From positions 1 through 64,000 of the forward strand of contig JAGLEV010000051.1 of NCBI GenBank assembly GCA_023144895.1: 64,000 nucleotides of DNA. Direction: 5' to 3'. The notes beneath the pieces are model-generated. The model saw only the letters and a list, made by a program, of their open reading frames with translations. It made no database searches and had not been told where the DNA came from. Numbering within the stretch: the stretch's first letter is position 1; every line of letters begins with the position of its first letter. The position numbers and the translations under genes are program-made. Shown one piece after another: positions 1 to 64,000 of this stretch. Origin of the DNA: Thiotrichaceae bacterium. Its GTDB lineage: Bacteria; Pseudomonadota; Gammaproteobacteria; Thiotrichales; Thiotrichaceae.

Positions 1-330
1 AAAAATAGAACTATTGCGATAGCAAAGGGCGAATACAAACCTAAAAAAAATGAGCCTAAGGTATGGTTTGAGTCTATAAAATCATTATCACAAGTGTTAA
101 GCAATGAAAATCAAGACCTTTTAAAGCTTATTATCAAGCATAAACCCAAGTCATTAACTGAGCTGGAAGAAATAAGCCATCGTAAAAAATCAAACTTATC
201 AAGAACATTAAAAACACTTGAGAGGTATGGTATTGTTTCACTAAGTAAAGAAAAAGGCAAAGTAATGCCCATTGTAAAAGCATCGAATTTTAGAGTTGAG
301 TTTGGCTTAAATTCAGTGGCTTATCAATAA
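1..330 (+). CDS. COG4190-like HTH regulator / antitoxin, 5'-truncated by the window edge
   Basis: The reading frame is open from base 1, so the gene begins before the window; a GTG at 94 is only an internal codon. The visible 109 residues have a winged-helix layout. A segment reading LTELEEISHRKKSNLSRTLK (about residues 46-65) looks like the helix-turn-helix, followed by a short wing ending in a hydrophobic tail. The N-terminal part (AKGEYKPKKNEPKVWFESI) is typical of COG4190 / HVO_A0114-like predicted DNA-binding proteins, which in many genomes are the antitoxin partner of a small toxin encoded just upstream (TumE/TumA type). The toxin would lie outside the window, so that pairing is inference. 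The next features downstream are gene fragments, which suggests a decaying accessory spot. Confidence 0.7.
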   Translation, partial: KNRTIAIAKGEYKPKKNEPKVWFESIKSLSQVLSNENQDLLKLIIKHKPKSLTELEEISHRKKSNLSRTLKTLERYGIVSLSKEKGKVMPIVKASNFRVEFGLNSVAYQ

Positions 331-489
331 AATCTAAATAAGGTTAGATCGTGATTCTCGTGCAGCGAGAAGCCACGAGCTGAACCATTTGTTGGACAAG
401 CGGGTTTCTTGCTTCACTATGTAGATTACTTTTTCAGGTTTACTTCTTGGATGGCATACTCATGATTCTCTTCCATTGTATTTAAAACC

Positions 490-756
490 ATGACGATAGA
501 CTGTTTAGTTTCAAAAATTCATAACAGAAATAAAGCTAAAATATCGATTAAAAAACTATTGGCTTTCTTTGAAATTGAAAAAGTAGACAAAGAAGTTTTG
601 TTGCTCTCAATAGACTCTCAATTTACTGACTTTGAAGATGCTGTTCAGTATTATTCGGGACAGCTAGTGGGATTTGAATCTATTGTTACCAGAAATATTG
701 ATGACTATAAAAAAGCAGTTTACCCCACTTACTCACCAGTGAATTATGGGAAATAA
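490..756 (+). pseudogene. PIN-domain toxin fragment (N-terminus missing)
   Basis: The 88-residue frame matches the second half to two thirds of a VapC-like PIN ribonuclease. It contains the DFEDAVQYYS block (about residues 47-56), which carries the third catalytic acidic region, and then IVTRNIDDYKK and a final YSPVNYG that match the usual 'ivTrN.kdf...p.ysp' ending. The expected first 45-50 residues, with the essential DTNV-type aspartate, are absent. The bases upstream (331-489) show no PIN N-terminus in any frame I read. Without the first aspartate the nuclease should be inactive, so I treat it as a relic. No antitoxin gene is attached to it. Confidence 0.7.
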
Positions 757-829
757 TTGAGTTAAATCATCAGAATAAGTAATAAAAAAAGTCTAACAGG
801 TGACGGTGGTTGTAAGTCAAGTGATTAAG

Positions 830-945
830 CTAATTTTTCATCCCATTCTTTACCATGACATTCAAGATGGTCATAAGCCGTCTCATACAAGCAATTAAGG
901 CTACTTTTTTTGCTTTAACCTAAACAGCCGTTTATTTTAAAATGG
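830..945 (-). mobile_element. IS110-family transposase 3' remnant
   Basis: On the minus strand, the frame ending at the stop at 830-832 reads KKVALIACMRRLMTILNVM. This matches the conserved C-terminal block of IS110/IS1111 transposases (usual form 'KKvALtAcmRKLLtiLNam'). The frame is open only back to a stop at 920-922. Immediately beyond it, another frame reads RLFRLKQKK, which resembles the preceding RLRaaGK segment and implies a frameshift. Nothing of the catalytic DEDD or serine regions survives here, and no element ends are evident. Identification is by motif recall only. Confidence 0.65.
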
Positions 946-1002
946 GAACCGATTAGAAATCAGGCTAGAATAGTCTTATAATTTCTATACAGATTAATAC
1001 TC

Positions 1003-2673
1003 ATGAATACGAATACTACTGATAAGCCACATAACTTCATTGAAAAAATTATTAACGATGATTTAGTGAATAAGACCGTTAGCCAAATTAAAACACGTTT
1101 CCCTCCAGAGCCGAATGGCTACCTACATATTGGTCACGCAAAATCGATCTGTATTAACTTTGGTTTAGCCCAAGATTTTGGTGGTACATGTAACCTTCGT
1201 TTTGATGACACCAATCCTGTTAAAGAAGATATTGAGTACGTCGAATCCATTAAAAAAGATGTGCAATGGCTTGGTTTTCAATGGGATGGTGATATTCGTT
1301 TTACCTCACAATACTTTGATCAACTGCATGATTGGGCTGTCGAATTAATCAAACAGAGTAAAGCCTATGTTTGTGACCTTACGCAAGAAGAAGGTCGTGA
1401 ACTACGGGGTACATTAAAAGAGCCAGGACAAAATAGTCCTTATCGTGATCGTAGCGTGGCAGAGAATCTTAGCTTATTTGCAAAAATGCGAGCAGGTGAT
1501 TTTGCTGAAGGGCATTGTAGTTTACGAGCAAAAATTGCTATGAACTCACCTAATATTCAACTACGTGATCCCGTGATCTATCGTATTAAACATGTTTCTC
1601 ATCATCAAACAGGAGATACATGGTGTATCTATCCTTCCTATGATTTTGCGCATGGTCAAAGTGATGCGATTGAAGAGATTACGCATTCAATCTGTACCCT
1701 AGAGTTTGCAGAGCATCGTCCTTTGTATAATTGGTTTATTGAAAACCTTCCTGTTCCTGCAACACCGCACCAATATGAATTTTCCCGTCTTAATGTTAAT
1801 TACACCATCACCAGTAAACGTAAATTAAAGTTACTGGTCGATGAGAATCATGTTGAAGGCTGGGATGATCCTCGAATGCCAACGATTTCGGGTTTGCGTC
1901 GCCGTGGTTTTACGCCAGAATCCATTCGTACTTTTGCGAAGATGACAGGAGTGACTAAGGTGGATGGTATCGCTGATGTCAGCATGTTGGAATATGCGAT
2001 TCGTGAAGACCTTAATGAAAATGCGACTCGTGCCATGTGCGTTCTGCATCCTCTAAAAGTCACACTCACGAATTATCCTAGTGATAAAACTGAGATATTA
2101 TCAGCAGCAGGTCATCCTAACCGTGATGATATGGGAACACGAAGCCTACCTTTTGATTCAGAGCTATTGATTGATCAAGAGGATTTTAGAGAAGCGGCGA
2201 ATAAAAAGTATAAACGTTTAGTGATTGGTAAGCGTGTTCGTCTTAGAAATGCTTATATTATTGAAGCCGATGAAGCGATTAAAAATGATCAGGGTGAGAT
2301 TATTGAAGTCCGTGCGCGGATTATTGAAGATACAGTAGGTAAAAATCCTGCGGATGGAATTAAAGCAAAAGGCGTTATTCATTGGGTGTCTGCTAAAAAC
2401 CATGTTGATTGTGACGTTCACCTTTATGATCGTTTATTTACTGATGAAGCTCCTGATGCAGGGGGTAAGGATTTCCTAGAGTGTATTAATCCTAATAGTC
2501 TTGAAGTTGTGCAAGGATGTAAGGCTGAAGTGGGTCTAGCGAATGCAACAGAAGAGGATTACTTTCAGTTTGAACGTGAAGGCTATTTTAAGAAAGATGA
2601 AGCACATTCTAGTGTGGATAAATTAGTTTTTAATCGCACCATCGGTTTACGAGACACTTGGGATAAGAAATAG
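1003..2673 (+). CDS. glnS: Glutaminyl-tRNA synthetase
   Basis: Class I aminoacyl-tRNA synthetase that charges tRNA-Gln with glutamine in the cytoplasm. It has 556 residues, close to the roughly 555 of E. coli GlnRS. The [15 protein letters not shown] segment (residues 34-48) holds the HIGH ATP-binding motif at 42-45. The KMSKS-equivalent is TSKRKL at 270-275, the degenerate form normal for GlnRS (MSKRKL in E. coli). The FDDTNP block near residue 67 and the two C-terminal anticodon-binding beta-barrels are present over the full length. The ATG at 1003 is the first start in frame and matches family length. The gene stands alone. Its presence indicates direct charging of tRNA-Gln rather than total reliance on the GatCAB route. 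Confidence 0.98.
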
Positions 2674-3109
2674 TTATAAGCGAGCTGAAAATAATAGCGA
2701 TTTGATAGAAATTATTGGGACAATAAAGTTATCCAGAGTTATCCACAAAGCTGTGGATAACTTTGTGGATAACTTTATTATCTTATTTGAGTGTAAAAGT
2801 AAAGCCTAATGAATAAAATTAAAAAAATACTATAAGTAATTGATAGTAATAGTATAAGATACCTTTATTGATTGCTTATACAGAATCATAGCTTAATAAT
2901 TTCTTATCAATGATATGTTGATAATAACTTGACAGCCAATGAAAAAAGGAGGTCAAAATTACTCATAATCGCTACAAATAGGTCTATTTTATCCAAATCC
3001 CTTGTTTTAGTAGCATAAATCGCTAAACGGTCGTTACGCTAACTGAGAGTCGATGATAAATCTATCACAGATAAAATAATATGATGTGTTCAAGGTTTCT
3101 TGTAGGGAG
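2674..3109. other. Intergenic region, glnS to lipoprotein-like gene
   Basis: 436 bases between the ends of two convergent genes. Apart from the DnaA-box-like inverted cluster at 2722-2777 I see no gene, tRNA or clear terminator. The remainder is AT-rich and does not hold a frame with a ribosome-binding site. Confidence 0.6.
2722..2777. repeat. Inverted cluster of four DnaA-box-like nonamers
   Basis: Two plus-orientation sites (TTATCCAGA at 2729-2737 and TTATCCACA at 2739-2747) face two minus-orientation sites (TGTGGATAA at 2752-2760 and 2764-2772). Three of the four equal the DnaA-box consensus TTATNCACA exactly and the fourth differs at one base. The whole block from AATAAAG to CTTTATT is an imperfect inverted repeat. 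Its core stem is AGTTATCCACA / TGTGGATAACT around a 4-base loop, so it could also fold as a hairpin after glnS. No dnaA, gidA or AT-rich 13-mer set is nearby, so I do not call an origin. Confidence 0.75.
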
Positions 3110-3601
3110 CTAAACTTTGTTACAAGGTTTAATTTTCACATCAACCATTAAGTGAGAAGGAAGACCTGTAAAGTAGACCTGTTGGCTTTTGTCTGTGGTG
3201 AAGTTAGCTTTCAAATGATGAAAGAGATAGGAGACACAGCCTACATTGACGGTATATTCTTTTTTATGAGCCTTATCTGCGGCGATGATTAGCTTTGAAT
3301 TAATAATCTCTGGCTGAGGTTGTAGAGTGCTACTAATACCAGAAACTAAGACTTCGAGTTTGGGATAGGCTTTGCTTTTTTTAGCTAGGTGGATGTAACC
3401 AATCGGTTCGTTATCTTGGTTTTTAATCGTCAGCGTTTTACCTGAACAACAATAAGGGCCAATTTGACGATTATGATTGCTAACAGCACTTTTCATTAAA
3501 TTATATTGTGTTTTCTTTGGGTTAAAGTGATTGGGTCCTGTTAAATTACACCCTAGTGAAAGTAATGCACACAGTAATCCTAAAGATACTCGGTAAGTCA
3601 T
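3110..3601 (-). CDS. Hypothetical exported lipoprotein-like protein
   Basis: I do not recognise a family for this 163-residue product. Residues 1-18 form a short signal sequence ending in SLGC with Cys18, close to a lipobox although position -3 is Ser rather than Leu; lipidation is therefore likely but not certain. The mature part carries a Cys-Cys pair (about residues 52-53), a KTLTIKN strand, a GYIHLA strand and a final KPCN. The pattern looks like a small beta-rich periplasmic domain that may be held by disulfides. The ATG at 3601 is preceded by AGAGGGA at a good distance. It is convergent with glnS and lies downstream of, but 160 bases from, the radical SAM operon, so its own promoter is likely. 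Confidence 0.6.
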   Translation of the reverse strand: MTYRVSLGLLCALLSLGCNLTGPNHFNPKKTQYNLMKSAVSNHNRQIGPYCCSGKTLTIKNQDNEPIGYIHLAKKSKAYPKLEVLVSGISSTLQPQPEIINSKLIIAADKAHKKEYTVNVGCVSYLFHHLKANFTTDKSQQVYFTGLPSHLMVDVKIKPCNKV

Positions 3602-3762
3602 AAATCCCTCTATATTTTTGATAGAAATAGTAATAAAATCAATAGTAGAGCGTCCTTTGCTCTAGCTTATTAAAGACAATACCTGAGAAAATTAAACTTT
3701 ACTATTAAAAATCTATAATAGTTAAGATATTGATTAGAAATACCTTATTAAAGAATAGTGAT

Positions 3763-5658
3763 TCATTTTTCAAATAGGGCGTTATAAATATAGCTCTTTG
3801 GTAACTTTGGCATATTGACGGCATCATCAAACCAAAATTTTAAGGGTTCATTAAAACCAATACCATGCATGTAGTTATAAAGTGCCTTATTTAAGCCTTT
3901 GCCTAGCATTTCATGGTTTGTATCAAGGTGATCAGTGAATTCAATATCATTGTGAGCATAGCCAAGCTGGCTGGCTGGTAATAACTGTACACCATATTGC
4001 TTAGGTTCTAGTCCAATCGGGCTGTGTGCTGTTGCAGAGAAGCGATGCCAATAGGCTGATTGGAAGCAATTGTTCATCATTAATTGGCGAACATATTCTA
4101 ATGATAGTACGGTTTCATCTGCTGTTTGAGTAGGGAAGCCATACATAAGATAAGCATGAACAAGAATTCCAGCATCACTAAAAGCTTTGGTGACTTGGGC
4201 AACTTGAGTGACAGTCACCCCTTTCTTCATTTGTTTGAGTAAGCGATCAGAGGCAACTTCTAAGCCACCACTAATGGCAATACAACCAGAGTCTGCTAAG
4301 AGCTGACAACGTTCTGGAGTAAAGGTTTTTTCAAAGCGAATATTGCCCCACCATGTGATGGTAATGCCTTTTTCAATTAAACGTTCTGCGAGTGCAAATA
4401 AGACTTTAGGCGGCGCGGCTTCATCAACAAAATGAAATCCTGTTTGCCCTGTTTCGGCAATTAATGACTCAATACGTTGTACTAAAATATCAGCCCCCGC
4501 ATCATCATAACGTTTAATATAATCAAGGCTAATATCACAAAAGCTACATTTTGACCAATAACAACCATGTGCTACGGTCAGTTTATTCCAGCGCCCATCA
4601 CTCCAAATACGATGCATGGCATTAAGCATTTCACAGAGTGAAAGGTATAGGCTTAAATCTAATCCATCGTAAGTCGGCGTACCAATATCAGTATGTGGGA
4701 AGTCAGTCAGTTGACCTTTTTGATAAACAAGCTGTTGATCCTGCATAAAGAAACAGCGTACTAATTCACTTTGTTCTCGCCGACCTGCTAAATATTCTAA
4801 TAAGGTTAATAATGGGCGCTCACCATCATCTAAGGTTATATAATCGACCCAATCAAATAATCGTGGGTCATTGAGTTGTCGTAGTTCGGTATTAATATAA
4901 CCACCACCTAGGGTGACGATACAATGAGGGTTATTGCTTTTTATTATTTGAGCCATTTGCAAAGCACCGAGCATATTACCCGGAAAAGGCACGGTAATTC
5001 CAACAATATCAGGCTGTATTTTTTGAAGGTGAATTTGGAGGCATTGATTGATGATGTCTTGGGTAAAACTATGGTGCTGTAGGGCTTGATTAAGATCATC
5101 AAAGCTCGGGTTCGATGAGGCTAAGCGTTCTGCATAACGAGAGACTTCAAAGTGTGGGTCAACCGCTTTGGTAATCACATTGATAAGATCATTAATAAAT
5201 AAAGTCGCTAGGTATTTTGCCTTATCCTGTGTACCCAGTGTACCAAAGGCATTCTGCAATGGATCACCAAATAACTCCGCCATATCATCTAAGCGATTAA
5301 AACTATTACTTTCTGGTAAAAATTGACGTGATGCAATACGAATAGCGAGACTAGGATCTTTGCCTTGCAAGAAACGAATGGTGGGTTCAACACATTGACG
5401 ATATTGCTGAAAATGACTAAAAAAGTCATAAATATCGTCATCGAGTTCATCATCATCGGTATCGGCATAAAAGTCTTCGACACGCTCAAGTATTTGATCT
5501 AAGCCTTTCGTGCTTAACATGCGAAGCAATACTTCGATGGCTAAATCACGTTGGGTAACTGTATAACCTTGTTCACGTAAAAATCCTGTTAAATAAGCCG
5601 TCGCAGGATAGGGCGTATTGAGTTGGGTCATGGGTGGAGTGAGTAACAGGACTTGCAT
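3763..5658 (-). CDS. B12-binding-domain radical SAM protein
   Basis: Predicted radical S-adenosylmethionine enzyme of the cobalamin-binding-domain class. The N-terminus (MQVLLLTPPMTQLNTPYPAT) is the typical start of the Rossmann-like B12 domain. IVGITVPFPGN and VTLGGGYINTEL belong to its second half. The cluster-binding motif is HGCYWSKCSFCD, which has spacing C-x4-C-x2-C instead of the usual C-x3-C-x2-C. Later SGGLEVASDRLLKQMKKG and YLMYGFPTQT blocks are typical of the TIM barrel of this class. A canonical DxHxxG cobalamin motif is not obvious. I chose the ATG at 5658 (631 residues) over an upstream TTG at 5676 because the family starts there and it clears the SDR stop. It is the last gene of a four-gene operon. 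The substrate is unknown. Confidence 0.85.
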   Translation of the reverse strand: MQVLLLTPPMTQLNTPYPATAYLTGFLREQGYTVTQRDLAIEVLLRMLSTKGLDQILERVEDFYADTDDDELDDDIYDFFSHFQQYRQCVEPTIRFLQGKDPSLAIRIASRQFLPESNSFNRLDDMAELFGDPLQNAFGTLGTQDKAKYLATLFINDLINVITKAVDPHFEVSRYAERLASSNPSFDDLNQALQHHSFTQDIINQCLQIHLQKIQPDIVGITVPFPGNMLGALQMAQIIKSNNPHCIVTLGGGYINTELRQLNDPRLFDWVDYITLDDGERPLLTLLEYLAGRREQSELVRCFFMQDQQLVYQKGQLTDFPHTDIGTPTYDGLDLSLYLSLCEMLNAMHRIWSDGRWNKLTVAHGCYWSKCSFCDISLDYIKRYDDAGADILVQRIESLIAETGQTGFHFVDEAAPPKVLFALAERLIEKGITITWWGNIRFEKTFTPERCQLLADSGCIAISGGLEVASDRLLKQMKKGVTVTQVAQVTKAFSDAGILVHAYLMYGFPTQTADETVLSLEYVRQLMMNNCFQSAYWHRFSATAHSPIGLEPKQYGVQLLPASQLGYAHNDIEFTDHLDTNHEMLGKGLNKALYNYMHGIGFNEPLKFWFDDAVNMPKLPKSYIYNALFEK

Positions 5659-5669
5659 AGTGTTGATAC

Positions 5670-6371
5670 TTACCAAGCAATCTCTGTGCCATCAATATCG
5701 AGAAACTGCCCGCTATGTTTCATCTCTGCGCTGGTGATCATTGCTAATAAACGTGTTGCTGATTCTTCAACAGAGATTTCACCATTAGGTCCTCCCATAT
5801 CGGTGCGAACCCAACCAGGATGAAGAATCATGACAATAATATCACGATGTTTTAGATCACGAGCAGCACTAACACTAACCGCATTGAGTGCCGCTTTAGT
5901 GGCGCGATAAGCATAAGCACCCCCTGATCCATTATCATCCATACTGGCCATTTTACTACTGATATTAGCAATGACTTTCATCGAACTCGATGCAATATTA
6001 TCAACAAATAATTCCATCAGCTTCATTGGTGCTAATAAATTAACCTGTACCGCTTCTTCCCATGTCGTGGCTTTCTCTGTAGAACGACCAAATTGAGATG
6101 CTGTGACTGCATGAATACCCGCATTATTAATTAATACATCAATAGGGTCTGAGCCAATAGTACTCTGTAGCATATTGAGTTGTTTTTCATCACGTACATC
6201 AAGTGTATGGCATTGTATCTGTTGAGGGTATTGCTTTTGTAATGCTAATAGCTCTGTGGCTTGATCAAGCTGGCGACAACAAGCATGGATAGTCCAGTCT
6301 TGCTTTGCAGTGAGTTGGCATAGTGCAAGTCCAATACCGCGGTTAGCACCTGTAATTAATAAACTTGGCAT
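5670..6371 (-). CDS. Short-chain dehydrogenase/reductase (SDR family)
   Basis: Classical NAD(P)-dependent short-chain dehydrogenase of 233 residues. It shows the TGANRGIG cofactor motif at residues 7-14, DVRDE after the second strand, the NNAG motif (VLINNAGIH), ISSKMAS with the catalytic serine, YRATK as the catalytic YxxxK, and HPGWVRTDMGG after the active site. The last is typical of the sniffer / C-factor-like SDR group. I start it at the ATG at 6371 (MPSLLITGANRG). A longer frame beginning at 6431 would overlap the FHA gene and add a Lys-rich stretch that is only that gene's tail read in another frame. It lies 4 bases after the FHA gene and 11 before the radical SAM gene, so it is co-transcribed. 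Substrate unknown. Confidence 0.88.
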   Translation of the reverse strand: MPSLLITGANRGIGLALCQLTAKQDWTIHACCRQLDQATELLALQKQYPQQIQCHTLDVRDEKQLNMLQSTIGSDPIDVLINNAGIHAVTASQFGRSTEKATTWEEAVQVNLLAPMKLMELFVDNIASSSMKVIANISSKMASMDDNGSGGAYAYRATKAALNAVSVSAARDLKHRDIIVMILHPGWVRTDMGGPNGEISVEESATRLLAMITSAEMKHSGQFLDIDGTEIAW

Positions 6372-6375
6372 AGTC

Positions 6376-7365
6376 CTAATTCTCGTTTTCATTTTCATTT
6401 TTTCCGACGATTTCTTGAAAGACTTCATCACCGAGTTTTTTATCTGCTTCAGTAATAAAGTCTACAATAGAAATAGTCTCTTGTTGGCGGATGTCCCAAT
6501 GACTTAATTGTTTATTATAGTTGGGCAGATGCACAAAGTCTGGAGCGGCGGCTTCTTCAATAAAGTTTAAAATATGATGAGCAATTAGGGGGGTGCTAAC
6601 TAATAAGGAGATCCCAATGGCTTGGAGTGTTTTAGAGTGAGCAACATGAATAATAAAGAGGGTGAGTAAGATAGGTAATAATAAAACACTGACAATGTTT
6701 TTCATTATATTACTTACCGTGTCATCACTAAAGTAGTAGCTAATCGTTTCACCCGCATAATCGACTAGCTCTGGTATTAGAAAAAGCAATGAAGCCGTGG
6801 TTAGGGCGGGAAAGACATCCCAACGGTGGCTTGCTAATCGGCTAATTCCAACAATAACAAGGAAAAATAGTAGTAAGTAAAGGTAGGAGGTATATTTTAT
6901 AACAACATACTGCCAGATACTTTTATCCGTTGGAGTCGCAAGATATTCATCGGCAATAAAGACAAATAGAGTGAAAATTAATAGACTTATTGCCCAGAAA
7001 GGGTGACTTAATTGATGAAATATTCCTTTAGATTTCTGTATTTGGGTGGGTGCTACTGCTGTTTCTGAAGAGAGTACCCTCAGTTTTAAGCTACCAGCAA
7101 TAATATCCACAGGCAATGACACCGCTTGTTTTACATCAGAGGGTAGTACTGTTTTATTTAACTTAGTGATATTTTCATTGGATAGATTAGTGATATTTAG
7201 ACCCGCGTCTAAATCACCTTCAATCAATAAATGGTGAGCTGAAACAGTGGATTCAGAAAGAATAATATCGTTATCAAAGGCACGACCAATAGTGATTCGG
7301 TCGTTACTTATCGGATGAAATTGTTGTAAACCACGTCGACAGACTTCGATAATTACTTTTGCCAT
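6376..7365 (-). CDS. FHA-domain membrane protein
   Basis: 329 residues. Residues about 20-98 form a forkhead-associated domain, the phosphothreonine-binding fold: ITIGRAFDNDI with the GR pair at 27-28, then SESTVSAHH at 38-45 and an Asn-rich NLSNEN turn at 60-65. This is followed by about five hydrophobic segments (near residues 120-142, 151-172, 180-203, 218-241 and 245-268) and a charged cytoplasmic or periplasmic tail ending in a short NENENEN repeat. The FHA part should face the cytoplasm and recruit a phosphorylated partner, but no Ser/Thr kinase is visible in the window. Its start overlaps the protease stop by 13 bases, which indicates translational coupling. The membrane part resembles no transporter that I recognise. 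Confidence 0.82.
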   Translation of the reverse strand: MAKVIIEVCRRGLQQFHPISNDRITIGRAFDNDIILSESTVSAHHLLIEGDLDAGLNITNLSNENITKLNKTVLPSDVKQAVSLPVDIIAGSLKLRVLSSETAVAPTQIQKSKGIFHQLSHPFWAISLLIFTLFVFIADEYLATPTDKSIWQYVVIKYTSYLYLLLFFLVIVGISRLASHRWDVFPALTTASLLFLIPELVDYAGETISYYFSDDTVSNIMKNIVSVLLLPILLTLFIIHVAHSKTLQAIGISLLVSTPLIAHHILNFIEEAAAPDFVHLPNYNKQLSHWDIRQQETISIVDFITEADKKLGDEVFQEIVGKNENENEN

Positions 7366-8660
7366 TGTATCTTTTGAGTCATTTTTTCGAATAGGCCCAT
7401 AGCAGAGTCAAAGTCACTACCTACCAAATCGAGATTAAAAATAAAGCCTTTACGGTCTTTTCCCACCATTGCCATGGTAATTAAAATATCACTGAGACCG
7501 ACATACTTGTGATAGTCACGTCGACAAATACTTGCTTTAAAGTCCGTTCCAGCAATTTTAACAAAACGGGTAATACAAGAAAAGTTAGTGACATCATCGG
7601 CCCCCGCATTATTTGCTGGCACACTGCTATTCATTGTGACATAGGTTGCACGATAAAAGCGTGCAGGTATGAGCCCATCACTTTCTACCCAGTGGTATTC
7701 ATAGCTGATACCACCCACATCAAGATTAGAGTTTAAAAAGATATTATAGTTATTTGTACAGTGAGATGATGTGAGTTTAAATAAATCTTCAGCTTTTTGT
7801 GGCTGGCTCGCATCCCAGCAATGGTAGCTAGTTGATAGTAAAGAGGGAACAATGAGCTCTCCAATTTTACTGGTTCCCCATTCATTTTGCATAATGCGGT
7901 GTAAGCGATTTTGTGAATTAATGACCAGTTGATCAGAAACCGTATCTTGGACATCAATAATGGCTTTGAATTCTCTTTCCTTCACTCGGTCAAGTAAGGA
8001 TTTTAAGTGATTGGCTGCAACGAGAAAGCTGAGTTCATTTCCCTGTGTTGCAACATTAATACCAATAACCTTGCCATCTTCATTCAGCGTCGGCCCACCA
8101 CTCATACCTGGATTTAGGCTAGCAGAGACATGGATGTATTTTTCTTCACTATTGGTGCGGATACCATTATTGACACCTTCAATAATAGAAAAACCAAGAT
8201 TTAAAGGATTGCCTAAGGAAAAAATTCTAGCACCTTCTTCAGGTATTTCAGCAAATTCTAGCGGCTCTCCGATATCTTCCTCTGCTTTTAATACCGCAAG
8301 GTCATGAGTGATATCAATATCAATCACTTTTAGATGACCTTTTTTTCCAGAGCGGGAGAGGTATTCTAGTTTGTATTGATCTGGAGCATCGATATAACCA
8401 CTAATAACGTGATAGTTAGTTGCAATAATATTGCCTTGCACCACAGTAAATCCTGAGCCAATACTTGATTTTTTTTCTGTTTGATCGTGTACAACACGGA
8501 TTTGGAAGACTGAATTTTCTGTTTCCACATAAATATCTTCACTATTCATTTTAGCGAAGACAGGAGTGGTCAATAAAATGAAGCCAAGTAATGTTATTAA
8601 CACACGTTGAGTCACGTGATTTGTTGTAATGGGTAGCAAAAAATAGGTATAAATTATCAT
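7353..8660 (-). CDS. Secreted trypsin-like serine protease (S1C, Deg-like, no PDZ)
   Basis: Exported chymotrypsin-fold protease. With the ATG at 8660 the product has 435 residues: a signal peptide to about residue 36 (cleavage after TTPVFA), then the catalytic triad His84 in ATNYHV, Asp120 in HDLAVLK and Ser187 in NPGMSGGP. These are the hallmark blocks of the DegP/HtrA group. No PDZ domain follows. Instead there are about 200 residues of unrecognised sequence with several cysteines (for example SSHCTNN and FSCITRF) that may be a disulfide-stabilised sensing domain. A TTG at 8693 would extend the signal peptide; neither start has a clear ribosome-binding site. It is the first gene of the protease-FHA-SDR-radical SAM operon. 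A role in envelope quality control or signalling is inference. Confidence 0.85.
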   Translation of the reverse strand: MIIYTYFLLPITTNHVTQRVLITLLGFILLTTPVFAKMNSEDIYVETENSVFQIRVVHDQTEKKSSIGSGFTVVQGNIIATNYHVISGYIDAPDQYKLEYLSRSGKKGHLKVIDIDITHDLAVLKAEEDIGEPLEFAEIPEEGARIFSLGNPLNLGFSIIEGVNNGIRTNSEEKYIHVSASLNPGMSGGPTLNEDGKVIGINVATQGNELSFLVAANHLKSLLDRVKEREFKAIIDVQDTVSDQLVINSQNRLHRIMQNEWGTSKIGELIVPSLLSTSYHCWDASQPQKAEDLFKLTSSHCTNNYNIFLNSNLDVGGISYEYHWVESDGLIPARFYRATYVTMNSSVPANNAGADDVTNFSCITRFVKIAGTDFKASICRRDYHKYVGLSDILITMAMVGKDRKGFIFNLDLVGSDFDSAMGLFEKMTQKIQWQK

Positions 8661-8794
8661 GTTTATTTTTGAGTCTATTTGATTCTTAATCAATAGAGTA
8701 TGTTATTTCAATGGTTATTGACAGGCATTGTTAGGTTAGCCTACCTTATTTAATAGGATAAGTAACGAGTAATATTGGCTGTTTTTTTATCTCG

Positions 8795-9883
8795 TTAGAT
8801 AGAGTGATTAGATTGTGACTTTTGTCTAGATATAGCCCATTGTATATGCTCTACTACCCAGCCAGAATGTTGTTTTAACTGGCTCTTTAAGGTCTTTATA
8901 ATAATGGGACGGTAAGGTGAATTACCTAAGGCAATAGCAATATTTCGTTGCCAGCGATCCCAGCCAATGCGACGAATTGCAGAGCCTTCGAGTCGATTTA
9001 AAAACTGCTGTTCAGTCCAGCTAAATAAATCAAGCAAGGTCGCAGTATCTAAATTTTGACGCACGGCAAAATCTGCTAAATCGGACGTTTGTGAAAATCG
9101 ATTCCAAGGGCAAATAAGCTGACAGTCATCACAGCCATAAATACGATTGCCCATTGCTTCTCGAAATTCTTCAGGTATTACTCCCTTGTGTTCAATGGTT
9201 AAATAAGAAATACAGCGTCGTGCATCAACGACATAAGGCTCAACAATTGCCGCAGTAGGGCAAATATCAATACAGGCTGTACAACTTCCACAGTGGTTTT
9301 TTTGTGCTACTGGGCTTTGAAAGGCGATATTAGTATAAATTTCACCAAGAAAAAACCAAGATCCTGAGTCTTTATTAAGAATATTGCTATGTTTTCCTAT
9401 CCAGCCTAAACCTGCTTTTTCTGCAATCGCCTTTTCTAATACAGGCGCACTATCAACAAAGGCACGATAGCTAAAAGATTCTACTTCAGCTGTAATTTTT
9501 TGTGCGAGTTTTTGTAAGCGTTTACGCAGGGTTTTATGGTAATCTCGACCAAGCGCATAACGTGAAATATATGCCAGCTCAGGGTGATTGAGTACCATAA
9601 TAGGATCAACCTGATCAGGGGGTAAATAGTTCATCCGAACACTAATAATACCGAGTGTATTTTCAACGAGTTCAGCAGGGCGGCTACGTTTTGTACCATG
9701 GCGACCCATCCATTCCATATCACCCTGAAAACCCTTATCTAGCCAGCGTATTAACTTCTCTTCTGCAAGACTTAAATCAATATCACTAAAGCCAACATCG
9801 TCAAAACCAAGTTCATTAGCCCATCGGTTAATTTTACTGCTAAGCTCAGTAATATTTAGCTGGCTACTTATGGGTATTGTCAT
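8795..9883 (-). CDS. queG: Epoxyqueuosine reductase
   Basis: Cobalamin-dependent iron-sulfur enzyme that reduces epoxyqueuosine to queuosine in tRNA, the last step of queuosine synthesis. At 362 residues it is of usual length. Two ferredoxin-type cluster motifs are present: CGSCTACIDICP (about residues 197-208) and CDDCQLICPWN (about 251-261). The N-terminal half holds the B12-binding core with the family block SFSYRAFVDSAPVLE. HEAT-like repeats follow at the C-terminus. The ATG at 9883 is the first good start. It diverges from tsaE; in E. coli queG and tsaE are neighbours in the same region (with nnr between them), so the arrangement is a rearranged version of a known order. Confidence 0.96.
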   Translation of the reverse strand: MTIPISSQLNITELSSKINRWANELGFDDVGFSDIDLSLAEEKLIRWLDKGFQGDMEWMGRHGTKRSRPAELVENTLGIISVRMNYLPPDQVDPIMVLNHPELAYISRYALGRDYHKTLRKRLQKLAQKITAEVESFSYRAFVDSAPVLEKAIAEKAGLGWIGKHSNILNKDSGSWFFLGEIYTNIAFQSPVAQKNHCGSCTACIDICPTAAIVEPYVVDARRCISYLTIEHKGVIPEEFREAMGNRIYGCDDCQLICPWNRFSQTSDLADFAVRQNLDTATLLDLFSWTEQQFLNRLEGSAIRRIGWDRWQRNIAIALGNSPYRPIIIKTLKSQLKQHSGWVVEHIQWAISRQKSQSNHSI

Positions 9884-10093
9884 TCAATTAGCGATCTCAT
9901 AATAAAACGGTGATTATACCTGTTAATCGTGCTAACGAACTGAAGCCTAAGCGATAGGTGACTGTTGTTGGCAGGATTTAGCCTGTCAATGATACTAGCT
10001 AAGATGACTTATAGTAAGCTAGATTTTGATAGCAAAAAAGAACATAAGATAGTTATTGATGGCTTAGACTTCACAAGGTGATGAATTAATATT

Positions 10094-10498
10094 ATGGAAT
10101 TATTTTTAGCAGATGAAGAAGCAACGTTACAACTCGGAAAAAGTATTGCCCAGCAATTTTCTTCAGGTGGAGTGATTTTTCTCAACGGTGATTTAGGTGC
10201 AGGGAAGACGACTTTTGTTCGTGGTTTTTTAATGGCGTTTAATTATTATGGTGCAGTGAAAAGTCCTACCTATACTTTGGTCGAACCCTATCATTTAGCT
10301 AGTCGGGAAATTTACCACTTTGATTTATACCGCTTAGGTGATCCAGAAGAACTAGAATATGCTGGTTGTCGAGACTACTTTCATTCACAAGCACTGTGTC
10401 TTATTGAATGGCCTGAGAAGGCTGATGGCTATTTACCTAAAGCTGATCTATCATTGAATTTACACTATCAAGATGAAGGTCGCTTAGCACTTTATTAA
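10094..10498 (+). CDS. tsaE: tRNA threonylcarbamoyladenosine synthesis ATPase TsaE
   Basis: P-loop ATPase that works with TsaB and TsaD to place threonylcarbamoyl on A37 of ANN-decoding tRNAs. The Walker A motif is GDLGAGKTTF (about residues 34-43). The family blocks SPTYTLVEPY (about 56-65) and HFDLYRL (about 73-79) follow, and the CLIEWPEKADGYLP block near the end is also typical. At 134 residues it is slightly shorter than the E. coli protein because the C-terminal tail is cut short. The gene precedes the amidase gene by 154 bases, the same tsaE-amiB order as in E. coli and Pseudomonas. Confidence 0.95.
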   Translation: MELFLADEEATLQLGKSIAQQFSSGGVIFLNGDLGAGKTTFVRGFLMAFNYYGAVKSPTYTLVEPYHLASREIYHFDLYRLGDPEELEYAGCRDYFHSQALCLIEWPEKADGYLPKADLSLNLHYQDEGRLALY

Positions 10499-10652
10499 AA
10501 AATTAGTGCCTAATTTTAACAACTCTTATCTACTAATTTCAGTTGTTTGCGAGATATACCTAAAAACTACTTGAAATTAGTTCTATAATGCTATTTACTA
10601 TAATTAATCCTACGTTCATACACTAATTAACTACCAATAATCGATTTTAACA

Positions 10653-12059
10653 ATGTTCCTATCCTCACAAAATAAAAAATATATACGATGGTTCACTGCT
10701 ACTCTTTGTGCCTCAATACTTTCTGTATCACTGGGTTTTCAAGTCTATGCTGATGATAGTTTGCTTCAGTCAGATGTGAAAATAACGGATAAAACGGTTT
10801 ATTTTTCATTTTCAAAACCTGTTAAATATAGAACCTTTGCATTAAAATCACCACACCGTATTGTACTGGATGTTCTCGAGACTAAAGGTAAATTTAACTT
10901 AGTGGGTCAACAGCCAAAATTTCTAAAAAGTGTGCGTCATGCTCAACACAATGGCAACTTGCGAATAGTTTTTGATGTCACTCAGGAAATAGAACCTCAA
11001 GTGACTTTGCGCGGGCGTAACTTAGTACTTTTACTTAACCCTGAAAAAGCTAAACCTGCTGTTAAACAGGTAGTAAAGGTTGTTCCAAAACCAGAAAAAC
11101 CTGTTGTAAAAGTTGCTCCAAAACCAGCGAAAGCTGTAAAGCGAAGAGTTCCCGTTCAATTACAAAGACGAAGAGTAAGGCGTAATAGTAATTTTGTTAT
11201 TGCTATCGATGCAGGGCATGGTGGTCGAGATTCTGGTGCCGTTGGATCCAAGGGTACTTTAGAGAAAACCGTGGTTCTACAAATTGCAAAACGCTTAAAG
11301 CGCCTATTAGATAAGGCTCCAAATATGCGTGGTGTATTGATTCGCTCAGGTGACTACTATATTCCACTGCGTGAACGTATGGAAATTGCGAGACAAAAGA
11401 AAGCCGATTTATTTATCTCTATTCATGCTGATGCCAATCCTAACAAACACCTGAAAGGCTCTTCAGTTTTTATTCTTTCTGAAAAGGGTGCGTCTAGTGA
11501 AGCAGCCCGCTGGTTAGCATCGAATGAGAATCGCTATGAGAACAAGCTGGGTAATATAAAACTGAGTAATAAAGACTCTGTATCGACAATGTTAATGGGC
11601 TTATCACAAGATGCAACGATTGATAATAGCCTTAGCTTAGCGAAGAATATTTTATCGGAGCTTCGACAGGTAACAAAGCTATTACGTAACCGAGTAGAGA
11701 GTGCTGCATTTGTTGTTTTGAAATCACCTGATATTCCTTCTATTTTAATTGAAACTGCTTTTATTAGTAATCCTTATGAAGAAAGGAGATTGAGAACAAG
11801 TTACTATCAAAACAAGCTAGCAGGAGCGATTTATAAAGGTATTTTTCGTTTTAAACGATCCCAGATTGCGGGTCATAACATGCCCGTAGTTGCCTTGAAT
11901 AATTACTTTGTTATTAATACTCACACTGTGAAATCAGGTGATTCGATTTCTGGTATTGCTCGTCGATATGGTGTTAGCCAGAGAAACTTAAGTAATCGGA
12001 ATAAGGTTTATAAAAATCATATTCGTATTGGACAGAAGCTTAAGATTCCTTCGAGTTAA
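10653..12059 (+). CDS. amiB: N-acetylmuramoyl-L-alanine amidase (AMIN + Amidase_3 + LysM)
   Basis: Periplasmic zinc amidase that cleaves the stem peptide from peptidoglycan during daughter-cell separation. Order in the 468 residues: signal peptide to about residue 34 (ending VYA); AMIN domain about 36-130 for septal targeting; a Lys/Pro/Val-rich linker about 131-172 with PKPEKPVVKV-type repeats; Amidase_3 about 177-402, with the zinc ligand regions IAIDAGHGG, a glutamate in TLEKTVV, LFISIHADAN and ILIETAFISN; and a LysM peptidoglycan-binding domain about 420-465 (VKSGDSISGIARRYGVSQRN). A LysM tail occurs in Pseudomonas-type AmiB and is absent in E. coli. The position after tsaE supports amiB. 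A strong terminator follows at once. Confidence 0.95.
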   Translation: MFLSSQNKKYIRWFTATLCASILSVSLGFQVYADDSLLQSDVKITDKTVYFSFSKPVKYRTFALKSPHRIVLDVLETKGKFNLVGQQPKFLKSVRHAQHNGNLRIVFDVTQEIEPQVTLRGRNLVLLLNPEKAKPAVKQVVKVVPKPEKPVVKVAPKPAKAVKRRVPVQLQRRRVRRNSNFVIAIDAGHGGRDSGAVGSKGTLEKTVVLQIAKRLKRLLDKAPNMRGVLIRSGDYYIPLRERMEIARQKKADLFISIHADANPNKHLKGSSVFILSEKGASSEAARWLASNENRYENKLGNIKLSNKDSVSTMLMGLSQDATIDNSLSLAKNILSELRQVTKLLRNRVESAAFVVLKSPDIPSILIETAFISNPYEERRLRTSYYQNKLAGAIYKGIFRFKRSQIAGHNMPVVALNNYFVINTHTVKSGDSISGIARRYGVSQRNLSNRNKVYKNHIRIGQKLKIPSS

Positions 12060-12084
12060 TTCTTTAGGACTTCGTTGTGACCTT

Positions 12085-12110
12085 GGCCATAGTTTACTAT
12101 GGCCTTTTTT
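12085..12110 (+). terminator. Rho-independent terminator after the amidase gene
   Basis: Perfect 8-bp stem GGCCATAG / CTATGGCC with loop TTTA, followed directly by six T. It lies 26 bases after the amidase stop. Confidence 0.92.
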
Positions 12111-12196
12111 ATGTCTGACTTTCCTTCTGTTGATAATAAGTACGTATTAATAAAGTAACAAGCGTAGATTTTGGTTTAATCCTTACTATTGAAGTA

Positions 12197-12220
12197 TTAC
12201 TGTAACAATACTTACTGTAA
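12197..12220. promoter_or_regulatory. Paired TTACTGTAA palindromes (operator-like)
   Basis: The 9-base palindrome TTACTGTAA occurs at 12197-12205 and again at 12212-12220, centres 15 bases apart, 20 bases before the ATG of the ATPase gene. AAGTATT / AATACTT also forms an inverted repeat over 12192-12213. Two identical symmetric sites so close to a start look like a repressor operator, but no regulator is encoded next to it. Confidence 0.45.
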
Positions 12221-12240
12221 TAAATGCTACAATAATAATT

Positions 12241-13560
12241 ATGAAATTCTATAATCGTGAAACAGAAAGTAAACAGTTACTAAAATGGTCTCAGCAAGCT
12301 GAAGAAGGACAGTCAAGCCTAACTCTTCTTGTAGGTCGTCGTCGCGTGGGGAAAACGGCTTTACTCCAACAGACTTTTCACAATAAAAAAGCACTGTATT
12401 TATTTATATCACGAAAATCAGAACCTTTGCTTTGTGAAGAGTTTGCCAATCAAATACGCATACAGCTAAATATTCCCATCTTTGGTGAACCCAAGCAATT
12501 ACGCGATATTCTATCCATATTATTTGACTATACAAAACAGCAACCTTTAACGCTAATATTGGATGAGTTTCAAGATATTATCCGCCTAAATAATGGTTTT
12601 TTCTCAGACTTACAGAACCTTTGGGATCAACATCATTCAAACAGCCATATGCACCTGATTTGTTGCGGATCACTTTATTCATTGATGACTAAACTCTTTC
12701 AGGATAGCAAAGAGCCGTTATTTGGTCGTGCCGATAATCGTCTCAACCTACAGCCTTTAAAGCCACTCTATATTGCAGAGCTATTACAAGATCAGCAACG
12801 TTTTAGTACTGAGAATTGGCTAACATGGTACACATTAAGCGGTGGCGTGCCTAAGTATTTGGAATGGCTTTCTAGAACGGATAGTAATAGTGATTTATGG
12901 TCGCAATGGCTAAGTGAGCATAGTCTGGTTATTGAAGAAGGAAAGTATCGCCTTGTAGAAGAATTTGGCGGTGAACAAAATACCTACTTCTCAATTCTTG
13001 CCTGTATTGCCAATGGAAAGACTAGTCGCAGTCAAATTGAATCCATACTGGAAATATCAGTCGGTCCTTATTTGCAACGACTAGAAAAAGAGTTTGAGAT
13101 TATTCAACGTATCACACCTGTTTTTGCTAAGCCTAATAGCCGCCAAGTCAAGTACCGTATCCAAGATGCTTTTTTAAGCTTCTGGTTTCGCTTTGTACAT
13201 CATTACCGTAGTGCGGTTGAGATTGGAAACTTTGAATTTCTACAACAAATGATCCAGCGTGATTTTTCTAGCTACAGTGGCGTTTGGTTAGAACGATTAT
13301 TTCAAGAGCAACTTGCCAATACAGGGCAATATAATGTTATCGGTAACTATTGGGAAGCAGGTAACAAAAATGAAATTGATATTGTTGCTGTCAACGAACT
13401 TGATAAAACTGTATTGATTGCAGAGATTAAGCGAAACCCTAGACGTATTCGCCTTGGTCAGTTAAAAGAAAAAGCGGTTAAACTTGAGCGGCAGATGAAG
13501 GGGTATAGCTTTGAGTACCGTGGCTTATCTTTGGATGATTTATTCGTAGAAAATATCTAA
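12241..13560 (+). CDS. AAA-family ATPase with C-terminal DUF234 nuclease-like domain
   Basis: 439-residue member of the prokaryotic ATPase_2 / DUF234 family (COG1672 type). Walker A is GRRRVGKT (residues 32-39) and Walker B is LTLILDEFQD (about 99-108). A winged-helix region follows near 255-300. The C-terminal domain carries EIDIVAVNE ... LIAEIK (about residues 380-400), the acidic/lysine signature of a PD-(D/E)xK nuclease fold. Proteins of this family are scattered in bacteria and archaea, often near mobile or defence genes. Biochemical roles are mostly unknown. The gene stands alone between a terminator and the glycan cluster. Two operator-like palindromes sit in front of the start. Confidence 0.85.
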   Translation: MKFYNRETESKQLLKWSQQAEEGQSSLTLLVGRRRVGKTALLQQTFHNKKALYLFISRKSEPLLCEEFANQIRIQLNIPIFGEPKQLRDILSILFDYTKQQPLTLILDEFQDIIRLNNGFFSDLQNLWDQHHSNSHMHLICCGSLYSLMTKLFQDSKEPLFGRADNRLNLQPLKPLYIAELLQDQQRFSTENWLTWYTLSGGVPKYLEWLSRTDSNSDLWSQWLSEHSLVIEEGKYRLVEEFGGEQNTYFSILACIANGKTSRSQIESILEISVGPYLQRLEKEFEIIQRITPVFAKPNSRQVKYRIQDAFLSFWFRFVHHYRSAVEIGNFEFLQQMIQRDFSSYSGVWLERLFQEQLANTGQYNVIGNYWEAGNKNEIDIVAVNELDKTVLIAEIKRNPRRIRLGQLKEKAVKLERQMKGYSFEYRGLSLDDLFVENI

Positions 13561-13888
13561 AACCCTCTAATATTTTATCGGATGGCTAGAGCTGTTAAAT
13601 AAGTTAACAACGCTAGAGCCTCGTAACTAGATGAACATAGTAGAATTATTATGCCATTGTGCGTGCGTAGAATATAGAGATGTCCAATCAGTTTCAGCAG
13701 ACACTTAAGGTTTAAAACTCTACCGTTCGATGAGGAAGCTCTTCCTTATCTGAATAAATATTGTATTACTAGTATTCCTAGCACATAAAATATATTTAAG
13801 AATCTAATTAATGTGCTTGTTTATGCCGCACTGGGCTTGCATGAAATATTGCAATACACGGCTTGTATGGAAAACATGGATACCAATA
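13561..13888. other. Leader region of the polysaccharide cluster
   Basis: About 330 bases upstream of the UDP-sugar dehydrogenase start. It contains a short TGTTAA / TTAACA hairpin near 13592-13608 and otherwise no gene with a ribosome-binding site. I see no JUMPstart (ops) element. The cluster promoter is presumably here but I cannot fix its boxes with confidence. Confidence 0.45.
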
Positions 13889-15163
13889 ATGAAATTAGAA
13901 AATCCAACCCTAGGTATTATCGGACTGGGTTATGTGGGATTACCTCTTGCCGTTGAATTTGGCAAAATCCTTACTACCATTGGCTTTGATATTAATCACT
14001 CTAGAATTAATGCGTTACGATCAAATAAAGACAGTACATTAGAAGTTGATCCTGAAGACTTAATCAATGCAAAACAACTCTCCTATACAACAGAGATAGC
14101 AGACCTACAGGATTGCTCTATCTTTATAGTTACCGTTCCAACACCGATTGATAGCCATAATTGTCCTGATTTAACCCCACTAATCAAAGCGAGTGAAACA
14201 GTGGGTAAAGTATTGAGTCAAGACAGTATCGTGATTTATGAATCGACTGTTTACCCTGGCGCTACCGAAGAAGTTTGTGTACCGATTTTAGAAAAACATT
14301 CAGGGCTTACGTTTAATAAAGGTTTTTATGTCGGTTATAGCCCTGAAAGAATCAATCCAGGGGATAAATTACATCGCCTCCCCTCTATTACCAAAGTCAC
14401 CTCTGGGTCAACGCCTGAAATAGCTGATTTAGTGGATGAACTCTATAACCGAATCATTACAGCAGGTACACACAAAGCTAGCACCATTAAAGTGGCAGAA
14501 GCAGCGAAGGTTATTGAAAACACCCAACGTGATATTAATATTGCTTTAATTAATGAACTCGCAATGATTTTTGCACGTTTGAATATTAATACAGAAGACG
14601 TACTAGAAGCGGCAGGATCAAAATGGAACTTCTTACCCTTTCGTCCAGGTTTAGTCGGTGGGCATTGTATTGGTGTTGATCCTTATTACTTGACTCATAA
14701 AGCCATTGAAGTGGGTTACAACCCTGAAATTATTCTAGCAGGGCGGCGACTCAATGACCAAATGGGTCGCTATATTGCAGACCAAGTGGTGCGATTAATG
14801 ACTCAAAAACGCATTCATGTTGTGGATAGCAATATTTTAATTATGGGACTGACATTCAAAGAAAATTGTCCCGATTTACGCAACACCCGTGTTGTTGATG
14901 TGCATGAATCCTTGGCAGATTATCATTGTAACATTGATATTTATGATCCTTGGGTTGATGTAGAGGAAGCACATAAGGAATACGGTATTACTCTGATTTC
15001 AGAGCCAGCAATCGACACTTATGATGCCGTTATTTTGGCGGTGGCTCATGATGAATTTAAATCATTGGGCTTGAATGCAATCAAACAATTTACTAAAAAT
15101 AACCATGTTATCTATGACATAAAATACATCCTAGATAGCAATGAAGTCGACGGAAGATTATAA
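13889..15163 (+). CDS. tviB: UDP-N-acetylglucosamine 6-dehydrogenase (TviB/WbpO-like)
   Basis: NAD-dependent four-electron nucleotide-sugar dehydrogenase, expected to convert UDP-GlcNAc (or UDP-GalNAc) to the uronic acid. It has 424 residues from the ATG at 13889. A longer frame from 13811 would add 26 residues that do not belong to the family and sit before the Rossmann strand. [16 protein letters not shown] (about residues 8-23) binds NAD. TVPTPID and [12 protein letters not shown] are family blocks, and [18 protein letters not shown] holds the catalytic cysteine. The C-terminal domain includes [17 protein letters not shown]. The epimerase starts 1 base after its stop, the same pair as tviB-tviC of Vi-antigen synthesis, which supports the substrate call. 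Confidence 0.9.
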
Positions 15164-15164
15164 A

Positions 15165-16199
15165 ATGACAGCTTATCACTCATGCTTAGCAGCACTAAAA
15201 CACACTCAATCAACATGGCTTGTAACGGGGGTTGCAGGTTTTATTGGTTCTAACTTACTGGAAGTTCTATTACGTCATGGACAAAAAGTTGTTGGTCTTG
15301 ATAATTTTTCTACAGGATACTCACATAATGTGGGTATGGCATTAGCCGATAGTGGTTTAACCGTAGAACAAGTGGAAGAACAGTTTACCTTTATTGAAGG
15401 TGATATTTGTAATATTGATGATTGTCATAAGGCTTGTGAAGGTGTGGACTATATTTTGCATCAGGCGGCTTTAGGCTCAGTGCCACGCTCTATAGAAGAT
15501 CCTGCTCGTACCAATAATACGAATATCAATGGCTTTCTTAATATGCTGATTGCAGCACGAGATGCCAGTGTTAGACGTTTTGTGTATGCCGCTTCTAGTT
15601 CAACTTATGGGGATCATCCTGACCTACCTAAAGTTGAGGAGAATATTGGTAATCCACTCAGCCCTTATGCGGTAACAAAATATGTTAATGAGCTTTATGC
15701 TAATGTTTTTGCTACTACTTATGGCTTAGAGAGTATTGGTTTACGTTATTTTAATATCTTTGGTAAACGTCAAGATCCACAAGGAGCTTATGCAGCGGTG
15801 ATTCCGAAATGGGTGAATAGCCTGCTAAAGAATGAGCCTGTTTATATTAATGGTGATGGTGAGACCTCACGTGATTTTTGTTATATCGATAATACCGTGC
15901 AAGCCAATATATTAGCGGCTTTGTCTCCAAGTGAGGCTGCTAATAAAACTTACAATGTTGCTCTACATGATCGTACTAGCTTGAATGAGCTTTATGCTTT
16001 AATCGTTGAGCGTTTACAGCAACGGGGAATACCTCTTGAAGGGGTTGCACCCATGTATAGAGATTTTCGTGCAGGTGATGTGCGTCATTCTTTAGCAGAT
16101 ATTAGCAAAGCTAAAAAGAATCTAGGTTATCAGCCAAGTCATCGCATTATGCAGGGTTTGGATGAATCGATGGATTGGTATATTGCGGATTTAAGCTAA
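15165..16199 (+). CDS. tviC: UDP-N-acetylhexosamine C4-epimerase (TviC/WbpP-like)
   Basis: Extended SDR epimerase of 344 residues. [14 protein letters not shown] (about residues 20-33) is the NAD-binding motif, GLDNFSTGY follows strand two, ASSSTYGD contains the catalytic Ser/Thr, and YAVTK is the YxxxK pair. [14 protein letters not shown] is the family block typical of UDP-GlcNAc / UDP-GlcNAcA C4-epimerases. I use the ATG at 15165, which has GGAAG about 8 bases upstream, instead of an earlier frame start at 15141 inside the previous gene. With the dehydrogenase it would supply UDP-GalNAcA to the glycosyltransferase. The exact hexosamine is inferred from the pair, not from the sequence alone. 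Confidence 0.9.
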
Positions 16200-16210
16200 G
16201 GTAGCCTGTC

Positions 16211-17305
16211 ATGAGTCAAAAACGTGTCATTATTTTTACTGCAAAATTAGAAATGGGCGGAGCGGAGCGGGTTGCTTCTGTTTTTGCAAATTACTGGGCA
16301 GCTCAGCAGTGGGATGTTATGTTGCTGACTCAAGCGGGCATAGCAACAGATTTTTATGAGTTACATCCAGAGGTTGAACGCAAAACTTTAAACCTATTAG
16401 ATGAGTCTGCTAGTTTGCGTGCCTCTTTAACACAAAATTATCAGCGTATACGCAAACTTAGGATGATATTTAAAAGCTATCGTCCTGATGCTGTGGTGAG
16501 CTTATTACCCCAATCGAATATATTAGCGATTATTTCATCATTTGGTTTCTCTCATAAGGTGATTGTTTCTGAACGATCCAACCCAGCACAAGATCCCTTA
16601 GATAATATTTGGCAACAGGCTAGAAAAAGAGTGTATCGCTTTGCTGATACTGTCGTTTTACAGTCTTCAGGTGTCCTAAGCTGGGCAACTGATTTTATTC
16701 CTAACAATAAGATAAAGATTATCCCCAATCCTGTTATTAGTGATTTTAAACTTGATAAGCAACATGATTATCAACTGCCTTCAGGTCAAAAAGTGATTGC
16801 AATGGGACGATTATCTCGTGAAAAAAACTATGATCAATTAATCTTGGCTTTTGCATTAATCGCAGACCAAGTTCCGACAGCCCACTTGGTTATTTTAGGT
16901 GAGGGTGTAGAGCGAGAGAATTTGGAAAAAATCATCAAGGCGAATGGCTTAGATCAAAGAGTTCACTTGCCAGGTAAAATTAATCACCCCCATGCCCTAG
17001 TAGCAAAAGCAGATATCATTGCTTTAAGTTCTGAATATGAAGGTTTTCCCAATGCTTTATTAGAAGGAATGGCACTAGGACTACCAGCTATAAGCTATGA
17101 CTGCCCGCATGGCCCTGCCGACCTTATAGAAGAGGGTAAATCAGGTTATCTTATACCCGTTGGTCATATTGAAAAAATGTCAGGGGCTATGTATAAATTA
17201 TTAACAAACCAGTCCTTATTGACAAAAATGGCACTCACAGCAAGTCAAGTAAAACAGCGTTATGCAACCCCTGCAATTATGCAGCAATGGGAAGCCCTCA
17301 TGTAG
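16211..17305 (+). CDS. Glycosyltransferase family 4-type
   Basis: 364-residue GT-B fold glycosyltransferase, cytoplasmic face of the inner membrane. The N-terminal MGGAERV (about residues 17-23) is the phosphate-loop-like glycine motif. The C-terminal half begins at VIAMGRLSREKNYDQLI (about 196-212) and ends with SEYEGFPNALLEGMALGLP, which holds the E-x7-E sugar-nucleotide site. Closest in look to amylovoran/GalNAc-GalNAc-PP-undecaprenol transferases of GT4. It is 11 bases after the epimerase and 37 before the ligase gene, so it is part of the same operon. The donor may be the GalNAcA made upstream. Confidence 0.88.
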   Translation: MSQKRVIIFTAKLEMGGAERVASVFANYWAAQQWDVMLLTQAGIATDFYELHPEVERKTLNLLDESASLRASLTQNYQRIRKLRMIFKSYRPDAVVSLLPQSNILAIISSFGFSHKVIVSERSNPAQDPLDNIWQQARKRVYRFADTVVLQSSGVLSWATDFIPNNKIKIIPNPVISDFKLDKQHDYQLPSGQKVIAMGRLSREKNYDQLILAFALIADQVPTAHLVILGEGVERENLEKIIKANGLDQRVHLPGKINHPHALVAKADIIALSSEYEGFPNALLEGMALGLPAISYDCPHGPADLIEEGKSGYLIPVGHIEKMSGAMYKLLTNQSLLTKMALTASQVKQRYATPAIMQQWEALM

Positions 17306-17342
17306 AATTTCATTGGGTAAACCCTATCGAGGCTAGGTCGTT

Positions 17343-18605
17343 ATGTTAGATCGTGTTAAACAGTTTACCCTATTTATTATTGTCTTTGCTTTTTGTAGTA
17401 ATGCCTATCTTGCTTTATGGATAATGTACCCTGATATCCAAGAAAAATATTGGTTTTTACTTGTCTTTGTCGTTTCTATTACTTTTTTTGTTTTAAAGCC
17501 AAGTGAAGCATTGAATCAGATGACTCCCCCTGTCTTTCTCTGGATTATACTTTTTATCATTTCTACGGTCATTGCTTTTATTTTTTCATCACAAAGTGAC
17601 TTTGTTAAAGACCTTGTCGAGTTCTTGACGAAAGCTATTAGCCTCTTTATTGGTATCTTTATTATCACGAGTAATAATAAAATATTATTAGGAGCACTTT
17701 ATTCCTTACTTGCTGTGGCTATTTTTGGCAGCCTGATGAATATCGCTGAGTTTTTCATTGCGGATTTAAGTTGGTCTTATATTCCTAGTCGTATGTCTGG
17801 ATGGTATGTTAATCCAAATATATCAGGCAAGTTCTTAGTAATGAGCTTAATATTTTCTAGTATTATTACACCAAGAAAATACTTTTGGCCACTGGTTGTA
17901 TTAGTTTCTATTGGTGTTCTATTAACCTTTAGTCGAACAAGCTGGCTTGGACTATTTATTGCCGTACTAGGTCTTAGTTTTATTCGCAATATTAAGCCGG
18001 GTGAGAGGGTTAATTTACTCGATATAAAACCCTCTAGCTTTATTGCATTATTTTTTGCGGGACTTGTAGGGTCTGTATTAGTTTATTTTTTGCTAAGTGG
18101 TCAAATTGGAGAGTTCATTCAGGGAACTTTATTTGAGTCTTACTTGTCTCAAGATGTGATTTCTAGGATTAATGGCGATTTTACTGATGATTCGGCAAAT
18201 GAGCGTTTACAAGTATTTCTTAGTGCATTAACCGTTGGTATGGAGAATCCCTTAACGGGAGCAGGACTAGCCTATACCTATGAGTGGCAGTACCCTGTTG
18301 GTCCTCATAATGACTATGTTCTATTATTTGCTGAACGAGGAATCTTAGGGCTTATTTCTTACCTTTGGTTACTTGCTATTATTTGGATAACGGGTAGTTC
18401 TTATTCTCGCCTATATGTGGCAGTGTTAGCTTTTTCTAGTATTGCAACCCATAATACTTTTGAGCAACCTGCAACTTATTTATTTATTGCGATTGCCTTA
18501 TTGCTGAATAACAGCACGATTCAAGAATTAATGAGAATAAAAGTCAGTAATAAAACGATTAATCCTATACAGAATAGGCAGGTTATTTCAGGAATAAGCT
18601 ACTAA
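17343..18605 (+). CDS. O-antigen ligase / Wzy-type polymerase
   Basis: Polytopic inner-membrane protein of 420 residues with about ten to twelve hydrophobic segments. The Wzy_C / O-antigen-ligase domain is seen in TFSRTSWLGLFIAVLG (about residues 195-210) and the large periplasmic loop ends in NPLTGAGL ... PVGPHNDYVLLFAERG (about 304-331), where the Arg and His residues of the family sit. It would either polymerise or transfer the glycan made by the preceding genes. WaaL and Wzy cannot be separated from sequence alone. It is the last gene of the cluster; no flippase, initiating transferase or chain-length regulator is nearby. Confidence 0.85.
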   Translation: MLDRVKQFTLFIIVFAFCSNAYLALWIMYPDIQEKYWFLLVFVVSITFFVLKPSEALNQMTPPVFLWIILFIISTVIAFIFSSQSDFVKDLVEFLTKAISLFIGIFIITSNNKILLGALYSLLAVAIFGSLMNIAEFFIADLSWSYIPSRMSGWYVNPNISGKFLVMSLIFSSIITPRKYFWPLVVLVSIGVLLTFSRTSWLGLFIAVLGLSFIRNIKPGERVNLLDIKPSSFIALFFAGLVGSVLVYFLLSGQIGEFIQGTLFESYLSQDVISRINGDFTDDSANERLQVFLSALTVGMENPLTGAGLAYTYEWQYPVGPHNDYVLLFAERGILGLISYLWLLAIIWITGSSYSRLYVAVLAFSSIATHNTFEQPATYLFIAIALLLNNSTIQELMRIKVSNKTINPIQNRQVISGISY

Positions 18606-18910
18606 GATAATGACAATGTTAATTATACAAAAGTTTACATTATTAATAAATATTTAAATGTTTATTAAATAGATAAATACTTAATGTCTTTCTATACTAC
18701 TATTATATTGTGATTATTTTAGCGAGCATAAAATTTACTCTCTAATCAAAGTCATTTGATGTTTTTTAGTGTGTTTGAATCTTGTTTGTTTTAAGTGCTT
18801 ATCCAATTTATTAATCAGGCACATAAATAGATTGATTATTTATTCAGCTTAAATTCAGTTAAAGTATATCTAGGTGTGTACCACCCAAAGAGACCCAAGG
18901 AAGGTGAAAT
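18606..18910. other. Intergenic region after the polysaccharide cluster
   Basis: About 305 AT-rich bases with no gene and no clear terminator for the cluster. The last 15 bases carry the ribosome-binding site AAGGAAGGTG of the next gene. A promoter for the next gene probably lies in the TTAAATTCAGTTAAAGTATA region, but I would not set its boxes. Confidence 0.4.
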
Positions 18911-19813
18911 ATGAAAAAAGGAATGATTGAATTAATGATAGTCCTATTAGGGGTGGTTGTAGCAGTGCCTAGCACAGCACAAAGCCCTTATTCAAAGTCT
19001 ATATTTCAAGCAGGAAAAGAGGTAGTTGTCGCTCGTGCTCCGAAAAAAGTCCTTGGAGGCCCTTATGTGAGCAGTCGATTAAAGGGTGATCAAAAAACAG
19101 AATTGAAGAAATCAGGAACGACAATAAAGCTTAATGCCATACTGCCTTCTAAGTTGAGCATTAAGAGTTCAAAGATTAGATGGATTGTTACTAGAGGAAG
19201 TAAAAAATATAGAGCCAGTGGTCACCACGCTTCTTTTAATCTAAAGCCAGGTAAGTACACGGTTAGTATAAAAGTTGATAAGCTGGTTAAAAACAGTAGA
19301 ACCATTAAGGTAATAAAAAGTAGAAATTCAGCGCAAAATTTCTCTTTGTCAGTGAAGGCAGGGCGTTTGGTAACCTATGTTGCTTCAAAAGATGAGGTGG
19401 TGAAAGTATTCAATTCAAAGGGGCAGGTGATTGCAACATCGAATAGTGAAGGCTATTTGTCAAGAGTCCTGCCTGTGGGTCGATATACTGTAAAGACAAA
19501 GGCTCGAGGTCGTAATCAGATTGTTAAGGTACTTGATGGAAAGACAGTGAGTACACGCTTTAAGGCATCACGTAAGGGAACGGTAGAAGTTCGTGCACTC
19601 AATAAGGGTTCATCCATTCTTCCTAAAGGTGCTAGGATAAATATATATTCTTCAAAAGGGAAAGAGATAAAATCTGTCTTGAGGAGTACCTATCGTATAA
19701 AGCTAAGCCCTGGAAGTTATAAGGCGACCTTGACAATTAAAGGTGTAGAAAAAACCCGTAAGGAATTTAAAATAGTACACAAAAAAACACAGTCAATTAT
19801 ATTGAAGATGTGA
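18911..19813 (+). CDS. Secreted, very basic beta-repeat protein, function unknown
   Basis: 300 residues with a signal peptide (MKKGMIELMIVLLGVVVAVP, cleavage near STAQ at about residue 24). The mature part is unusually rich in Lys, Arg, Ser and Val and almost free of Cys and Trp. A weak repeat is visible: LKPGKYTVSIKV (about 107-118), LPVGRYTVKTKA and LSPGSYKATLTI (near 268-279), each a Pro-Gly-x-Tyr turn followed by alternating hydrophobic strand residues. These resemble carboxypeptidase-regulatory or Ig-like beta-sandwich strands. A cationic periplasmic or surface protein that binds anionic polymer is a possible reading, given the acidic-sugar cluster just upstream, but that is inference. 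AAGGAAGGTG stands 6 bases before the ATG. Confidence 0.7.
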   Translation: MKKGMIELMIVLLGVVVAVPSTAQSPYSKSIFQAGKEVVVARAPKKVLGGPYVSSRLKGDQKTELKKSGTTIKLNAILPSKLSIKSSKIRWIVTRGSKKYRASGHHASFNLKPGKYTVSIKVDKLVKNSRTIKVIKSRNSAQNFSLSVKAGRLVTYVASKDEVVKVFNSKGQVIATSNSEGYLSRVLPVGRYTVKTKARGRNQIVKVLDGKTVSTRFKASRKGTVEVRALNKGSSILPKGARINIYSSKGKEIKSVLRSTYRIKLSPGSYKATLTIKGVEKTRKEFKIVHKKTQSIILKM

Positions 19814-19834
19814 TTAGTTGTACTCTTTGATAAG

Positions 19835-19853
19835 GGTAGCCTTGATGGCTACC
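19835..19853. terminator. Hairpin after the basic secreted protein
   Basis: Stem GGTAGCC / GGCTACC with loop TTGAT, 22 bases after the stop codon. There is no T run, so termination strength is uncertain. It lies between convergent genes. Confidence 0.5.
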
Positions 19854-19874
19854 TCCTGATCACTCTCTACTTAT

Positions 19875-20492
19875 TTATTCACAAGTCTGACCTATCGTAT
19901 TTTTCTTCAGAGTACAAATAAACCGAGCAATAAATATAATCAATAATATAACCGCATAAAGCACGGGTTCATAGATATTTGATTTTACCAGCCACCAGTA
20001 ATGAACAATACCTAATATGGGTAGGACATAAGCAAGCTTGTGTAGTTGTATCCACTTTTTCTTTAGTAAGCGAATCATGAATTTAGCTGAAGTAATGGCA
20101 AGGGGTATGAGTAATAAATAGGCTAGCATTCCTACGGTGATAAAGGGGCGATTGACTATGTCATGGAGAATGTCTTCCCATACAAAAAATTGATCTAGCC
20201 ATAAATAAGTAATGAAATGTAAACTTGCATAGAAAAAAGCATACAAGCCTAAAATTCGACGGCAACGTGTTAGTTGATTCCAGCCTAATAGTCGCTTGAG
20301 AGGCGAAACCAGTAAGCTAATTAATAAAAAACGTAAAGCCCAATCACCTGTTTGGTGGGTCATTGCCTCAAGAGGGTTAGCCCCCAGATTTTTGCTATAA
20401 AAGCTCCACGCCAATATAAATACTGGCACAAGTGCCAGCACAAAGATAAAAGGTTTAAAAACTTTAGTAAAATAAGGCTCTTTTATATACAT
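19875..20492 (-). CDS. msrQ: MsrQ, heme-binding membrane subunit of the MsrPQ system
   Basis: 205-residue ferric-reductase-like membrane protein with about six hydrophobic segments. Conserved histidines lie in ASLHFITYLW (about residues 90-99), in WIQLHKLAYVLP and in IVHYWWLVKS (about 159-168), which coordinate the hemes. It passes electrons from the quinone pool or flavin to periplasmic MsrP for repair of oxidised methionines. It begins 13 bases after msrP, so the two form an operon. Length and the TRCRRILGLYAF loop agree with the family (formerly YedZ). Confidence 0.93.
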   Translation of the reverse strand: MYIKEPYFTKVFKPFIFVLALVPVFILAWSFYSKNLGANPLEAMTHQTGDWALRFLLISLLVSPLKRLLGWNQLTRCRRILGLYAFFYASLHFITYLWLDQFFVWEDILHDIVNRPFITVGMLAYLLLIPLAITSAKFMIRLLKKKWIQLHKLAYVLPILGIVHYWWLVKSNIYEPVLYAVILLIIFIARFICTLKKNTIGQTCE

Positions 20493-20505
20493 AAATATTT
20501 TAAAT

Positions 20506-21426
20506 CTAATAGTTCTGTTTTAGATCCATGCCCTTATATAAATGAGCAACCTCTTCGGCATAGCCATTAAACATCAATGTTTTACGCTTACGATATTTAC
20601 CAATTCGACGCTCACGGCTTTGTGACCAGCGTGGATGATTAACATTTGGATTAACATTAGAATAGAAGCCATATTCAACTTTATTCGCTTTTTGCCATGA
20701 GCTTTCTAGTTGAGTCTCAAGAAAGCGAATTTTTGCAATACTTTTAATGCTTTTGAAGCCATACTTCCATGGTACAACTAGCCGTAAAGGAGCGCCATTT
20801 TGATTGGGTAAATCTTTACCATAAAGACCCGTTGCTAAGAGTGTTAAAGGGTTCATTGCTTCATCAATCCTCAAGCCTTCAATATAGGGCCACTCAAGAT
20901 GGTCTTGTTGCTGATTGGGCATATTTTCAGGATCATGCAGGGTTTCAAAATAAACATACTTTGCCTTAGAGGTGGGTTGAAAGCGTTTTAGTAGGCTTGC
21001 TAGTGAAAAACCATTCCATGGAATCACCATTGACCAGCCTTCAACACAGCGAAAACGATAAATACGCTCTTCTATTGTCATGCCCTTTAATATCTTTTCA
21101 AGAGAGTAATTTCCTGGCTTTTCACATTCACCTTCAACAATAATGTTCCATGGTGTTGTTTTTAGAGTGTGAGCATTTTCGTAAGGTGCCAGCTTATTCG
21201 TTCCAAACTCATAAAAATTATTATATTGAGTAATAGACTTATAGTCTGTTAGCTCTTCTTTTAAGGATTTTGTTGATTTTTTTGCCAAGCTTGGCGTGAT
21301 AATACTTGTACCAAGTAAAACGGTACCATAGCCTAGTTTTTTTATAAATTGACGACGATCTAGATAGAGCGATTCTTCCGTCACTTCAGATTCTTTTAAT
21401 GCGTAATTAGTCTTAGTTATTTTCAT
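20506..21426 (-). CDS. msrP: MsrP, periplasmic protein-methionine-sulfoxide reductase catalytic subunit
   Basis: Molybdopterin enzyme of the sulfite-oxidase fold, 306 residues. A twin-arginine signal DRRQFIKKLG is at residues 23-32, preceded by a long hydrophilic n-region as in E. coli YedY, so export goes through Tat, encoded at 49130-51095. YRFRCVEGWSMVIPW contains the molybdenum-ligating cysteine. PLRLVVPWKYGFKSIKSI is the second cofactor-binding block. The C-terminal RWSQSRERRIG ... MFNGYAEEVAHLYKGM is diagnostic of the family. It repairs methionine sulfoxide in periplasmic proteins with MsrQ. Confidence 0.95.
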   Translation of the reverse strand: MKITKTNYALKESEVTEESLYLDRRQFIKKLGYGTVLLGTSIITPSLAKKSTKSLKEELTDYKSITQYNNFYEFGTNKLAPYENAHTLKTTPWNIIVEGECEKPGNYSLEKILKGMTIEERIYRFRCVEGWSMVIPWNGFSLASLLKRFQPTSKAKYVYFETLHDPENMPNQQQDHLEWPYIEGLRIDEAMNPLTLLATGLYGKDLPNQNGAPLRLVVPWKYGFKSIKSIAKIRFLETQLESSWQKANKVEYGFYSNVNPNVNHPRWSQSRERRIGKYRKRKTLMFNGYAEEVAHLYKGMDLKQNY

Positions 21427-21524
21427 TGTGTGACCTATATTATTCTCCTGACCTTATGATATGATTATTATTTTGACAGAGAATGTCAATTCAATGTAAG
21501 TATCAGTCTAAATGGTATTAATAT

Positions 21525-22298
21525 TTAGCTTTTTACACCCAAAATAATCTCCTTTGTTTGCAATTTTAGTAGGATTTTTTCTCCACGGATAATAGCCTCG
21601 TCAATATTAGGGTGATTCATTTCCGTTGCTAATTGAGTTAAGACTTGATTGCCTGTTAATTGTTCATCTCCTTGTAATAATTCCATAATTCTTGCAGTAA
21701 CAGGGTCTGCACTTAGCTGATTCACCTGCCCAGACTGGTCACGATTAATAATAATAAAGCTAGGTTGCGCAGGCTTTTCTTCCTGAGTCGGTTGATAATT
21801 AACGTTTATTTTATTGATAGGCCATTGGTAAGCAAGACAGTATGCGGTAGGTGATAATACTAAAATACCTTCTAATAAATTTCCTTTAGTATCAATTTCT
21901 TCCCAGAGAATCATTGTTTGATCAACCATCAAAGCAACTTCAGCCCACTCAAAATGAGCTAATTCAAATAAATAAGGTGGATCATTGTCATTTGCTTGGT
22001 ATTCTTGCTGTAAATATTCTACAAATTCTTTGGAAATATCAATAAACCAAGGGCTATGGCTTTGATGCTTTGCAAAAAAAACTCGGACTAGTTTAACCCA
22101 ATGTTTTTCATCGTAATGGGTATGTAAAATAGGAAAGCCATTTTCTAAAAAACCACGTACATTATTAAAAAATAACTCTCGATAAATAGCGAGTCGTCGA
22201 TCTTCAATCCCAGAAGGTGCAGGAACACCCTCAGGATCACGAATATGTGCACTAAAATCCAGCTGTAAACGTTGAAACTCAGGAAGTTGCTTAGTCAT
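21525..22298 (-). CDS. DUF2063 protein (BufC/HvfC-type partner of MNIO)
   Basis: 257 residues. The N-terminal DUF2063 domain is recognised from FQRLQLDFSAHIRD, EDRRLAIYRELFFNNVRGFLE (about residues 32-52) and VRVFFAKHQSHSPWFIDISKEF. This is the precursor-recognition-like partner that travels with DUF692 enzymes in HvfABC/Buf RiPP clusters. The C-terminal part (about 170-257) is a helical region matching the second domain of that family. It starts 2 bases from the DUF692 stop, so the pair is translated together. In known systems the partner forms a heterodimer with the MNIO enzyme. Confidence 0.88.
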   Translation of the reverse strand: MTKQLPEFQRLQLDFSAHIRDPEGVPAPSGIEDRRLAIYRELFFNNVRGFLENGFPILHTHYDEKHWVKLVRVFFAKHQSHSPWFIDISKEFVEYLQQEYQANDNDPPYLFELAHFEWAEVALMVDQTMILWEEIDTKGNLLEGILVLSPTAYCLAYQWPINKINVNYQPTQEEKPAQPSFIIINRDQSGQVNQLSADPVTARIMELLQGDEQLTGNQVLTQLATEMNHPNIDEAIIRGEKILLKLQTKEIILGVKS

Positions 22299-22300
22299 AA

Positions 22301-23146
22301 CTAAGTGACCTGACTAGCGTGTTGATGCTTCATTTGATATTGACTGACCATTTTCACTTCTTTTATTAATACATCTAAGGGCGGAATATTGAAATCCCGC
22401 TCAACTAAAGTAGGAAAGACACCAAACTGTTGATAAGCTGTATCAAGCAATTGCCAAACAGGATCAATAATATCAGCACCATGTGTATCAATAATAAGGT
22501 CATCGGCCTCATTATAATGTCCTGCAATATGTGCATATACAATTCGTTCACTAGGTAATGCTTGTAAAAATTCTTTGGCATTATATTGATGATTGACAGA
22601 GTTAACATAGATATTATTAATATCTATATGTAGGTGACAATCAGCCTCTGATAGTACCGCATTGATAAACTCAATCTCGCTGAGTTCAGTCGATGTCATG
22701 GCATAAAAGGATACATTTTCCATTGCGATACGTTGTTCTAGAATGTCCTGTACTTGCTTAATGCGGTCAGCGACATAAAAGACAGCCTCTTCGGTAAAGG
22801 GAATAGGCAATAAATCATAAAGATGACCACCATCTGAGCAGTAACTCAAGTGTTCGCTATAAGAACAGATATTAAAATCTTTTAGAAATTGCTTAATCTC
22901 TTTAACAAAATCAATATCTAAAGGTGCTGGGCCACCAATAGAAAGGGAGAGTCCATGAGTCACAAAAGGGACTTGTTCAGCCAAAGCCTTGAGTCGATTT
23001 TGTAAAGCACGCCCCATGGGAATCCAATTTTCTGGAGCCACTTCCATAAAGTTAATGGTCTCTGGTATGCCTTTTTCTAACTCTTCCATGAGTTGACCAC
23101 GACGCAAGCCTAGACCTGCGCCATGAACAGGATAATTACTTTCCAT
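22301..23146 (-). CDS. DUF692 multinuclear non-heme iron oxidase (MNIO; BufB/HvfB-type)
   Basis: 281-residue TIM-barrel iron enzyme. Family metal-binding and core blocks are present in order: GLGLRRGQ near the start, NFMEVAPENW, FVTHGLSLSIGG, SYSEHLSYC, MENVSFYA, LHIDINNIYVNS, VYAHIAGH and PTLVERDFNIPP. Histidines, Asp, Glu and Asn in these blocks are the usual iron ligands. Known members convert cysteines of a DUF2282-type precursor to oxazolone-thioamide or related groups that bind copper. Its start overlaps the DoxX stop by one base. I find no precursor gene on either side, which is the odd point of this locus. Confidence 0.92.
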   Translation of the reverse strand: MESNYPVHGAGLGLRRGQLMEELEKGIPETINFMEVAPENWIPMGRALQNRLKALAEQVPFVTHGLSLSIGGPAPLDIDFVKEIKQFLKDFNICSYSEHLSYCSDGGHLYDLLPIPFTEEAVFYVADRIKQVQDILEQRIAMENVSFYAMTSTELSEIEFINAVLSEADCHLHIDINNIYVNSVNHQYNAKEFLQALPSERIVYAHIAGHYNEADDLIIDTHGADIIDPVWQLLDTAYQQFGVFPTLVERDFNIPPLDVLIKEVKMVSQYQMKHQHASQVT

Positions 23147-23733
23147 TATTTTCCTTTAAACCAGTTTTGTAGGTAATGATCCATACTGACAAAACGTCCA
23201 GCCCCTAAAAAAAGTAGTGCTAATAACATGATGAAGTAAGTTACCGCCCATTCTACCCCATTATTTGAAACGACTAAACTACCATATTCGGTTAAATGTG
23301 AGTAATCACCTTGAGCTTTTAAAGTTTCTTTAGCTTCGCTTAAACGTTGTAATGCCATCGATGCTGTTTCTGGAGGGAAGGGAGATTTAAGATCCATTAC
23401 CGCTTGCCAACCATTTTTCCAATGGACAGAAAGTGCCGCTACTGCCATTGTTGCCATGAGAGGAATACTAATCCAGCGTACTCCCAAGCCCACTAGTAGT
23501 AATACAGCGCCAATGACTTCCGTACCGGTTGCCAGTATTGCCATTAAAGTCGGGAAGGGCAAGCCAAGACCACTACCAAACCATGAAACAATATTATCAA
23601 AGCCTTGTAGTTTATTCATTCCTGCAATCCAAAAAACAGGAGCTAGATAGAGACGAAGAGCCAAAGGGGCTAAAAAATCAAGGCTTTGTAGTCGCTCCAT
23701 AAATGATTGAGGTAATGCTAAAATTTTATTCAT
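23146..23733 (-). CDS. DoxX-family membrane protein (HvfX-like)
   Basis: 195 residues with about four hydrophobic segments, including LRLYLAPVFWIAGMNKLQGF (about residues 25-44), the typical start of DoxX, then ATGTEVIGAVLLLVGLGVRW and a last segment near ALLFLGAGRF. An insertion of about 45 polar residues (SPFPPETASMALQRLSEAKE region) lies between segments three and four. DoxX proteins commonly accompany DUF692-DUF2063 pairs (HvfX in Haemophilus-type loci). AGGAGA stands at a good distance before the ATG. It is the first gene of the cluster as seen here; the 180 bases before it contain no open frame that could be a precursor. Confidence 0.9.
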   Translation of the reverse strand: MNKILALPQSFMERLQSLDFLAPLALRLYLAPVFWIAGMNKLQGFDNIVSWFGSGLGLPFPTLMAILATGTEVIGAVLLLVGLGVRWISIPLMATMAVAALSVHWKNGWQAVMDLKSPFPPETASMALQRLSEAKETLKAQGDYSHLTEYGSLVVSNNGVEWAVTYFIMLLALLFLGAGRFVSMDHYLQNWFKGK

Positions 23734-23915
23734 ATTATTCTCCTAATAAATATTCAAATGAGATTTTCACTATTAATTACGGGATCAACAGTGAAGTAGA
23801 TGCAGGAATTATTGAGAGAGAGAAATAAATGATATTAATTAAATTGGTGCTCAACTAAGCCACTTTTTAGGTTTGCTCGCCACTATTTTAGTGTTATCAC
23901 TTGCCTTATATTATT

Positions 23916-24272
23916 TTAATCTTTATCCGACCATACCGCAAATTCATTACCGCTAGGTTCTGTAAAATGGAAACGAGCACCACCAGGAAATGAAAAGAGT
24001 GGCTTTATAATCATACCATTGGCTTTTTCTATTTTTTCTTGAGTTGCCTTAATATCATTGCTATAAAAAACGCAAAGTGCGGCACCATGAGTGGTTGAAG
24101 AAGATAAGTCTGATTGAAAGAATCCACCATCAAGCCCTTGGTTTGAAAATGAGGTGTATTCTGGTCCATAGTCTTGAAATGACCAATCAAAAACTTGGGT
24201 AAAGAAGGCTTTAGTGGCATTTAAGTCTTTTGCGGGTAGTTCAAGGTAATTTAGCTTTTCGTGTGTATTCAT
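23916..24272 (-). CDS. VOC-family (glyoxalase/bleomycin-resistance-like) protein
   Basis: 118-residue vicinal-oxygen-chelate fold protein with two beta-alpha-beta-beta-beta modules: LNYLELPAKDLNATKAFFTQ at residues 6-25 and the second module ending HFTEPSGNEFAVWS. The ATG at 24272 (MNTHEKL) has AGGAT 7 bases upstream, so I prefer it to a start at 24320 that adds 16 residues. The substrate cannot be told. It lies upstream of the DoxX gene on the same strand, but 182 bases separate them, so it is probably a separate unit. Confidence 0.85.
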   Translation of the reverse strand: MNTHEKLNYLELPAKDLNATKAFFTQVFDWSFQDYGPEYTSFSNQGLDGGFFQSDLSSSTTHGAALCVFYSNDIKATQEKIEKANGMIIKPLFSFPGGARFHFTEPSGNEFAVWSDKD

Positions 24273-24607
24273 GATTTTTATCCTATAATAATAATTTTTG
24301 TTCAAATATAGGTGGCTCAATTCTGGTAATAAGGTAACACAATACTATTTTTCAGATTGTTTTGAGGCTGGAAAAGTGTTCAGATCAAATTAGCAGGACT
24401 GCTTGTCATTCTGACTAAGGGCTTTCCAAGTGGCAAACATCTGGCTATGCCTTCAAAGCTCAAATATCGTAGATCTCTCAGTGACAAAAATGACAGTATG
24501 CTAGTAGCTCCTGATAAAGTTATGTAGGTCAAAGCACATGCAATCCAATTCCATAAATATGCTATAATTGTTCCATTGAAAGCTAAAGAGTAATGAGGTG
24601 TAAGATA
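24273..24607. other. Intergenic region with possible promoter for the TA remnant
   Basis: 335 bases between divergent genes. A TATAAT at 24563-24568 lies 40 bases before the antitoxin ATG and is the best -10 box seen, but the matching -35 (around 24540) is poor. GAGGTG at 24595-24600 is the ribosome-binding site of the antitoxin gene. Nothing else recognised. Confidence 0.4.
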
Positions 24608-24847
24608 ATGATCTTATCAGTTGAAAAAGATAAATTAATAAATGAAATTAGCCTGTTGCCAGAAGATAAGTTAGAAGAAGTATATAATATTATCCATTAC
24701 TTCCGCTTGGGTACAGAAAAAGAAAAAGAAAATGATATTTTGTCCTTCTCTGGTTCATGGAAAGACATGGGGGATAACAAGTTTGATGATTATTTGTCAG
24801 ATATAGCAGAAAGACGAAATAAAGCATTTAGTAGCAGAGGTCGTTAA
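24608..24847 (+). CDS. Small antitoxin-like protein (VapC partner)
   Basis: 79 residues starting at the ATG at 24608, which has GAGGTG 7 bases upstream. An earlier frame start at 24593 is unlikely. The N-terminal helix pattern (KDKLINEISLLPEDKLEEVYNIIHYFR) resembles DUF2281-like antitoxins that have no classic AbrB start. The C-terminus is acidic then basic, with FSGSWKDMGDNKFDDYL (about residues 44-60), the usual toxin-blocking tail that begins with 'saGsW'. The stop overlaps the VapC start by one base (TAATG). The partner toxin is truncated, so the pair is probably inactive. Confidence 0.75.
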   Translation: MILSVEKDKLINEISLLPEDKLEEVYNIIHYFRLGTEKEKENDILSFSGSWKDMGDNKFDDYLSDIAERRNKAFSSRGR

Positions 24848-25134
24848 TGAAGCCAGCATTGATAGATACAGATATTTTATCAAAGTTTTTGAAAGGAAAT
24901 ACAAAAGTTAAAGAAAAATTCAAGAACTACCTGAGAGCATATAATCACATCAATTTTAGCATCATTACGTACTATGAAATTATAAGTGGCTTAAAACATA
25001 GAGATGCACACAAGCAAATTAATACCTTCCTTGAATTTTCAGCACTCAATAATATTTTACCCCTCACTATACAGTCATCCAAAAACTCCGCAGTGATATA
25101 TGCTGATCTAAGGAAGAAAGGAACTGAAGCCTGA
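24847..25134 (+). pseudogene. VapC-like PIN ribonuclease, C-terminally truncated
   Basis: 95 residues compared with about 130 for a full VapC. The N-terminus is intact: ALIDTDILSKFLKGN with the first catalytic aspartates (residues 7 and 9) and ITYYEIISGLKH with the second acidic residue (about residue 43). The frame then ends at IYADLRKKGTEA, just where the 'DxxIAA' block with the third and fourth catalytic acids should begin. The stop lies one base from the end of trmJ on the other strand, so the missing third was lost by a deletion rather than by a point stop. I expect no nuclease activity. Confidence 0.75.
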
Positions 25135-25135
25135 C

Positions 25136-25930
25136 CTACCGTTTTTTATTATCGGTGCTATTTTTCTTTAATTGAGTGGCTACTTTCGCTTCTCGACCAA
25201 TAAACTTACTTCCCTGAGCCGCAGAGAAAAATCCACGTAACATGCTAACTTCTTTCTTTTGTAATTGTGTTCGACCAAATAGCCCACGAAACTTACGCAT
25301 TAATAAGCGTGGATCGTTGGGATCAAGATAACGAATGGTAATCAAAGCTTTTTCTAAATGTTGATAAAAACCTTCCATTGCCTTGGCATCAGCTAATGGG
25401 GGTTGGCTTTGATTCTTGGTCTCAAGTGAAGCATTACCCCGCTTCACTGCTATTGAGCATTCATAAGCTAAGACTTGCACTGCTGCTGCAATATTAAGAG
25501 ATTTAAATTCAGGATTAACAGGAATAGAGGTCAGGTATTGGCAGTACTCCAGCTCTTCATTCGTCATTCCTGAACTTTCACGACCAAAAATAATGGCAAC
25601 TTTTCCTGTTTGACAATGCTTTGCGACCTGCTCACCACATTCAGAAGAATCAAGGTGTGACCATTGTGTTGTGCGTTGACTGCGAGCACTCGTACCAATG
25701 ACTAGATGACAGTCTGCAATAGCATCGGCTAAGCAATTCACCACGGTTGCATGGGCTAAAACACTATCTGCTCCTGATGCCATCGTTTGTGCTTGATTAT
25801 CAGGAAAAGATTTTGGGTTGACTAAATAAAGGTCAGTAAGACCCATAGTTAGCATTGCTCTTGCCGCAGAACCGATATTTCCAGGGTGAGATGTGGCAAT
25901 CATGACAATGCGAATATTGTTTAGGCTCAT
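25136..25930 (-). CDS. trmJ: tRNA (cytidine/uridine-2'-O-)-methyltransferase TrmJ
   Basis: SPOUT methyltransferase that modifies Nm32 in several tRNAs. It has 264 residues, as is usual. IVMIATSHPGNIGSAARAM (residues 8-26) with the conserved N and R is the first block, VAIIFGRESSGMTNEELEYC the second, and SLNIAAAVQVLAYE the third; together they build the knotted SAM site. The C-terminal helix contains LRKFRGLFGRTQL-like residues and a basic tail. It is divergent from suhB with 49 bases between starts, the same arrangement as in E. coli. Confidence 0.96.
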   Translation of the reverse strand: MSLNNIRIVMIATSHPGNIGSAARAMLTMGLTDLYLVNPKSFPDNQAQTMASGADSVLAHATVVNCLADAIADCHLVIGTSARSQRTTQWSHLDSSECGEQVAKHCQTGKVAIIFGRESSGMTNEELEYCQYLTSIPVNPEFKSLNIAAAVQVLAYECSIAVKRGNASLETKNQSQPPLADAKAMEGFYQHLEKALITIRYLDPNDPRLLMRKFRGLFGRTQLQKKEVSMLRGFFSAAQGSKFIGREAKVATQLKKNSTDNKKR

Positions 25931-25979
25931 TTTCTGCTATCCTTCGGCGCTTAATGATCGATGAGTAGGAACCCCAATT

Positions 25980-26774
25980 ATGCACCCTATGCTAAATACT
26001 GCAATCACTGCTGCGCGTAAAGCTGGCGATATTATTTCTCGGTATGCTGATCGTATCGATCAACTCAATATTAAAGAGAAAGAACAATCAGATTTTGTAA
26101 GCCAAGTTGATGAAATGGCAGAACAAGCAATCATAGAGACTATTCGTACAGCCTATAAAGATCATTCGATACTGGCTGAAGAATCAGGGCATGATAAAAC
26201 AGACTCAGCCTTTGAGTGGGTGATTGACCCTTTAGATGGTACAACAAATTACCTTTATGGTATCCCTCAATATGGCGTATCTATTGCTTTAAAACGTGAT
26301 GGCAAACTCTACCAGTCCGTTATTTATGCTCCTTATAATGGTGATTTGTTTACCGCATCAAAAGGGCAGGGTGCGACATTAAATAATCGTCGTATTCGTG
26401 TTTCAGGGCGATCTTCGATTGCCAATGCCTTATTAGTGACAGGGATTCCCTATAAAACGGGTCAAGATATGGATTTATACCTAAAAACATTAAAGGCAAT
26501 GGCACCAAAAACAGCAGGTATTCGTCGTCCTGGTGCGGCTTGCCTTGACCTTGCCTATGTCGCAGCAGGTCGTTACGATGGTTTTTGGGAGTTTGATTTA
26601 AATCAGTGGGATATTGCAGCGGGTGTCTTGTTAGTACAAGAAGCAGGCGGCTTAGTGGGTGATTTCCAAAGTGGTGATACCTTTATGGAAAATGGTAATA
26701 TTGTTGCTGCTTCACCCAAAGTTTTCCGCGATATGATTAAGCGTTTGCACCCAGCGCTGAAGAGTGAGGATTAG
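25980..26774 (+). CDS. suhB: Inositol-1-monophosphatase SuhB
   Basis: 264-residue Mg-dependent phosphatase that also acts with NusA/B/G in rRNA antitermination in E. coli. The metal site is complete: HSILAEESGH (about residues 61-70), VIDPLDGTTNYLYG (about 81-94) and NQWDIAAGVLLVQEAGG near residue 213. MHPMLNTAITAARKAG is the normal N-terminus, so the ATG at 25980 is right. It diverges from trmJ. Confidence 0.96.
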   Translation: MHPMLNTAITAARKAGDIISRYADRIDQLNIKEKEQSDFVSQVDEMAEQAIIETIRTAYKDHSILAEESGHDKTDSAFEWVIDPLDGTTNYLYGIPQYGVSIALKRDGKLYQSVIYAPYNGDLFTASKGQGATLNNRRIRVSGRSSIANALLVTGIPYKTGQDMDLYLKTLKAMAPKTAGIRRPGAACLDLAYVAAGRYDGFWEFDLNQWDIAAGVLLVQEAGGLVGDFQSGDTFMENGNIVAASPKVFRDMIKRLHPALKSED

Positions 26775-26979
26775 TACTAAGGAATCAGTCATTTCTGTTA
26801 AATTTTAGCTGAAAATTGATGGTCTGCCATTCTTCTAAAAAAAGGTAAAGATCACAAAAATTTAGAGCCTTCTATAAGGTAGCTTTATAGAGACAATAGA
26901 AATGACTGTTAAGGATTGAACGGCTAATAATATCTCAAAAGACACATTAGGTTGAGAGCTTATTAAATCCCTATTGCTC

Positions 26980-27006
26980 AGTAGCGGGATCATTTGCCCC
27001 GCTACT
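26980..27006 (-). terminator. Hairpin after the 265-residue exported protein
   Basis: Perfect 9-bp stem AGTAGCGGG / CCCGCTACT with a 9-base loop, beginning 10 bases beyond the stop at 27016. No T run follows on the minus strand, so it may be a weak terminator or an mRNA-end stabiliser. Confidence 0.5.
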
Positions 27007-27015
27007 CAATGATGG

Positions 27016-27813
27016 TTACTTAATTTCCACTCCTAGCTCCACCTCTAATGCTTCTTCACGGGGTGCTAAATAATTGATTAATGTGAATCTTTCGCCTTTA
27101 GAAAAGTATAATTTAACACTGTTCTTTATTTTACCATTCTTGCTACTATCAGCTGAAAACTCATAAAAAGTGGTTGTTTTATTGTCTTCTGCTTCTCTTT
27201 TGACCAAAGTTAAATCAGCGTAATTCGTTTTTCTTAGGACATCAAGTATCAGTGGGTTATTAAGCACCTTAATCAGCACTTCTGCATCAATGCTATCGGA
27301 GCCTGCAAAAGTTGCAACTCCTCGCAAGTCCTTCTCAATTACCGCTATGACGAAGCTATCCCAGTCGACTTCATAATCAGGTGATGAGGCTTTTTTGTCA
27401 GTACACTGATATTTCTTGCCGATCTTCTTGGCTAAATATTCAATTAATGACTGTTGAAAGTAAAAAGATTGATTGCCCTTTTTATAATCATAGTCTTTCG
27501 CTAGTTTGATAATGAGCACATCAATTTTTTCATTAGAATACATGAGAAGGTTTTGTCCCTGTATCCCTGTACGATTCAACATAACATCATGACTGCTGAG
27601 TTGTGCTGTTATCGCCTCAATCGCTTCTTTTTTGTATTTTTCTTGCCACTTTTTTTGTTCAATAATACGAAAGGTTTCCATACGTTTATCGAATGACTTA
27701 TCATTTAAGTTACTGATTGAAAAGGATTCAATTTGCTCCTCTGTTAAAGGGTCAGCATTGGCGAAACTCAGGAAAAGTAGGGTGATTATTAAGCTTAATA
27801 AGAGGTTTTTCAT
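27016..27813 (-). CDS. Hypothetical exported protein
   Basis: 265 residues with a clear signal peptide (MKNLLLSLIITLLFLSFANA, cleaved before DPLTEEQ). The mature part is highly charged and helical in its first half (FRIIEQKKWQEKYKKEAIEA), with a single Cys in KKYQCTDKKAS. The second half is beta-rich (YEFSADS, VKLYFSKG, FTLINYLAPREE). I do not recognise a family. AAGGAA stands before the ATG at 27813. It is monocistronic, followed by a hairpin. Confidence 0.65.
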   Translation of the reverse strand: MKNLLLSLIITLLFLSFANADPLTEEQIESFSISNLNDKSFDKRMETFRIIEQKKWQEKYKKEAIEAITAQLSSHDVMLNRTGIQGQNLLMYSNEKIDVLIIKLAKDYDYKKGNQSFYFQQSLIEYLAKKIGKKYQCTDKKASSPDYEVDWDSFVIAVIEKDLRGVATFAGSDSIDAEVLIKVLNNPLILDVLRKTNYADLTLVKREAEDNKTTTFYEFSADSSKNGKIKNSVKLYFSKGERFTLINYLAPREEALEVELGVEIK

Positions 27814-28277
27814 TATGTGTTCCTTAAAAGTGGAAGATAAATCATAGCCTATAGGAAAGTGTAGGGTTGTTATTTGTAGCTAATGGGTTTTATATACTTA
27901 TTGGACTCTCCAGTGCTTATTGATCTTTTTATATCATCGTTTTGTAAACTTGATTAGTGAAGCCCTGATAGTTTGGCTACGGTTATTTTTTTACAACGAG
28001 AATAACAATCTTGTACAGATAAAAGACTTTATTGAGCCTCTACCCGATAGATAAAAAAGCATTATTGGGTAAACGAGACTAAAGCTCTAGTGGAGCGCGC
28101 TAGTGGTGGCGATTGTAAGTGCTTTGTTAACAGCCCATCGATATTTTTTATGAGGCGACCTCACTTGATTGTGCTACAGAGTCTGCATTCCTTAAAAAAT
28201 ATACAGGCTATTGTCATAGAGTGAGGCTCTCGTTATGATCACTGCTGAATTCTGAGTTCTACTATACGGAGATAATC
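27814..28277. other. 464-base intergenic region, divergent
   Basis: It separates two divergent genes and should hold both promoters. I see no further gene, tRNA or strong palindrome. The last bases give ACGGAGATAATC, the ribosome-binding site of the next gene. Confidence 0.4.
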
Positions 28278-28853
28278 ATGGCAAGAACACCATCAACAAT
28301 GATTGATTTAGGTACCCCAGCGCCTAGTTTTTCATTACCTGAGCCTAAGACAGGTCAATCAATTGCTTTAGCAGACTATAAGGATAAGCCTGTTTTAGTT
28401 GCATTTATCTGTAATCATTGCCCTTATGTGATTCATATTGCAGATGCTTTTGCTGACTTTGCTAAAAGCTATCAGGCTAAAGGCTTGGCAGTCATTGCGA
28501 TTAATGCCAATGATGTGGTTAACTATGCAGAGGATAGCCCTGAGAAAATGGTGGCAATGGTTGAGCAGTATCGTTTTGACTTCCCTTATTTATTTGATGA
28601 GTCTCAGCAAGTGGCAAAGGACTATCAAGCAGCCTGCACTCCTGATTTCTTTATGTTTGATGCCAACCATAAGCTGTTCTATCGTGGGCAGTTTGATAGT
28701 TCACGCCCTCGTAATGATGATGAGATTACAGGGGCAGATATGCGTAATGCGGCGAATGCTGTGCTAGCAGGAGAGCCAGCACCTAATGATCAACAAGCAT
28801 CATTAGGCTGTAATGTTAAATGGAAGGCAGGGAATGAGCCCGATTATTTCTAG
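28278..28853 (+). CDS. Thioredoxin-like / peroxiredoxin-type redox protein
   Basis: 191-residue cytoplasmic thioredoxin-fold protein. The AhpC/TSA-like core begins at LGTPAPSFSLPEPKTG (residues 11-26). VAFICNHCPYV holds a CxxC pair (about Cys45-Cys48) followed by cis-Pro-type Pro. CTPDFFMFD is the second conserved block, where the C and TP match the resolving region of this 'thioredoxin family protein' group. The C-terminus carries a GCNVKWKAGNEPDYF ending that is diagnostic of the group. No signal peptide. The next gene overlaps its end by 20 bases. The physiological substrate is not known. Confidence 0.85.
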   Translation: MARTPSTMIDLGTPAPSFSLPEPKTGQSIALADYKDKPVLVAFICNHCPYVIHIADAFADFAKSYQAKGLAVIAINANDVVNYAEDSPEKMVAMVEQYRFDFPYLFDESQQVAKDYQAACTPDFFMFDANHKLFYRGQFDSSRPRNDDEITGADMRNAANAVLAGEPAPNDQQASLGCNVKWKAGNEPDYF

Positions 28854-29061
28854 ACTCATCACTTTATCAGTGACGGCCTATATACTGAGCTTATTCTGGG
28901 TTTGGTTGAAGGCATCGGTGCTGGGTAATTTATTAGATTCAATACTTCCTCCACCATTAGTTGAGGAGTATTGGTCTTATGCCTTATTGTATTTTCCTTT
29001 TATTCTTATCATTTTGTTTTTAATGTTATTTATAGTAAAACTTTTCCACTCAAAGAGTTGA
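28834..29061 (+). CDS. Small two-helix membrane protein, unknown
   Basis: 75 residues from the ATG at 28834, which has GGAAGGCAGGG upstream; a start at 28813 would lack a ribosome-binding site. Two hydrophobic segments are present: LITLSVTAYILSLFWVWL (about residues 7-24) and ALLYFPFILIILFLMLFIV near the end. It overlaps the thioredoxin-like gene by 20 bases and is probably translated with it. No family recognised. Confidence 0.6.
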   Translation: MSPIISRLITLSVTAYILSLFWVWLKASVLGNLLDSILPPPLVEEYWSYALLYFPFILIILFLMLFIVKLFHSKS

Positions 29062-29065
29062 TTAT

Positions 29066-29515
29066 TTATCGACGCCAGCCGTTAAGAACATGCATCATAT
29101 ACTTATTTTTGGTGACTTCGGTAATATCGAATACTGTTTGCCCATGACCTGTTTTTTGGTACAAGGGTGCCCCTTTACTAAGTAAATAGTTGACGGTTGC
29201 AACATGACCAAAGCGTACAGCATGATGCAATGGTATCCATGCACTACGTGTTTTGGGGTTGGGTATTGCCCCTTTTCTTAGTAATAATTTAACGACATGT
29301 ATCCTACCTGTTGAAGCAGCAGCGTGTAGTGGCGTTTCTCTATCATAGGTAAAGCTATTTATATTGGCTCCTCGTGCGAGTAACTGCTTTACGGCAGTAA
29401 TATTACCACCTCTAGCAGCATAGAATAAACTCTTATCCAGACTATTGCGTTGCCCAAAACTATTTAATGGGCTTAAAATAAATAACAACGACAAACTAAA
29501 CGTTATCCATTTCAT
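29066..29515 (-). CDS. Exported ankyrin-repeat protein
   Basis: 149 residues: a signal peptide of about 22 residues (ending NSFGQ) and then three ankyrin repeats with canonical 'tPLHaAa..G...vv..LL..GA' pattern: FYAARGGNITAVKQLLARGA, TPLHAAASTGRIHVVKLLLR, and IPLHHAVRFGHVATVNYLLS. A final partial repeat follows. It acts as a binding scaffold in the periplasm; the partner is unknown. AAGGAG precedes the ATG at 29515. It is convergent with the small membrane protein gene, 4 bases apart. Confidence 0.85.
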   Translation of the reverse strand: MKWITFSLSLLFILSPLNSFGQRNSLDKSLFYAARGGNITAVKQLLARGANINSFTYDRETPLHAAASTGRIHVVKLLLRKGAIPNPKTRSAWIPLHHAVRFGHVATVNYLLSKGAPLYQKTGHGQTVFDITEVTKNKYMMHVLNGWRR

Positions 29516-29894
29516 GATATTTCTCCTTTATTGTTATCAATGAATAACGACATAATAAAAAAAAATCTTTGGATGATTTTTAGGTTTAGTATTGGTTGAC
29601 ACTCAACACCGTAAGTAGTTATTCATAGCTAAGTATAGTAAAAAAACAGTAATTTAAGGCTCTGTGTAAGCGTGCTACACCTTTTCATAGGGCGCTGATC
29701 ACTACTTTTTATATGTAAATAGAGTGCTAAGAAGGCTACCGTTGTTCTTTAACTATATATAGGAGGTAATCATTATTATTCCTATCATGATAAGTTGTAA
29801 TTAGCCCAAAGTAGCTTGACACTCATAATATTATCTTAACATGTTAAAAAAAATGAAGACTCCCCCTTTCTTGTAGGTCTGTATTATTTTTCTA
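29516..29894. other. 379-base intergenic region
   Basis: AT-rich region upstream of the ankyrin gene and downstream of the fructosamine-kinase-like gene. A free-standing AGGAGGTAAT sequence at 29761-29770 is followed only by a five-codon frame (ATG at 29787), too short to claim. A TTGACA at 29816-29821 has no -10 partner at the right distance. Confidence 0.4.
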
Positions 29895-30776
29895 TTAGCA
29901 TTCTATTAATAATTGAGTGATCATTTTCTCAGCTTGCCCTTCATAGCCACCACCAAACAAATTGTAATGGTTAAGAATATGATAGAGGTTATATAGGGTT
30001 TTTCTTGTCTTATAGCCTTGATCGATAGGATAATGATGATGATAGGCACTTTTGAAGTTTTTTCCAAAGCCTCCAAAGAGTTCAGTCATTGCTAAGTCGG
30101 CTTCTCGATCACCATAATAACAAGCAGGATCAAAAGTAATGGAAAGGTTGTTTTGATCTGCTGCACAGTTTCCAGCCCATAAATCACCGTGTAATAGTGA
30201 GGGAATAGGTTGATAGTTGGTAAAAAACAGATGGGTTTGTTCTGCTAAGCGCATACCTTTATCATAAGTACTTGAACTAAAGCCATTATTGATAGTGAGT
30301 TCTAGCTGGTACTGTAATCGGTAATACTGCCAAAAATGAGACCAGCTTGTTTCGGGAGGGTTGACTTGCTGTGTAAGACCAATAGTATTATTGCATTGCC
30401 AGCCAAAGTGATCCTGTTCTATTGCATGCATTGTGGCGAGCTGTTGACCCAAATGACGGGGATTAAGAGTCCCTGATAGTTCAATATACTCCATCATGAG
30501 AAACGATAGATTCTCTGTTCTTCCAGTGCACTGTACTTTAGGGGTACGAAGACTATGGGTATTTTGTATCGCTAGAAGACCTTCTGCCTCAGCTTCAAAC
30601 ATCGGTAACAAAGAAGCTTGGTTGGTTTTAATAAACCATAAATGACCCTTTTGATCACTTAGTTGCCATGCTTGATTGATACAACCACCTGATAATGATT
30701 GTGGGTGACTGAAAACAAAATACTGACCTGTTTTTTGATAAACAATATCAGCAATCTGTGCCCAGTCGATAGCCAT
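29895..30776 (-). CDS. Fructosamine kinase family protein (YniA-like)
   Basis: 293 residues with the aminoglycoside-phosphotransferase / FN3K fold. SGGCINQAWQLSD (about residues 28-40) is the glycine-rich loop, LWFIKTNQA the ATP lysine, LLHGDLWAGNCA (about 197-208) the catalytic HGDLW..N block, and ITFDPACYYGDREADLAMTE the metal-binding DPACYYGdrE block that defines this family. It would phosphorylate ketoamines on glycated proteins or small molecules. The start overlaps the end of ispH by one base, so the two are co-transcribed. Confidence 0.93.
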   Translation of the reverse strand: MAIDWAQIADIVYQKTGQYFVFSHPQSLSGGCINQAWQLSDQKGHLWFIKTNQASLLPMFEAEAEGLLAIQNTHSLRTPKVQCTGRTENLSFLMMEYIELSGTLNPRHLGQQLATMHAIEQDHFGWQCNNTIGLTQQVNPPETSWSHFWQYYRLQYQLELTINNGFSSSTYDKGMRLAEQTHLFFTNYQPIPSLLHGDLWAGNCAADQNNLSITFDPACYYGDREADLAMTELFGGFGKNFKSAYHHHYPIDQGYKTRKTLYNLYHILNHYNLFGGGYEGQAEKMITQLLIEC

Positions 30777-31708
30777 TAACGTAGAGCTTTAGGAAGTACA
30801 AAGGAAATCGTTTCTTCCACCCCTCCTGTGTCTTCCTCGATAGTAGCGCCTAAGTTTCTTAAATAGCTCAATACCTCATCAACCAATACTTCAGGAGCTG
30901 ATGCACCTGCGGTTAAGCCAATAGTCTGAACACCTTTAAACCAATGCGCTTGAATGTCAGCAGCACGATCAATAAGATAAGCCTGTCTCCCTTTTTTCAA
31001 CGCAATTTCTTTCAGGCGATTAGAGTTAGAGCTATTGGGTGAGCCAACCACTAATACCACCTCACTTTGATCGGCTAAGCTTTTTAGAGAATCTTGGCGG
31101 TTTTGAGTGGCATAGCAAATATCATCTTTGCGAGGACCAACAATATGAGGGAAGCGTTGTGCTAAGGCTTTAATAATGACCGAAGTATCATCAACAGAGA
31201 GTGTTGTTTGCGTAACAAAGGCCAATTTATCAGGATTGTTAACCTGTAACGCATCAACCTCTTTAATGCTATCTACACGCAGAATTTGACCGCCATAGCT
31301 AAGGTCATAACGCCCCATTGTTCCTTCAACTTCAGGATGCCCTTTATGACCAATAAGGATCGTTTCAAAGCCATCTTTACTATAACGCAATACCTCTAAG
31401 TGAACTTTAGTCACTAAAGGACAGGTGGCATCAAATACTTGCAAACCTCGTTGCTTGGCATTCTCTTGAACTTGCTTAGAGACTCCATGGGCACTAAAAA
31501 TAACAATACTATCATCAGGGACTTCATCGAGCTCCTGAACAAAAATAGCCCCTTTATCTCGAAGATCATCCACTACAAAGCGATTATGTACGACTTCATG
31601 GCGTACATAAATAGGCTCATCATAAAGCTTTAATGCTCGATTGACTATTTCAATAGCACGGTCAACACCCGCACAAAAACCGCGTGGATTGGCAAGAATA
31701 ACATTCAT
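30776..31708 (-). CDS. ispH: 4-hydroxy-3-methylbut-2-enyl diphosphate reductase
   Basis: Last enzyme of the MEP isoprenoid pathway, making IPP and DMAPP. It has 310 residues, as usual. The [4Fe-4S] cysteines are in [14 protein letters not shown] (Cys12), [13 protein letters not shown] (about Cys96) and [11 protein letters not shown] (about Cys197). HGVSKQV and the [14 protein letters not shown] block bind the diphosphate. It begins 14 bases after glyS and runs into the kinase gene; the order glyQ-glyS-ispH-kinase gives one probable transcript. Confidence 0.97.
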
Positions 31709-31722
31709 GATTTATTTACCCA

Positions 31723-33780
31723 TTATTGCAATACTGACAAATCTGCAATATTTAAAAAGCATTGATGTAACTGGCTTAATAAAGCCAAACGATTATTTTT
31801 AAGTGCCTTATCATCCACCATGACCATGACATCATCAAAGAAAGTATCCACAGGTTCGCGCAACTTAGCCAGTGATTTTAGTGCTGTCGTATAATCACCA
31901 CTAGCAAATAATGGCTTAATGATTTCCTGCTGTTCTACCAAGGCAGAGTGTAGTTGCTTCTCTGCACCCTCAGTAAGTAATGAGGTGTCAATGGTATTGG
32001 ATGGCTCCTGCTTTTTAAGAATATTACTAATACGCTTATTCGCTGCGGCTAAAGCACTGGACTCATTTAAGGTTTTAAACTCTGCCACTGCATGAACACG
32101 ATGGGCAAAATCTAGTGGTCGAGTAGGGCGAAGTTTAGCGACCGCATCAACAATATCGGCACTCATTCCTTGATCACCATAATAGGCCTTGAGACGTTCA
32201 ACAATATAATTGAACGTAGGATCAATACTTGCTTTAGCATCAACTTTATCAGAGAGATTATTCGCCGCAAGTGTTAGAAGATCATGAAGATTAATATCCA
32301 GTTTTAATTCAATAATAATCCGTAGTACTGCCAATGCTGCGCGACGTAAAGAAAATGGATCTTTAGTACCTGTTGGCTTCATGCCGATAGCAACAATACC
32401 GATTAAAGTATCAATACGATCAGCTAAGGCAAGAATTTTGCCCGCTTCATGTTCAGGCAGTCGATCACCCGCAAAGCGTGGTAAATATTGTTCTTCTAGC
32501 GCCCATGCCACATTCTCAGATTCATGATTGTCGAGTGCATAATAGCGTCCCATAATACCTTGTAGCTTGGGAAACTCTGCAACCATATTCGTCATGAGGT
32601 CACATTTAGAGAGCTGTGTTGCTCGTTCAGCATCAGCAACATTAGCACCGATCGTTTGAGCAATAGTTTTTGCTAATTGAGTCACACGTTGGGTTTTTTC
32701 ATACAGTGTACCCAGTTGCTTTTGAAAAATAATTTTCTGAGTTGAGGCAATATAAGATGCTAAACCTTTCTTTTTATCTTGCTCCCAGAAAAATTCTGCA
32801 TCAGCAAAACGTGGACGAATCACCCGTTCATTACCTTCACTGACCTTGGCAACATTTTTACTTTCAATATTACTGGTCGTAATAAAGAAAGGCATCAATT
32901 GGTTATTATTATCAACAACAGCAAAGTACTTTTGATGATTTTCCATCGTTGTAATCAAGCACTCCTGTGGAACATTTAAAAATTGTGCCTCAAATTTCCC
33001 AGCAACCGCAACAGGCCATTCAACAAGCGCTGTCACTTCATCAAGAAGTTCAGGGTCTATAATGACTTTACCACCCAGCTCATTAGCACAGCGTTCAGCA
33101 CTTTTAGCCACTTGGTCACGACGTTGAGCAAAGTCTGCAATCACATAGGCATCATTTAATTGTTGTTGGTAATCATTTGCCGTTTTAAGGGTAATGGTTC
33201 CCGTAGAATGAAAGCGGTGACCTCGAGTCTCACGTCCTGCCTGATGCCCCATCGTGGTAATATTTAGCACTTCATCACCTAGTAGGCAGACAAACCAATG
33301 TATTGGGCGAACAAATTCAATAGAACCTGCACCCCAACGCATTTTCTTAGGTGTTGGGAGCTTTTGTAAGGCATTATTGACAATGACCTCTAGTAGCTCA
33401 GCAAGGGGTTTACCCGCCTCCGTTTTTTTGAAAACAAACCAAGCACCTTTGGGGGTGTCCTGCTGTTCTAAGTCCGCAACTTCAACACCACAAGAACGGG
33501 CAAAACCTTGAATTGCCTTGGTAGGGTTACCCTCAGCATCAAAGGCAACTTTAACCGCAGGACCTTTACGTTCAATCTGTTGTGCTTCTTGTTGATTATC
33601 GACGGCTTTAATGAATACAGCTAAACGGCGGGGGGTTGCAAAATTAGTGACATCAGCATGAGTTAAACGTGCCTCTTTTAAACCTTTAGTAATACCATCA
33701 CTAAAAGCTTTCGATAGTTTTTTTAATGCCTTGGGAGGTAGCTCTTCAGTACCAATTTCAATGAGTAAATCTTGTTTCAT
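31723..33780 (-). CDS. glyS: Glycyl-tRNA synthetase beta subunit
   Basis: 685 residues, the usual length of the beta subunit of the bacterial alpha2beta2 glycyl-tRNA synthetase. Starts with [19 protein letters not shown], the family signature. [20 protein letters not shown] and [14 protein letters not shown] are core blocks. The HD-like [12 protein letters not shown] and [16 protein letters not shown] blocks mark the central region, and the C-terminal DALR-type anticodon-binding helices end the protein. It overlaps glyQ by 4 bases (ATGA-type coupling). Confidence 0.97.
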
Positions 33781-34694
33781 ACGAGACCTCCTTGTTTTGC
33801 TGACTCCACTAGTGGGAAGCCAAGTGCTTCTCGCACCTCATAATAAGCTTGAGCAATACCTCGTGACAAAGCACGAATACGCAAGATATAACGCTGACGT
33901 TCCGTGACTGAAATCGCATGACGGGCATCTAATAAATTAAAGACATGGGAAGCCGTTAGCATTTGCTCGTAAGCAGGTAAGGGGAGACTTTTTTCAATTA
34001 ATCGATTGCTTTCAGACTCACTTGTCTCAAATTGTGCAAATAATTGTTCAGTATCGGCTTGCTCAAAATTATAGGTCGATTGTTCCACTTCATTTTGATG
34101 GAAGACATCACCATAAGTCACCACACCTTGTGGGCCTTTAGTCCAAACCAGATCGTAAATACTCTTAACATCTTGGACATACATAGCGATGCGCTCAAGA
34201 CCATAGGTGATCTCACCGGGTACAGGTCGGCACTCCAGTCCGCCAACCTGTTGGAAGTAGGTGAATTGTGTTACCTCCATACCATTAAGCCAGACTTCCC
34301 AGCCTAAGCCCCAAGCGCCTAGCGTTGGAGACTCCCAGTTATCTTCCACAAAGCGAATATCATGCTCTAAAGGATCAAAACCTAATTCAATCAATGAGTT
34401 TAAATAAAGCTCTTGGATATTATCAGGTGATGGCTTGAGTAGTACTTGAAACTGATAATAATGTTGTAAGCGATTGGGGTTCTCACCATAACGTCCATCC
34501 GTAGGACGGCGGCAAGGTTGAACATAAGCCGCATTCCAAGGCTCTGGTCCAATGGAACGTAAGAATGTTGCAGGGTGAAAAGTTCCCGCACCCATTGCCA
34601 TATCGTAAGGCTGGAGGATGACACAACCCTGTTTAGCCCAGTAATTTTGTAGGGTAAGAATTAGCCCTTGGAATGTTGAAATATCTGCTGTCAT
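33777..34694 (-). CDS. glyQ: Glycyl-tRNA synthetase alpha subunit
   Basis: 305 residues. Class II catalytic subunit. [20 protein letters not shown] is the family start, [20 protein letters not shown] the next block, [20 protein letters not shown] contains the motif-2 region, and [20 protein letters not shown] plus [15 protein letters not shown] (motif 3 with the conserved Arg) complete the active site. The ATG at 34694 is the first start. glyQ and glyS overlap by 4 bases and must be produced together. Confidence 0.98.
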
Positions 34695-34937
34695 GAGTTT
34701 TCTATTATGGTCAAAATATGAGTATTTATAAGTGGCGTAGAGTATACGCTATTGTCAATACGGAACACAAAGTCTAGGTGATGATGTTGAAAATAGGTTT
34801 TTTAAGAGGATTGAACTTGGGTTTTATAGCGAAGAGTGGGGGTGATAGCTTGCCCTTTAATAGAGATTGTAGTGACCGCTTAAAGAGATAGTGCTAGCAT
34901 ATTATGCTTTACTCCATAATTTTATTAGGCGTTGTAT

Positions 34938-36386
34938 ATGACTGATCCCTTGCGTGATGCACAGGCGACTATTTTAGATCCTGCTGGTTTATCCATTAAT
35001 GATTTTGATGCTGTTTTTGCTAAGTTAAATTCTTCAACCATTGATCTTGCGGATATCTATTTTCAAGTATCCCGAAAAGAATCATGGGCACTGGAAGATC
35101 AGATTGTTAAATCAGGCAATTATAGTATTTCACAAGGTTTCGGTGTGCGGGCAGTGAGTGGTGAGCAAACAGGTTTTGCTTACTCTGATGAGATTAATCT
35201 CAATGCTTTACTTGAATCGGTAACAGCCGCTAGAGCGATCAGTAAAAGTGGCACATCTCACTCAGTCAATATCCCTTCATGGAAGCCACAGCCTAATAAG
35301 CATCAGCTTTATACGGGTACTAATCCGCTAAACTCTATTGATGAAGAAGCAAAAATCGCCTTATTACATTTTGCTGATAAAGCGGCACGAAAGCATAGTA
35401 CCTATGTGACTCAGGTTATTCCTAGCCTGTCCGCTTCTTATGAAAATATCCTGATCGTTAATAATGAAGGCAGTCTTGTTGCGGATATTCGCCCAATGAT
35501 TCATATGGGTATGTCGGTTATTGTCGAGAAAGAGGGTGAGCGAGAAACGGCAAATTATAGTGCAGGTGGGCGATATGATCTTAACTGGCTTACTGAAGAA
35601 AAAATAGAAGGTTATGCTCACGAGGCTGTGCGCTTAGCTCTATTAAAGCTTAATGCCAAACCTTCTCCAGCAGGTGAAATGGATGTGGTATTGGGTAATG
35701 GCTGGCCTGGTGTTTTATTACATGAAGCGGTAGGTCATGGCTTGGAAAGTGATTTTAATCGCAAAGGTACATCAGTATTTAGCGATCGTATTGGTGAAAA
35801 AGTTGCTTCAGCAGGTGTGACAGTTGTTGATGATGGTGCAATGCAAGATCGCCGTGGTTCTTTGAATGTCGATGATGAAGGTACACCAACACAATGTACG
35901 ACGTTAATCGATGACGGTATCTTAGTCGGTTACATGCATGACAAACTTAATGCACGTTTGATGAATACTGTCTCAACAGGCAATGGTCGTCGTCAATCTT
36001 ATTCGCATTTGCCGATGCCCAGAATGACGAATACTTATATGCGGGCAGGTGATCATGACCCTGAAGAAATTATTGCATCAATGGATAAGGGTTTGTATGC
36101 GGTTAATTTTGGTGGTGGGCAGGTTGATATTACTTCTGGACAGTTTGTTTTTTCTTCTTCTGAAGCCTATATGGTCGAAAAGGGTAAGATTTTATATCCA
36201 GTCAAAGGAGCGACTTTAATTGGTAATGGACCTCAGGTGATGCAACAAATTACAATGATTGGTAATGATTTAGCCTTAGATCCTGGTATTGGTGTGTGTG
36301 GAAAGGCAGGGCAAAGTGTGCCTGTGGGAGTTGGTCAGCCGACCATTAAAATAACGAATTTAACGGTAGGGGGGACGGGATCATGA
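34938..36386 (+). CDS. tldD: TldD metalloprotease subunit
   Basis: 482-residue zinc-dependent peptidase subunit that joins PmbA/TldE to form the TldD/E protease. Known roles in E. coli include microcin B17 leader removal and CcdA degradation. The metal site is HEAVGHGLESD (about residues 258-268), the HExxxH signature of TldD. GFGVRAVSGEQTGFAYSDE is the N-terminal substrate-binding block. The ATG at 34938 is preferred to a TTG six bases before it. Its stop overlaps the start of pmbA by 4 bases. Confidence 0.96.
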   Translation: MTDPLRDAQATILDPAGLSINDFDAVFAKLNSSTIDLADIYFQVSRKESWALEDQIVKSGNYSISQGFGVRAVSGEQTGFAYSDEINLNALLESVTAARAISKSGTSHSVNIPSWKPQPNKHQLYTGTNPLNSIDEEAKIALLHFADKAARKHSTYVTQVIPSLSASYENILIVNNEGSLVADIRPMIHMGMSVIVEKEGERETANYSAGGRYDLNWLTEEKIEGYAHEAVRLALLKLNAKPSPAGEMDVVLGNGWPGVLLHEAVGHGLESDFNRKGTSVFSDRIGEKVASAGVTVVDDGAMQDRRGSLNVDDEGTPTQCTTLIDDGILVGYMHDKLNARLMNTVSTGNGRRQSYSHLPMPRMTNTYMRAGDHDPEEIIASMDKGLYAVNFGGGQVDITSGQFVFSSSEAYMVEKGKILYPVKGATLIGNGPQVMQQITMIGNDLALDPGIGVCGKAGQSVPVGVGQPTIKITNLTVGGTGS

Positions 36387-37708
36387 AACTTTCCCAGCAG
36401 AGTTTATTAGATTTAGCCGATCAAGTATTAGCAACCGCTAAAAAGCAAGGTGCAACTAGCGCTAGTGTAGGGGTTAATTATGGTAATGGTTTGTCCGTTG
36501 ATGTGCGTAAAGGCGCTGTTGAGACTTTGGAGTACAACCGTGATCAGGGCTTAGGCTTAACCGTTTACTTTGGACAGAAAAAAGGTCATGCAAGTACTGC
36601 TGATTTAACCGAACAGGCGATTAAGGATACAGTCGATGCGGCCTGTCGTATTGCACGTTATACTGCTGAAGATGAGTTTTCTGGCTTGGCAGATGCTGAA
36701 CTAATGGCAACGGAATTTGCTGATTTAGATTTGTATCACCCTTGGGATATTAATGCAGAACAGGCGATTGAATTAGCGATTGAGTGTGAAGCTGCAGGCT
36801 TAGCCTATAGCAATAAAATTGATAATTCTGAAGGCTCAGGAGTGACAACTTATAAGGGAGTGAGTGTTGCTGCGAATAGTCATGGTTTTGTTGGTGTCAG
36901 TCGAGGTTCGCAACATGGTTTATCGGCTAGCTTTATTGCTAAAGAAAATGATGCAATGCAACGTGATCACTGGTATAGCAGTCACCGTGTGGCAGATAAG
37001 CTAGAGGCAGCGGCTACTATTGGTGAAAAAGCCGCAAAGCGAGCGGTTGAACGATTAAACCCACGTAAGATTGAGACAACTAAATCCCCTATTTTATTGA
37101 GCCCTAACATCGCGAAAACACTCATTTCTAGCTACATCTCTGCGGTCAGTGGTAGTGCTTTGTACCATAAAGCAACATTCTTATTAGATAGCTTGGGAAC
37201 ACCCGTTTTTCCTGAATTTATGCGTATACATGAAACGCCTTTTTTGCTTCAAGGTTCAGGCAGTGCTTCATTTGATGGTGAAGGTGTCACTTTGAAAAAT
37301 AAGGACTTAGTCACAGAGGGTATTGTGCAGACCTATCTACTTGGAAGCTACTCAGCACGTAAATTAGGTCTGAAATCAACGGCTAATGCAGGAGGCACTT
37401 TTAACCTTAATGTAGAAAGTACAGGCGAAAATTTTACGGAATTATTAGCAAAGATGGGAACGGGACTTTTTGTGACAGAGCTTATTGGTAGCAGTGTAAG
37501 TATTATGACGGGTGATTATTCTCGTGGTGCTTCTGGCTTCTGGGTTGAAAACGGTGAAATTCAGTTTCCTGTAGAAGAGGTGACTATTGCAGGGAATCTA
37601 AAGCGTTTATTTAAGGGAATTGTTGCAATAGGTAATGATATTGATACTCGTGGCAATACACGCATGGGTTCAATGTTGATTGATGAGATGACGATTGCGG
37701 GGAAATAA
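36383..37708 (+). CDS. pmbA: PmbA/TldE, non-metal subunit of TldD/E protease
   Basis: 441 residues. It pairs with TldD in a heterodimer; it lacks the HExxxH zinc motif. Family blocks: RDQGLGLTVYFGQKKGHAST near residue 50, NSHGFVGVSRGSQHGLSASF, SSYISAVSGSALYHKATFL (about 247-265), GEGVTLKNKDLVTEGIVQTY and the ending GNTRMGSMLIDEMTIAGK. Overlap with tldD by ATGA suggests translational coupling; in E. coli the two genes are unlinked, while tldD-pmbA pairs are common in other bacteria. Confidence 0.95.
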   Translation: MKLSQQSLLDLADQVLATAKKQGATSASVGVNYGNGLSVDVRKGAVETLEYNRDQGLGLTVYFGQKKGHASTADLTEQAIKDTVDAACRIARYTAEDEFSGLADAELMATEFADLDLYHPWDINAEQAIELAIECEAAGLAYSNKIDNSEGSGVTTYKGVSVAANSHGFVGVSRGSQHGLSASFIAKENDAMQRDHWYSSHRVADKLEAAATIGEKAAKRAVERLNPRKIETTKSPILLSPNIAKTLISSYISAVSGSALYHKATFLLDSLGTPVFPEFMRIHETPFLLQGSGSASFDGEGVTLKNKDLVTEGIVQTYLLGSYSARKLGLKSTANAGGTFNLNVESTGENFTELLAKMGTGLFVTELIGSSVSIMTGDYSRGASGFWVENGEIQFPVEEVTIAGNLKRLFKGIVAIGNDIDTRGNTRMGSMLIDEMTIAGK

Positions 37709-38190
37709 ATAGGCTTATTATTCTATTTTCATCATAGTGTCAATGTGGCAATATGTGATGTGTATCATAAAATAGTTATTATTCTTTCTAACGAAATGGT
37801 TTAAAAAGTCAATAAATTCTATCAAATGTGCTTTTTTATTGAGCTTATGTTGCGTATAACTTGTGCCGTGTCGTATTTCATAGGTTATTTGACCTATTGA
37901 GAATGAAGACTTTTATGTGATTCAAGAGGGCAGTCTTATTCTGACCAGTAAGTAATTAATAACAATATCTTTATGTTGTTACTAATGATGGTTATTGATA
38001 AGGCGTTCTACCGTTAGTGTTGGAAATATTTTTTCTGGTAGCTTCTTAACGACAAGTGGTTTGTTAAATCAACTCATCAATTTTAATAGGAATATTGATA
38101 CCTAATACCCTTAAGATTCGTATTAACTTTTTCTAATATTAGTGTATCCTAGCAGATGAATTTTATTGGAAGATTTCGAGGATAGATAGT
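37709..38190. other. Upstream region of the cbb3 operon
   Basis: 482 bases before ccoN. cbb3 operons are usually driven by FNR/Anr, so I looked for TTGAT-N4-ATCAA. Half sites occur (for example TTGATAC near 38094 and ATTGATAAG near 37992) but no good full site. GAGGATAGATAG just before 38191 is the ribosome-binding region. No gene seen. Confidence 0.45.
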
Positions 38191-39630
38191 ATGACTCATA
38201 GCACGGGCTCTAAAGCAGAGCAGTATAACTATGATATCGTTAAAAAATTCGCAATAATGGCATTGTTTTGGGGTCTAGCAGGAATGACTGCTGGTACCTA
38301 TATAGCTTCCGAGCTAGCATGGCCTTTTTTGAATTTTGATATTGCCCAGATTACGTTTGGCCGCTTGCGTCCATTACATACCAGCGGAGTGATCTTCGGT
38401 TTTGGTGGTAATGCTCTGTTTGCGACTTCTTTCTATATAGTACAGCGTACTTGTCATGTCCGATTATGGGGGGGTAAGTTGCTTCCTGAACTGACCTTCT
38501 GGGGTTGGAATATAGCGATTGCACTGGGTGGTATCGGCTATGTTATGGGGATCACACAGGCTCGTGAATATGCTGAGCCAGAGTGGTACGTTGATATATT
38601 GATTACACTGGTTTGGGTTATTTACTTCCTGATCTATACCATGACATTAGTAAAAAGAAAGGTTCAACATATCTATGTTGCTAACTGGTTCTTTATGTCA
38701 TTTATCTTAGCAACCGCGTTATTACACATATTTAACAATCTTGCTGTTCCTGTCAGTTTCACTGGTACTAAGTCCTATAGCTTATTTGCTGGTGCACAAG
38801 ATGCAATGACACAATGGTGGTATGGGCATAACGCTGTTGGCTTCTTTTTAACAGCGGCATTCCTCGGAATGATGTATTACTTTGTTCCTAAGCAAGCAGG
38901 TCGTCCTGTTTACTCTTATCGTTTATCGATTGTTCACTTTTGGGCATTGAGCTTCATGTATATGTGGGTTGGAACACACCATTTACATTGGACTGCCATT
39001 CCTGACTGGACATCTTCACTCGCGGCGGCATTCTCAATATTGCTATTGATGCCATCATGGGGTGGAATGATCAATGGTATTATGACGCTATCAGGAGCAT
39101 GGGATAAGTTACGCTCTGATCCTATTATGATGTTCTTAATTACATCATTATCGTTCTATGGTATGTCAACCTTTGAAGGACCAATGATGGCACTGAAGAG
39201 TGTTAACGCACTTTCTCATTATACTGACTGGACGGTAGGGCACGTACACTCAGGTGCATTAGGTTGGGTAGCGATGGTTTCCTTTGGTTCCTTCTACCAT
39301 ATGATTCCGAAAGTGTGGAATACAACATTGTATAGTGTGACGTTGGTTTATGTTCACTTCTTCTTAGCAACGATTGGTATCTTGTTATACATCACAGCAC
39401 TTTGGGTCTCAGGTATTGGACAGGGCTTAATGCTTCGTGCATTCGACGAATACGGTAACTTGAAATATACATTTATTGATACTGTACTCTTTATGCATGG
39501 ACCACTAGTTGCACGTGCAATCGCAGGTATGTTCTTTGTAACAGGTCTTCTTGTGATGATTTATAATATTACTAAGACTATTTCACAGGCTAATAAGCCA
39601 GTGAAAAGTAATGCAACGGCTCAGGCTTAA
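38191..39630 (+). CDS. ccoN: Cytochrome c oxidase cbb3-type subunit I
   Basis: Catalytic heme-copper subunit of the high-affinity cbb3 terminal oxidase in the inner membrane; 479 residues with about twelve transmembrane segments. Heme and Cu_B ligand blocks: [20 protein letters not shown] (His about residue 60), [18 protein letters not shown] (about 210-227, with the cross-linked Tyr-type region further on), [15 protein letters not shown] with the HH pair and [16 protein letters not shown] with the HVH heme ligands. It reduces oxygen and pumps protons. First gene of ccoNOQP-GHIS. Confidence 0.98.
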
Positions 39631-39644
39631 AGGGAGAGTTACTG

Positions 39645-40397
39645 ATGAAACACGAAAGTATTGAAACTAATGCCGCCTTGCTAATTATATTAACTTTGGT
39701 CGCCATTAGTATTGGTGGCTTGGTTGAGATTGTACCTTTGCATTATATCGAAGGTACTGTTGAGCAAGTTAAGAATGAGAAGGGTCATGATGCAGTACGT
39801 CCTTACACTCCTTTGGAGCAGTTAGGTCGTGATATTTATACCCGTGAAGGTTGTTATAACTGTCACTCACAAATGATTCGTCCCTTTAGAGATGAGGCCA
39901 TTCGCTATGGTCATTACTCACTGGCAGCAGAGTCACAATATGATCATCCCTTCCAGTGGGGGTCAAAGCGTACTGGACCTGACTTAGCGCGTGTTGGTGG
40001 TAAGTATGCAAGCTCATGGCATGTGAAACATTTAATTAAGCCAATCAGTGTTATGAAGGGTTCAATTATGCCAAACTACCCTTGGTTAGCTGAGGATAAA
40101 TTGGATATCAGTGATGTTCAGGCAAAAATGGAAACATTGAAGCAGGTTGGTGTACCTTATTCATTGTCAAAAGAAGAGTTTGCTAAGAACGAAAAGCAAT
40201 TTGGTCCTGATGTGGCGAAACTCTTAGATATCAACCGTGCAGAAACTAATCTTCATGCGCAGGCTAAATCTGGTAACTTTGATGGTGATCCATCAATATT
40301 GTCAGAGATGGATGCTCTCGTAGCTTATCTACAGATATTAGGTACGATGGTTGACTTTAAGAAACACGATGAAGCTGACTTTATCGAGTTCCGTTAA
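39645..40397 (+). CDS. ccoO: Cytochrome c oxidase cbb3-type subunit II (monoheme)
   Basis: 250-residue membrane-anchored monoheme cytochrome c. An N-terminal anchor (ALLIILTLVAISIGGLVEIV, about residues 10-29) is followed by EGCYNCHSQMIRPF with the CxxCH heme site (about residues 73-77). The axial Met is in SIMPNYPWL. FEIxR-like C-terminus FIEFR is typical. AAGGGAGAG stands before the ATG, 14 bases after ccoN. Confidence 0.97.
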   Translation: MKHESIETNAALLIILTLVAISIGGLVEIVPLHYIEGTVEQVKNEKGHDAVRPYTPLEQLGRDIYTREGCYNCHSQMIRPFRDEAIRYGHYSLAAESQYDHPFQWGSKRTGPDLARVGGKYASSWHVKHLIKPISVMKGSIMPNYPWLAEDKLDISDVQAKMETLKQVGVPYSLSKEEFAKNEKQFGPDVAKLLDINRAETNLHAQAKSGNFDGDPSILSEMDALVAYLQILGTMVDFKKHDEADFIEFR

Positions 40398-40408
40398 TAG
40401 CTAAATGA

Positions 40409-40437
40409 GTGAGACTAGCGTTTTAGTTTAGTCTCAC
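40409..40437. other. Intercistronic hairpin, ccoO-ccoQ
   Basis: Perfect 9-bp inverted repeat GTGAGACTA / TAGTCTCAC with an 11-base spacer, in the 74-base gap between ccoO and ccoQ. No T run. It may stabilise the upstream mRNA or attenuate the downstream part of the operon. Confidence 0.55.
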
Positions 40438-40471
40438 CGTTTATGCACTACTTAGAATAACGAGGAAAGTC

Positions 40472-40678
40472 ATGGAAGGTATTGTTGACTGGTTTATGGA
40501 TTTGTCGAATAGTAAAAGTGTTGGCTTGGTAATCTTTTTTGTTACCTTTGTTGCAATCATTATTTACGTGTATGGCAGTAAAAAGCGCAGTGAACGTCTT
40601 GAAACTTACCGCGATATTCCATTTTTAGATGATGAGGACAACTTAAAAGCCTCATTTAAAAAAGGTGAAAAAGAATAG
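40472..40678 (+). CDS. ccoQ: cbb3 oxidase subunit CcoQ
   Basis: 68 residues with one transmembrane segment (SVGLVIFFVTFVAIIIYVYG, about residues 16-35) and a cytoplasmic tail ending FLDDEDN. Small stability subunit of the cbb3 oxidase, recognised by size, topology and place between ccoO and ccoP. GAGGAAAG precedes the ATG. Confidence 0.93.
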   Translation: MEGIVDWFMDLSNSKSVGLVIFFVTFVAIIIYVYGSKKRSERLETYRDIPFLDDEDNLKASFKKGEKE

Positions 40679-40680
40679 TT

Positions 40681-41610
40681 ATGTCTGATGATAAGATAAT
40701 TAAGGACCCCATTACAGGGGTAGAAACAACAGGTCATGTATGGGACGATGATTTACGTGAGTTTAATAATCCATTGCCGTCTTGGTGGCTGTGGGCATTT
40801 TATGCCACATTTGTTTTCTCAATAGTATACTGGGTTTGGTTTCCTTCTTGGCCAAGTAACCTTTTTGATAAAGGCTTTTCTGTTGGTATTAAAGAAATCA
40901 CATATAAAAGTGATGCAGGTAAAGAAATAACGACTCATTGGAATACTCGTGCACTATTAGCTCATGAAATGCAAAATGATGAGCTTGAATTAAAGCGTCA
41001 GTCAATGGTTAAGAAAGTCGCAGCAACATCTTTTGAAAAAATGGCTGCTGATAAAGACATGAGTCAATTTACTCGTGCTTATGGTAAGACTATCTTTGGT
41101 GATTACTGTGCACCTTGTCATCAAGCAGGCGGTGAAGGTATTGTTGGTTTCTATCCTAATCTAGTGGATGATGGATGGTTATGGGGTAGTGATCTTGCTG
41201 ATATGGAAACGACGATTCGTAAGGGTCGTAAAGGTAATATGCCAGCACATAAAGACTCACTAACCAGTGTTGAATTGACTCAGGTCTCAAATTATATTTT
41301 GAGCCTATCAGAAACACCTGCTAATGCTGATGCTGCCACTGCAGGTAAAGATATTTTTGCTACCAAGGGTTGTGCAGGTTGCCATATGCCAGATGCAACA
41401 GGGATGAAAGCTTTAGGTTCAGCTAACTTAACCGATAAGGTTTGGACTCAAGCCGATGTTCATGGTGCAAAAACACCAGAAGAGAAGGTTGAAGCGATCA
41501 GAGCTGTTGTTTCATCAGGCTTCCAACGTGAGATGCCTGCATGGGAATCTCGTTTAAGTGATGATGAAATCAAAGTATTAGTTGCTTATATTAAGTTACT
41601 GGCTGAATAA
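40681..41610 (+). CDS. ccoP: Cytochrome c oxidase cbb3-type subunit III (diheme)
   Basis: 309 residues. The N-terminus TTGHVWDDDLREFNNPLPSW (about residues 16-35) is the family signature and is followed by a transmembrane segment WLWAFYATFVFSIVYWVWF. Two heme c sites: YCAPCHQAGGEG (about residues 141-152) and GCAGCHMPDATG (about 224-235). It accepts electrons from soluble cytochrome c and passes them to CcoO/CcoN. It starts 2 bases after ccoQ. Confidence 0.97.
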   Translation: MSDDKIIKDPITGVETTGHVWDDDLREFNNPLPSWWLWAFYATFVFSIVYWVWFPSWPSNLFDKGFSVGIKEITYKSDAGKEITTHWNTRALLAHEMQNDELELKRQSMVKKVAATSFEKMAADKDMSQFTRAYGKTIFGDYCAPCHQAGGEGIVGFYPNLVDDGWLWGSDLADMETTIRKGRKGNMPAHKDSLTSVELTQVSNYILSLSETPANADAATAGKDIFATKGCAGCHMPDATGMKALGSANLTDKVWTQADVHGAKTPEEKVEAIRAVVSSGFQREMPAWESRLSDDEIKVLVAYIKLLAE

Positions 41611-41641
41611 GAAAAGATAGACCCCAAGGGAGACGTTTTTC

Positions 41642-41689
41642 CCTAAATGGCAGCGGCTGGTTATTTTAACCAGCCGCTGTTGATTTAGG
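41642..41689. terminator. Long stem-loop between ccoP and ccoG
   Basis: A 13-bp perfect stem CAGCGGCTGGTTA / TAACCAGCCGCTG (41651-41663 and 41667-41679) with a TTT loop. It is extended after a small bulge by CCTAAAT / ATTTAGG (41642-41648 and 41683-41689). It is 31 bases after ccoP and well before ccoG. It lacks a T run, so it could terminate weakly, or protect the ccoNOQP mRNA and so lower assembly-gene expression. Confidence 0.65.
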
Positions 41690-41739
41690 CTTCATAAAGA
41701 AAGTGTTATTGATACTTTCTTTAATACGAGACGTACATA

Positions 41740-43149
41740 ATGCAAAATACTCAAACTAAAGTAGTTACCCAACATGCGGTAACTATTCATCCTCGTTCTG
41801 TTAAAGGGCGTTTCCGTTCTTTTAAAAGCATCGTACTGGTTTTAGCTTACGCTGTTTATTTCATATTACCTTGGCTTCCTTGGAGTCGTCCTGTTGGTAG
41901 CTCTCAAGCTATTCTCTTTGATCTTAGTGAGCAGAAATTTTATATTTTTGATCTCGTGGTTCATGCTAATGAAATCTTCTGGCTAGCGGCTTTACTCTTT
42001 CTTGCTGCCGTATTGCTATTTTTCTCGACAGCACTACTCGGTCGAGTATTTTGTGGCTATTTTTGCTTCCAGACTTTATGGACAGATGCTTTTCGTTGGA
42101 TAGAGAAAACGATTCAGGGCGATAGAGTTAAGCGGATTCGTTTAGATAAGCAAAGCTGGGGTGTAGAAAAAATATTAAAACGAGGTGGAACACATCTCGC
42201 ATGGTTAGTCATGGCCTTTTGGACAGGATTAACCTTTGTCCTTTATTATGCTTATGCTCCACAATTAGTGGTTGATTTCTTTACAGGTCAGGCGGTTAAT
42301 GCGGCTTATATTGCAACCTTTGTACTCTTTGTAACCACCTATTTAACGGGTGGTTTAATGCGTGAAAAAGTGTGTCAGCATGTGTGTCCTTATGCACGTT
42401 TTCAAAGTGTTATGATTGATAAAGATACGTTAGTGCCGACTTACGATTATAAGCGTGGTGAAGGTTCAGAAGGTCGGGCTAAACCTATCAAAGTATTAAA
42501 AAGCCTAGAACAACGCCAAGAAAAAGGGGTGGGGGACTGTGTGGATTGTGGTCTTTGTGTGCAGGTTTGTCCCGTAGGAATTGATATTCGTGAAGGCATG
42601 CAATACGACTGTATTCAGTGTGGTTTATGTGTTGATGCTTGTGACACCATTATGGATGTTCGTGGTTGGGATCGTGGACTGATTCGTTATGAGTCTGAAA
42701 ATGGTTTAGATAAAGGCAAAACTCATTTCTTTAAACTGCGTACCTACGGTTATGGTCTTGCTATTATTGGTTCTTTATTATTCCTATTCTTGAGTCTGAG
42801 CGGGCAAAAAATGATTGATGGCTCGATTCATCAAGTGCGTAGTCCACTCTATGTCAGATTGTCAGATGGACGTATTCAGAACCGTTATGAGTTAAAGCTA
42901 CATAATAAGACGATGTATCAAGCAAAGTTTACAGTGGCTATTGATGGTTTAGAAAATGCAGAGTTGGATATGGGTAGAATTGAATCATTTGACTTAAAGC
43001 CTGATGAAATTCAAGTGCTAATGGCAAAGGTTCGTAAGGTTGTGAGTGCTGATGACAAAGATAATATCGATTTACAGTTTATCTTTACCCCCACTGAAGG
43101 TAAGTCAAAAGAACCGATTATGCTCAACTCGCAATTTATTGCACGATAA
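41740..43149 (+). CDS. ccoG: Cytochrome oxidase assembly protein CcoG
   Basis: 469-residue membrane ferredoxin-type protein (formerly RdxA/FixG) that reduces Cu(II) for delivery to the Cu_B centre of the cbb3 oxidase. RPVGSSQAILFDL and VFCGYFCFQTLWTD are the N-terminal blocks. Two 4Fe-4S motifs are CVDCGLCVQVCPVGIDIREG (about residues 267-286) and CIQCGLCVDACD. Transmembrane segments near residues 28-48, 78-98, 155-175 and 185-205 and the C-terminal IgG-like FixG domain with a last segment near 335-355 are as expected. First of the assembly set. Confidence 0.95.
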   Translation: MQNTQTKVVTQHAVTIHPRSVKGRFRSFKSIVLVLAYAVYFILPWLPWSRPVGSSQAILFDLSEQKFYIFDLVVHANEIFWLAALLFLAAVLLFFSTALLGRVFCGYFCFQTLWTDAFRWIEKTIQGDRVKRIRLDKQSWGVEKILKRGGTHLAWLVMAFWTGLTFVLYYAYAPQLVVDFFTGQAVNAAYIATFVLFVTTYLTGGLMREKVCQHVCPYARFQSVMIDKDTLVPTYDYKRGEGSEGRAKPIKVLKSLEQRQEKGVGDCVDCGLCVQVCPVGIDIREGMQYDCIQCGLCVDACDTIMDVRGWDRGLIRYESENGLDKGKTHFFKLRTYGYGLAIIGSLLFLFLSLSGQKMIDGSIHQVRSPLYVRLSDGRIQNRYELKLHNKTMYQAKFTVAIDGLENAELDMGRIESFDLKPDEIQVLMAKVRKVVSADDKDNIDLQFIFTPTEGKSKEPIMLNSQFIAR

Positions 43150-43182
43150 GAGTGAGATAATATAATGAGATATATAAATTAA

Positions 43183-44088
43183 ATGAATAACTTTAGCCTT
43201 TTAACAACCTTAGGTGTCGGTTCTATTTTTGCCTTTGTGTTATTTTTCTCTATCCATAAATTGTTAAAATGGGAAGCGAAAGTTGCTTCCTTGCTGACAG
43301 CGGCAATCATGTTGTTGCTCTATGTACCTTTAGCAGTAATGCATTGGGCTGGAATCGATGTTTTCGCCATACATTTTGCCTTCTATATGATGATTCCTTA
43401 TGGTTTGGGTATTATTGCGAGTGTAAAAAAAGAGCGAATTAATCGTGAAGGTAAAGATAATGCCAAAGGAATTCATTGGATTCCTGCTGTTATCGTTGTT
43501 TTCTTCTTGACCATTGCAACAGTAGACTCAATTATTATTACCTTTGCTACGAGTGGTGTTGAGGGAGATTTAGCAGAAACTATCTTGCCAGCAACGCCGC
43601 ATAGTGATGCTGGCGAAGGAACACAGTCTAAGTTTACGGGCAATGTTTCTTATGACTTACAAGATGAAGAAGAGCAATTTGACCAATATGTTGCACAGCT
43701 AAACGAGCAAAAGAAAAGAGGTTGGCAGGTGACGGGGGGTTGGAAATCACCTCCCATGGTAAGCAAAGATTCAGTCTTTAATTTAGTGCTTCGTGATAAA
43801 GAGTCAGCGCCATTACTGGGTGCAAAGATAGAAGTACAGTTTCTTCGCTCTTCCGATATGTCAGCTGACCAGACTTTCCAGCTCAATGGTCAAGGTAATG
43901 GTAATTATTCAATACCTGTTGCATTACAAAAAGCAGGCTGCTGGAAGATGAATATTATTATTCGTCGTGATAAAGACCGTCATGAAGTACGTGGTAATAG
44001 CGAAGTAGCAGAAATGATTGATGGTAAACGTGTCGAGCGTCCTTGTTTCGATGGCGAGCCTGACCTTAATGCTGATTACAATGGCTAG
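43183..44088 (+). CDS. ccoH: FixH/CcoH-family assembly protein with extra N-terminal membrane region
   Basis: 301 residues. The C-terminal two thirds fit FixH: a transmembrane segment WIPAVIVVFFLTIATVDSII (about residues 102-121) and a periplasmic beta-domain ending GCWKMNIIIRRDKDRHEVRG. Usual CcoH proteins have about 160 residues. Here about 95 residues at the N-terminus add two or three membrane segments (LLTTLGVGSIFAFVLFF, VASLLTAAIMLLLYVPLAVM and FAFYMMIPYGLGIIAS). The position between ccoG and ccoI gives the assignment. No strong ribosome-binding site is seen before the ATG at 43183. Confidence 0.82.
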   Translation: MNNFSLLTTLGVGSIFAFVLFFSIHKLLKWEAKVASLLTAAIMLLLYVPLAVMHWAGIDVFAIHFAFYMMIPYGLGIIASVKKERINREGKDNAKGIHWIPAVIVVFFLTIATVDSIIITFATSGVEGDLAETILPATPHSDAGEGTQSKFTGNVSYDLQDEEEQFDQYVAQLNEQKKRGWQVTGGWKSPPMVSKDSVFNLVLRDKESAPLLGAKIEVQFLRSSDMSADQTFQLNGQGNGNYSIPVALQKAGCWKMNIIIRRDKDRHEVRGNSEVAEMIDGKRVERPCFDGEPDLNADYNG

Positions 44089-44099
44089 AGTTTAGGAGA

Positions 44100-46517
44100 A
44101 TGACCAAGAAAGTTGAGGAGATTTGCTACCATTGTGGTCTCGATATTCCCAAGGGTTATCATCTTGCCGTTACTATTAATAAATACGCACAGCCCATGTG
44201 CTGTTCAGGCTGTGCGGCAGTAGCTCAAGCCATTGTTGATAATGGCTTAACGACTTTTTATCAGCACCGTACACAGTCAGCAGAGACCCCTGAGGTATTA
44301 ATTCCTGAGCAATTGATGGTTTATGATAACCAACAATTGCAAGATAGTTTTGTTAGTTCTATTGATGATAATACTAATCATCACCAAGCTTCCCTAATCC
44401 TTGAAGGTATTGTGTGCGCTGCTTGTGTTTGGCTTAATGAGCGCCATGTACAGCAGTTAGAAGGCGTGATTGATTTTAGAGTCAACTATAGCACCCATCG
44501 TGCGACTTTGGTTTGGGATAATACTAAAATCAAACTCAGTGATGTGCTTATTGCTATTACTGATATTGGTTATCGCGCCCATCCTTATGACCCTAGTCGC
44601 TTGGAAGCCTTGCAGTCGAAAGAAAAAGCTAAAAATTTAAAACGTATAGCCATTGCTGGTGTTGGCATGATGCAAGTAATGATGTTGGCTATTTCCCTGT
44701 ATTTGGGTGATGCACTGGGGATGCGTGAAAATACTTATCACTTTTTGCGCTGGGTTAGCTTATTGCTGACTGCGCCTGTGGTCGTATTTGCTTCTAGTCT
44801 CTTTTTCAAATCGGCTTGGAATGATTTGAAAAAAGGTCGTGTGGGCATGGATGTTCCTGTGTCTATTGCTATTCTAACCGCATTTACAGCAAGTCTATGG
44901 GCAACAATGAGTGGTCAGGGTGATGTCTACTTTGATTCCGTTAATATGTTTACCTTTTTCCTCTTAGTGGGGCGCTATTTAGAAATGCAGGCTAGACATA
45001 AAGCGGGGCAGGTTGCTGAGGCTTTAGTGCGCTTATTGCCAGATACTGCCATTCGTTTAGTGAATGGTGAGCAAGAAATTATTCCTGCCAGTGAGCTACA
45101 AAAAAATGACCATGTTTTAGTGAGAGCAGGGGATACTATTCCTGCTGATGGTATTGTTTTAGATGGTATGAGTAGTGTGAATGAGTCGTTGCTAACAGGG
45201 GAGAGTATCCCCGTTGATAAGCAAAAAGGTGCTGACTTAATTGCTGGTAGTATCAATATAGAAAGCCCTCTGACGATGCAGGTTGAGCAATTCGGAGATA
45301 ATACCGTACTCTCAGCAATTACTCGCTTACTGGATAAAGCACAGGCAGAAAAGCCTCAGTTAGCATTATTTGCTAATCGAGTGGCGGTTTGGTTTGTTTT
45401 AGCTTTATTGGTTATTGCTGTGGCTGTCTTTTCTTATTGGGGGTTTAGTGTTTCTATTGAGAAGGCATTTTGGATTACTTTGTCAGTCTTAGTGGTCACT
45501 TGTCCTTGTGCTTTGTCTTTAGCAACCCCCGTTGCATTGACTGCTGCAACAGGAAAATTAACGTCTAGTGGAATGTTAACCACTAGTGGTCATGCTCTTG
45601 AAACCTTAGCTAAAGTTGATCATGTTGTCTTTGATAAAACAGGCACGTTGACATTAGGGCAATTAAGTTTAAATGAAACCCGTTTAGTACAGCCTAATAA
45701 TGCATCGGTTCTACTCACTTTAGCCGCCTCCTTAGAATCCTATTCGGAGCACCCTATTGCTCAAGCAATCACCGTGTTGAGTGATGAGCGTATCGATTTA
45801 TCGAAAATCTCTGTCGTATCAGGTCAAGGTGTGCAAGCTGTTAGCGAGGCTATACGCTATCGTATTGGCAAGCTAGATTATGTGCAAGATCTTGTTGGTA
45901 GAAAGCGACCAGAAGCCCTACAGAACCTCTCAGGTACACAGGTTTATCTTGCCAGTGAAAATGAATGGCTAGCTGCTTTTGACCTACAGGATACCGATCG
46001 AAAAGAATCAATACAGTGTATCCAACAATTACATGATCTTGGTATTAAGACAACAATCCTGAGTGGTGATCATTGTACGGTAGTGAGTGCATTAGCAGAA
46101 CAGCTCGGTATTAATGAAAGTTATGGTGATCTTAATCCACAAGGCAAATTACAGAAGATAAAGCAATACCAGCAAGCAGGAGAGGTTGTAGCAATGGTGG
46201 GTGATGGTGTGAATGATGCTCCCGTGTTAGCTCAAGCTCAAGTTTCTATTGCGATGGGGAAAGGGGCACAGCTAGCTCAAGCCAGCGCTGATATGGTGTT
46301 ACTTTCTGAGAATCTATTGCAAGTTCCTCAGGCGATTCGTACTGCACGTTCAATGAAACGCATTATTACACAAAACTTTAGCTGGGCGATTATTTATAAT
46401 GTATCAGCGATACCTCTTGCAGCAGCAGGTTTAGTTTTACCTTGGGTTGCAGCGATTGGAATGTCAGCTAGCTCTTTAGTTGTTGTATTAAATTCACTAC
46501 GTTTACGAGAGGATTAA
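44100..46517 (+). CDS. ccoI: Copper-exporting P1B-type ATPase CcoI/FixI
   Basis: 805-residue Cu+-translocating ATPase needed to load copper into the cbb3 oxidase. N-terminal cysteine clusters CYHCGLDIP (residues 9-17) and CCSGCAAVAQ (about 35-44), an HMA domain with GIVCAACVWLN (about 103-113), then eight membrane segments. Core motifs: TGESIPVDK, the metal site TCPCALSLATP, phosphorylation site DKTGTLT, HPIAQA and GDGVNDAPVLA. TTTAGGAGA directly precedes the ATG at 44100. Confidence 0.96.
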   Translation: MTKKVEEICYHCGLDIPKGYHLAVTINKYAQPMCCSGCAAVAQAIVDNGLTTFYQHRTQSAETPEVLIPEQLMVYDNQQLQDSFVSSIDDNTNHHQASLILEGIVCAACVWLNERHVQQLEGVIDFRVNYSTHRATLVWDNTKIKLSDVLIAITDIGYRAHPYDPSRLEALQSKEKAKNLKRIAIAGVGMMQVMMLAISLYLGDALGMRENTYHFLRWVSLLLTAPVVVFASSLFFKSAWNDLKKGRVGMDVPVSIAILTAFTASLWATMSGQGDVYFDSVNMFTFFLLVGRYLEMQARHKAGQVAEALVRLLPDTAIRLVNGEQEIIPASELQKNDHVLVRAGDTIPADGIVLDGMSSVNESLLTGESIPVDKQKGADLIAGSINIESPLTMQVEQFGDNTVLSAITRLLDKAQAEKPQLALFANRVAVWFVLALLVIAVAVFSYWGFSVSIEKAFWITLSVLVVTCPCALSLATPVALTAATGKLTSSGMLTTSGHALETLAKVDHVVFDKTGTLTLGQLSLNETRLVQPNNASVLLTLAASLESYSEHPIAQAITVLSDERIDLSKISVVSGQGVQAVSEAIRYRIGKLDYVQDLVGRKRPEALQNLSGTQVYLASENEWLAAFDLQDTDRKESIQCIQQLHDLGIKTTILSGDHCTVVSALAEQLGINESYGDLNPQGKLQKIKQYQQAGEVVAMVGDGVNDAPVLAQAQVSIAMGKGAQLAQASADMVLLSENLLQVPQAIRTARSMKRIITQNFSWAIIYNVSAIPLAAAGLVLPWVAAIGMSASSLVVVLNSLRLRED

Positions 46518-46520
46518 TCA

Positions 46521-46712
46521 ATGAATGCACTATTTTTACTAATATTGATAGGGGCTTTAGTCATGCTCATTGTTGTGGTTGCCTTTATTATGAGTATTAA
46601 TTCAGGTCAGTATGATGACCTTGATAGCCCTGCTCACCGTATTCTTATGGATGATGATGACCCCTTAATTCCTGGGCGTGAAGTGAATAATAAAAATGAA
46701 GATTCTAAATAA
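46521..46712 (+). CDS. ccoS: cbb3 oxidase maturation protein CcoS
   Basis: 63 residues with an N-terminal transmembrane segment (LFLLILIGALVMLIVVVAFI) followed by an acidic tail containing SGQYDDLDSPAHRILMDDD (about residues 28-46), the family signature. Required for cofactor insertion into CcoN. It starts 3 bases after ccoI and ends the operon. Confidence 0.95.
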   Translation: MNALFLLILIGALVMLIVVVAFIMSINSGQYDDLDSPAHRILMDDDDPLIPGREVNNKNEDSK

Positions 46713-48003
46713 CTAACGCTTTCACCCGTTGAGCCATTCCCACTATTAATTGAGTAGTCCACATAACAGAAATCTCTAAAATTAAGGCATATTGACTCTT
46801 TTTTAGAGAAAGTCTGCCATCAACGTCTAAGCTAAAATCTAGGGAGCTGCTGAAGTTAAACATTTTCTTGAAGCATTATTGCAAGATAAAACGGTATTAA
46901 ATTTTATAGATAGTCAGCACCTAAAGTGATTATTCTGACCTGATTTTGCCTGAGATTAGCAAACTAGCTTTTATAAAATGAATAAAAATAGGTCGAGCTT
47001 TAGCTCATTAGCTTTATCATTCTGGCAAGCTTATTAGCTCATGGATTGGCTCAATATCTCATAAAAATACCCCATAAATGATAAAAGCTATCACTTAGAT
47101 AATGATGAAATGAGTCGTCATTATCGGTGTAGAAAGGCAGATTAAGGCGGATATTAGTGTCGTGATAATAACCTATAGTAAGGCAAGCTATTATCATTTT
47201 TTCATTCTCTTATTTTATGAATAGCTTAATGAGCGTATTGATGACTTTATTGGCTATTAATATTTTTTATATTATTAAAAACAATTATTTAAGAATAATT
47301 TATGCTATGTGGTCTTTATCTTAGGTCTATTGGTCTGCTTAAAATATCAGTACCAATAAGCTGTCATTTGTCTTGTTATTTTCACTGCGAATAAAACAAC
47401 AATTACTGAAAATAATGAGTCACTCATTACTTGTCATTTTATTGCTAGCACTTCTTTTAAATAGGTTGATATATTATTTATTGATACAAATTTAATCAAA
47501 GTCTTTTTTTCTATAATAAAAGGGGTTAGTATAAAGAGTGCTAATATTAGTTGTTGTTGTCTATAGAAAAAAGTAACATTTTATTGTCAGATAGCCTAGT
47601 ATTAGTCAATATATATAAGTATTTCCAAACGAGTGTTACGTTATAGGGATACTAAAATCCAGTACCAACATGATTCATGATGCAACCTCTGGTCATCCAT
47701 ATAATACATTTTACAATAGAATACAACTGTATATAGGTAATTGTATTAATAAGATTGTATGATAGATAGTATAGGTGCAATGAATTAAGTCTGTCTAAAA
47801 GGTATTATTATGAATAATAATTATACGGATTACCTATGCTTGATGAGTGTTCATTTATCAATAGCGGTACTTAATTTTATTTATTCAGAGGTTCTTGGTC
47901 TGTTTGCGTCTATTTTTTTATAAAAAAGTAGTCTGTAGCCTTGTTAGCACGAAGTTACATGGATGTAATAACAATACAAAACATAAAGGAATTAGGTGGA
48001 CAA
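46713..48003. other. 1.3-kb stretch without a recognisable gene
   Basis: This is by far the longest gene-poor stretch of the window. It is very AT-rich from about 47200. On the minus strand an ATG frame of 46 codons runs from 46863 to 46723 (starts MFNFSSSLDFSLDVDGR) but has no ribosome-binding site. On the plus strand a frame ending at 46928 reads EVKHFLEALLQDKTVLNFID. Both look like scraps of coding sequence that I cannot name. A 37-codon frame at 47810 is listed separately. No tRNA, repeat array or terminator stands out. Confidence 0.5.
47810..47923 (+). CDS. Possible small hydrophobic protein (37 residues)
   Basis: ATG at 47810 with AAAAGG 7 bases upstream. The product begins MNNNYTDYLCLMSVHLSIAV and is hydrophobic from residue 9 on, like a single-span membrane peptide. 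The stop is followed by an A/T-rich stretch (a TTTTTTTATAAAAAA palindrome at about 47913-47927). It stands 81 bases before the LysR start. Only the ribosome-binding site and hydrophobicity support it; it may be chance. Confidence 0.3.
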   Translation: MNNNYTDYLCLMSVHLSIAVLNFIYSEVLGLFASIFL

Positions 48004-48894
48004 ATGTCTGATAGAAGATTACAGGTTTTTCATACAGTCGCTAAGCTTTTAAGCTTTACTAAAGCTGCTGATATGTTACATATGACCCAACCTGCAGTAA
48101 CATTTCAAGTACGTCAATTAGAGGAACAGTTTGATACACGATTATTTAATCGTGCTCATAATCGAGTGACTTTAACGGATGCAGGCAAGCGCGCCTATAA
48201 ATATACTGAAAATATATTTGAACAGTATGCAGAAATGGAAAATGCGATTCGAGAGATTACGGGAGATATCCGAGGTTCTTTAATCATTGGTGCAAGTACG
48301 ACTGTTGCAGAGTATATGCTTCCTGCATTACTTGGTGATTTTAAAAAGAAAAATCCTGATGTGAAGATACGTTTACAGGTGAATAATACTGAAGGAATCG
48401 TCTCAATGATTGAGAGTAATACGATTGATCTTGGTGTTGTTGAAGGTACTGTGAGTAATAAGAATTTACAAGTTGATATTTGTCGAAAAGATCAGCTTGT
48501 TGCTATTGTGCCAACGAATCACCCATTATCTAAACGTAAAAAATTATCATTAAAAGATATTGTTCAATACCCATTTATTTGTCGAGAAACAGGTTCTGGT
48601 ACACGTGAAGTGATTGCTGCTAAATTAAAATCAGCAGGCTTAGAGCGCCAATCAGTGATTAATACTTTAGAGCTAGGTAGCCCAGAGTCAATCAAAGGTG
48701 CTGTTGAAGCAGGAATGGGGATTTCGATCTTATCAGAAGTGAGTGTGAGTAAAGAATTAAAGCTCGGTACTTTAGTGGCCATTCCACTATCACCTAAAAT
48801 CCAGCGTAACTTCTCTTTTGTTCGCCAACGTAATAGATTCCGTGCACCAGCAATGGAAGAGTTACTTGAGTTTGCTAGAGGCTACTGCGAGTGA
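48004..48894 (+). CDS. LysR-family transcriptional regulator
   Basis: 296 residues from the ATG at 48004, preceded by TTAGGTGGACAA; a longer frame from 47941 has no support. The winged helix-turn-helix is FTKAADMLHMTQPAVTFQVR (about residues 18-37), then LEEQFDTRLFNR. The effector domain starts near residue 90 (GSLIIGASTTVAEYMLP) and has the second-half block ETGSGTREVI, which suggests a small anion or sulfur/selenium-type ligand as in the CysB/CbbR-like group. The target is unknown. The neighbours are a long gene-poor region upstream and tatC convergent downstream, so the target could be distant. Confidence 0.92.
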   Translation: MSDRRLQVFHTVAKLLSFTKAADMLHMTQPAVTFQVRQLEEQFDTRLFNRAHNRVTLTDAGKRAYKYTENIFEQYAEMENAIREITGDIRGSLIIGASTTVAEYMLPALLGDFKKKNPDVKIRLQVNNTEGIVSMIESNTIDLGVVEGTVSNKNLQVDICRKDQLVAIVPTNHPLSKRKKLSLKDIVQYPFICRETGSGTREVIAAKLKSAGLERQSVINTLELGSPESIKGAVEAGMGISILSEVSVSKELKLGTLVAIPLSPKIQRNFSFVRQRNRFRAPAMEELLEFARGYCE

Positions 48895-48927
48895 GTTAAT
48901 TAAAGTTTGATACTTCCTCCTAGTAAC

Positions 48928-48957
48928 AAAAAAGACGGCTTTAAAGCCGTCTTTTTT
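48928..48957. terminator. Bidirectional terminator after the LysR gene
   Basis: A 30-base perfect palindrome, AAAAAAGACGGCTTT joined to AAAGCCGTCTTTTTT. It forms a GACGGC / GCCGTC stem with A and T tracts on the two sides, so it works on both strands. It is 33 bases after the LysR stop; tatC on the opposite strand ends about 170 bases further on. Confidence 0.92.
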
Positions 48958-49129
48958 GTGTCTGAAGGTAATGACTTAGGGCTGATGCCCAAAACCCAAA
49001 ATGATAACAGAGCATTTTGTTTTGATTAGGTGCTATCAGAAGGCACATAGTCATACTACGCAACGATCCAAGAGCACTCAATCAGAAGAAAAAGACAAGT
49101 GAGTTTGGGTACTATTGCACCCTCAGCCC

Positions 49130-50272
49130 TTAGCTATCTTTATCTTTCTTACTCTGTTCTTCTTCAAGTTTAGCGGCTTCTGCTGCTTGACGTAATGCTT
49201 CTTCCTCTTGTGCAATTTCCTGCTTTTCCTCAGCATCAATACGATCAAACTCAGCATCAAACTCTTCATCTGTCATTTCTTTAAAATCTTCATCATCAAA
49301 GTTGAAATCTTCTTCTGAGTCATGAATGTGCTCAGGTTCTTTCTTATCGTCATCATCATCACCATCGAGATTAACATCATCATCGTCATCGTAGGTGTAA
49401 TCATCATCTTCCCACATGGGTGCTACAGCGGCTGTTGTTGCGGCGGCACTGCCTGCGGCGACTTTAGAGCTAATATTTCTTTTCTCGATCTCATCATCGT
49501 CATAGCCATCCATTTTATCTTTAGCATGGCGAGCTTGTTTTAGTTCACTTTTAAAGAAACGACTAGCAAATAAACCAATTTCAAACAGTAGCCACATAGG
49601 AATAGCTAACATGATCTGAGAGATAATATCGGGTGGTGTGAGTAGCATTCCAACAATAAATGCACCAACAACAATATAAGGGCGCTTTTTGCCTAAATCC
49701 TTAGCAGATATCATACCCGTGCTAATAATTAAAATAGTAGCAATCGGCATTTCAAAGCCAAAACCAAAGGCAATGAATATCATCATAACAAAATCTAGAT
49801 ACTCACTAATATCTGGCATTGCTGTGACACCTGCAGGTGTCATCACCGCAACAACCTTAAAGATCATTGGGAGCAATAAAAAATAGGCAAAGGCAATGCC
49901 GAGATAGAAGAGAAAAACACTAGAAGAAAGCAGGGGAACAATCAAACGCTTTTCATGTTTATAAAGACCTGGTGCAACAAAAGACCAGAGCTGATAAAAA
50001 ACATAAGGCAAGGCAACAAGAAAAGCGGTTAATAGCGCCACTTTATAAGGGACAAAAACAGGAGCAATAGGTCCTGTAGAAATCATTCCATTACTTTGTG
50101 CATGATTTAAAACAGGAGCAGCAAGCCATTGATAAAGGTCTTGAGCAAAAGGGAATAGCACAATAAAAATTACGCCAATAACCAATACTAAACGTAATAA
50201 TCGATCACGTAACTCAATGAGATGTGCAAGAAAGCCCATGTCACCTATTTTCTTATCCGTCGGTTTTGTCAT
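49130..50272 (-). CDS. tatC: Sec-independent translocase subunit TatC with acidic C-terminal extension
   Basis: 380 residues; the usual length is about 250. The family core ends near residue 245: MGFLAHLIELRDRLLR (residues 12-27) with the glutamate that binds the twin-arginine signal, SFVAPGLYKHEKRL (about 97-110), FGFEMPIATI (171-180) and LTPPDIISQIMLAIP. Six transmembrane helices fit. The following 135 residues are cytoplasmic and unusual: an Ala/Thr-rich patch, then clusters of aspartate and glutamate (YTYDDDDDVNLDGDDDDD), then an acidic coiled-coil-like end rich in Glu, Ala and Lys. tatB overlaps the start by 20 bases. Confidence 0.95.
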   Translation of the reverse strand: MTKPTDKKIGDMGFLAHLIELRDRLLRLVLVIGVIFIVLFPFAQDLYQWLAAPVLNHAQSNGMISTGPIAPVFVPYKVALLTAFLVALPYVFYQLWSFVAPGLYKHEKRLIVPLLSSSVFLFYLGIAFAYFLLLPMIFKVVAVMTPAGVTAMPDISEYLDFVMMIFIAFGFGFEMPIATILIISTGMISAKDLGKKRPYIVVGAFIVGMLLTPPDIISQIMLAIPMWLLFEIGLFASRFFKSELKQARHAKDKMDGYDDDEIEKRNISSKVAAGSAAATTAAVAPMWEDDDYTYDDDDDVNLDGDDDDDKKEPEHIHDSEEDFNFDDEDFKEMTDEEFDAEFDRIDAEEKQEIAQEEEALRQAAEAAKLEEEQSKKDKDS

Positions 50273-50831
50273 CTATGGTTACTTTGGTTTTTTTGTCTAT
50301 TGAGGTGTTGTTATCTACCGTTTTAGCTTTTAACTTTTCATCATTAGGGGTTTTACTTGCTGTGCTAGAACCTGTTTTTTCTAGAAAATTTTCATTCAAT
50401 GATGGTTTACTGTCTTGTTCTTTGCTGGGGGGGTCTTGCATCATACTTTTTAACTGATGAATACTATCTTCTTGTTGAGTGGGTATGACTTTGGGTTTTT
50501 CATCATTAACGGCTTCACTTGCCGTATTAAATCCCGTTTTTTCTAGCAGGTTTTCATCTAAAGATTGTACGCTGTCCTGCACTTTACCTTGTGCATCCTG
50601 CATCATATCTTTTAGCTCATTAATAGTATCTTCTTGTTTAGTGAGCATTGCTTTCATTTCTTCAGCTTGAATTTCTTTTGCAATATCAGCCTTAGTCGTA
50701 TTAATAAAAGCACGAGCTTTACCCACAAAGCCACCGACTTTACGGGCAATTCCTGGCAGACGCTCAGGTCCTACCACTAATAAAGCAATGACTCCAATGA
50801 CAAGTATTTCTAAAAAGCCAGACTCAAACAT
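50253..50831 (-). CDS. tatB: Sec-independent translocase subunit TatB with internal duplication
   Basis: 192 residues. The N-terminus MFESGFLEILVIGVIALLVV, then GPERLP (21-26), is the canonical TatB membrane helix and hinge, and the amphipathic helix follows at 27-55. The remaining 130 residues contain a tandem duplication: residues 64-112 and 118-166 align over 49 positions (TKQEDTINELKDMMQD against TQQEDSIHQLKSMMQD; DENLLEKTG against NENFLEKTG). It works with TatC in recognising twin-arginine precursors such as MsrP. The end overlaps tatC by 20 bases. Confidence 0.95.
   Translation of the reverse strand: MFESGFLEILVIGVIALLVVGPERLPGIARKVGGFVGKARAFINTTKADIAKEIQAEEMKAMLTKQEDTINELKDMMQDAQGKVQDSVQSLDENLLEKTGFNTASEAVNDEKPKVIPTQQEDSIHQLKSMMQDPPSKEQDSKPSLNENFLEKTGSSTASKTPNDEKLKAKTVDNNTSIDKKTKVTIDDKTDG
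50334..50642 (-). repeat. Tandem repeat inside tatB
   Basis: Two copies of a 49-residue unit (DNA 50496-50642 and 50334-50480) with a period of 54 codons. Identical or similar residues cover well over half of the positions. The duplication lies in the cytoplasmic tail of TatB. Confidence 0.85.
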
Positions 50832-50849
50832 AAAGGGGTATCCAGTAAA

Positions 50850-51095
50850 TTATGAGACTTTATCTTTTTTAACAGTCGCTTCACTATCAACGATGTTACT
50901 GTCTTTATTATCAACTTGCTTAGTCTCTGTTGCACCCGAAGCTTCAGTTTTTGCATCAGACATTGATTTTTTGAAGTTTTTTATTGCGCTACCCAAGTCT
51001 CCGCCAGCATTACGCAAACGTTTTGTACCAAATAATACTAATACAATAACTAAGATCAACAATAATGACCAAGGGCTAATTCCGCTAAATCCCAT
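50850..51095 (-). CDS. tatA: Sec-independent translocase subunit TatA
   Basis: 81 residues. Single N-terminal membrane helix ([20 protein letters not shown], about residues 7-26), the FG hinge, and the amphipathic helix [20 protein letters not shown] (about 26-45). Acidic/Ser/Lys-rich tail. It forms the pore-like oligomer of the Tat system. 18 bases separate it from tatB. Confidence 0.96.
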
Positions 51096-51214
51096 GTGGG
51101 TTCTCCATAAGTTTTTAAATTATCTATGGGCTATTATAAAGACTAAAAAAGATAATGTTAGTAATATAAATGTTGTCCTTGATTATAAGTCAGTGACAAA
51201 GCCCAATAGTGCTA

Positions 51215-51538
51215 CTATTTTGTTCTACTGGCTTTTTCTTCTAATCCAGAAGTTCCAAAGCGTCGTCCTAGCTCAGCTAAAACAGCATCAGGATGTAAGT
51301 CTCTACTAGCAAGTAATACTAAACAGTGAAACCACAAATCAGCAACTTCATAAATGATTTTATCATCGACACCATCTTTTGCTGCCATCACCGTTTCAGT
51401 CGCTTCTTCACCAATTTTCTTGAGAATAGCATCTTCACCTTTGTGATATAAAGAGGCGACATAAGAGCTATCACTAGCACTTGACTTGCGTGACTCTAAT
51501 ACATCAGCGACTTGTGACAGTATGTTTTCTTTATTCAT
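51215..51538 (-). CDS. hisE: Phosphoribosyl-ATP pyrophosphatase
   Basis: 107-residue MazG-fold enzyme, second step of histidine synthesis. [20 protein letters not shown] and [12 protein letters not shown] (about residues 24-55) contain the EExxE-type metal site, followed by [13 protein letters not shown]. It is a stand-alone protein, not fused to HisI. It is 27 bases after hisF and 119 before tatA; the his-tat order is common in beta/gammaproteobacteria. hisI is absent from the cluster. Confidence 0.95.
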
Positions 51539-51565
51539 GATTTCAGTATCTTATTCTATATGGCA

Positions 51566-52339
51566 TTATAAACGTACTTCAATACCCTGATCTGCCATGT
51601 ATTGTTTTGCCTCAGCAACGGTATATTCTCCAAAATGAAAAATACTCGCCGCTAACACAGCATCAGCTCCACCTTTGAGTACACCATCAGCAAGATGCTG
51701 TAAATTTCCGACACCTCCTGAGGCAATGACTGGAATATTAACAGCCTCTGTAATCGCTTTAGTGAGTGGTAGATTAAAGCCTATCTTGGTACCATCACGA
51801 TCCATACTAGTAACGAGTAACTCACCTGCGCCGTATTCAGCCATTTTAATAGCCCACTCTACAGCATCAATACCTGCATCTTTACGACCACCATGAGTGA
51901 AAATATTCCATTTTAGTTGTTCACCTTCAGCACTCACTTGTTTTGCATCAATGGCAACAACAATACATTGTGAACCAAAGTACTGGCTGGCTTCTTTGAC
52001 TAGCTCAGGTGTAAAGACCGCCGCAGTATTAATGGCTACCTTATCAGCACCTGCATTGAGCAAACTGCGAACATCTTCAACCTTACGTACACCACCACCG
52101 ACTGTCAGTGGAATAAAGACCTGTGAGGCAACTTCTTCGACAACCGAGTAAATGGTTTCACGATTATCAGAGCTAGCAGTAATATCTAAAAAGGTAATCT
52201 CATCTGCACCTGCTGCATTATATTTGGCAGCGACTTCAACAGGATTTCCTGCATCACGAATATCAACAAAGTTAACCCCCTTAACAACACGTCCATTATC
52301 AACGTCTAAACAGGGGATAATACGTTTTGCCAGTGCCAT
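51566..52339 (-). CDS. hisF: Imidazole glycerol phosphate synthase cyclase subunit
   Basis: 257-residue TIM barrel; it closes the imidazole ring with ammonia from His[22 protein letters not shown] is the family start with the catalytic Asp11 in [27 protein letters not shown], and the second catalytic Asp in [11 protein letters not shown] (about Asp132). VIASGGVGN binds the second phosphate. Two bases separate it from hisA. Confidence 0.97.
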
Positions 52340-52341
52340 GT

Positions 52342-53091
52342 TTATGCCTCTTTTTGAATAGCAAGTTCATCAGCATGACGCTGTGCATCTGCTAAGCTAA
52401 TCGTGCCTTCGTAAATTGAACGCCCAAGAATTGCACCCATAATACCGCTGTCTTGCTCAGCTGTTACGGTAGTGACATCTTCCATATTCGTCATTCCACC
52501 AGAAGCAATGACGGGTATATTAATACTATTGGCTAGCTCTACTGTGGCGTTAAGATTTAAACCTTGCATCATGCCATCACGCGCAATATCGGTATAAACA
52601 ATGGCACTAACACCTGCTTGTTCAAATTTTTGTGCTAATTCAATGGCGGAAACACTGGATACCTCTGCCCAGCCTTCGGTGGCGACCATGCCATCTTTAG
52701 CATCAATACCGACAATAATATGATCAGGAAATTGCTTACAAAGATCAATAACAAAATCAGGATCTTCAACAGCTTTTGTACCAATAATACAGAATTCAAC
52801 TCCTGCATCTAAATAGCTTTGTACCGTTGCCGCATCACGAATACCACCACCAATTTGTACGGGGATATTAGGAAACTTGCGAGCAATGGCTTCAATCACT
52901 TCACCATTGATGGGTTTGCCTTCAAAAGCACCATTTAGGTCAACTAAGTGTAAGCGCCGAGCGCCTTCATCAACCCATTGTTGTGCCATTTCGATAGGGC
53001 TATTTGAAAAAACGGTGGTTTCATTCATGCGTCCTTGACGTAGACGCACACATTGACCATCTTTTAGATCAATTGCAGGTATAAAAAGCAT
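52342..53091 (-). CDS. hisA: Phosphoribosylformimino-5-aminoimidazole carboxamide ribotide isomerase
   Basis: 249-residue TIM barrel isomerase of histidine synthesis. [20 protein letters not shown] has the catalytic Asp8, [23 protein letters not shown] and [14 protein letters not shown] (catalytic Asp near 130). VIASGGM ends the phosphate site. It is 3 bases after hisH and 2 before hisF. Confidence 0.97.
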
Positions 53092-53094
53092 GAG

Positions 53095-53745
53095 CTAAGC
53101 TCCATCCCATTGGGTAAAGTTTTTGAGTAATTGCAACCCATCATCTGAACTTTTTTCAGGATGAGCTTGGATGGCAAATATAGTATCTTGTGCGATGGCG
53201 GAGGCATAATCTAAGCCATAATCCGTCATGCCAGTACAGAGACTTGAGTCTTTAGGTTGGACATAATAACTATGAACAAAGTAAAAACGTGTATTATTTT
53301 CAATGTCATGCCATAAGGGGTGGTCAGTACATTGATTGATTTGGTTCCAGCCCATTTGTGGAATTTTAAGGCGTTCCCTTTGATCCTCGCGTTGAGCATG
53401 TACTTGGGCAAAATTATTGACTGAACCACGATAGATTCCAAGGCAATTAATACCGTCATTTTCTGCACTACGTTCCATCAATACCTGCATTCCCATACAA
53501 ATACCTAGGAAGGGTTTTTCTTTAGCAACTTGAGGAATAATCTCTAATAGATCATGATTCTTTAGCTCACGCATACAATCACGTGCCGCGCCCTGACCAG
53601 GGAAGACAATACGATCAGCATCTAAAATGGTTTGTTTATCGGCGGTTACCGTAATGGTTGTTGTATCATCAGAGACATGCTCTAAGGCTTGGTAAACTGA
53701 GCGTAAATTGCCCATGCCATAATCAATAATTGCAATTTGAGACAT
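53095..53745 (-). CDS. hisH: Imidazole glycerol phosphate synthase glutaminase subunit
   Basis: 216-residue class I glutamine amidotransferase that feeds ammonia to HisF. IDYGMGNLRSV (residues 6-16), IVFPGQGAARDC with the oxyanion region, PFLGICMGMQVL with the catalytic Cys (about residue 83), and IFAIQAHPEKSSDDG with catalytic His and Glu (about 194-196). 3 bases from hisA and hisB on either side. Confidence 0.97.
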   Translation of the reverse strand: MSQIAIIDYGMGNLRSVYQALEHVSDDTTTITVTADKQTILDADRIVFPGQGAARDCMRELKNHDLLEIIPQVAKEKPFLGICMGMQVLMERSAENDGINCLGIYRGSVNNFAQVHAQREDQRERLKIPQMGWNQINQCTDHPLWHDIENNTRFYFVHSYYVQPKDSSLCTGMTDYGLDYASAIAQDTIFAIQAHPEKSSDDGLQLLKNFTQWDGA

Positions 53746-53748
53746 GGC

Positions 53749-54345
53749 TTATAAGCTACCTTTAGTCGAAGGAATCATATCTTCACTACGATTATCGGTG
53801 CTGAGAGCCATACGCAATGCGCGCCCAAAGGCTTTAAAGACGGTTTCAGCAATATGGTGAGAGTTACGCCCACGCAAGCAATCAATATGCAAAGTCACAC
53901 CTGCATGGTTGGTAAAGCCTTGGAAGAATTCATAGAATAAATCCGTTTCAAAGCTACCAATAGAGGCACGAGGATAATCAACATTATGCTCTAAGCCTGG
54001 ACGACCTGAGAAATCAATAACGACACGAGATAAAGCTTCATCTAAAGGCACATAAGCATGACCATAACGAACAATGCCCATTTTATCACCCACCGCTTTT
54101 TTAAATGCCATACCGAGTGTAATGCCAATGTCTTCTACTAAGTGGTGATTATCGATGTGATGATCACCTGTTGCATCAATATCAATATCAATTAAGCCAT
54201 GACGTGATACTTGATCTAGCATGTGCTCCAAAAAGTGTACACCTGTTTTAAAGCGAGAGGTGCCCATGCCATCAAGTTCAATTCGCACCCGAACTTGGGT
54301 TTCTAGTGTATCTCGTTCAATTGTTGCTGACCTGCCATTGGACAT
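53749..54345 (-). CDS. hisB: Imidazoleglycerol-phosphate dehydratase
   Basis: 198-residue monofunctional dehydratase, without the phosphatase domain of the E. coli fusion. The manganese ligands lie in [16 protein letters not shown] (about residues 37-52), [14 protein letters not shown] (about 62-75) and [20 protein letters not shown] (about 159-178). First gene of the hisBHAF-hisE run. Confidence 0.97.
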
Positions 54346-54418
54346 AGTATTTACTCAGTTATAAAGCGAAGTGATAGCTTGGAGTCTAAAAGATAGCGTA
54401 ATTATACGCTATTCATCA

Positions 54419-55555
54419 CTATTTTATGCGTACTGTGGATTGATTCTCAATAGAAAAATGTTTTTTACCTTGTAATAAATCACTAAGTGTTTGATTAACT
54501 AACTTACCGCGCCAATCATTAGGTAATTGAGTTTCTTTATCAAGGAGCATTTTTTCCAGTTTTTTACGGCTAGTAATTAAGGCAGGTGAAATTTGATGAA
54601 TTCTCGCTTGTTCTTTAACAGCAACCATCAGTAAATCAATGACTGTGGCTTGGCTTTTAGAGACTTTAGTGAACTTAGGTAGTGTTAATAGCTCATTCTC
54701 TTTCATTGCATTCACGGATTGAATCATTGCAAACCATGTTGCAGCATGGTGTTGATGCTGTTTATTGGCTCCTCGCATTGTTTTAATATCATCAACACTA
54801 TTAGGCTGTTGTATTGCTAAGTCTATAATCACATTATCAGACATAATCCAACGTCGTGGACGATTACTTTTAATTGCTTGGTGTTCACGCCATGCAGCTA
54901 AATCACGTACTATTGTCAATGTACGAGGTTTTAAGCGTTGATGCCCCTTTACTTTGTGCCACATGAGTTGTGGTTTAGGGTCAAAAGTCTCTGCTTGAGT
55001 ATAATATTCAAAGTCAGCACTAAGCCAGTCCAAACGTTGTTGCTGTTTTAGCTTGGCAATAATAAGAGGATAAGCTTCACGTAAATAACGCACATCATCA
55101 ATGGCATAATCTAGTTGCTTTGCACTTAATGGGCGACGTGTCCAATCTGTGCGAGATTGGGTTTTTTCTAGACTAATACCAAGAATATTTTCTATTAATT
55201 TGGCATAACCCACCTGTTCACCAATACCTAAAACAGCCGCTGCTGGCTGGGTATCAAAAATAGGCGCTGGAACTTCACCAAAAATATTATAAAAAATCTC
55301 CTGATCTTGGTGTGCTGCATGGAGTACTTTGGTAATTTTAGGGTTTAATAATAAATCTTTTAATACTGAAATATCATCAATTGCTAAGGGATCAATACAA
55401 GCAAGCTGGGATTCAGTGGCAATTTGGATTAGTGATAAGTCAGAAAAATAAGTTTTTTCACGAATAAACTCTGTATCAATCGCAATCCAATCATATTGTA
55501 AAGCCTTTTTAACAAAAAGGGTCAGTTGCTCTTGGGTGTCAATATAATCGTACAC
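54419..55555 (-). CDS. rnd: Ribonuclease D
   Basis: 3'-5' exoribonuclease for tRNA and small RNA maturation. DEDD nuclease motifs are WIAIDTEFIREKTYF (near the start, with Asp and Glu), VLHAAHQDQEIF, and LDYAIDDVRYL with the Tyr-Asp pair; one HRDC domain follows in AWREHQAIKSNRPRRWI. I start it at a GTG at 55555 (378 residues; E. coli Rnd has 375), which has AAGAG 7 bases upstream. The frame remains open to a TTG at 55630, which would add 25 residues foreign to the family; this cannot be decided from sequence alone. Confidence 0.92.
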   Translation of the reverse strand: MYDYIDTQEQLTLFVKKALQYDWIAIDTEFIREKTYFSDLSLIQIATESQLACIDPLAIDDISVLKDLLLNPKITKVLHAAHQDQEIFYNIFGEVPAPIFDTQPAAAVLGIGEQVGYAKLIENILGISLEKTQSRTDWTRRPLSAKQLDYAIDDVRYLREAYPLIIAKLKQQQRLDWLSADFEYYTQAETFDPKPQLMWHKVKGHQRLKPRTLTIVRDLAAWREHQAIKSNRPRRWIMSDNVIIDLAIQQPNSVDDIKTMRGANKQHQHHAATWFAMIQSVNAMKENELLTLPKFTKVSKSQATVIDLLMVAVKEQARIHQISPALITSRKKLEKMLLDKETQLPNDWRGKLVNQTLSDLLQGKKHFSIENQSTVRIK

Positions 55556-55736
55556 GATAGTCTCTTGGAGTTGTTGGGGAAGCCGAAGGATGTCTGTGCC
55601 TATAGTTTCAGATAATGAGTAAGCCTGCAACTTGATTTAAGAGAGAGGTGTCAGTCACTGTGCTTTTAAGTTCGCTTCACTGTGACTTTTTTAATTTTCA
55701 AATGCCTTAGCAGTACCGATATGACTGAGCCATCAC

Positions 55737-57146
55737 CTAAAACAAATGATCACTAACATCCAATTTATACTTCTTAATCCGATAACGTAACTGACGCAGT
55801 GTCATGCCCAGTACTTCGGCTGCTTTTGTACGATTCCACTGAGTCTGCTCTAAGGTCTGAGAAATAACGTTACGTTCATCTTTTGCACTATAAGAGCCTT
55901 TTTCCCAGCTAGGTATTTCTAGTGGTGCTCTTTTAGTCGGTTCAGTAATATTGGGTTCTATAGAAGTTCTAATTGCAGGGAGTTGTAAATCTTTAATGGT
56001 AATAATTCCATTATCACTCAAGGTACAAGCACGTTCTAAAATATTAATTAACTCTCGTACATTACCAGGAAAACTATAATTTAATAGTGCGTCTTTTGCT
56101 TCAGTACTGAGCTGTGGGTTATCTAGCCCCCAGCGTGAGGCAATGTCGTCTAAGAATTTATGAGCTAATAACATAATGTCATCACCACGAACACGTAGTG
56201 GTGGAACTTCTAGTTTTATGACATTTAATCGATAATAAAGGTCTTCACGAAAACGCTGATGAAGCACCTCATCTTCTAAACTTTTATGGGTTGCACTAAG
56301 GATTCTCACATTAACGGCTATTTCTTGAACCCCACCGACAGGTTTAACAGCATGTTCTTGAATGGCACGTAATAATTTTACCTGCATTTCTAAAGGCAGG
56401 TCAGCCACTTCATCAAGAAATAGTGTGCCACCATTGGCTGCTTCAAAGAGACCTTTTTTATCTGCAATAGCCCCAGAAAAACTGCCCTTAATATGACCAA
56501 AAAATTCACTTTCTACTAAATTTTCAGGGATCGCTCCACAGTTAACAGGAATAAAGGGAGCGCCTTTGTGTGGACCGCTCATATGAATGCTTTTAGCAAC
56601 AAGCTCCTTACCACTGCCAGATTCACCATTAATATAAACAGGTGCATGGCTTTTGCCGAGTTTGTTGATCGTACTCAATAGCTGAGTAATCGGTGCTGAG
56701 CTACCAAAAATTAATGGATTATTCGCTAGGTGTCTCGGCGTGCTGAGCTTAGTCGCTGGCTTAGCCTGAGAGTTTTTCTTAGAGTGTTCTAAAGCAGTAG
56801 CAATTAATTCTCGTAATTTTTTCAGGTCAACAGGCTTAGAAACAAAATCATAAGCACCTGATTTTAATGCAGAGACAGCCGTATCCATACTGCCAAATGC
56901 GGTAATAACAGCAACGGGAACATGAGGCATTTTATTATTAATATAACGAACAATATCAATCCCTGTACCATCGGGTAATTTCATATCCGTTAGGCATAAA
57001 TCGGGTTTATTTTGTTGCAGGCTAAGAATAGCTTCTTCTACATTGATAGCACTATAGGTTATTAACCCCATTCGCAATAATGTAATTTCTAATAATTCAC
57101 GAATATCAGGTTCATCATCAACAATAAGTACGCTTTGTTTGCTCAT
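55737..57146 (-). CDS. pilR: Sigma-54-dependent response regulator PilR
   Basis: 469 residues in three domains: receiver (1-120) with DDEPD at 10-14, phospho-acceptor Asp in CLTDMKLPDG (about residue 54) and Lys in FVSKPV; AAA+ sigma-54 activator (about 145-370) with Walker A GESGSGKE, LFLDEVADL, and GSFSGA in place of the usual GAFTGA loop; and a Fis-type helix-turn-helix at the end (WNRTKAAEVLGMTLRQLRYR). It would activate pilin transcription on signal from PilS. 36 bases separate the two genes. Confidence 0.93.
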   Translation of the reverse strand: MSKQSVLIVDDEPDIRELLEITLLRMGLITYSAINVEEAILSLQQNKPDLCLTDMKLPDGTGIDIVRYINNKMPHVPVAVITAFGSMDTAVSALKSGAYDFVSKPVDLKKLRELIATALEHSKKNSQAKPATKLSTPRHLANNPLIFGSSAPITQLLSTINKLGKSHAPVYINGESGSGKELVAKSIHMSGPHKGAPFIPVNCGAIPENLVESEFFGHIKGSFSGAIADKKGLFEAANGGTLFLDEVADLPLEMQVKLLRAIQEHAVKPVGGVQEIAVNVRILSATHKSLEDEVLHQRFREDLYYRLNVIKLEVPPLRVRGDDIMLLAHKFLDDIASRWGLDNPQLSTEAKDALLNYSFPGNVRELINILERACTLSDNGIITIKDLQLPAIRTSIEPNITEPTKRAPLEIPSWEKGSYSAKDERNVISQTLEQTQWNRTKAAEVLGMTLRQLRYRIKKYKLDVSDHLF

Positions 57147-57182
57147 AGTATTTTATTTCTATTATTATTATTATACTGCTAG

Positions 57183-58820
57183 TTATCGATTGGCAAAACT
57201 CAGCCTAAAGCAACTTCCCTTATTAGTTAGCTTAATGTACTCCAATTTAGAGCCATTGGCTTGACTCAGTTCACGGCACATAAACAAGCCAAGCCCTGTG
57301 CCTGTCGTACTTGTGGTATTAAAGGGTTCAAAAAGTCGACTGGTTAAATCTGGAGGCACACCATCACCATTATCAATGACATTCATCACAACATTTTTAG
57401 TGTGATTAGGAATACCTACTTGGATAAATAAACTGAGTTTACTGGAATCCTTTTTTGCATACCTTACTGCGTTGTGACATAAATTAGAGACAATTTGGTG
57501 TAAATGACCAGAATCAAAACGAATTTCTAAATCGCTGGGTTCGATGACTAAGCTTAACTGTTTTTTTGTGAGCTTAGTATGTTCGATAAAATCATCAAAA
57601 AATTCATTTAACCAGCTCTTTAAGTGAATTGCTTCTCGGGTAGGATTCTTGCGTCGTGAGAGATTTAAAATGGTATCAATAATGCCATCCATACGCTTTG
57701 AATTGGTGATGATAATTTGTGAAAGACGAGTATCTGCAGAGTTTAAGCTATCTGACTCTGTTAATAATTGTGCTGCATGGCTGATTGCACCTAATGGGTT
57801 ACGAATCTCATGCGCAATACTTGCGGTAAGTTGTCCTAGTGATGCCAGTTTAAGATCTTGTAGTTTTTCACCTTCTTCATGAGTATCGAGTAAGTAAATC
57901 AATACGGTACCATTGACACGCGCACCCATTTTTACAAACCGTGCACGCATTGCCATGACTTCTTGGTGATTAAAGTCGTAGCTGGATATTTTATGCTGAT
58001 GATTTTTAAGCCAGTAGGAATACCATTTATCCAGCTCTGGAGCAAAGCTTTTGAGCGAGCGGTTATGCCATTTTTTTGGGCTACCTAGCATTTCAAATGC
58101 CGTATTATTCATATGATCGATATGGCTATCTTGCCCCATAACGATAACGCCCATTTGTAATTGATCTAAAACGGCCTGATTAACCTGTGACATATTGACC
58201 AGATCCATGCCTTGGCGCTTAGCAAGCTTGGCAGTACGTTGTACATTGCCTGCCCAGTTACTCGTAATCCATGAGCTAATTAAGAGAAAGAAGGATAAAA
58301 CGGTCAATGTTGCCATCTGAATAGGTCGTAAAGCTTCTTGATGGGATAATACTTCTACAGTAAAGAGGGCTATCACCGTGACTGCTGCAAGCAGTAGTGA
58401 TAAGTGACCTGGTCGAAATAAATTGGGAATAATAACGGGAATAACCAATAAAATTCCTATTCCAAAGCTAACACCACCGCTGGCATAAATAATTAATAAT
58501 AAAGAAGCAATATCGGTGATGGATAATAGGTAGATTTGTTTTGCGTAGTCTGGCCATTGCAGGTAACCTGCAATATTTTCAATAATGACAATGACGGTAA
58601 ATATTGCAATAACATCACTGTATAATTTATTATTAAGAATAAGTGATTCTGGTAATAAATGCTCAGTTAACCCTACCATTAACAAAGCACCAGCAAGTAC
58701 TAAGCGATAAATATTGTAAAATTGTAACTGTGCCCATGGTGCGCTGCCCGTGCTAAAAAAAGCAACAGGTTCTACGTCATGGCTTATTCGAGATGTTCCT
58801 TGGCATGATCGAGACTGCAA
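57183..58820 (-). CDS. pilS: Sensor histidine kinase PilS
   Basis: 545 residues: six hydrophobic segments (about residues 35-210), a PAS-like region with VNQAVLDQLQMGVIVMGQDS, the HisKA dimer helix SIAHEIRNPLGAISHAAQLL with the phospho-His, then the ATPase domain with CHNAVRYAKK (N box), VIDNGDGVPP (G1) and GTGLGLFMCREL (G2). Pseudomonas PilS has the same six-helix topology. The start is uncertain: TTG at 58820 overlaps the PP0621 gene by 37 bases, and no nearby in-frame ATG or GTG exists. Confidence 0.93.
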   Translation of the reverse strand: MQSRSCQGTSRISHDVEPVAFFSTGSAPWAQLQFYNIYRLVLAGALLMVGLTEHLLPESLILNNKLYSDVIAIFTVIVIIENIAGYLQWPDYAKQIYLLSITDIASLLLIIYASGGVSFGIGILLVIPVIIPNLFRPGHLSLLLAAVTVIALFTVEVLSHQEALRPIQMATLTVLSFFLLISSWITSNWAGNVQRTAKLAKRQGMDLVNMSQVNQAVLDQLQMGVIVMGQDSHIDHMNNTAFEMLGSPKKWHNRSLKSFAPELDKWYSYWLKNHQHKISSYDFNHQEVMAMRARFVKMGARVNGTVLIYLLDTHEEGEKLQDLKLASLGQLTASIAHEIRNPLGAISHAAQLLTESDSLNSADTRLSQIIITNSKRMDGIIDTILNLSRRKNPTREAIHLKSWLNEFFDDFIEHTKLTKKQLSLVIEPSDLEIRFDSGHLHQIVSNLCHNAVRYAKKDSSKLSLFIQVGIPNHTKNVVMNVIDNGDGVPPDLTSRLFEPFNTTSTTGTGLGLFMCRELSQANGSKLEYIKLTNKGSCFRLSFANR

Positions 58821-59014
58821 AATACTTGTTCCCCCTGCCGAATCGCCTCATTCTCTGGGATGTGTAGACCACATACCCTGCATTTGAGAATTAGCTGTTT
58901 ATTATTTTGAGGTTGATTCGAACCTAATTGTTTATTATTGTCCAGCTTGTTTTTAATTGATCTTACAATAAAGAAGCTGACTGCAAGCAGAATGAAAATA
59001 AATAAGACGCGCAT
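58784..59014 (-). CDS. PP0621-family small zinc-ribbon-like membrane protein
   Basis: 76 residues with an N-terminal membrane segment (MRVLFIFILLAVSFFIVRSI) and a C-terminal metal-binding-like part CRVCGLHIPENEAIRQG followed by FCSLDHAKEHLE. This CxxC ... C ... H ... H pattern is that of the PP0621 family (TRASH/YHS-like). The gene is regularly found just before pilS-pilR, as here. Function unknown. Confidence 0.88.
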   Translation of the reverse strand: MRVLFIFILLAVSFFIVRSIKNKLDNNKQLGSNQPQNNKQLILKCRVCGLHIPENEAIRQGEQVFCSLDHAKEHLE

Positions 59015-59194
59015 AAAATGAAACCAAGATAATTAAAAGAGGTTCTTAGTATACAAGAAAGCCGCTCTTTACTCATGTAAAGGTCTCAATATTGTTCAGT
59101 TTATTAGGTGACTTGGTGATGATCTTGTATTATCCACCTGATACGATAAATATAAGATAATACTATATTCAACTAACTTAAAAGTATCAAAATA

Positions 59195-59686
59195 ATGACA
59201 CTATCTATTGCTATTCTCTCCGACACCCATGCTCATGTTGATGCGCGCATTCTTCAACTTGTTGATGAATGTGACATTGCTATTCATGCAGGTGATATTT
59301 GTGGTGACAATATATTAGCAGCGTTAAAGCCTAAAACAGGGAAGGTTTATGCGGTTGCTGGTAATAATGATGATTACCTACATCCTAATGTAGCAAAACA
59401 GCTTGATATTGAAGTGCCAGGTGGCAGGATTGCTATAGAGCATGGGCATTTGCATGGAATGAGCTCACCTTGTCATAAATCTATGCGTACATCTTATCCA
59501 GATGCTAGGGTGATCGTTTATGGGCATACCCATAAAATGCTGGTCGATAAAGAACAAATACCTTGGGTTATTAACCCTGGAGCAGCGGGAAAAACACGTA
59601 CTCGTGGCGGTCCTTCTTGTTTAATTTTACGTTGTTCTGAAACAGACTGGGATGTTACTGAGCATCGTTTCTCAGAACCTGAATAA
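59195..59686 (+). CDS. YfcE/MJ0936-family phosphodiesterase
   Basis: 163-residue calcineurin-like metallophosphoesterase. Metal-binding blocks are ILSDTHAHVDARI (residues 7-19), AIHAGDICG (about 29-37), VAGNNDDYL (about 51-59), IEHGHLHG, and VYGHTHKM (about 109-116). WVINPGAAGKTRTRGGPSC is typical of this small subfamily. The substrate is unknown; relatives hydrolyse phosphodiesters in vitro. 18 bases before the next gene, so probably an operon. Confidence 0.9.
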   Translation: MTLSIAILSDTHAHVDARILQLVDECDIAIHAGDICGDNILAALKPKTGKVYAVAGNNDDYLHPNVAKQLDIEVPGGRIAIEHGHLHGMSSPCHKSMRTSYPDARVIVYGHTHKMLVDKEQIPWVINPGAAGKTRTRGGPSCLILRCSETDWDVTEHRFSEPE

Positions 59687-59704
59687 ATAGTAGGAACCTA
59701 CAGC

Positions 59705-60028
59705 ATGGGTGATAAAGAACAAACACTACAAGGCTTTTTACTGGGTAATGTTGGCGCACCTTTTATTATTGGTCTCGCTGTTGGTTATTTCGCTAAAAAA
59801 GCGATAAAAATAGCCTTATTTTTTGGTGGCTTGGCTATTATAGGGCTCTTTGTTGCTGAGTATTACGGTTTTGCACAAGTGAGCAATGTTAATTTAACAG
59901 GCACGACTGAGGTGATTGTCAATAGCATGAAAACTTTTGGTGGTTTTCTAACCGAACGCCTCAGTCACATCTCTAGTAAAGGCTTGAGCTCTGTTGCTGG
60001 CTTTGCTGTAGGGATTAAATTTGGTTAA
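59705..60028 (+). CDS. FUN14-family membrane protein
   Basis: 107 residues with two to three hydrophobic segments. APFIIGLAVGYFAKKAIKIA (about residues 18-37) is the FUN14 signature 'GfavGyalKka.k', and the segment FFGGLAIIGLFVAEYYGFAQV follows. The C-terminus SSVAGFAVGIKFG has the final Gly-rich turn. Function in bacteria is unknown. Its stop overlaps the end of the convergent repeat-protein gene by 4 bases. Confidence 0.85.
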   Translation: MGDKEQTLQGFLLGNVGAPFIIGLAVGYFAKKAIKIALFFGGLAIIGLFVAEYYGFAQVSNVNLTGTTEVIVNSMKTFGGFLTERLSHISSKGLSSVAGFAVGIKFG

Positions 60029-60714
60029 AAGAATGGCGATCCAAAACCGCCCATTCCCATAGGACTCATTGGTGAGCCAAAGCCACCCATAGGACTCATC
60101 GGTGAACCAAAATTACCCATTGGCATTCCAGAACCACCCATAGAACTCATCGGTGATCCAAAATTACCCATTGGCATTTTAGAACCACCCATAGGATTCA
60201 TTGGTGATCCAAAATTAGCCATTGGTATCCCAGAGCCAAAGCCTGTACGAGAACCCATTGGGTTAAAGTCTTGTCCCATCATAGGAAAGCCTCCTCTACC
60301 ATATTGATTCATTGGCATAGCCATTGGATAGCCATATTGAGATGACTTCTTCTGATATTTTTTTATTGGATAGCGACGAAAAGCACTGGCAGGATATTGG
60401 CTTAATAACTCATTACCATTAATACCCGCCGATAGTGCAGAGTAGGGCACACTTGTACGACCTTGATTTGCATTGTTTTGTTGGATAGCAGAGCGAGCAT
60501 AAGCGGCATTCACTCCTTGATAGTAAGATTGCATCGTATCGCAGTCATTACTATCATCCATCATCTTTTCCATCCAATACATGGGTGTCCATTCTGGCCA
60601 ATTATTACAGCCACTACTATTCCAATTGGCGAGTGCGGTATTAGAAAATTGAGACATTCCAATAAGGAACAAGCCGCTTATTGTTAATGTTTTTTTGAAT
60701 GTATAGCGCTTCAT
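60025..60714 (-). CDS. Secreted Met/Gly/Pro-rich repeat protein, sulfur-globule-protein-like
   Basis: 229 residues from the ATG at 60714, which has GGAGG 8 bases upstream; five extra codons to 60729 have no such site. A signal peptide ends near NTALA (about residue 30). The mature N-terminus holds two cysteines and the phrase NNWPEWTPMYWMEKMMDD, a W-rich block that I associate with sulfur-globule-type proteins. From about residue 120 the protein becomes Gly, Met, Pro, Asn and Phe-rich. It ends in 17-residue repeats such as GNFGSPMSSMGGSGMPM. Sulfur-globule envelope proteins are also exported and Gly/aromatic-rich. The assignment is suggestive only; a structural or adhesive coat protein is the alternative. 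Confidence 0.6.
   Translation of the reverse strand: MKRYTFKKTLTISGLFLIGMSQFSNTALANWNSSGCNNWPEWTPMYWMEKMMDDSNDCDTMQSYYQGVNAAYARSAIQQNNANQGRTSVPYSALSAGINGNELLSQYPASAFRRYPIKKYQKKSSQYGYPMAMPMNQYGRGGFPMMGQDFNPMGSRTGFGSGIPMANFGSPMNPMGGSKMPMGNFGSPMSSMGGSGMPMGNFGSPMSPMGGFGSPMSPMGMGGFGSPFF
60056..60238 (-). repeat. 51-bp tandem repeats in the repeat-protein gene
   Basis: Three full units of 51 bases at 60086-60136, 60137-60187 and 60188-60238, each beginning CCCATAG on the plus strand, plus a shortened unit at 60056-60085. They differ at several bases, mostly synonymous or conservative. The unit encodes 17 residues (GNFGSPMSPMGGSGMPM-like). Copy number could vary among strains. Confidence 0.88.
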
Positions 60715-60877
60715 TTTTACTACCTCCAATGGTTATTTTTTCAATGTATTAGATTTTCAGCCCCTACTTCTAAATATCTAAATATTGATATAAGTCATAA
60801 TAATTAATATAGCAGTTAATGTCGCAAACATATATTGCTTTCTTGCACTGCTGACTATCTCAGCGTATCGTTTAGAA

Positions 60878-62392
60878 ATGAATACAGTATTGATAGAAAA
60901 GATATTAACAGCACGTGTTTATGATGTTGCGGTTGAGACCACACTAGAACCTGCAAAGGCTATATCTCGACGTTTAAACAATAAAATTTTCTTTAAGCGA
61001 GAGGATCTTCAGCGTGTTTTTTCTTTTAAATTACGTGGTGCATTTAATTGTATGTATCAACTCAGTGATAAAGAAAAACAACGAGGTGTGATTGCAGCTT
61101 CTGCGGGAAATCATGCCCAAGGTGTTGCACTTGCAGGGTCACGACTTAACATCAAAACAATTATTGTGATGCCCCAAACGACTCCTGATATTAAAGTGGA
61201 AGCAGTGAAAGCCCTTGGTGGTCGTGCAATTCTCTATGGTTCTTCCTATGATGAAGCCTATGAGTATGCTTGTGAACTCGTTAAATCAGAGGGTTACACC
61301 TTTGTTCATCCCTTTGATGATATTAATGTTATTGCAGGGCAGGGCACTATTGGTATGGAATTATTACGCCAACATCCTGACCCTATTGATGCCATTTTTA
61401 TTCCTGTGGGTGGTGGTGGTCTTATTGCAGGAGTGGCGAGTTATATAAAGTATCTCAGCCCTTCAACATATATTGTTGGTGTTGAACATGAAGAAGCTCC
61501 GAGTATGACAGAGGCATTCAAACAGGGTAAGCGTGTTTCACTAGAACAAGTGGGCACTTTTGCTGATGGTGCAGCGGTAAAACTTGTGGGCGCTAGTCCT
61601 TTTAAAATTGCTCGTGATGTTGTGGATGAAATGATTCTTGTTTCAACGGATGAAACTTGTGCGGCGATTAAAGATGTTTTTGAAGATACACGAACATTGT
61701 TAGAGCCAGCAGGTGCATTGGCAACCGCAGGAATGAAGAAATATATTGCCAAGAATAAAATCACTGAACAAACACTTATATCTATTACTAGTGGTGCAAA
61801 TATTAATTTTGATCGTTTACGTCATGTGACTGAGAGAGCAGAATTAGGTGAACAACGTGAAGCCTTATTGGCTGTGACTATCCCAGAACAAGCGGGTAGC
61901 TTTAAGCGTTTTTGTGAAGCATTAGGCAATCGAGCGATTACAGAGTTTAATTATCGTTATGCTGATGATAAAAATGCACAAGTCTTTGCGGGTGTTAAGT
62001 TATCAGGTGGTAATGTTGAGAAGGAAAATTTATTAGAGTCCCTAAAAGAAGCAAACTATGCTGCACTTGATCTTAGTGATAATGAATTATCAAAGGTTCA
62101 TCTGCGTTATATGGTGGGTGGGCATGGTCACGGTGCAGTGAATGAGGTGTTATACCGCTTTATTTTTCCTGAACGTCCCGGTGCTTTATTACACTTTTTG
62201 GATAGCTTGGGTGATCATTGGAATATTAGCCTATTCCATTATCGGAATCATGGCTCTGATTTTGGGCGTGTCTTGGTAGGAATACAGGTGGAAGAGTCAG
62301 AACAAGCCGAATTTCGTCAGTTGCTGGATAATTTGGAATATGATTGGAAGGAAGAATCGAATAATCCCGCTTATCAATTATTCTTACAATAA
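60878..62392 (+). CDS. ilvA: Biosynthetic threonine ammonia-lyase
   Basis: 504 residues. PLP enzyme that turns threonine into 2-oxobutanoate, first step of isoleucine synthesis. IFFKREDLQRVFSFKLRGAF (about residues 37-56) contains the PLP lysine (Lys51). ASAGNHAQGVAL, IPVGGGGLIAGVA (about 174-186, phosphate loop) and ITSGANINFDRL follow. The C-terminal 180 residues form two ACT-like domains (AVTIPEQAGSFKRFCEAL; RFIFPERPGALLHFLDSL) for allosteric control by isoleucine, so this is the biosynthetic, not the catabolic, type. The ATG at 60878 is the usual start. Confidence 0.97.
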   Translation: MNTVLIEKILTARVYDVAVETTLEPAKAISRRLNNKIFFKREDLQRVFSFKLRGAFNCMYQLSDKEKQRGVIAASAGNHAQGVALAGSRLNIKTIIVMPQTTPDIKVEAVKALGGRAILYGSSYDEAYEYACELVKSEGYTFVHPFDDINVIAGQGTIGMELLRQHPDPIDAIFIPVGGGGLIAGVASYIKYLSPSTYIVGVEHEEAPSMTEAFKQGKRVSLEQVGTFADGAAVKLVGASPFKIARDVVDEMILVSTDETCAAIKDVFEDTRTLLEPAGALATAGMKKYIAKNKITEQTLISITSGANINFDRLRHVTERAELGEQREALLAVTIPEQAGSFKRFCEALGNRAITEFNYRYADDKNAQVFAGVKLSGGNVEKENLLESLKEANYAALDLSDNELSKVHLRYMVGGHGHGAVNEVLYRFIFPERPGALLHFLDSLGDHWNISLFHYRNHGSDFGRVLVGIQVEESEQAEFRQLLDNLEYDWKEESNNPAYQLFLQ

Positions 62393-62409
62393 AAATATCA
62401 GTAACCTTG

Positions 62410-62466
62410 CCTTAAATCACTCCCAAAATTGCTTTATTGAGGAGCATAGAATGGAGTGATCTAAGG
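62410..62466. repeat. Inverted repeat between convergent ilvA and SPOR genes
   Basis: CCTTAAATCACTCC at 62410-62423 pairs with GGAGTGATCTAAGG at 62453-62466, 14 bases with one mismatch, separated by 29 bases. It can fold as a long hairpin on either strand and probably marks the transcript ends of the two genes. No T run. Confidence 0.6.
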
Positions 62467-62515
62467 GTTGAAATACAAGCTTTTGCTCTATTATAAAGCC
62501 CGTCTAAGTGTCTTG

Positions 62516-62974
62516 TTAAGAGCCATAGATAGTTTTTACTACTGCGCTACGAACATGAAGGTTAGTTCCATAATGTTGGCGCATTTGTTGTAACACGGTA
62601 TAGGCATCACTCTCTGATGCATAAGGTCCCACTTGTACACGATGCAATGTCTGTCCATTAACATTTAATGGACTAACATACGTTTGATAACCCTTAGCAT
62701 TAAACGTTTGCTTAATTGTGTTGGCTTTAGACGCATTTTTACTAGCAATAAGCTGTACTACATACTTAGGTGATGGAGCGGGTGTCGTCTTTTGGGGTGG
62801 AGTTACCTTAATGGGTGGAACTGGCTTAGCGGGTGTTGTTACAACGGTTGTTGCCTTAGTTGGTGTTGGTACTGGTGTTGTTGTTACTGTCTCGCCCGTT
62901 GTTGAACATGCTGTTAAACCTAGCATTGAAACAAGAAGAATAAGCGCTGGTCCTTTGACCATAAAGTTTTTCAT
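62516..62974 (-). CDS. SPOR-domain lipoprotein
   Basis: 152 residues. A lipoprotein signal peptide ends in LGLTAC (Cys23), then a Thr/Pro/Val-rich spacer of about 45 residues (low complexity, TTPVPTPTKATTVV-like), then a SPOR domain from about 69 to the end (YVVQLIASKNASKANTIKQT ... HRVQVGPYASESDAYTVLQQ). SPOR domains bind denuded glycan strands at division sites. AAGGAAAA precedes the ATG at 62974. It ends convergent to ilvA. Confidence 0.92.
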   Translation of the reverse strand: MKNFMVKGPALILLVSMLGLTACSTTGETVTTTPVPTPTKATTVVTTPAKPVPPIKVTPPQKTTPAPSPKYVVQLIASKNASKANTIKQTFNAKGYQTYVSPLNVNGQTLHRVQVGPYASESDAYTVLQQMRQHYGTNLHVRSAVVKTIYGS

Positions 62975-63121
62975 AGTTTTTCCTTTAGAATAATATTTTT
63001 ATTGTGTTCCCAATACGTCTTTTTTTAGACAAACCCATGTAGCTATGTAGGAATACACATTGAATTAAAAGTACAAATGAAGTTTGATTTAGGTATAGAT
63101 AATAAGCCCCATTAACCTAAT

Positions 63122-63162
63122 CTCGTTACGACGAGTTTTTAACAGCATTTCGTCATGCTGTT
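63122..63162 (+). terminator. Two tandem hairpins, the first with a T run
   Basis: CTCGT / ACGAG (63122-63126 and 63131-63135) with loop TACG is followed by five T, a minimal terminator shape. Directly after it AACAGCAT / ATGCTGTT (63141-63148 and 63155-63162) form an 8-bp stem. No gene on the plus strand leads into them, so they may end a non-coding RNA or be part of the neighbouring inverted-repeat element. Confidence 0.45.
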
Positions 63163-63168
63163 CTGTTA

Positions 63169-63354
63169 CTTATAGACCACAGTAATAGAGATAGTTCGAT
63201 AAAATTGTATAAAAAACATTAGCTATTAATTATTGTATATTAATATTAGCTACTTACAATCCACTCATAATGAACAATCTTGATGCAATTTAGCATTTTT
63301 TCTAGCAAAACTAAAGTGATTTACCGACTAAAATTAATATTTGTGGTCTATAAG
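63169..63354. repeat. MITE-like block bounded by 13-bp perfect inverted repeats
   Basis: CTTATAGACCACA at 63169-63181 and its exact complement TGTGGTCTATAAG at 63342-63354 bound 160 AT-rich bases without a reading frame. The layout is that of a short non-autonomous element, but I see no convincing target-site duplication and no second copy in the window. Confidence 0.45.
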
Positions 63355-63650
63355 TTGCGGATTATAATTTTTCTAAAGCTTGCTGAATATTAAAAATCGT
63401 CTTATCAAACATCTAAACAACGGAGTCATCACAATCGCTGACATAGAATAATTTACATAAAAAATAGCCACCCTTCATACCACCTAAAAATACCTTTAAT
63501 GACCTTGATCAGCAAATAATTATTGCTCATGCTAGGTACGGTATAAATTAATAGCATTTGTCCATAATATTCATTTCACCAACACGCAATACCTAAGTAG
63601 TTACAAGGTCTTGCACACGAAATACTTAATTAACTAATGGATATTTTATT

Positions 63651-63932
63651 ATGAACATGTTTTCAAAAATGGCACTTGCTTCTTTAGTTCTAGCAGTTTC
63701 TTCTTCTGCAATGGCGGCTAATGATTTTGATATCTCGGCTGATGCAAATATTACGACTCAAATACAAACAGGTTTGTTAAATGAGCAAGACATGAACTTA
63801 GCGGTTATTGCTGCTGATGTTGATGCAGATGTAATGATCAGAGCAAACGGTAATAGCTTACTTCAAACTCAAACAGGTTTACTTAACAAACAAAAAGTAA
63901 GCGTTGCTACCGTTGGTTGTGACTGTGAGTAA
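63651..63932 (+). CDS. Small secreted curlin-like repeat protein
   Basis: 93 residues with a signal peptide (MNMFSKMALASLVLAVSSSA, cleaved near MAAND). The mature 70 residues hold two imperfect repeats of period 35, each with the phrase QTGLLN (residues 39-44 and 74-79), preceded by TTQI or LLQT and followed by alternating polar and hydrophobic residues. Curlin-type amyloid repeats share the core Q-x-G-x-x-N, so this may be a small amyloid-forming subunit. The protein ends in VGCDCE, a Cys-Asp-Cys tail not found in curlins. It is the last gene in the window, with a hairpin after it; partner genes may follow outside. Confidence 0.6.
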   Translation: MNMFSKMALASLVLAVSSSAMAANDFDISADANITTQIQTGLLNEQDMNLAVIAADVDADVMIRANGNSLLQTQTGLLNKQKVSVATVGCDCE

Positions 63933-63946
63933 TGACTCCGATTATT

Positions 63947-63965
63947 CCTAAACTTAATGTTTAGG
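63947..63965. terminator. Hairpin after the curlin-like gene
   Basis: CCTAAAC / GTTTAGG stem of 7 bp with loop TTAAT, 14 bases after the stop. No immediate T run, so it may attenuate rather than stop transcription into the next gene beyond the window. Confidence 0.5.
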
Positions 63966-64000
63966 TGCTCCAAAAAAGAGCCATTCCTTTTCTATAAGGA

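Follow-up and report, generated by a model that had tools for sequence, protein, structure and literature searches.

Where is the substrate of a peptide-modifying enzyme encoded when no precursor gene lies beside the gene of the enzyme? The question is raised by a locus of the window, i.e., the whole stretch of 64,000 nucleotides analysed here, in which an MNIO (DUF692) gene is accompanied by its partner genes only. In this family, a precursor encoded in the same operon is common, but not universal (PMC12452194).

The hvfX-hvfB-hvfC operon and its surroundings

Three tightly coupled genes, hvfX (23146..23733), hvfB (22301..23146) and hvfC (21525..22298), lie on the minus strand; hvfX and hvfB overlap by 1 base and hvfB is separated from hvfC by 2 bases. 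Coordinates, strand and spacing (-1 and 2) are exactly those of the first-pass annotation, and its DoxX, MNIO and DUF2063 assignments are confirmed by Pfam. hvfX encodes a DoxX-family membrane protein of 195 aa (NCBIfam NF050144, 213 bits for a cut-off of 80; Pfam DoxX PF07681), hvfB an MNIO, RiPP-modifying iron enzyme of 281 aa (NCBIfam NF003818 HvfB, 430 bits for a cut-off of 360; Pfam PF05114, 336 bits) and hvfC a DUF2063/NGO1945-type, precursor-binding partner of 257 aa (NCBIfam NF050145, 274 bits for a cut-off of 142; Pfam DUF2063 PF09836 and NGO1945_C PF22106). All three genes are intact in this genome. Judged by its matches to these models, the trio is the standard HvfB-HvfC-HvfX set for a copper-binding modified peptide. 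Furthermore, HvfB aligns with PDB 3BWW (E 1e-75) and retains the HGLSLS, EN, HxDxNNIY, HIAGH and DTHG motifs, the last-listed of which correspond, when matched motif by motif, to N175, D242 and H244, the residues required for activity of the Haemophilus enzyme (PMC13419390).

The trio is followed on the same strand by msrP (20506..21426), encoding the molybdopterin subunit of a periplasmic methionine-sulfoxide reductase (NCBIfam NF003767, 457 bits), and then by msrQ (19875..20492), encoding the haem-binding membrane subunit of MsrPQ (NCBIfam NF003831, 183 bits). msrP starts 98 bases downstream of hvfC; it probably belongs to the same transcription unit as hvfXBC, or to a neighbouring one. The order msrP-msrQ after hvfC is also found in two loci of the same genus (L142 and L144), and msrPQ-type genes have been reported in a few EGKCG clusters (PMC12452194). 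Beyond msrQ, on the plus strand (18911-19813), lies a gene for a lysine-rich secreted protein of 300 aa, with weak carboxypeptidase-regulatory-like repeats and zero cysteines.

The NCBIfam assignments of HvfX, HvfB and HvfC set the kind of precursor to be expected, namely an HvfA with EGKCG repeats and not a DUF2282 protein, HvfB-type enzymes being known to act on the former and not on the latter (PMC13097082, PMC13419390). The DUF2282-type precursor that had initially been expected here goes with BufB-type enzymes instead. To look for any precursor beside the operon, every short frame between 16.5 and 29.5 kb was considered under a loose criterion, i.e., a hydrophobic N-terminus followed by at least two later cysteines. 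The few frames that pass are all inside or antisense to other genes, so that no precursor is found near hvfXBC in this range, in agreement with the first-pass reading. The spacer upstream of hvfX (23734..23915, no strand), which is the site of hvfA in same-genus operons, was read directly and contains neither a precursor nor a remnant of one, and no EGKCG remnant is present upstream of hvfX. A decayed hvfA at this place was also considered and rejected: there is no similarity to the hvfA genes of the genus, and the hvfA-hvfX spacer of one genus member (G003) displays only a chance-level likeness. As the operon is located well inside a contig of 69,883 bases, the absent neighbour is not a contig-end effect. 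Further upstream, on the plus strand (24593-25134), a small gene precedes a VapC-like toxin gene that is seemingly truncated (95 aa) and whose VapC match is weak and below the cut-off; relatives have hvfA-side genes at this place.

The distal EGKCG precursor

The whole genome was searched for a DUF2282 gene and for a second DUF692 gene, as the first-pass annotation had suggested, and both are present, together on contig C36. The genome contains two MNIOs only, the HvfB of the window and the C36 enzyme. The latter is of BufB type (323 bits on the BufB model, cut-off 310) and its gene is located between a DUF2282 precursor gene, bufA, which is the only DUF2282 gene of the genome, and a gene for a DUF2063 partner, forming a complete bufA-bufB-bufC set. 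Being paired with BufB on C36, the DUF2282 protein was rejected as the absent precursor of the window operon. The bufferin system BufABC (DUF2282) and the window system are alike in their MNIO and DUF2063 chemistry; however, the window enzyme is under the BufB cut-off (259 bits) and has no DUF2282 gene alongside.

DNA encoding EGKCG is matched eight times in the whole genome, against none for a reversed control pattern. Seven of these matches fall within C75:14594-14932, and the eighth, on contig C1, is surrounded by unrelated genes and is attributed to chance. C75:14594-14932 is the sole HvfA-type gene of the genome, which supports the suggestion that the precursor is encoded elsewhere and leaves the other one made at the time, a different or very short substrate, unsupported. 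It encodes a protein of 112 aa that begins MITRKNLLALAVSTSLAATLVAC and continues with seven EGKCG motifs, all intact. This protein reaches 63.7 bits on the repeat-domain model NF050137 (cut-off 19.5) and 67.7 bits on the full-length HvfA model NF050188, under the cut-off of 95; the other HvfA copies of the genus likewise pass the repeat-domain model only. A profile combining every HvfA type of the genus gives no second match in the window genome beyond C75, and the EGQCG variant precursor, of the type adjoining hvfX in the genus member G005, is absent from it.

The signal peptide of the C75 HvfA contains a lipobox, LVAC, at residues 20-23, a call which, like all lipobox calls here, refers to the sequence pattern of the signal and not to SignalP or another trained predictor. 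The protein is thereby predicted to be membrane-anchored by a lipid. Its gene adjoins sulfur-oxidation genes, with a conserved TauD-like gene on one side and dsrAB on the other. No shared promoter motif of hvfA and hvfX is evident when their upstream regions are inspected by eye. Elsewhere on the same contig (L093, 155-439 and 6500-6781), PhoH-Bcp-nrdA near hvfA is flanked by genes for two small secreted proteins that resemble each other; both have curlin-like repeats, with the terminal sequences VGCNCK and VGCDCE, and the second one is without an NCBIfam match.

The context of the closest DUF692 homologues was also compared, as had been proposed. Among the 80 closest HvfB loci, 58 contain an EGKCG open reading frame of at least three motifs that precedes hvfB in the same orientation, which indicates that the enzymes of this branch take EGKCG substrates. 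The lipobox is found in none of the 53 EGKCG frames with a readable start at these 80 loci, versus all six distal copies of the genus. Among the best 30 class-wide matches, inspection leaves it only in the HvfA of the window genome; a regular-expression match at another locus (L165) turned out to be spurious, falling within an ordinary signal peptide. Other separations of precursor and enzyme genes occur in another family, in which a single run hvfA-hvfX-msrP-msrQ (L146, G025:C18, 7740-10571) and hvfB-hvfC (L147, 7408-9004) are on different contigs of the same genome, the cut being a different one; hvfX and msrP also adjoin hvfA in a second genome of that family (G182).

Operon-type and distal hvfA in the same genus

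Three of the closest HvfB loci belong to genomes of the same genus, G003, G004 and G005. G003 contains one uninterrupted run, hvfA-hvfX-hvfB-hvfC-msrP-msrQ, with hvfA directly upstream of hvfX. The same position is indicated by contig ends for the two others. One G005 contig carries an operon-type hvfA together with a second precursor, of EGQCG type, and breaks off within the first codons of hvfX, the hvfX-hvfB-hvfC contig starting further into this gene. In G004, two hvfA genes lie on a contig of which exactly 67 end bases recur at the end of the hvfX contig. In G005, the second operon precursor, with EGQCG replacing EGKCG, lies between hvfA and hvfX (L140, G005:C10, about 6390-6770), and the hvfA that precedes it (5978-6298) encodes a histidine-rich stretch, HNHEGDTDHQHAEGG..., and only two EGKCG motifs. 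Two contig ends of G004 (L137, 1-540, and L143, 1-145) carry a short inverted-repeat sequence surrounding the hvfA-hvfX spacer, perhaps a small mobile element responsible for the break in the assembly.

A lipobox-type hvfA beside TauD-dsrAB is present in the window genome, in G003 (two copies), in G004 and in G005, with one further lipobox copy elsewhere in G004. The window genome is without operon-type hvfA and has the lipobox type only. The TauD-like gene adjoins dsrA in genomes across the family, an EGKCG gene being there only in these four genomes; it was accordingly dismissed as a partner of the system, the TauD-dsrA pair being an old synteny that exists without any EGKCG gene. This distribution suggests that the lipobox hvfA was inserted in the ancestor of the four-genome group. 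Among 40 relatives, the window genome included, HvfB and HvfA are encoded by the same four members of the genus, and neither protein is encoded in G001 (69% complete) or G002.

The window hvfB is under strong constraint and evolves no faster than those of its genus-mates. Synonymous sites are saturated (pS ~0.83) while pN is 0.13-0.18, and the lineage-specific HvfB changes, window versus genus-mate, amount to 18 vs 17, 15 vs 24 and 10 vs 19. Low pN at saturated pS, together with the lack of any excess of lineage-specific changes, points to continued selection on HvfB.

Proposed pathway, alternatives and known systems

Our results make it highly probable that the window carries a maturation operon, HvfB-HvfC-HvfX, for an oxazolin/captophorin, and that the corresponding precursor, the distal lipobox HvfA, is encoded in trans. 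The reference systems use HvfC to bind the precursor and HvfB to turn the EGKCG cysteines into 5-thiooxazoles, with a loss of 4 Da each; the signal peptide acts as leader prior to export (PMC13419390, PMC13097082). By analogy, HvfC would bind the C75 precursor and HvfB would oxidise the cysteines of its EGKCG repeats, most likely to copper-binding 5-thiooxazoles. This modification would take place in the cytoplasm; after export, the lipobox cysteine would be lipidated, and the product, a copper-binding lipopeptide, would be retained in the envelope. In this reading, the ancestor of the genus would have possessed both an hvfA in the operon, with an ordinary signal peptide, and a lipobox-type hvfA at a distance from it, beside dsrAB; in the window lineage, the operon copy would have been lost and the machinery retained for the distal one.

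It could be argued that a second, operon-type hvfA is hidden in an assembly gap elsewhere and is the main substrate, as the contigs of G004 and G005 break at EGKCG repeats or close to them, and the window assembly consists of 103 contigs. We find this quite unlikely, since the DNA upstream of hvfX is contiguous and without hvfA, completeness is rated 100% and the all-types profile of the genus finds C75 only. Somewhat less credible still is that HvfBC acts on another, unrecognised substrate, short or devoid of EGKCG, the C75 protein being left unmodified or being modified by BufB. The lack of a precursor adjoining the operon and the hundreds of MNIO clusters reported with atypical precursors (PMC12452194) fit such a substrate, but the closest HvfB relatives nearly all adjoin EGKCG genes and no other frame with a signal peptide and cysteines is found nearby. 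Moreover, HvfB is the sole MNIO in G004 and G005, which carry a lipobox HvfA, so that this type of precursor is independent of BufB.

Least probable of all, in our opinion, is that HvfBC is an unused relic on its way out after the loss of the operon hvfA. The precursor found in the operons of the genus-mates is indeed absent from the window genome; nevertheless, hvfX, hvfB and hvfC are undamaged, the constraint on hvfB equals that seen in the genus-mates, and a lipobox HvfA with its full set of seven motifs is present.

Modification of the distal HvfA in trans, the preferred reading, has precedents for several of its parts. The window system resembles Haemophilus influenzae hvfABCX (oxazolin; PMC13419390) in its HvfB, HvfC and HvfX orthologues, as defined by curated models, and in the presence of an EGKCG HvfA in the genome, but differs in the location of the precursor gene outside the operon, in the lipobox of its sole copy and in the msrPQ genes downstream. 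A lipoprotein signal on an EGKCG precursor is shared with NedABC of Neisseria dentiae, whose precursor was modified and triacylated in E. coli (PMC12636315); however, NedA was found by mining of MNIO neighbourhoods, which would miss a precursor located, as here, on another contig. Stand-alone bufferin and EGKCG precursors, whose genes have no MNIO gene nearby, are also known, and modification by an enzyme of a different locus has been proposed for them (PMC12452194); in contrast to these, the genus of the window shows both placements, the operon copy being gone in the window member. Fontiphorin/captophorin fonABC (PMC13097082) is alike in that an MNIO and PME1 act on EGKCG repeats, the product being a 5-thiooxazole, whereas its gene arrangement differs; for the window system, such a product is a prediction.

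The substrate class is not new, as both stand-alone precursors and lipidated oxazolins are published (PMC12452194, PMC12636315). The initial suggestion of a new variant of the system consequently stands in a weak sense only, for the gene arrangement, and not for the stand-alone precursor, which had already been described. In the literature searched, no description was found of a distal lipobox precursor that became the sole substrate once the operon copy was lost. This arrangement is a modest but testable twist, and a small step.

The results nevertheless show that a whole-genome search for the motif matched to the enzyme subfamily can resolve a seemingly precursor-less MNIO cluster, and that neighbourhood mining is blind to this lipobox precursor. 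One possibility, which we put forward tentatively and hold to be rather less than even, is that, in this genus, a single HvfBC pair modifies HvfA proteins of two kinds with separate destinations: operon-encoded ones that are released into the periplasm, and distal ones with a lipid anchor, whose gene was inserted beside the dsr sulfur-oxidation cluster. The window species would have kept only the membrane-anchored kind, which would tie a thiooxazole copper peptide to sulfur metabolism. With the one visible substrate of its enzyme on another contig, this species is a natural test of modification in trans.
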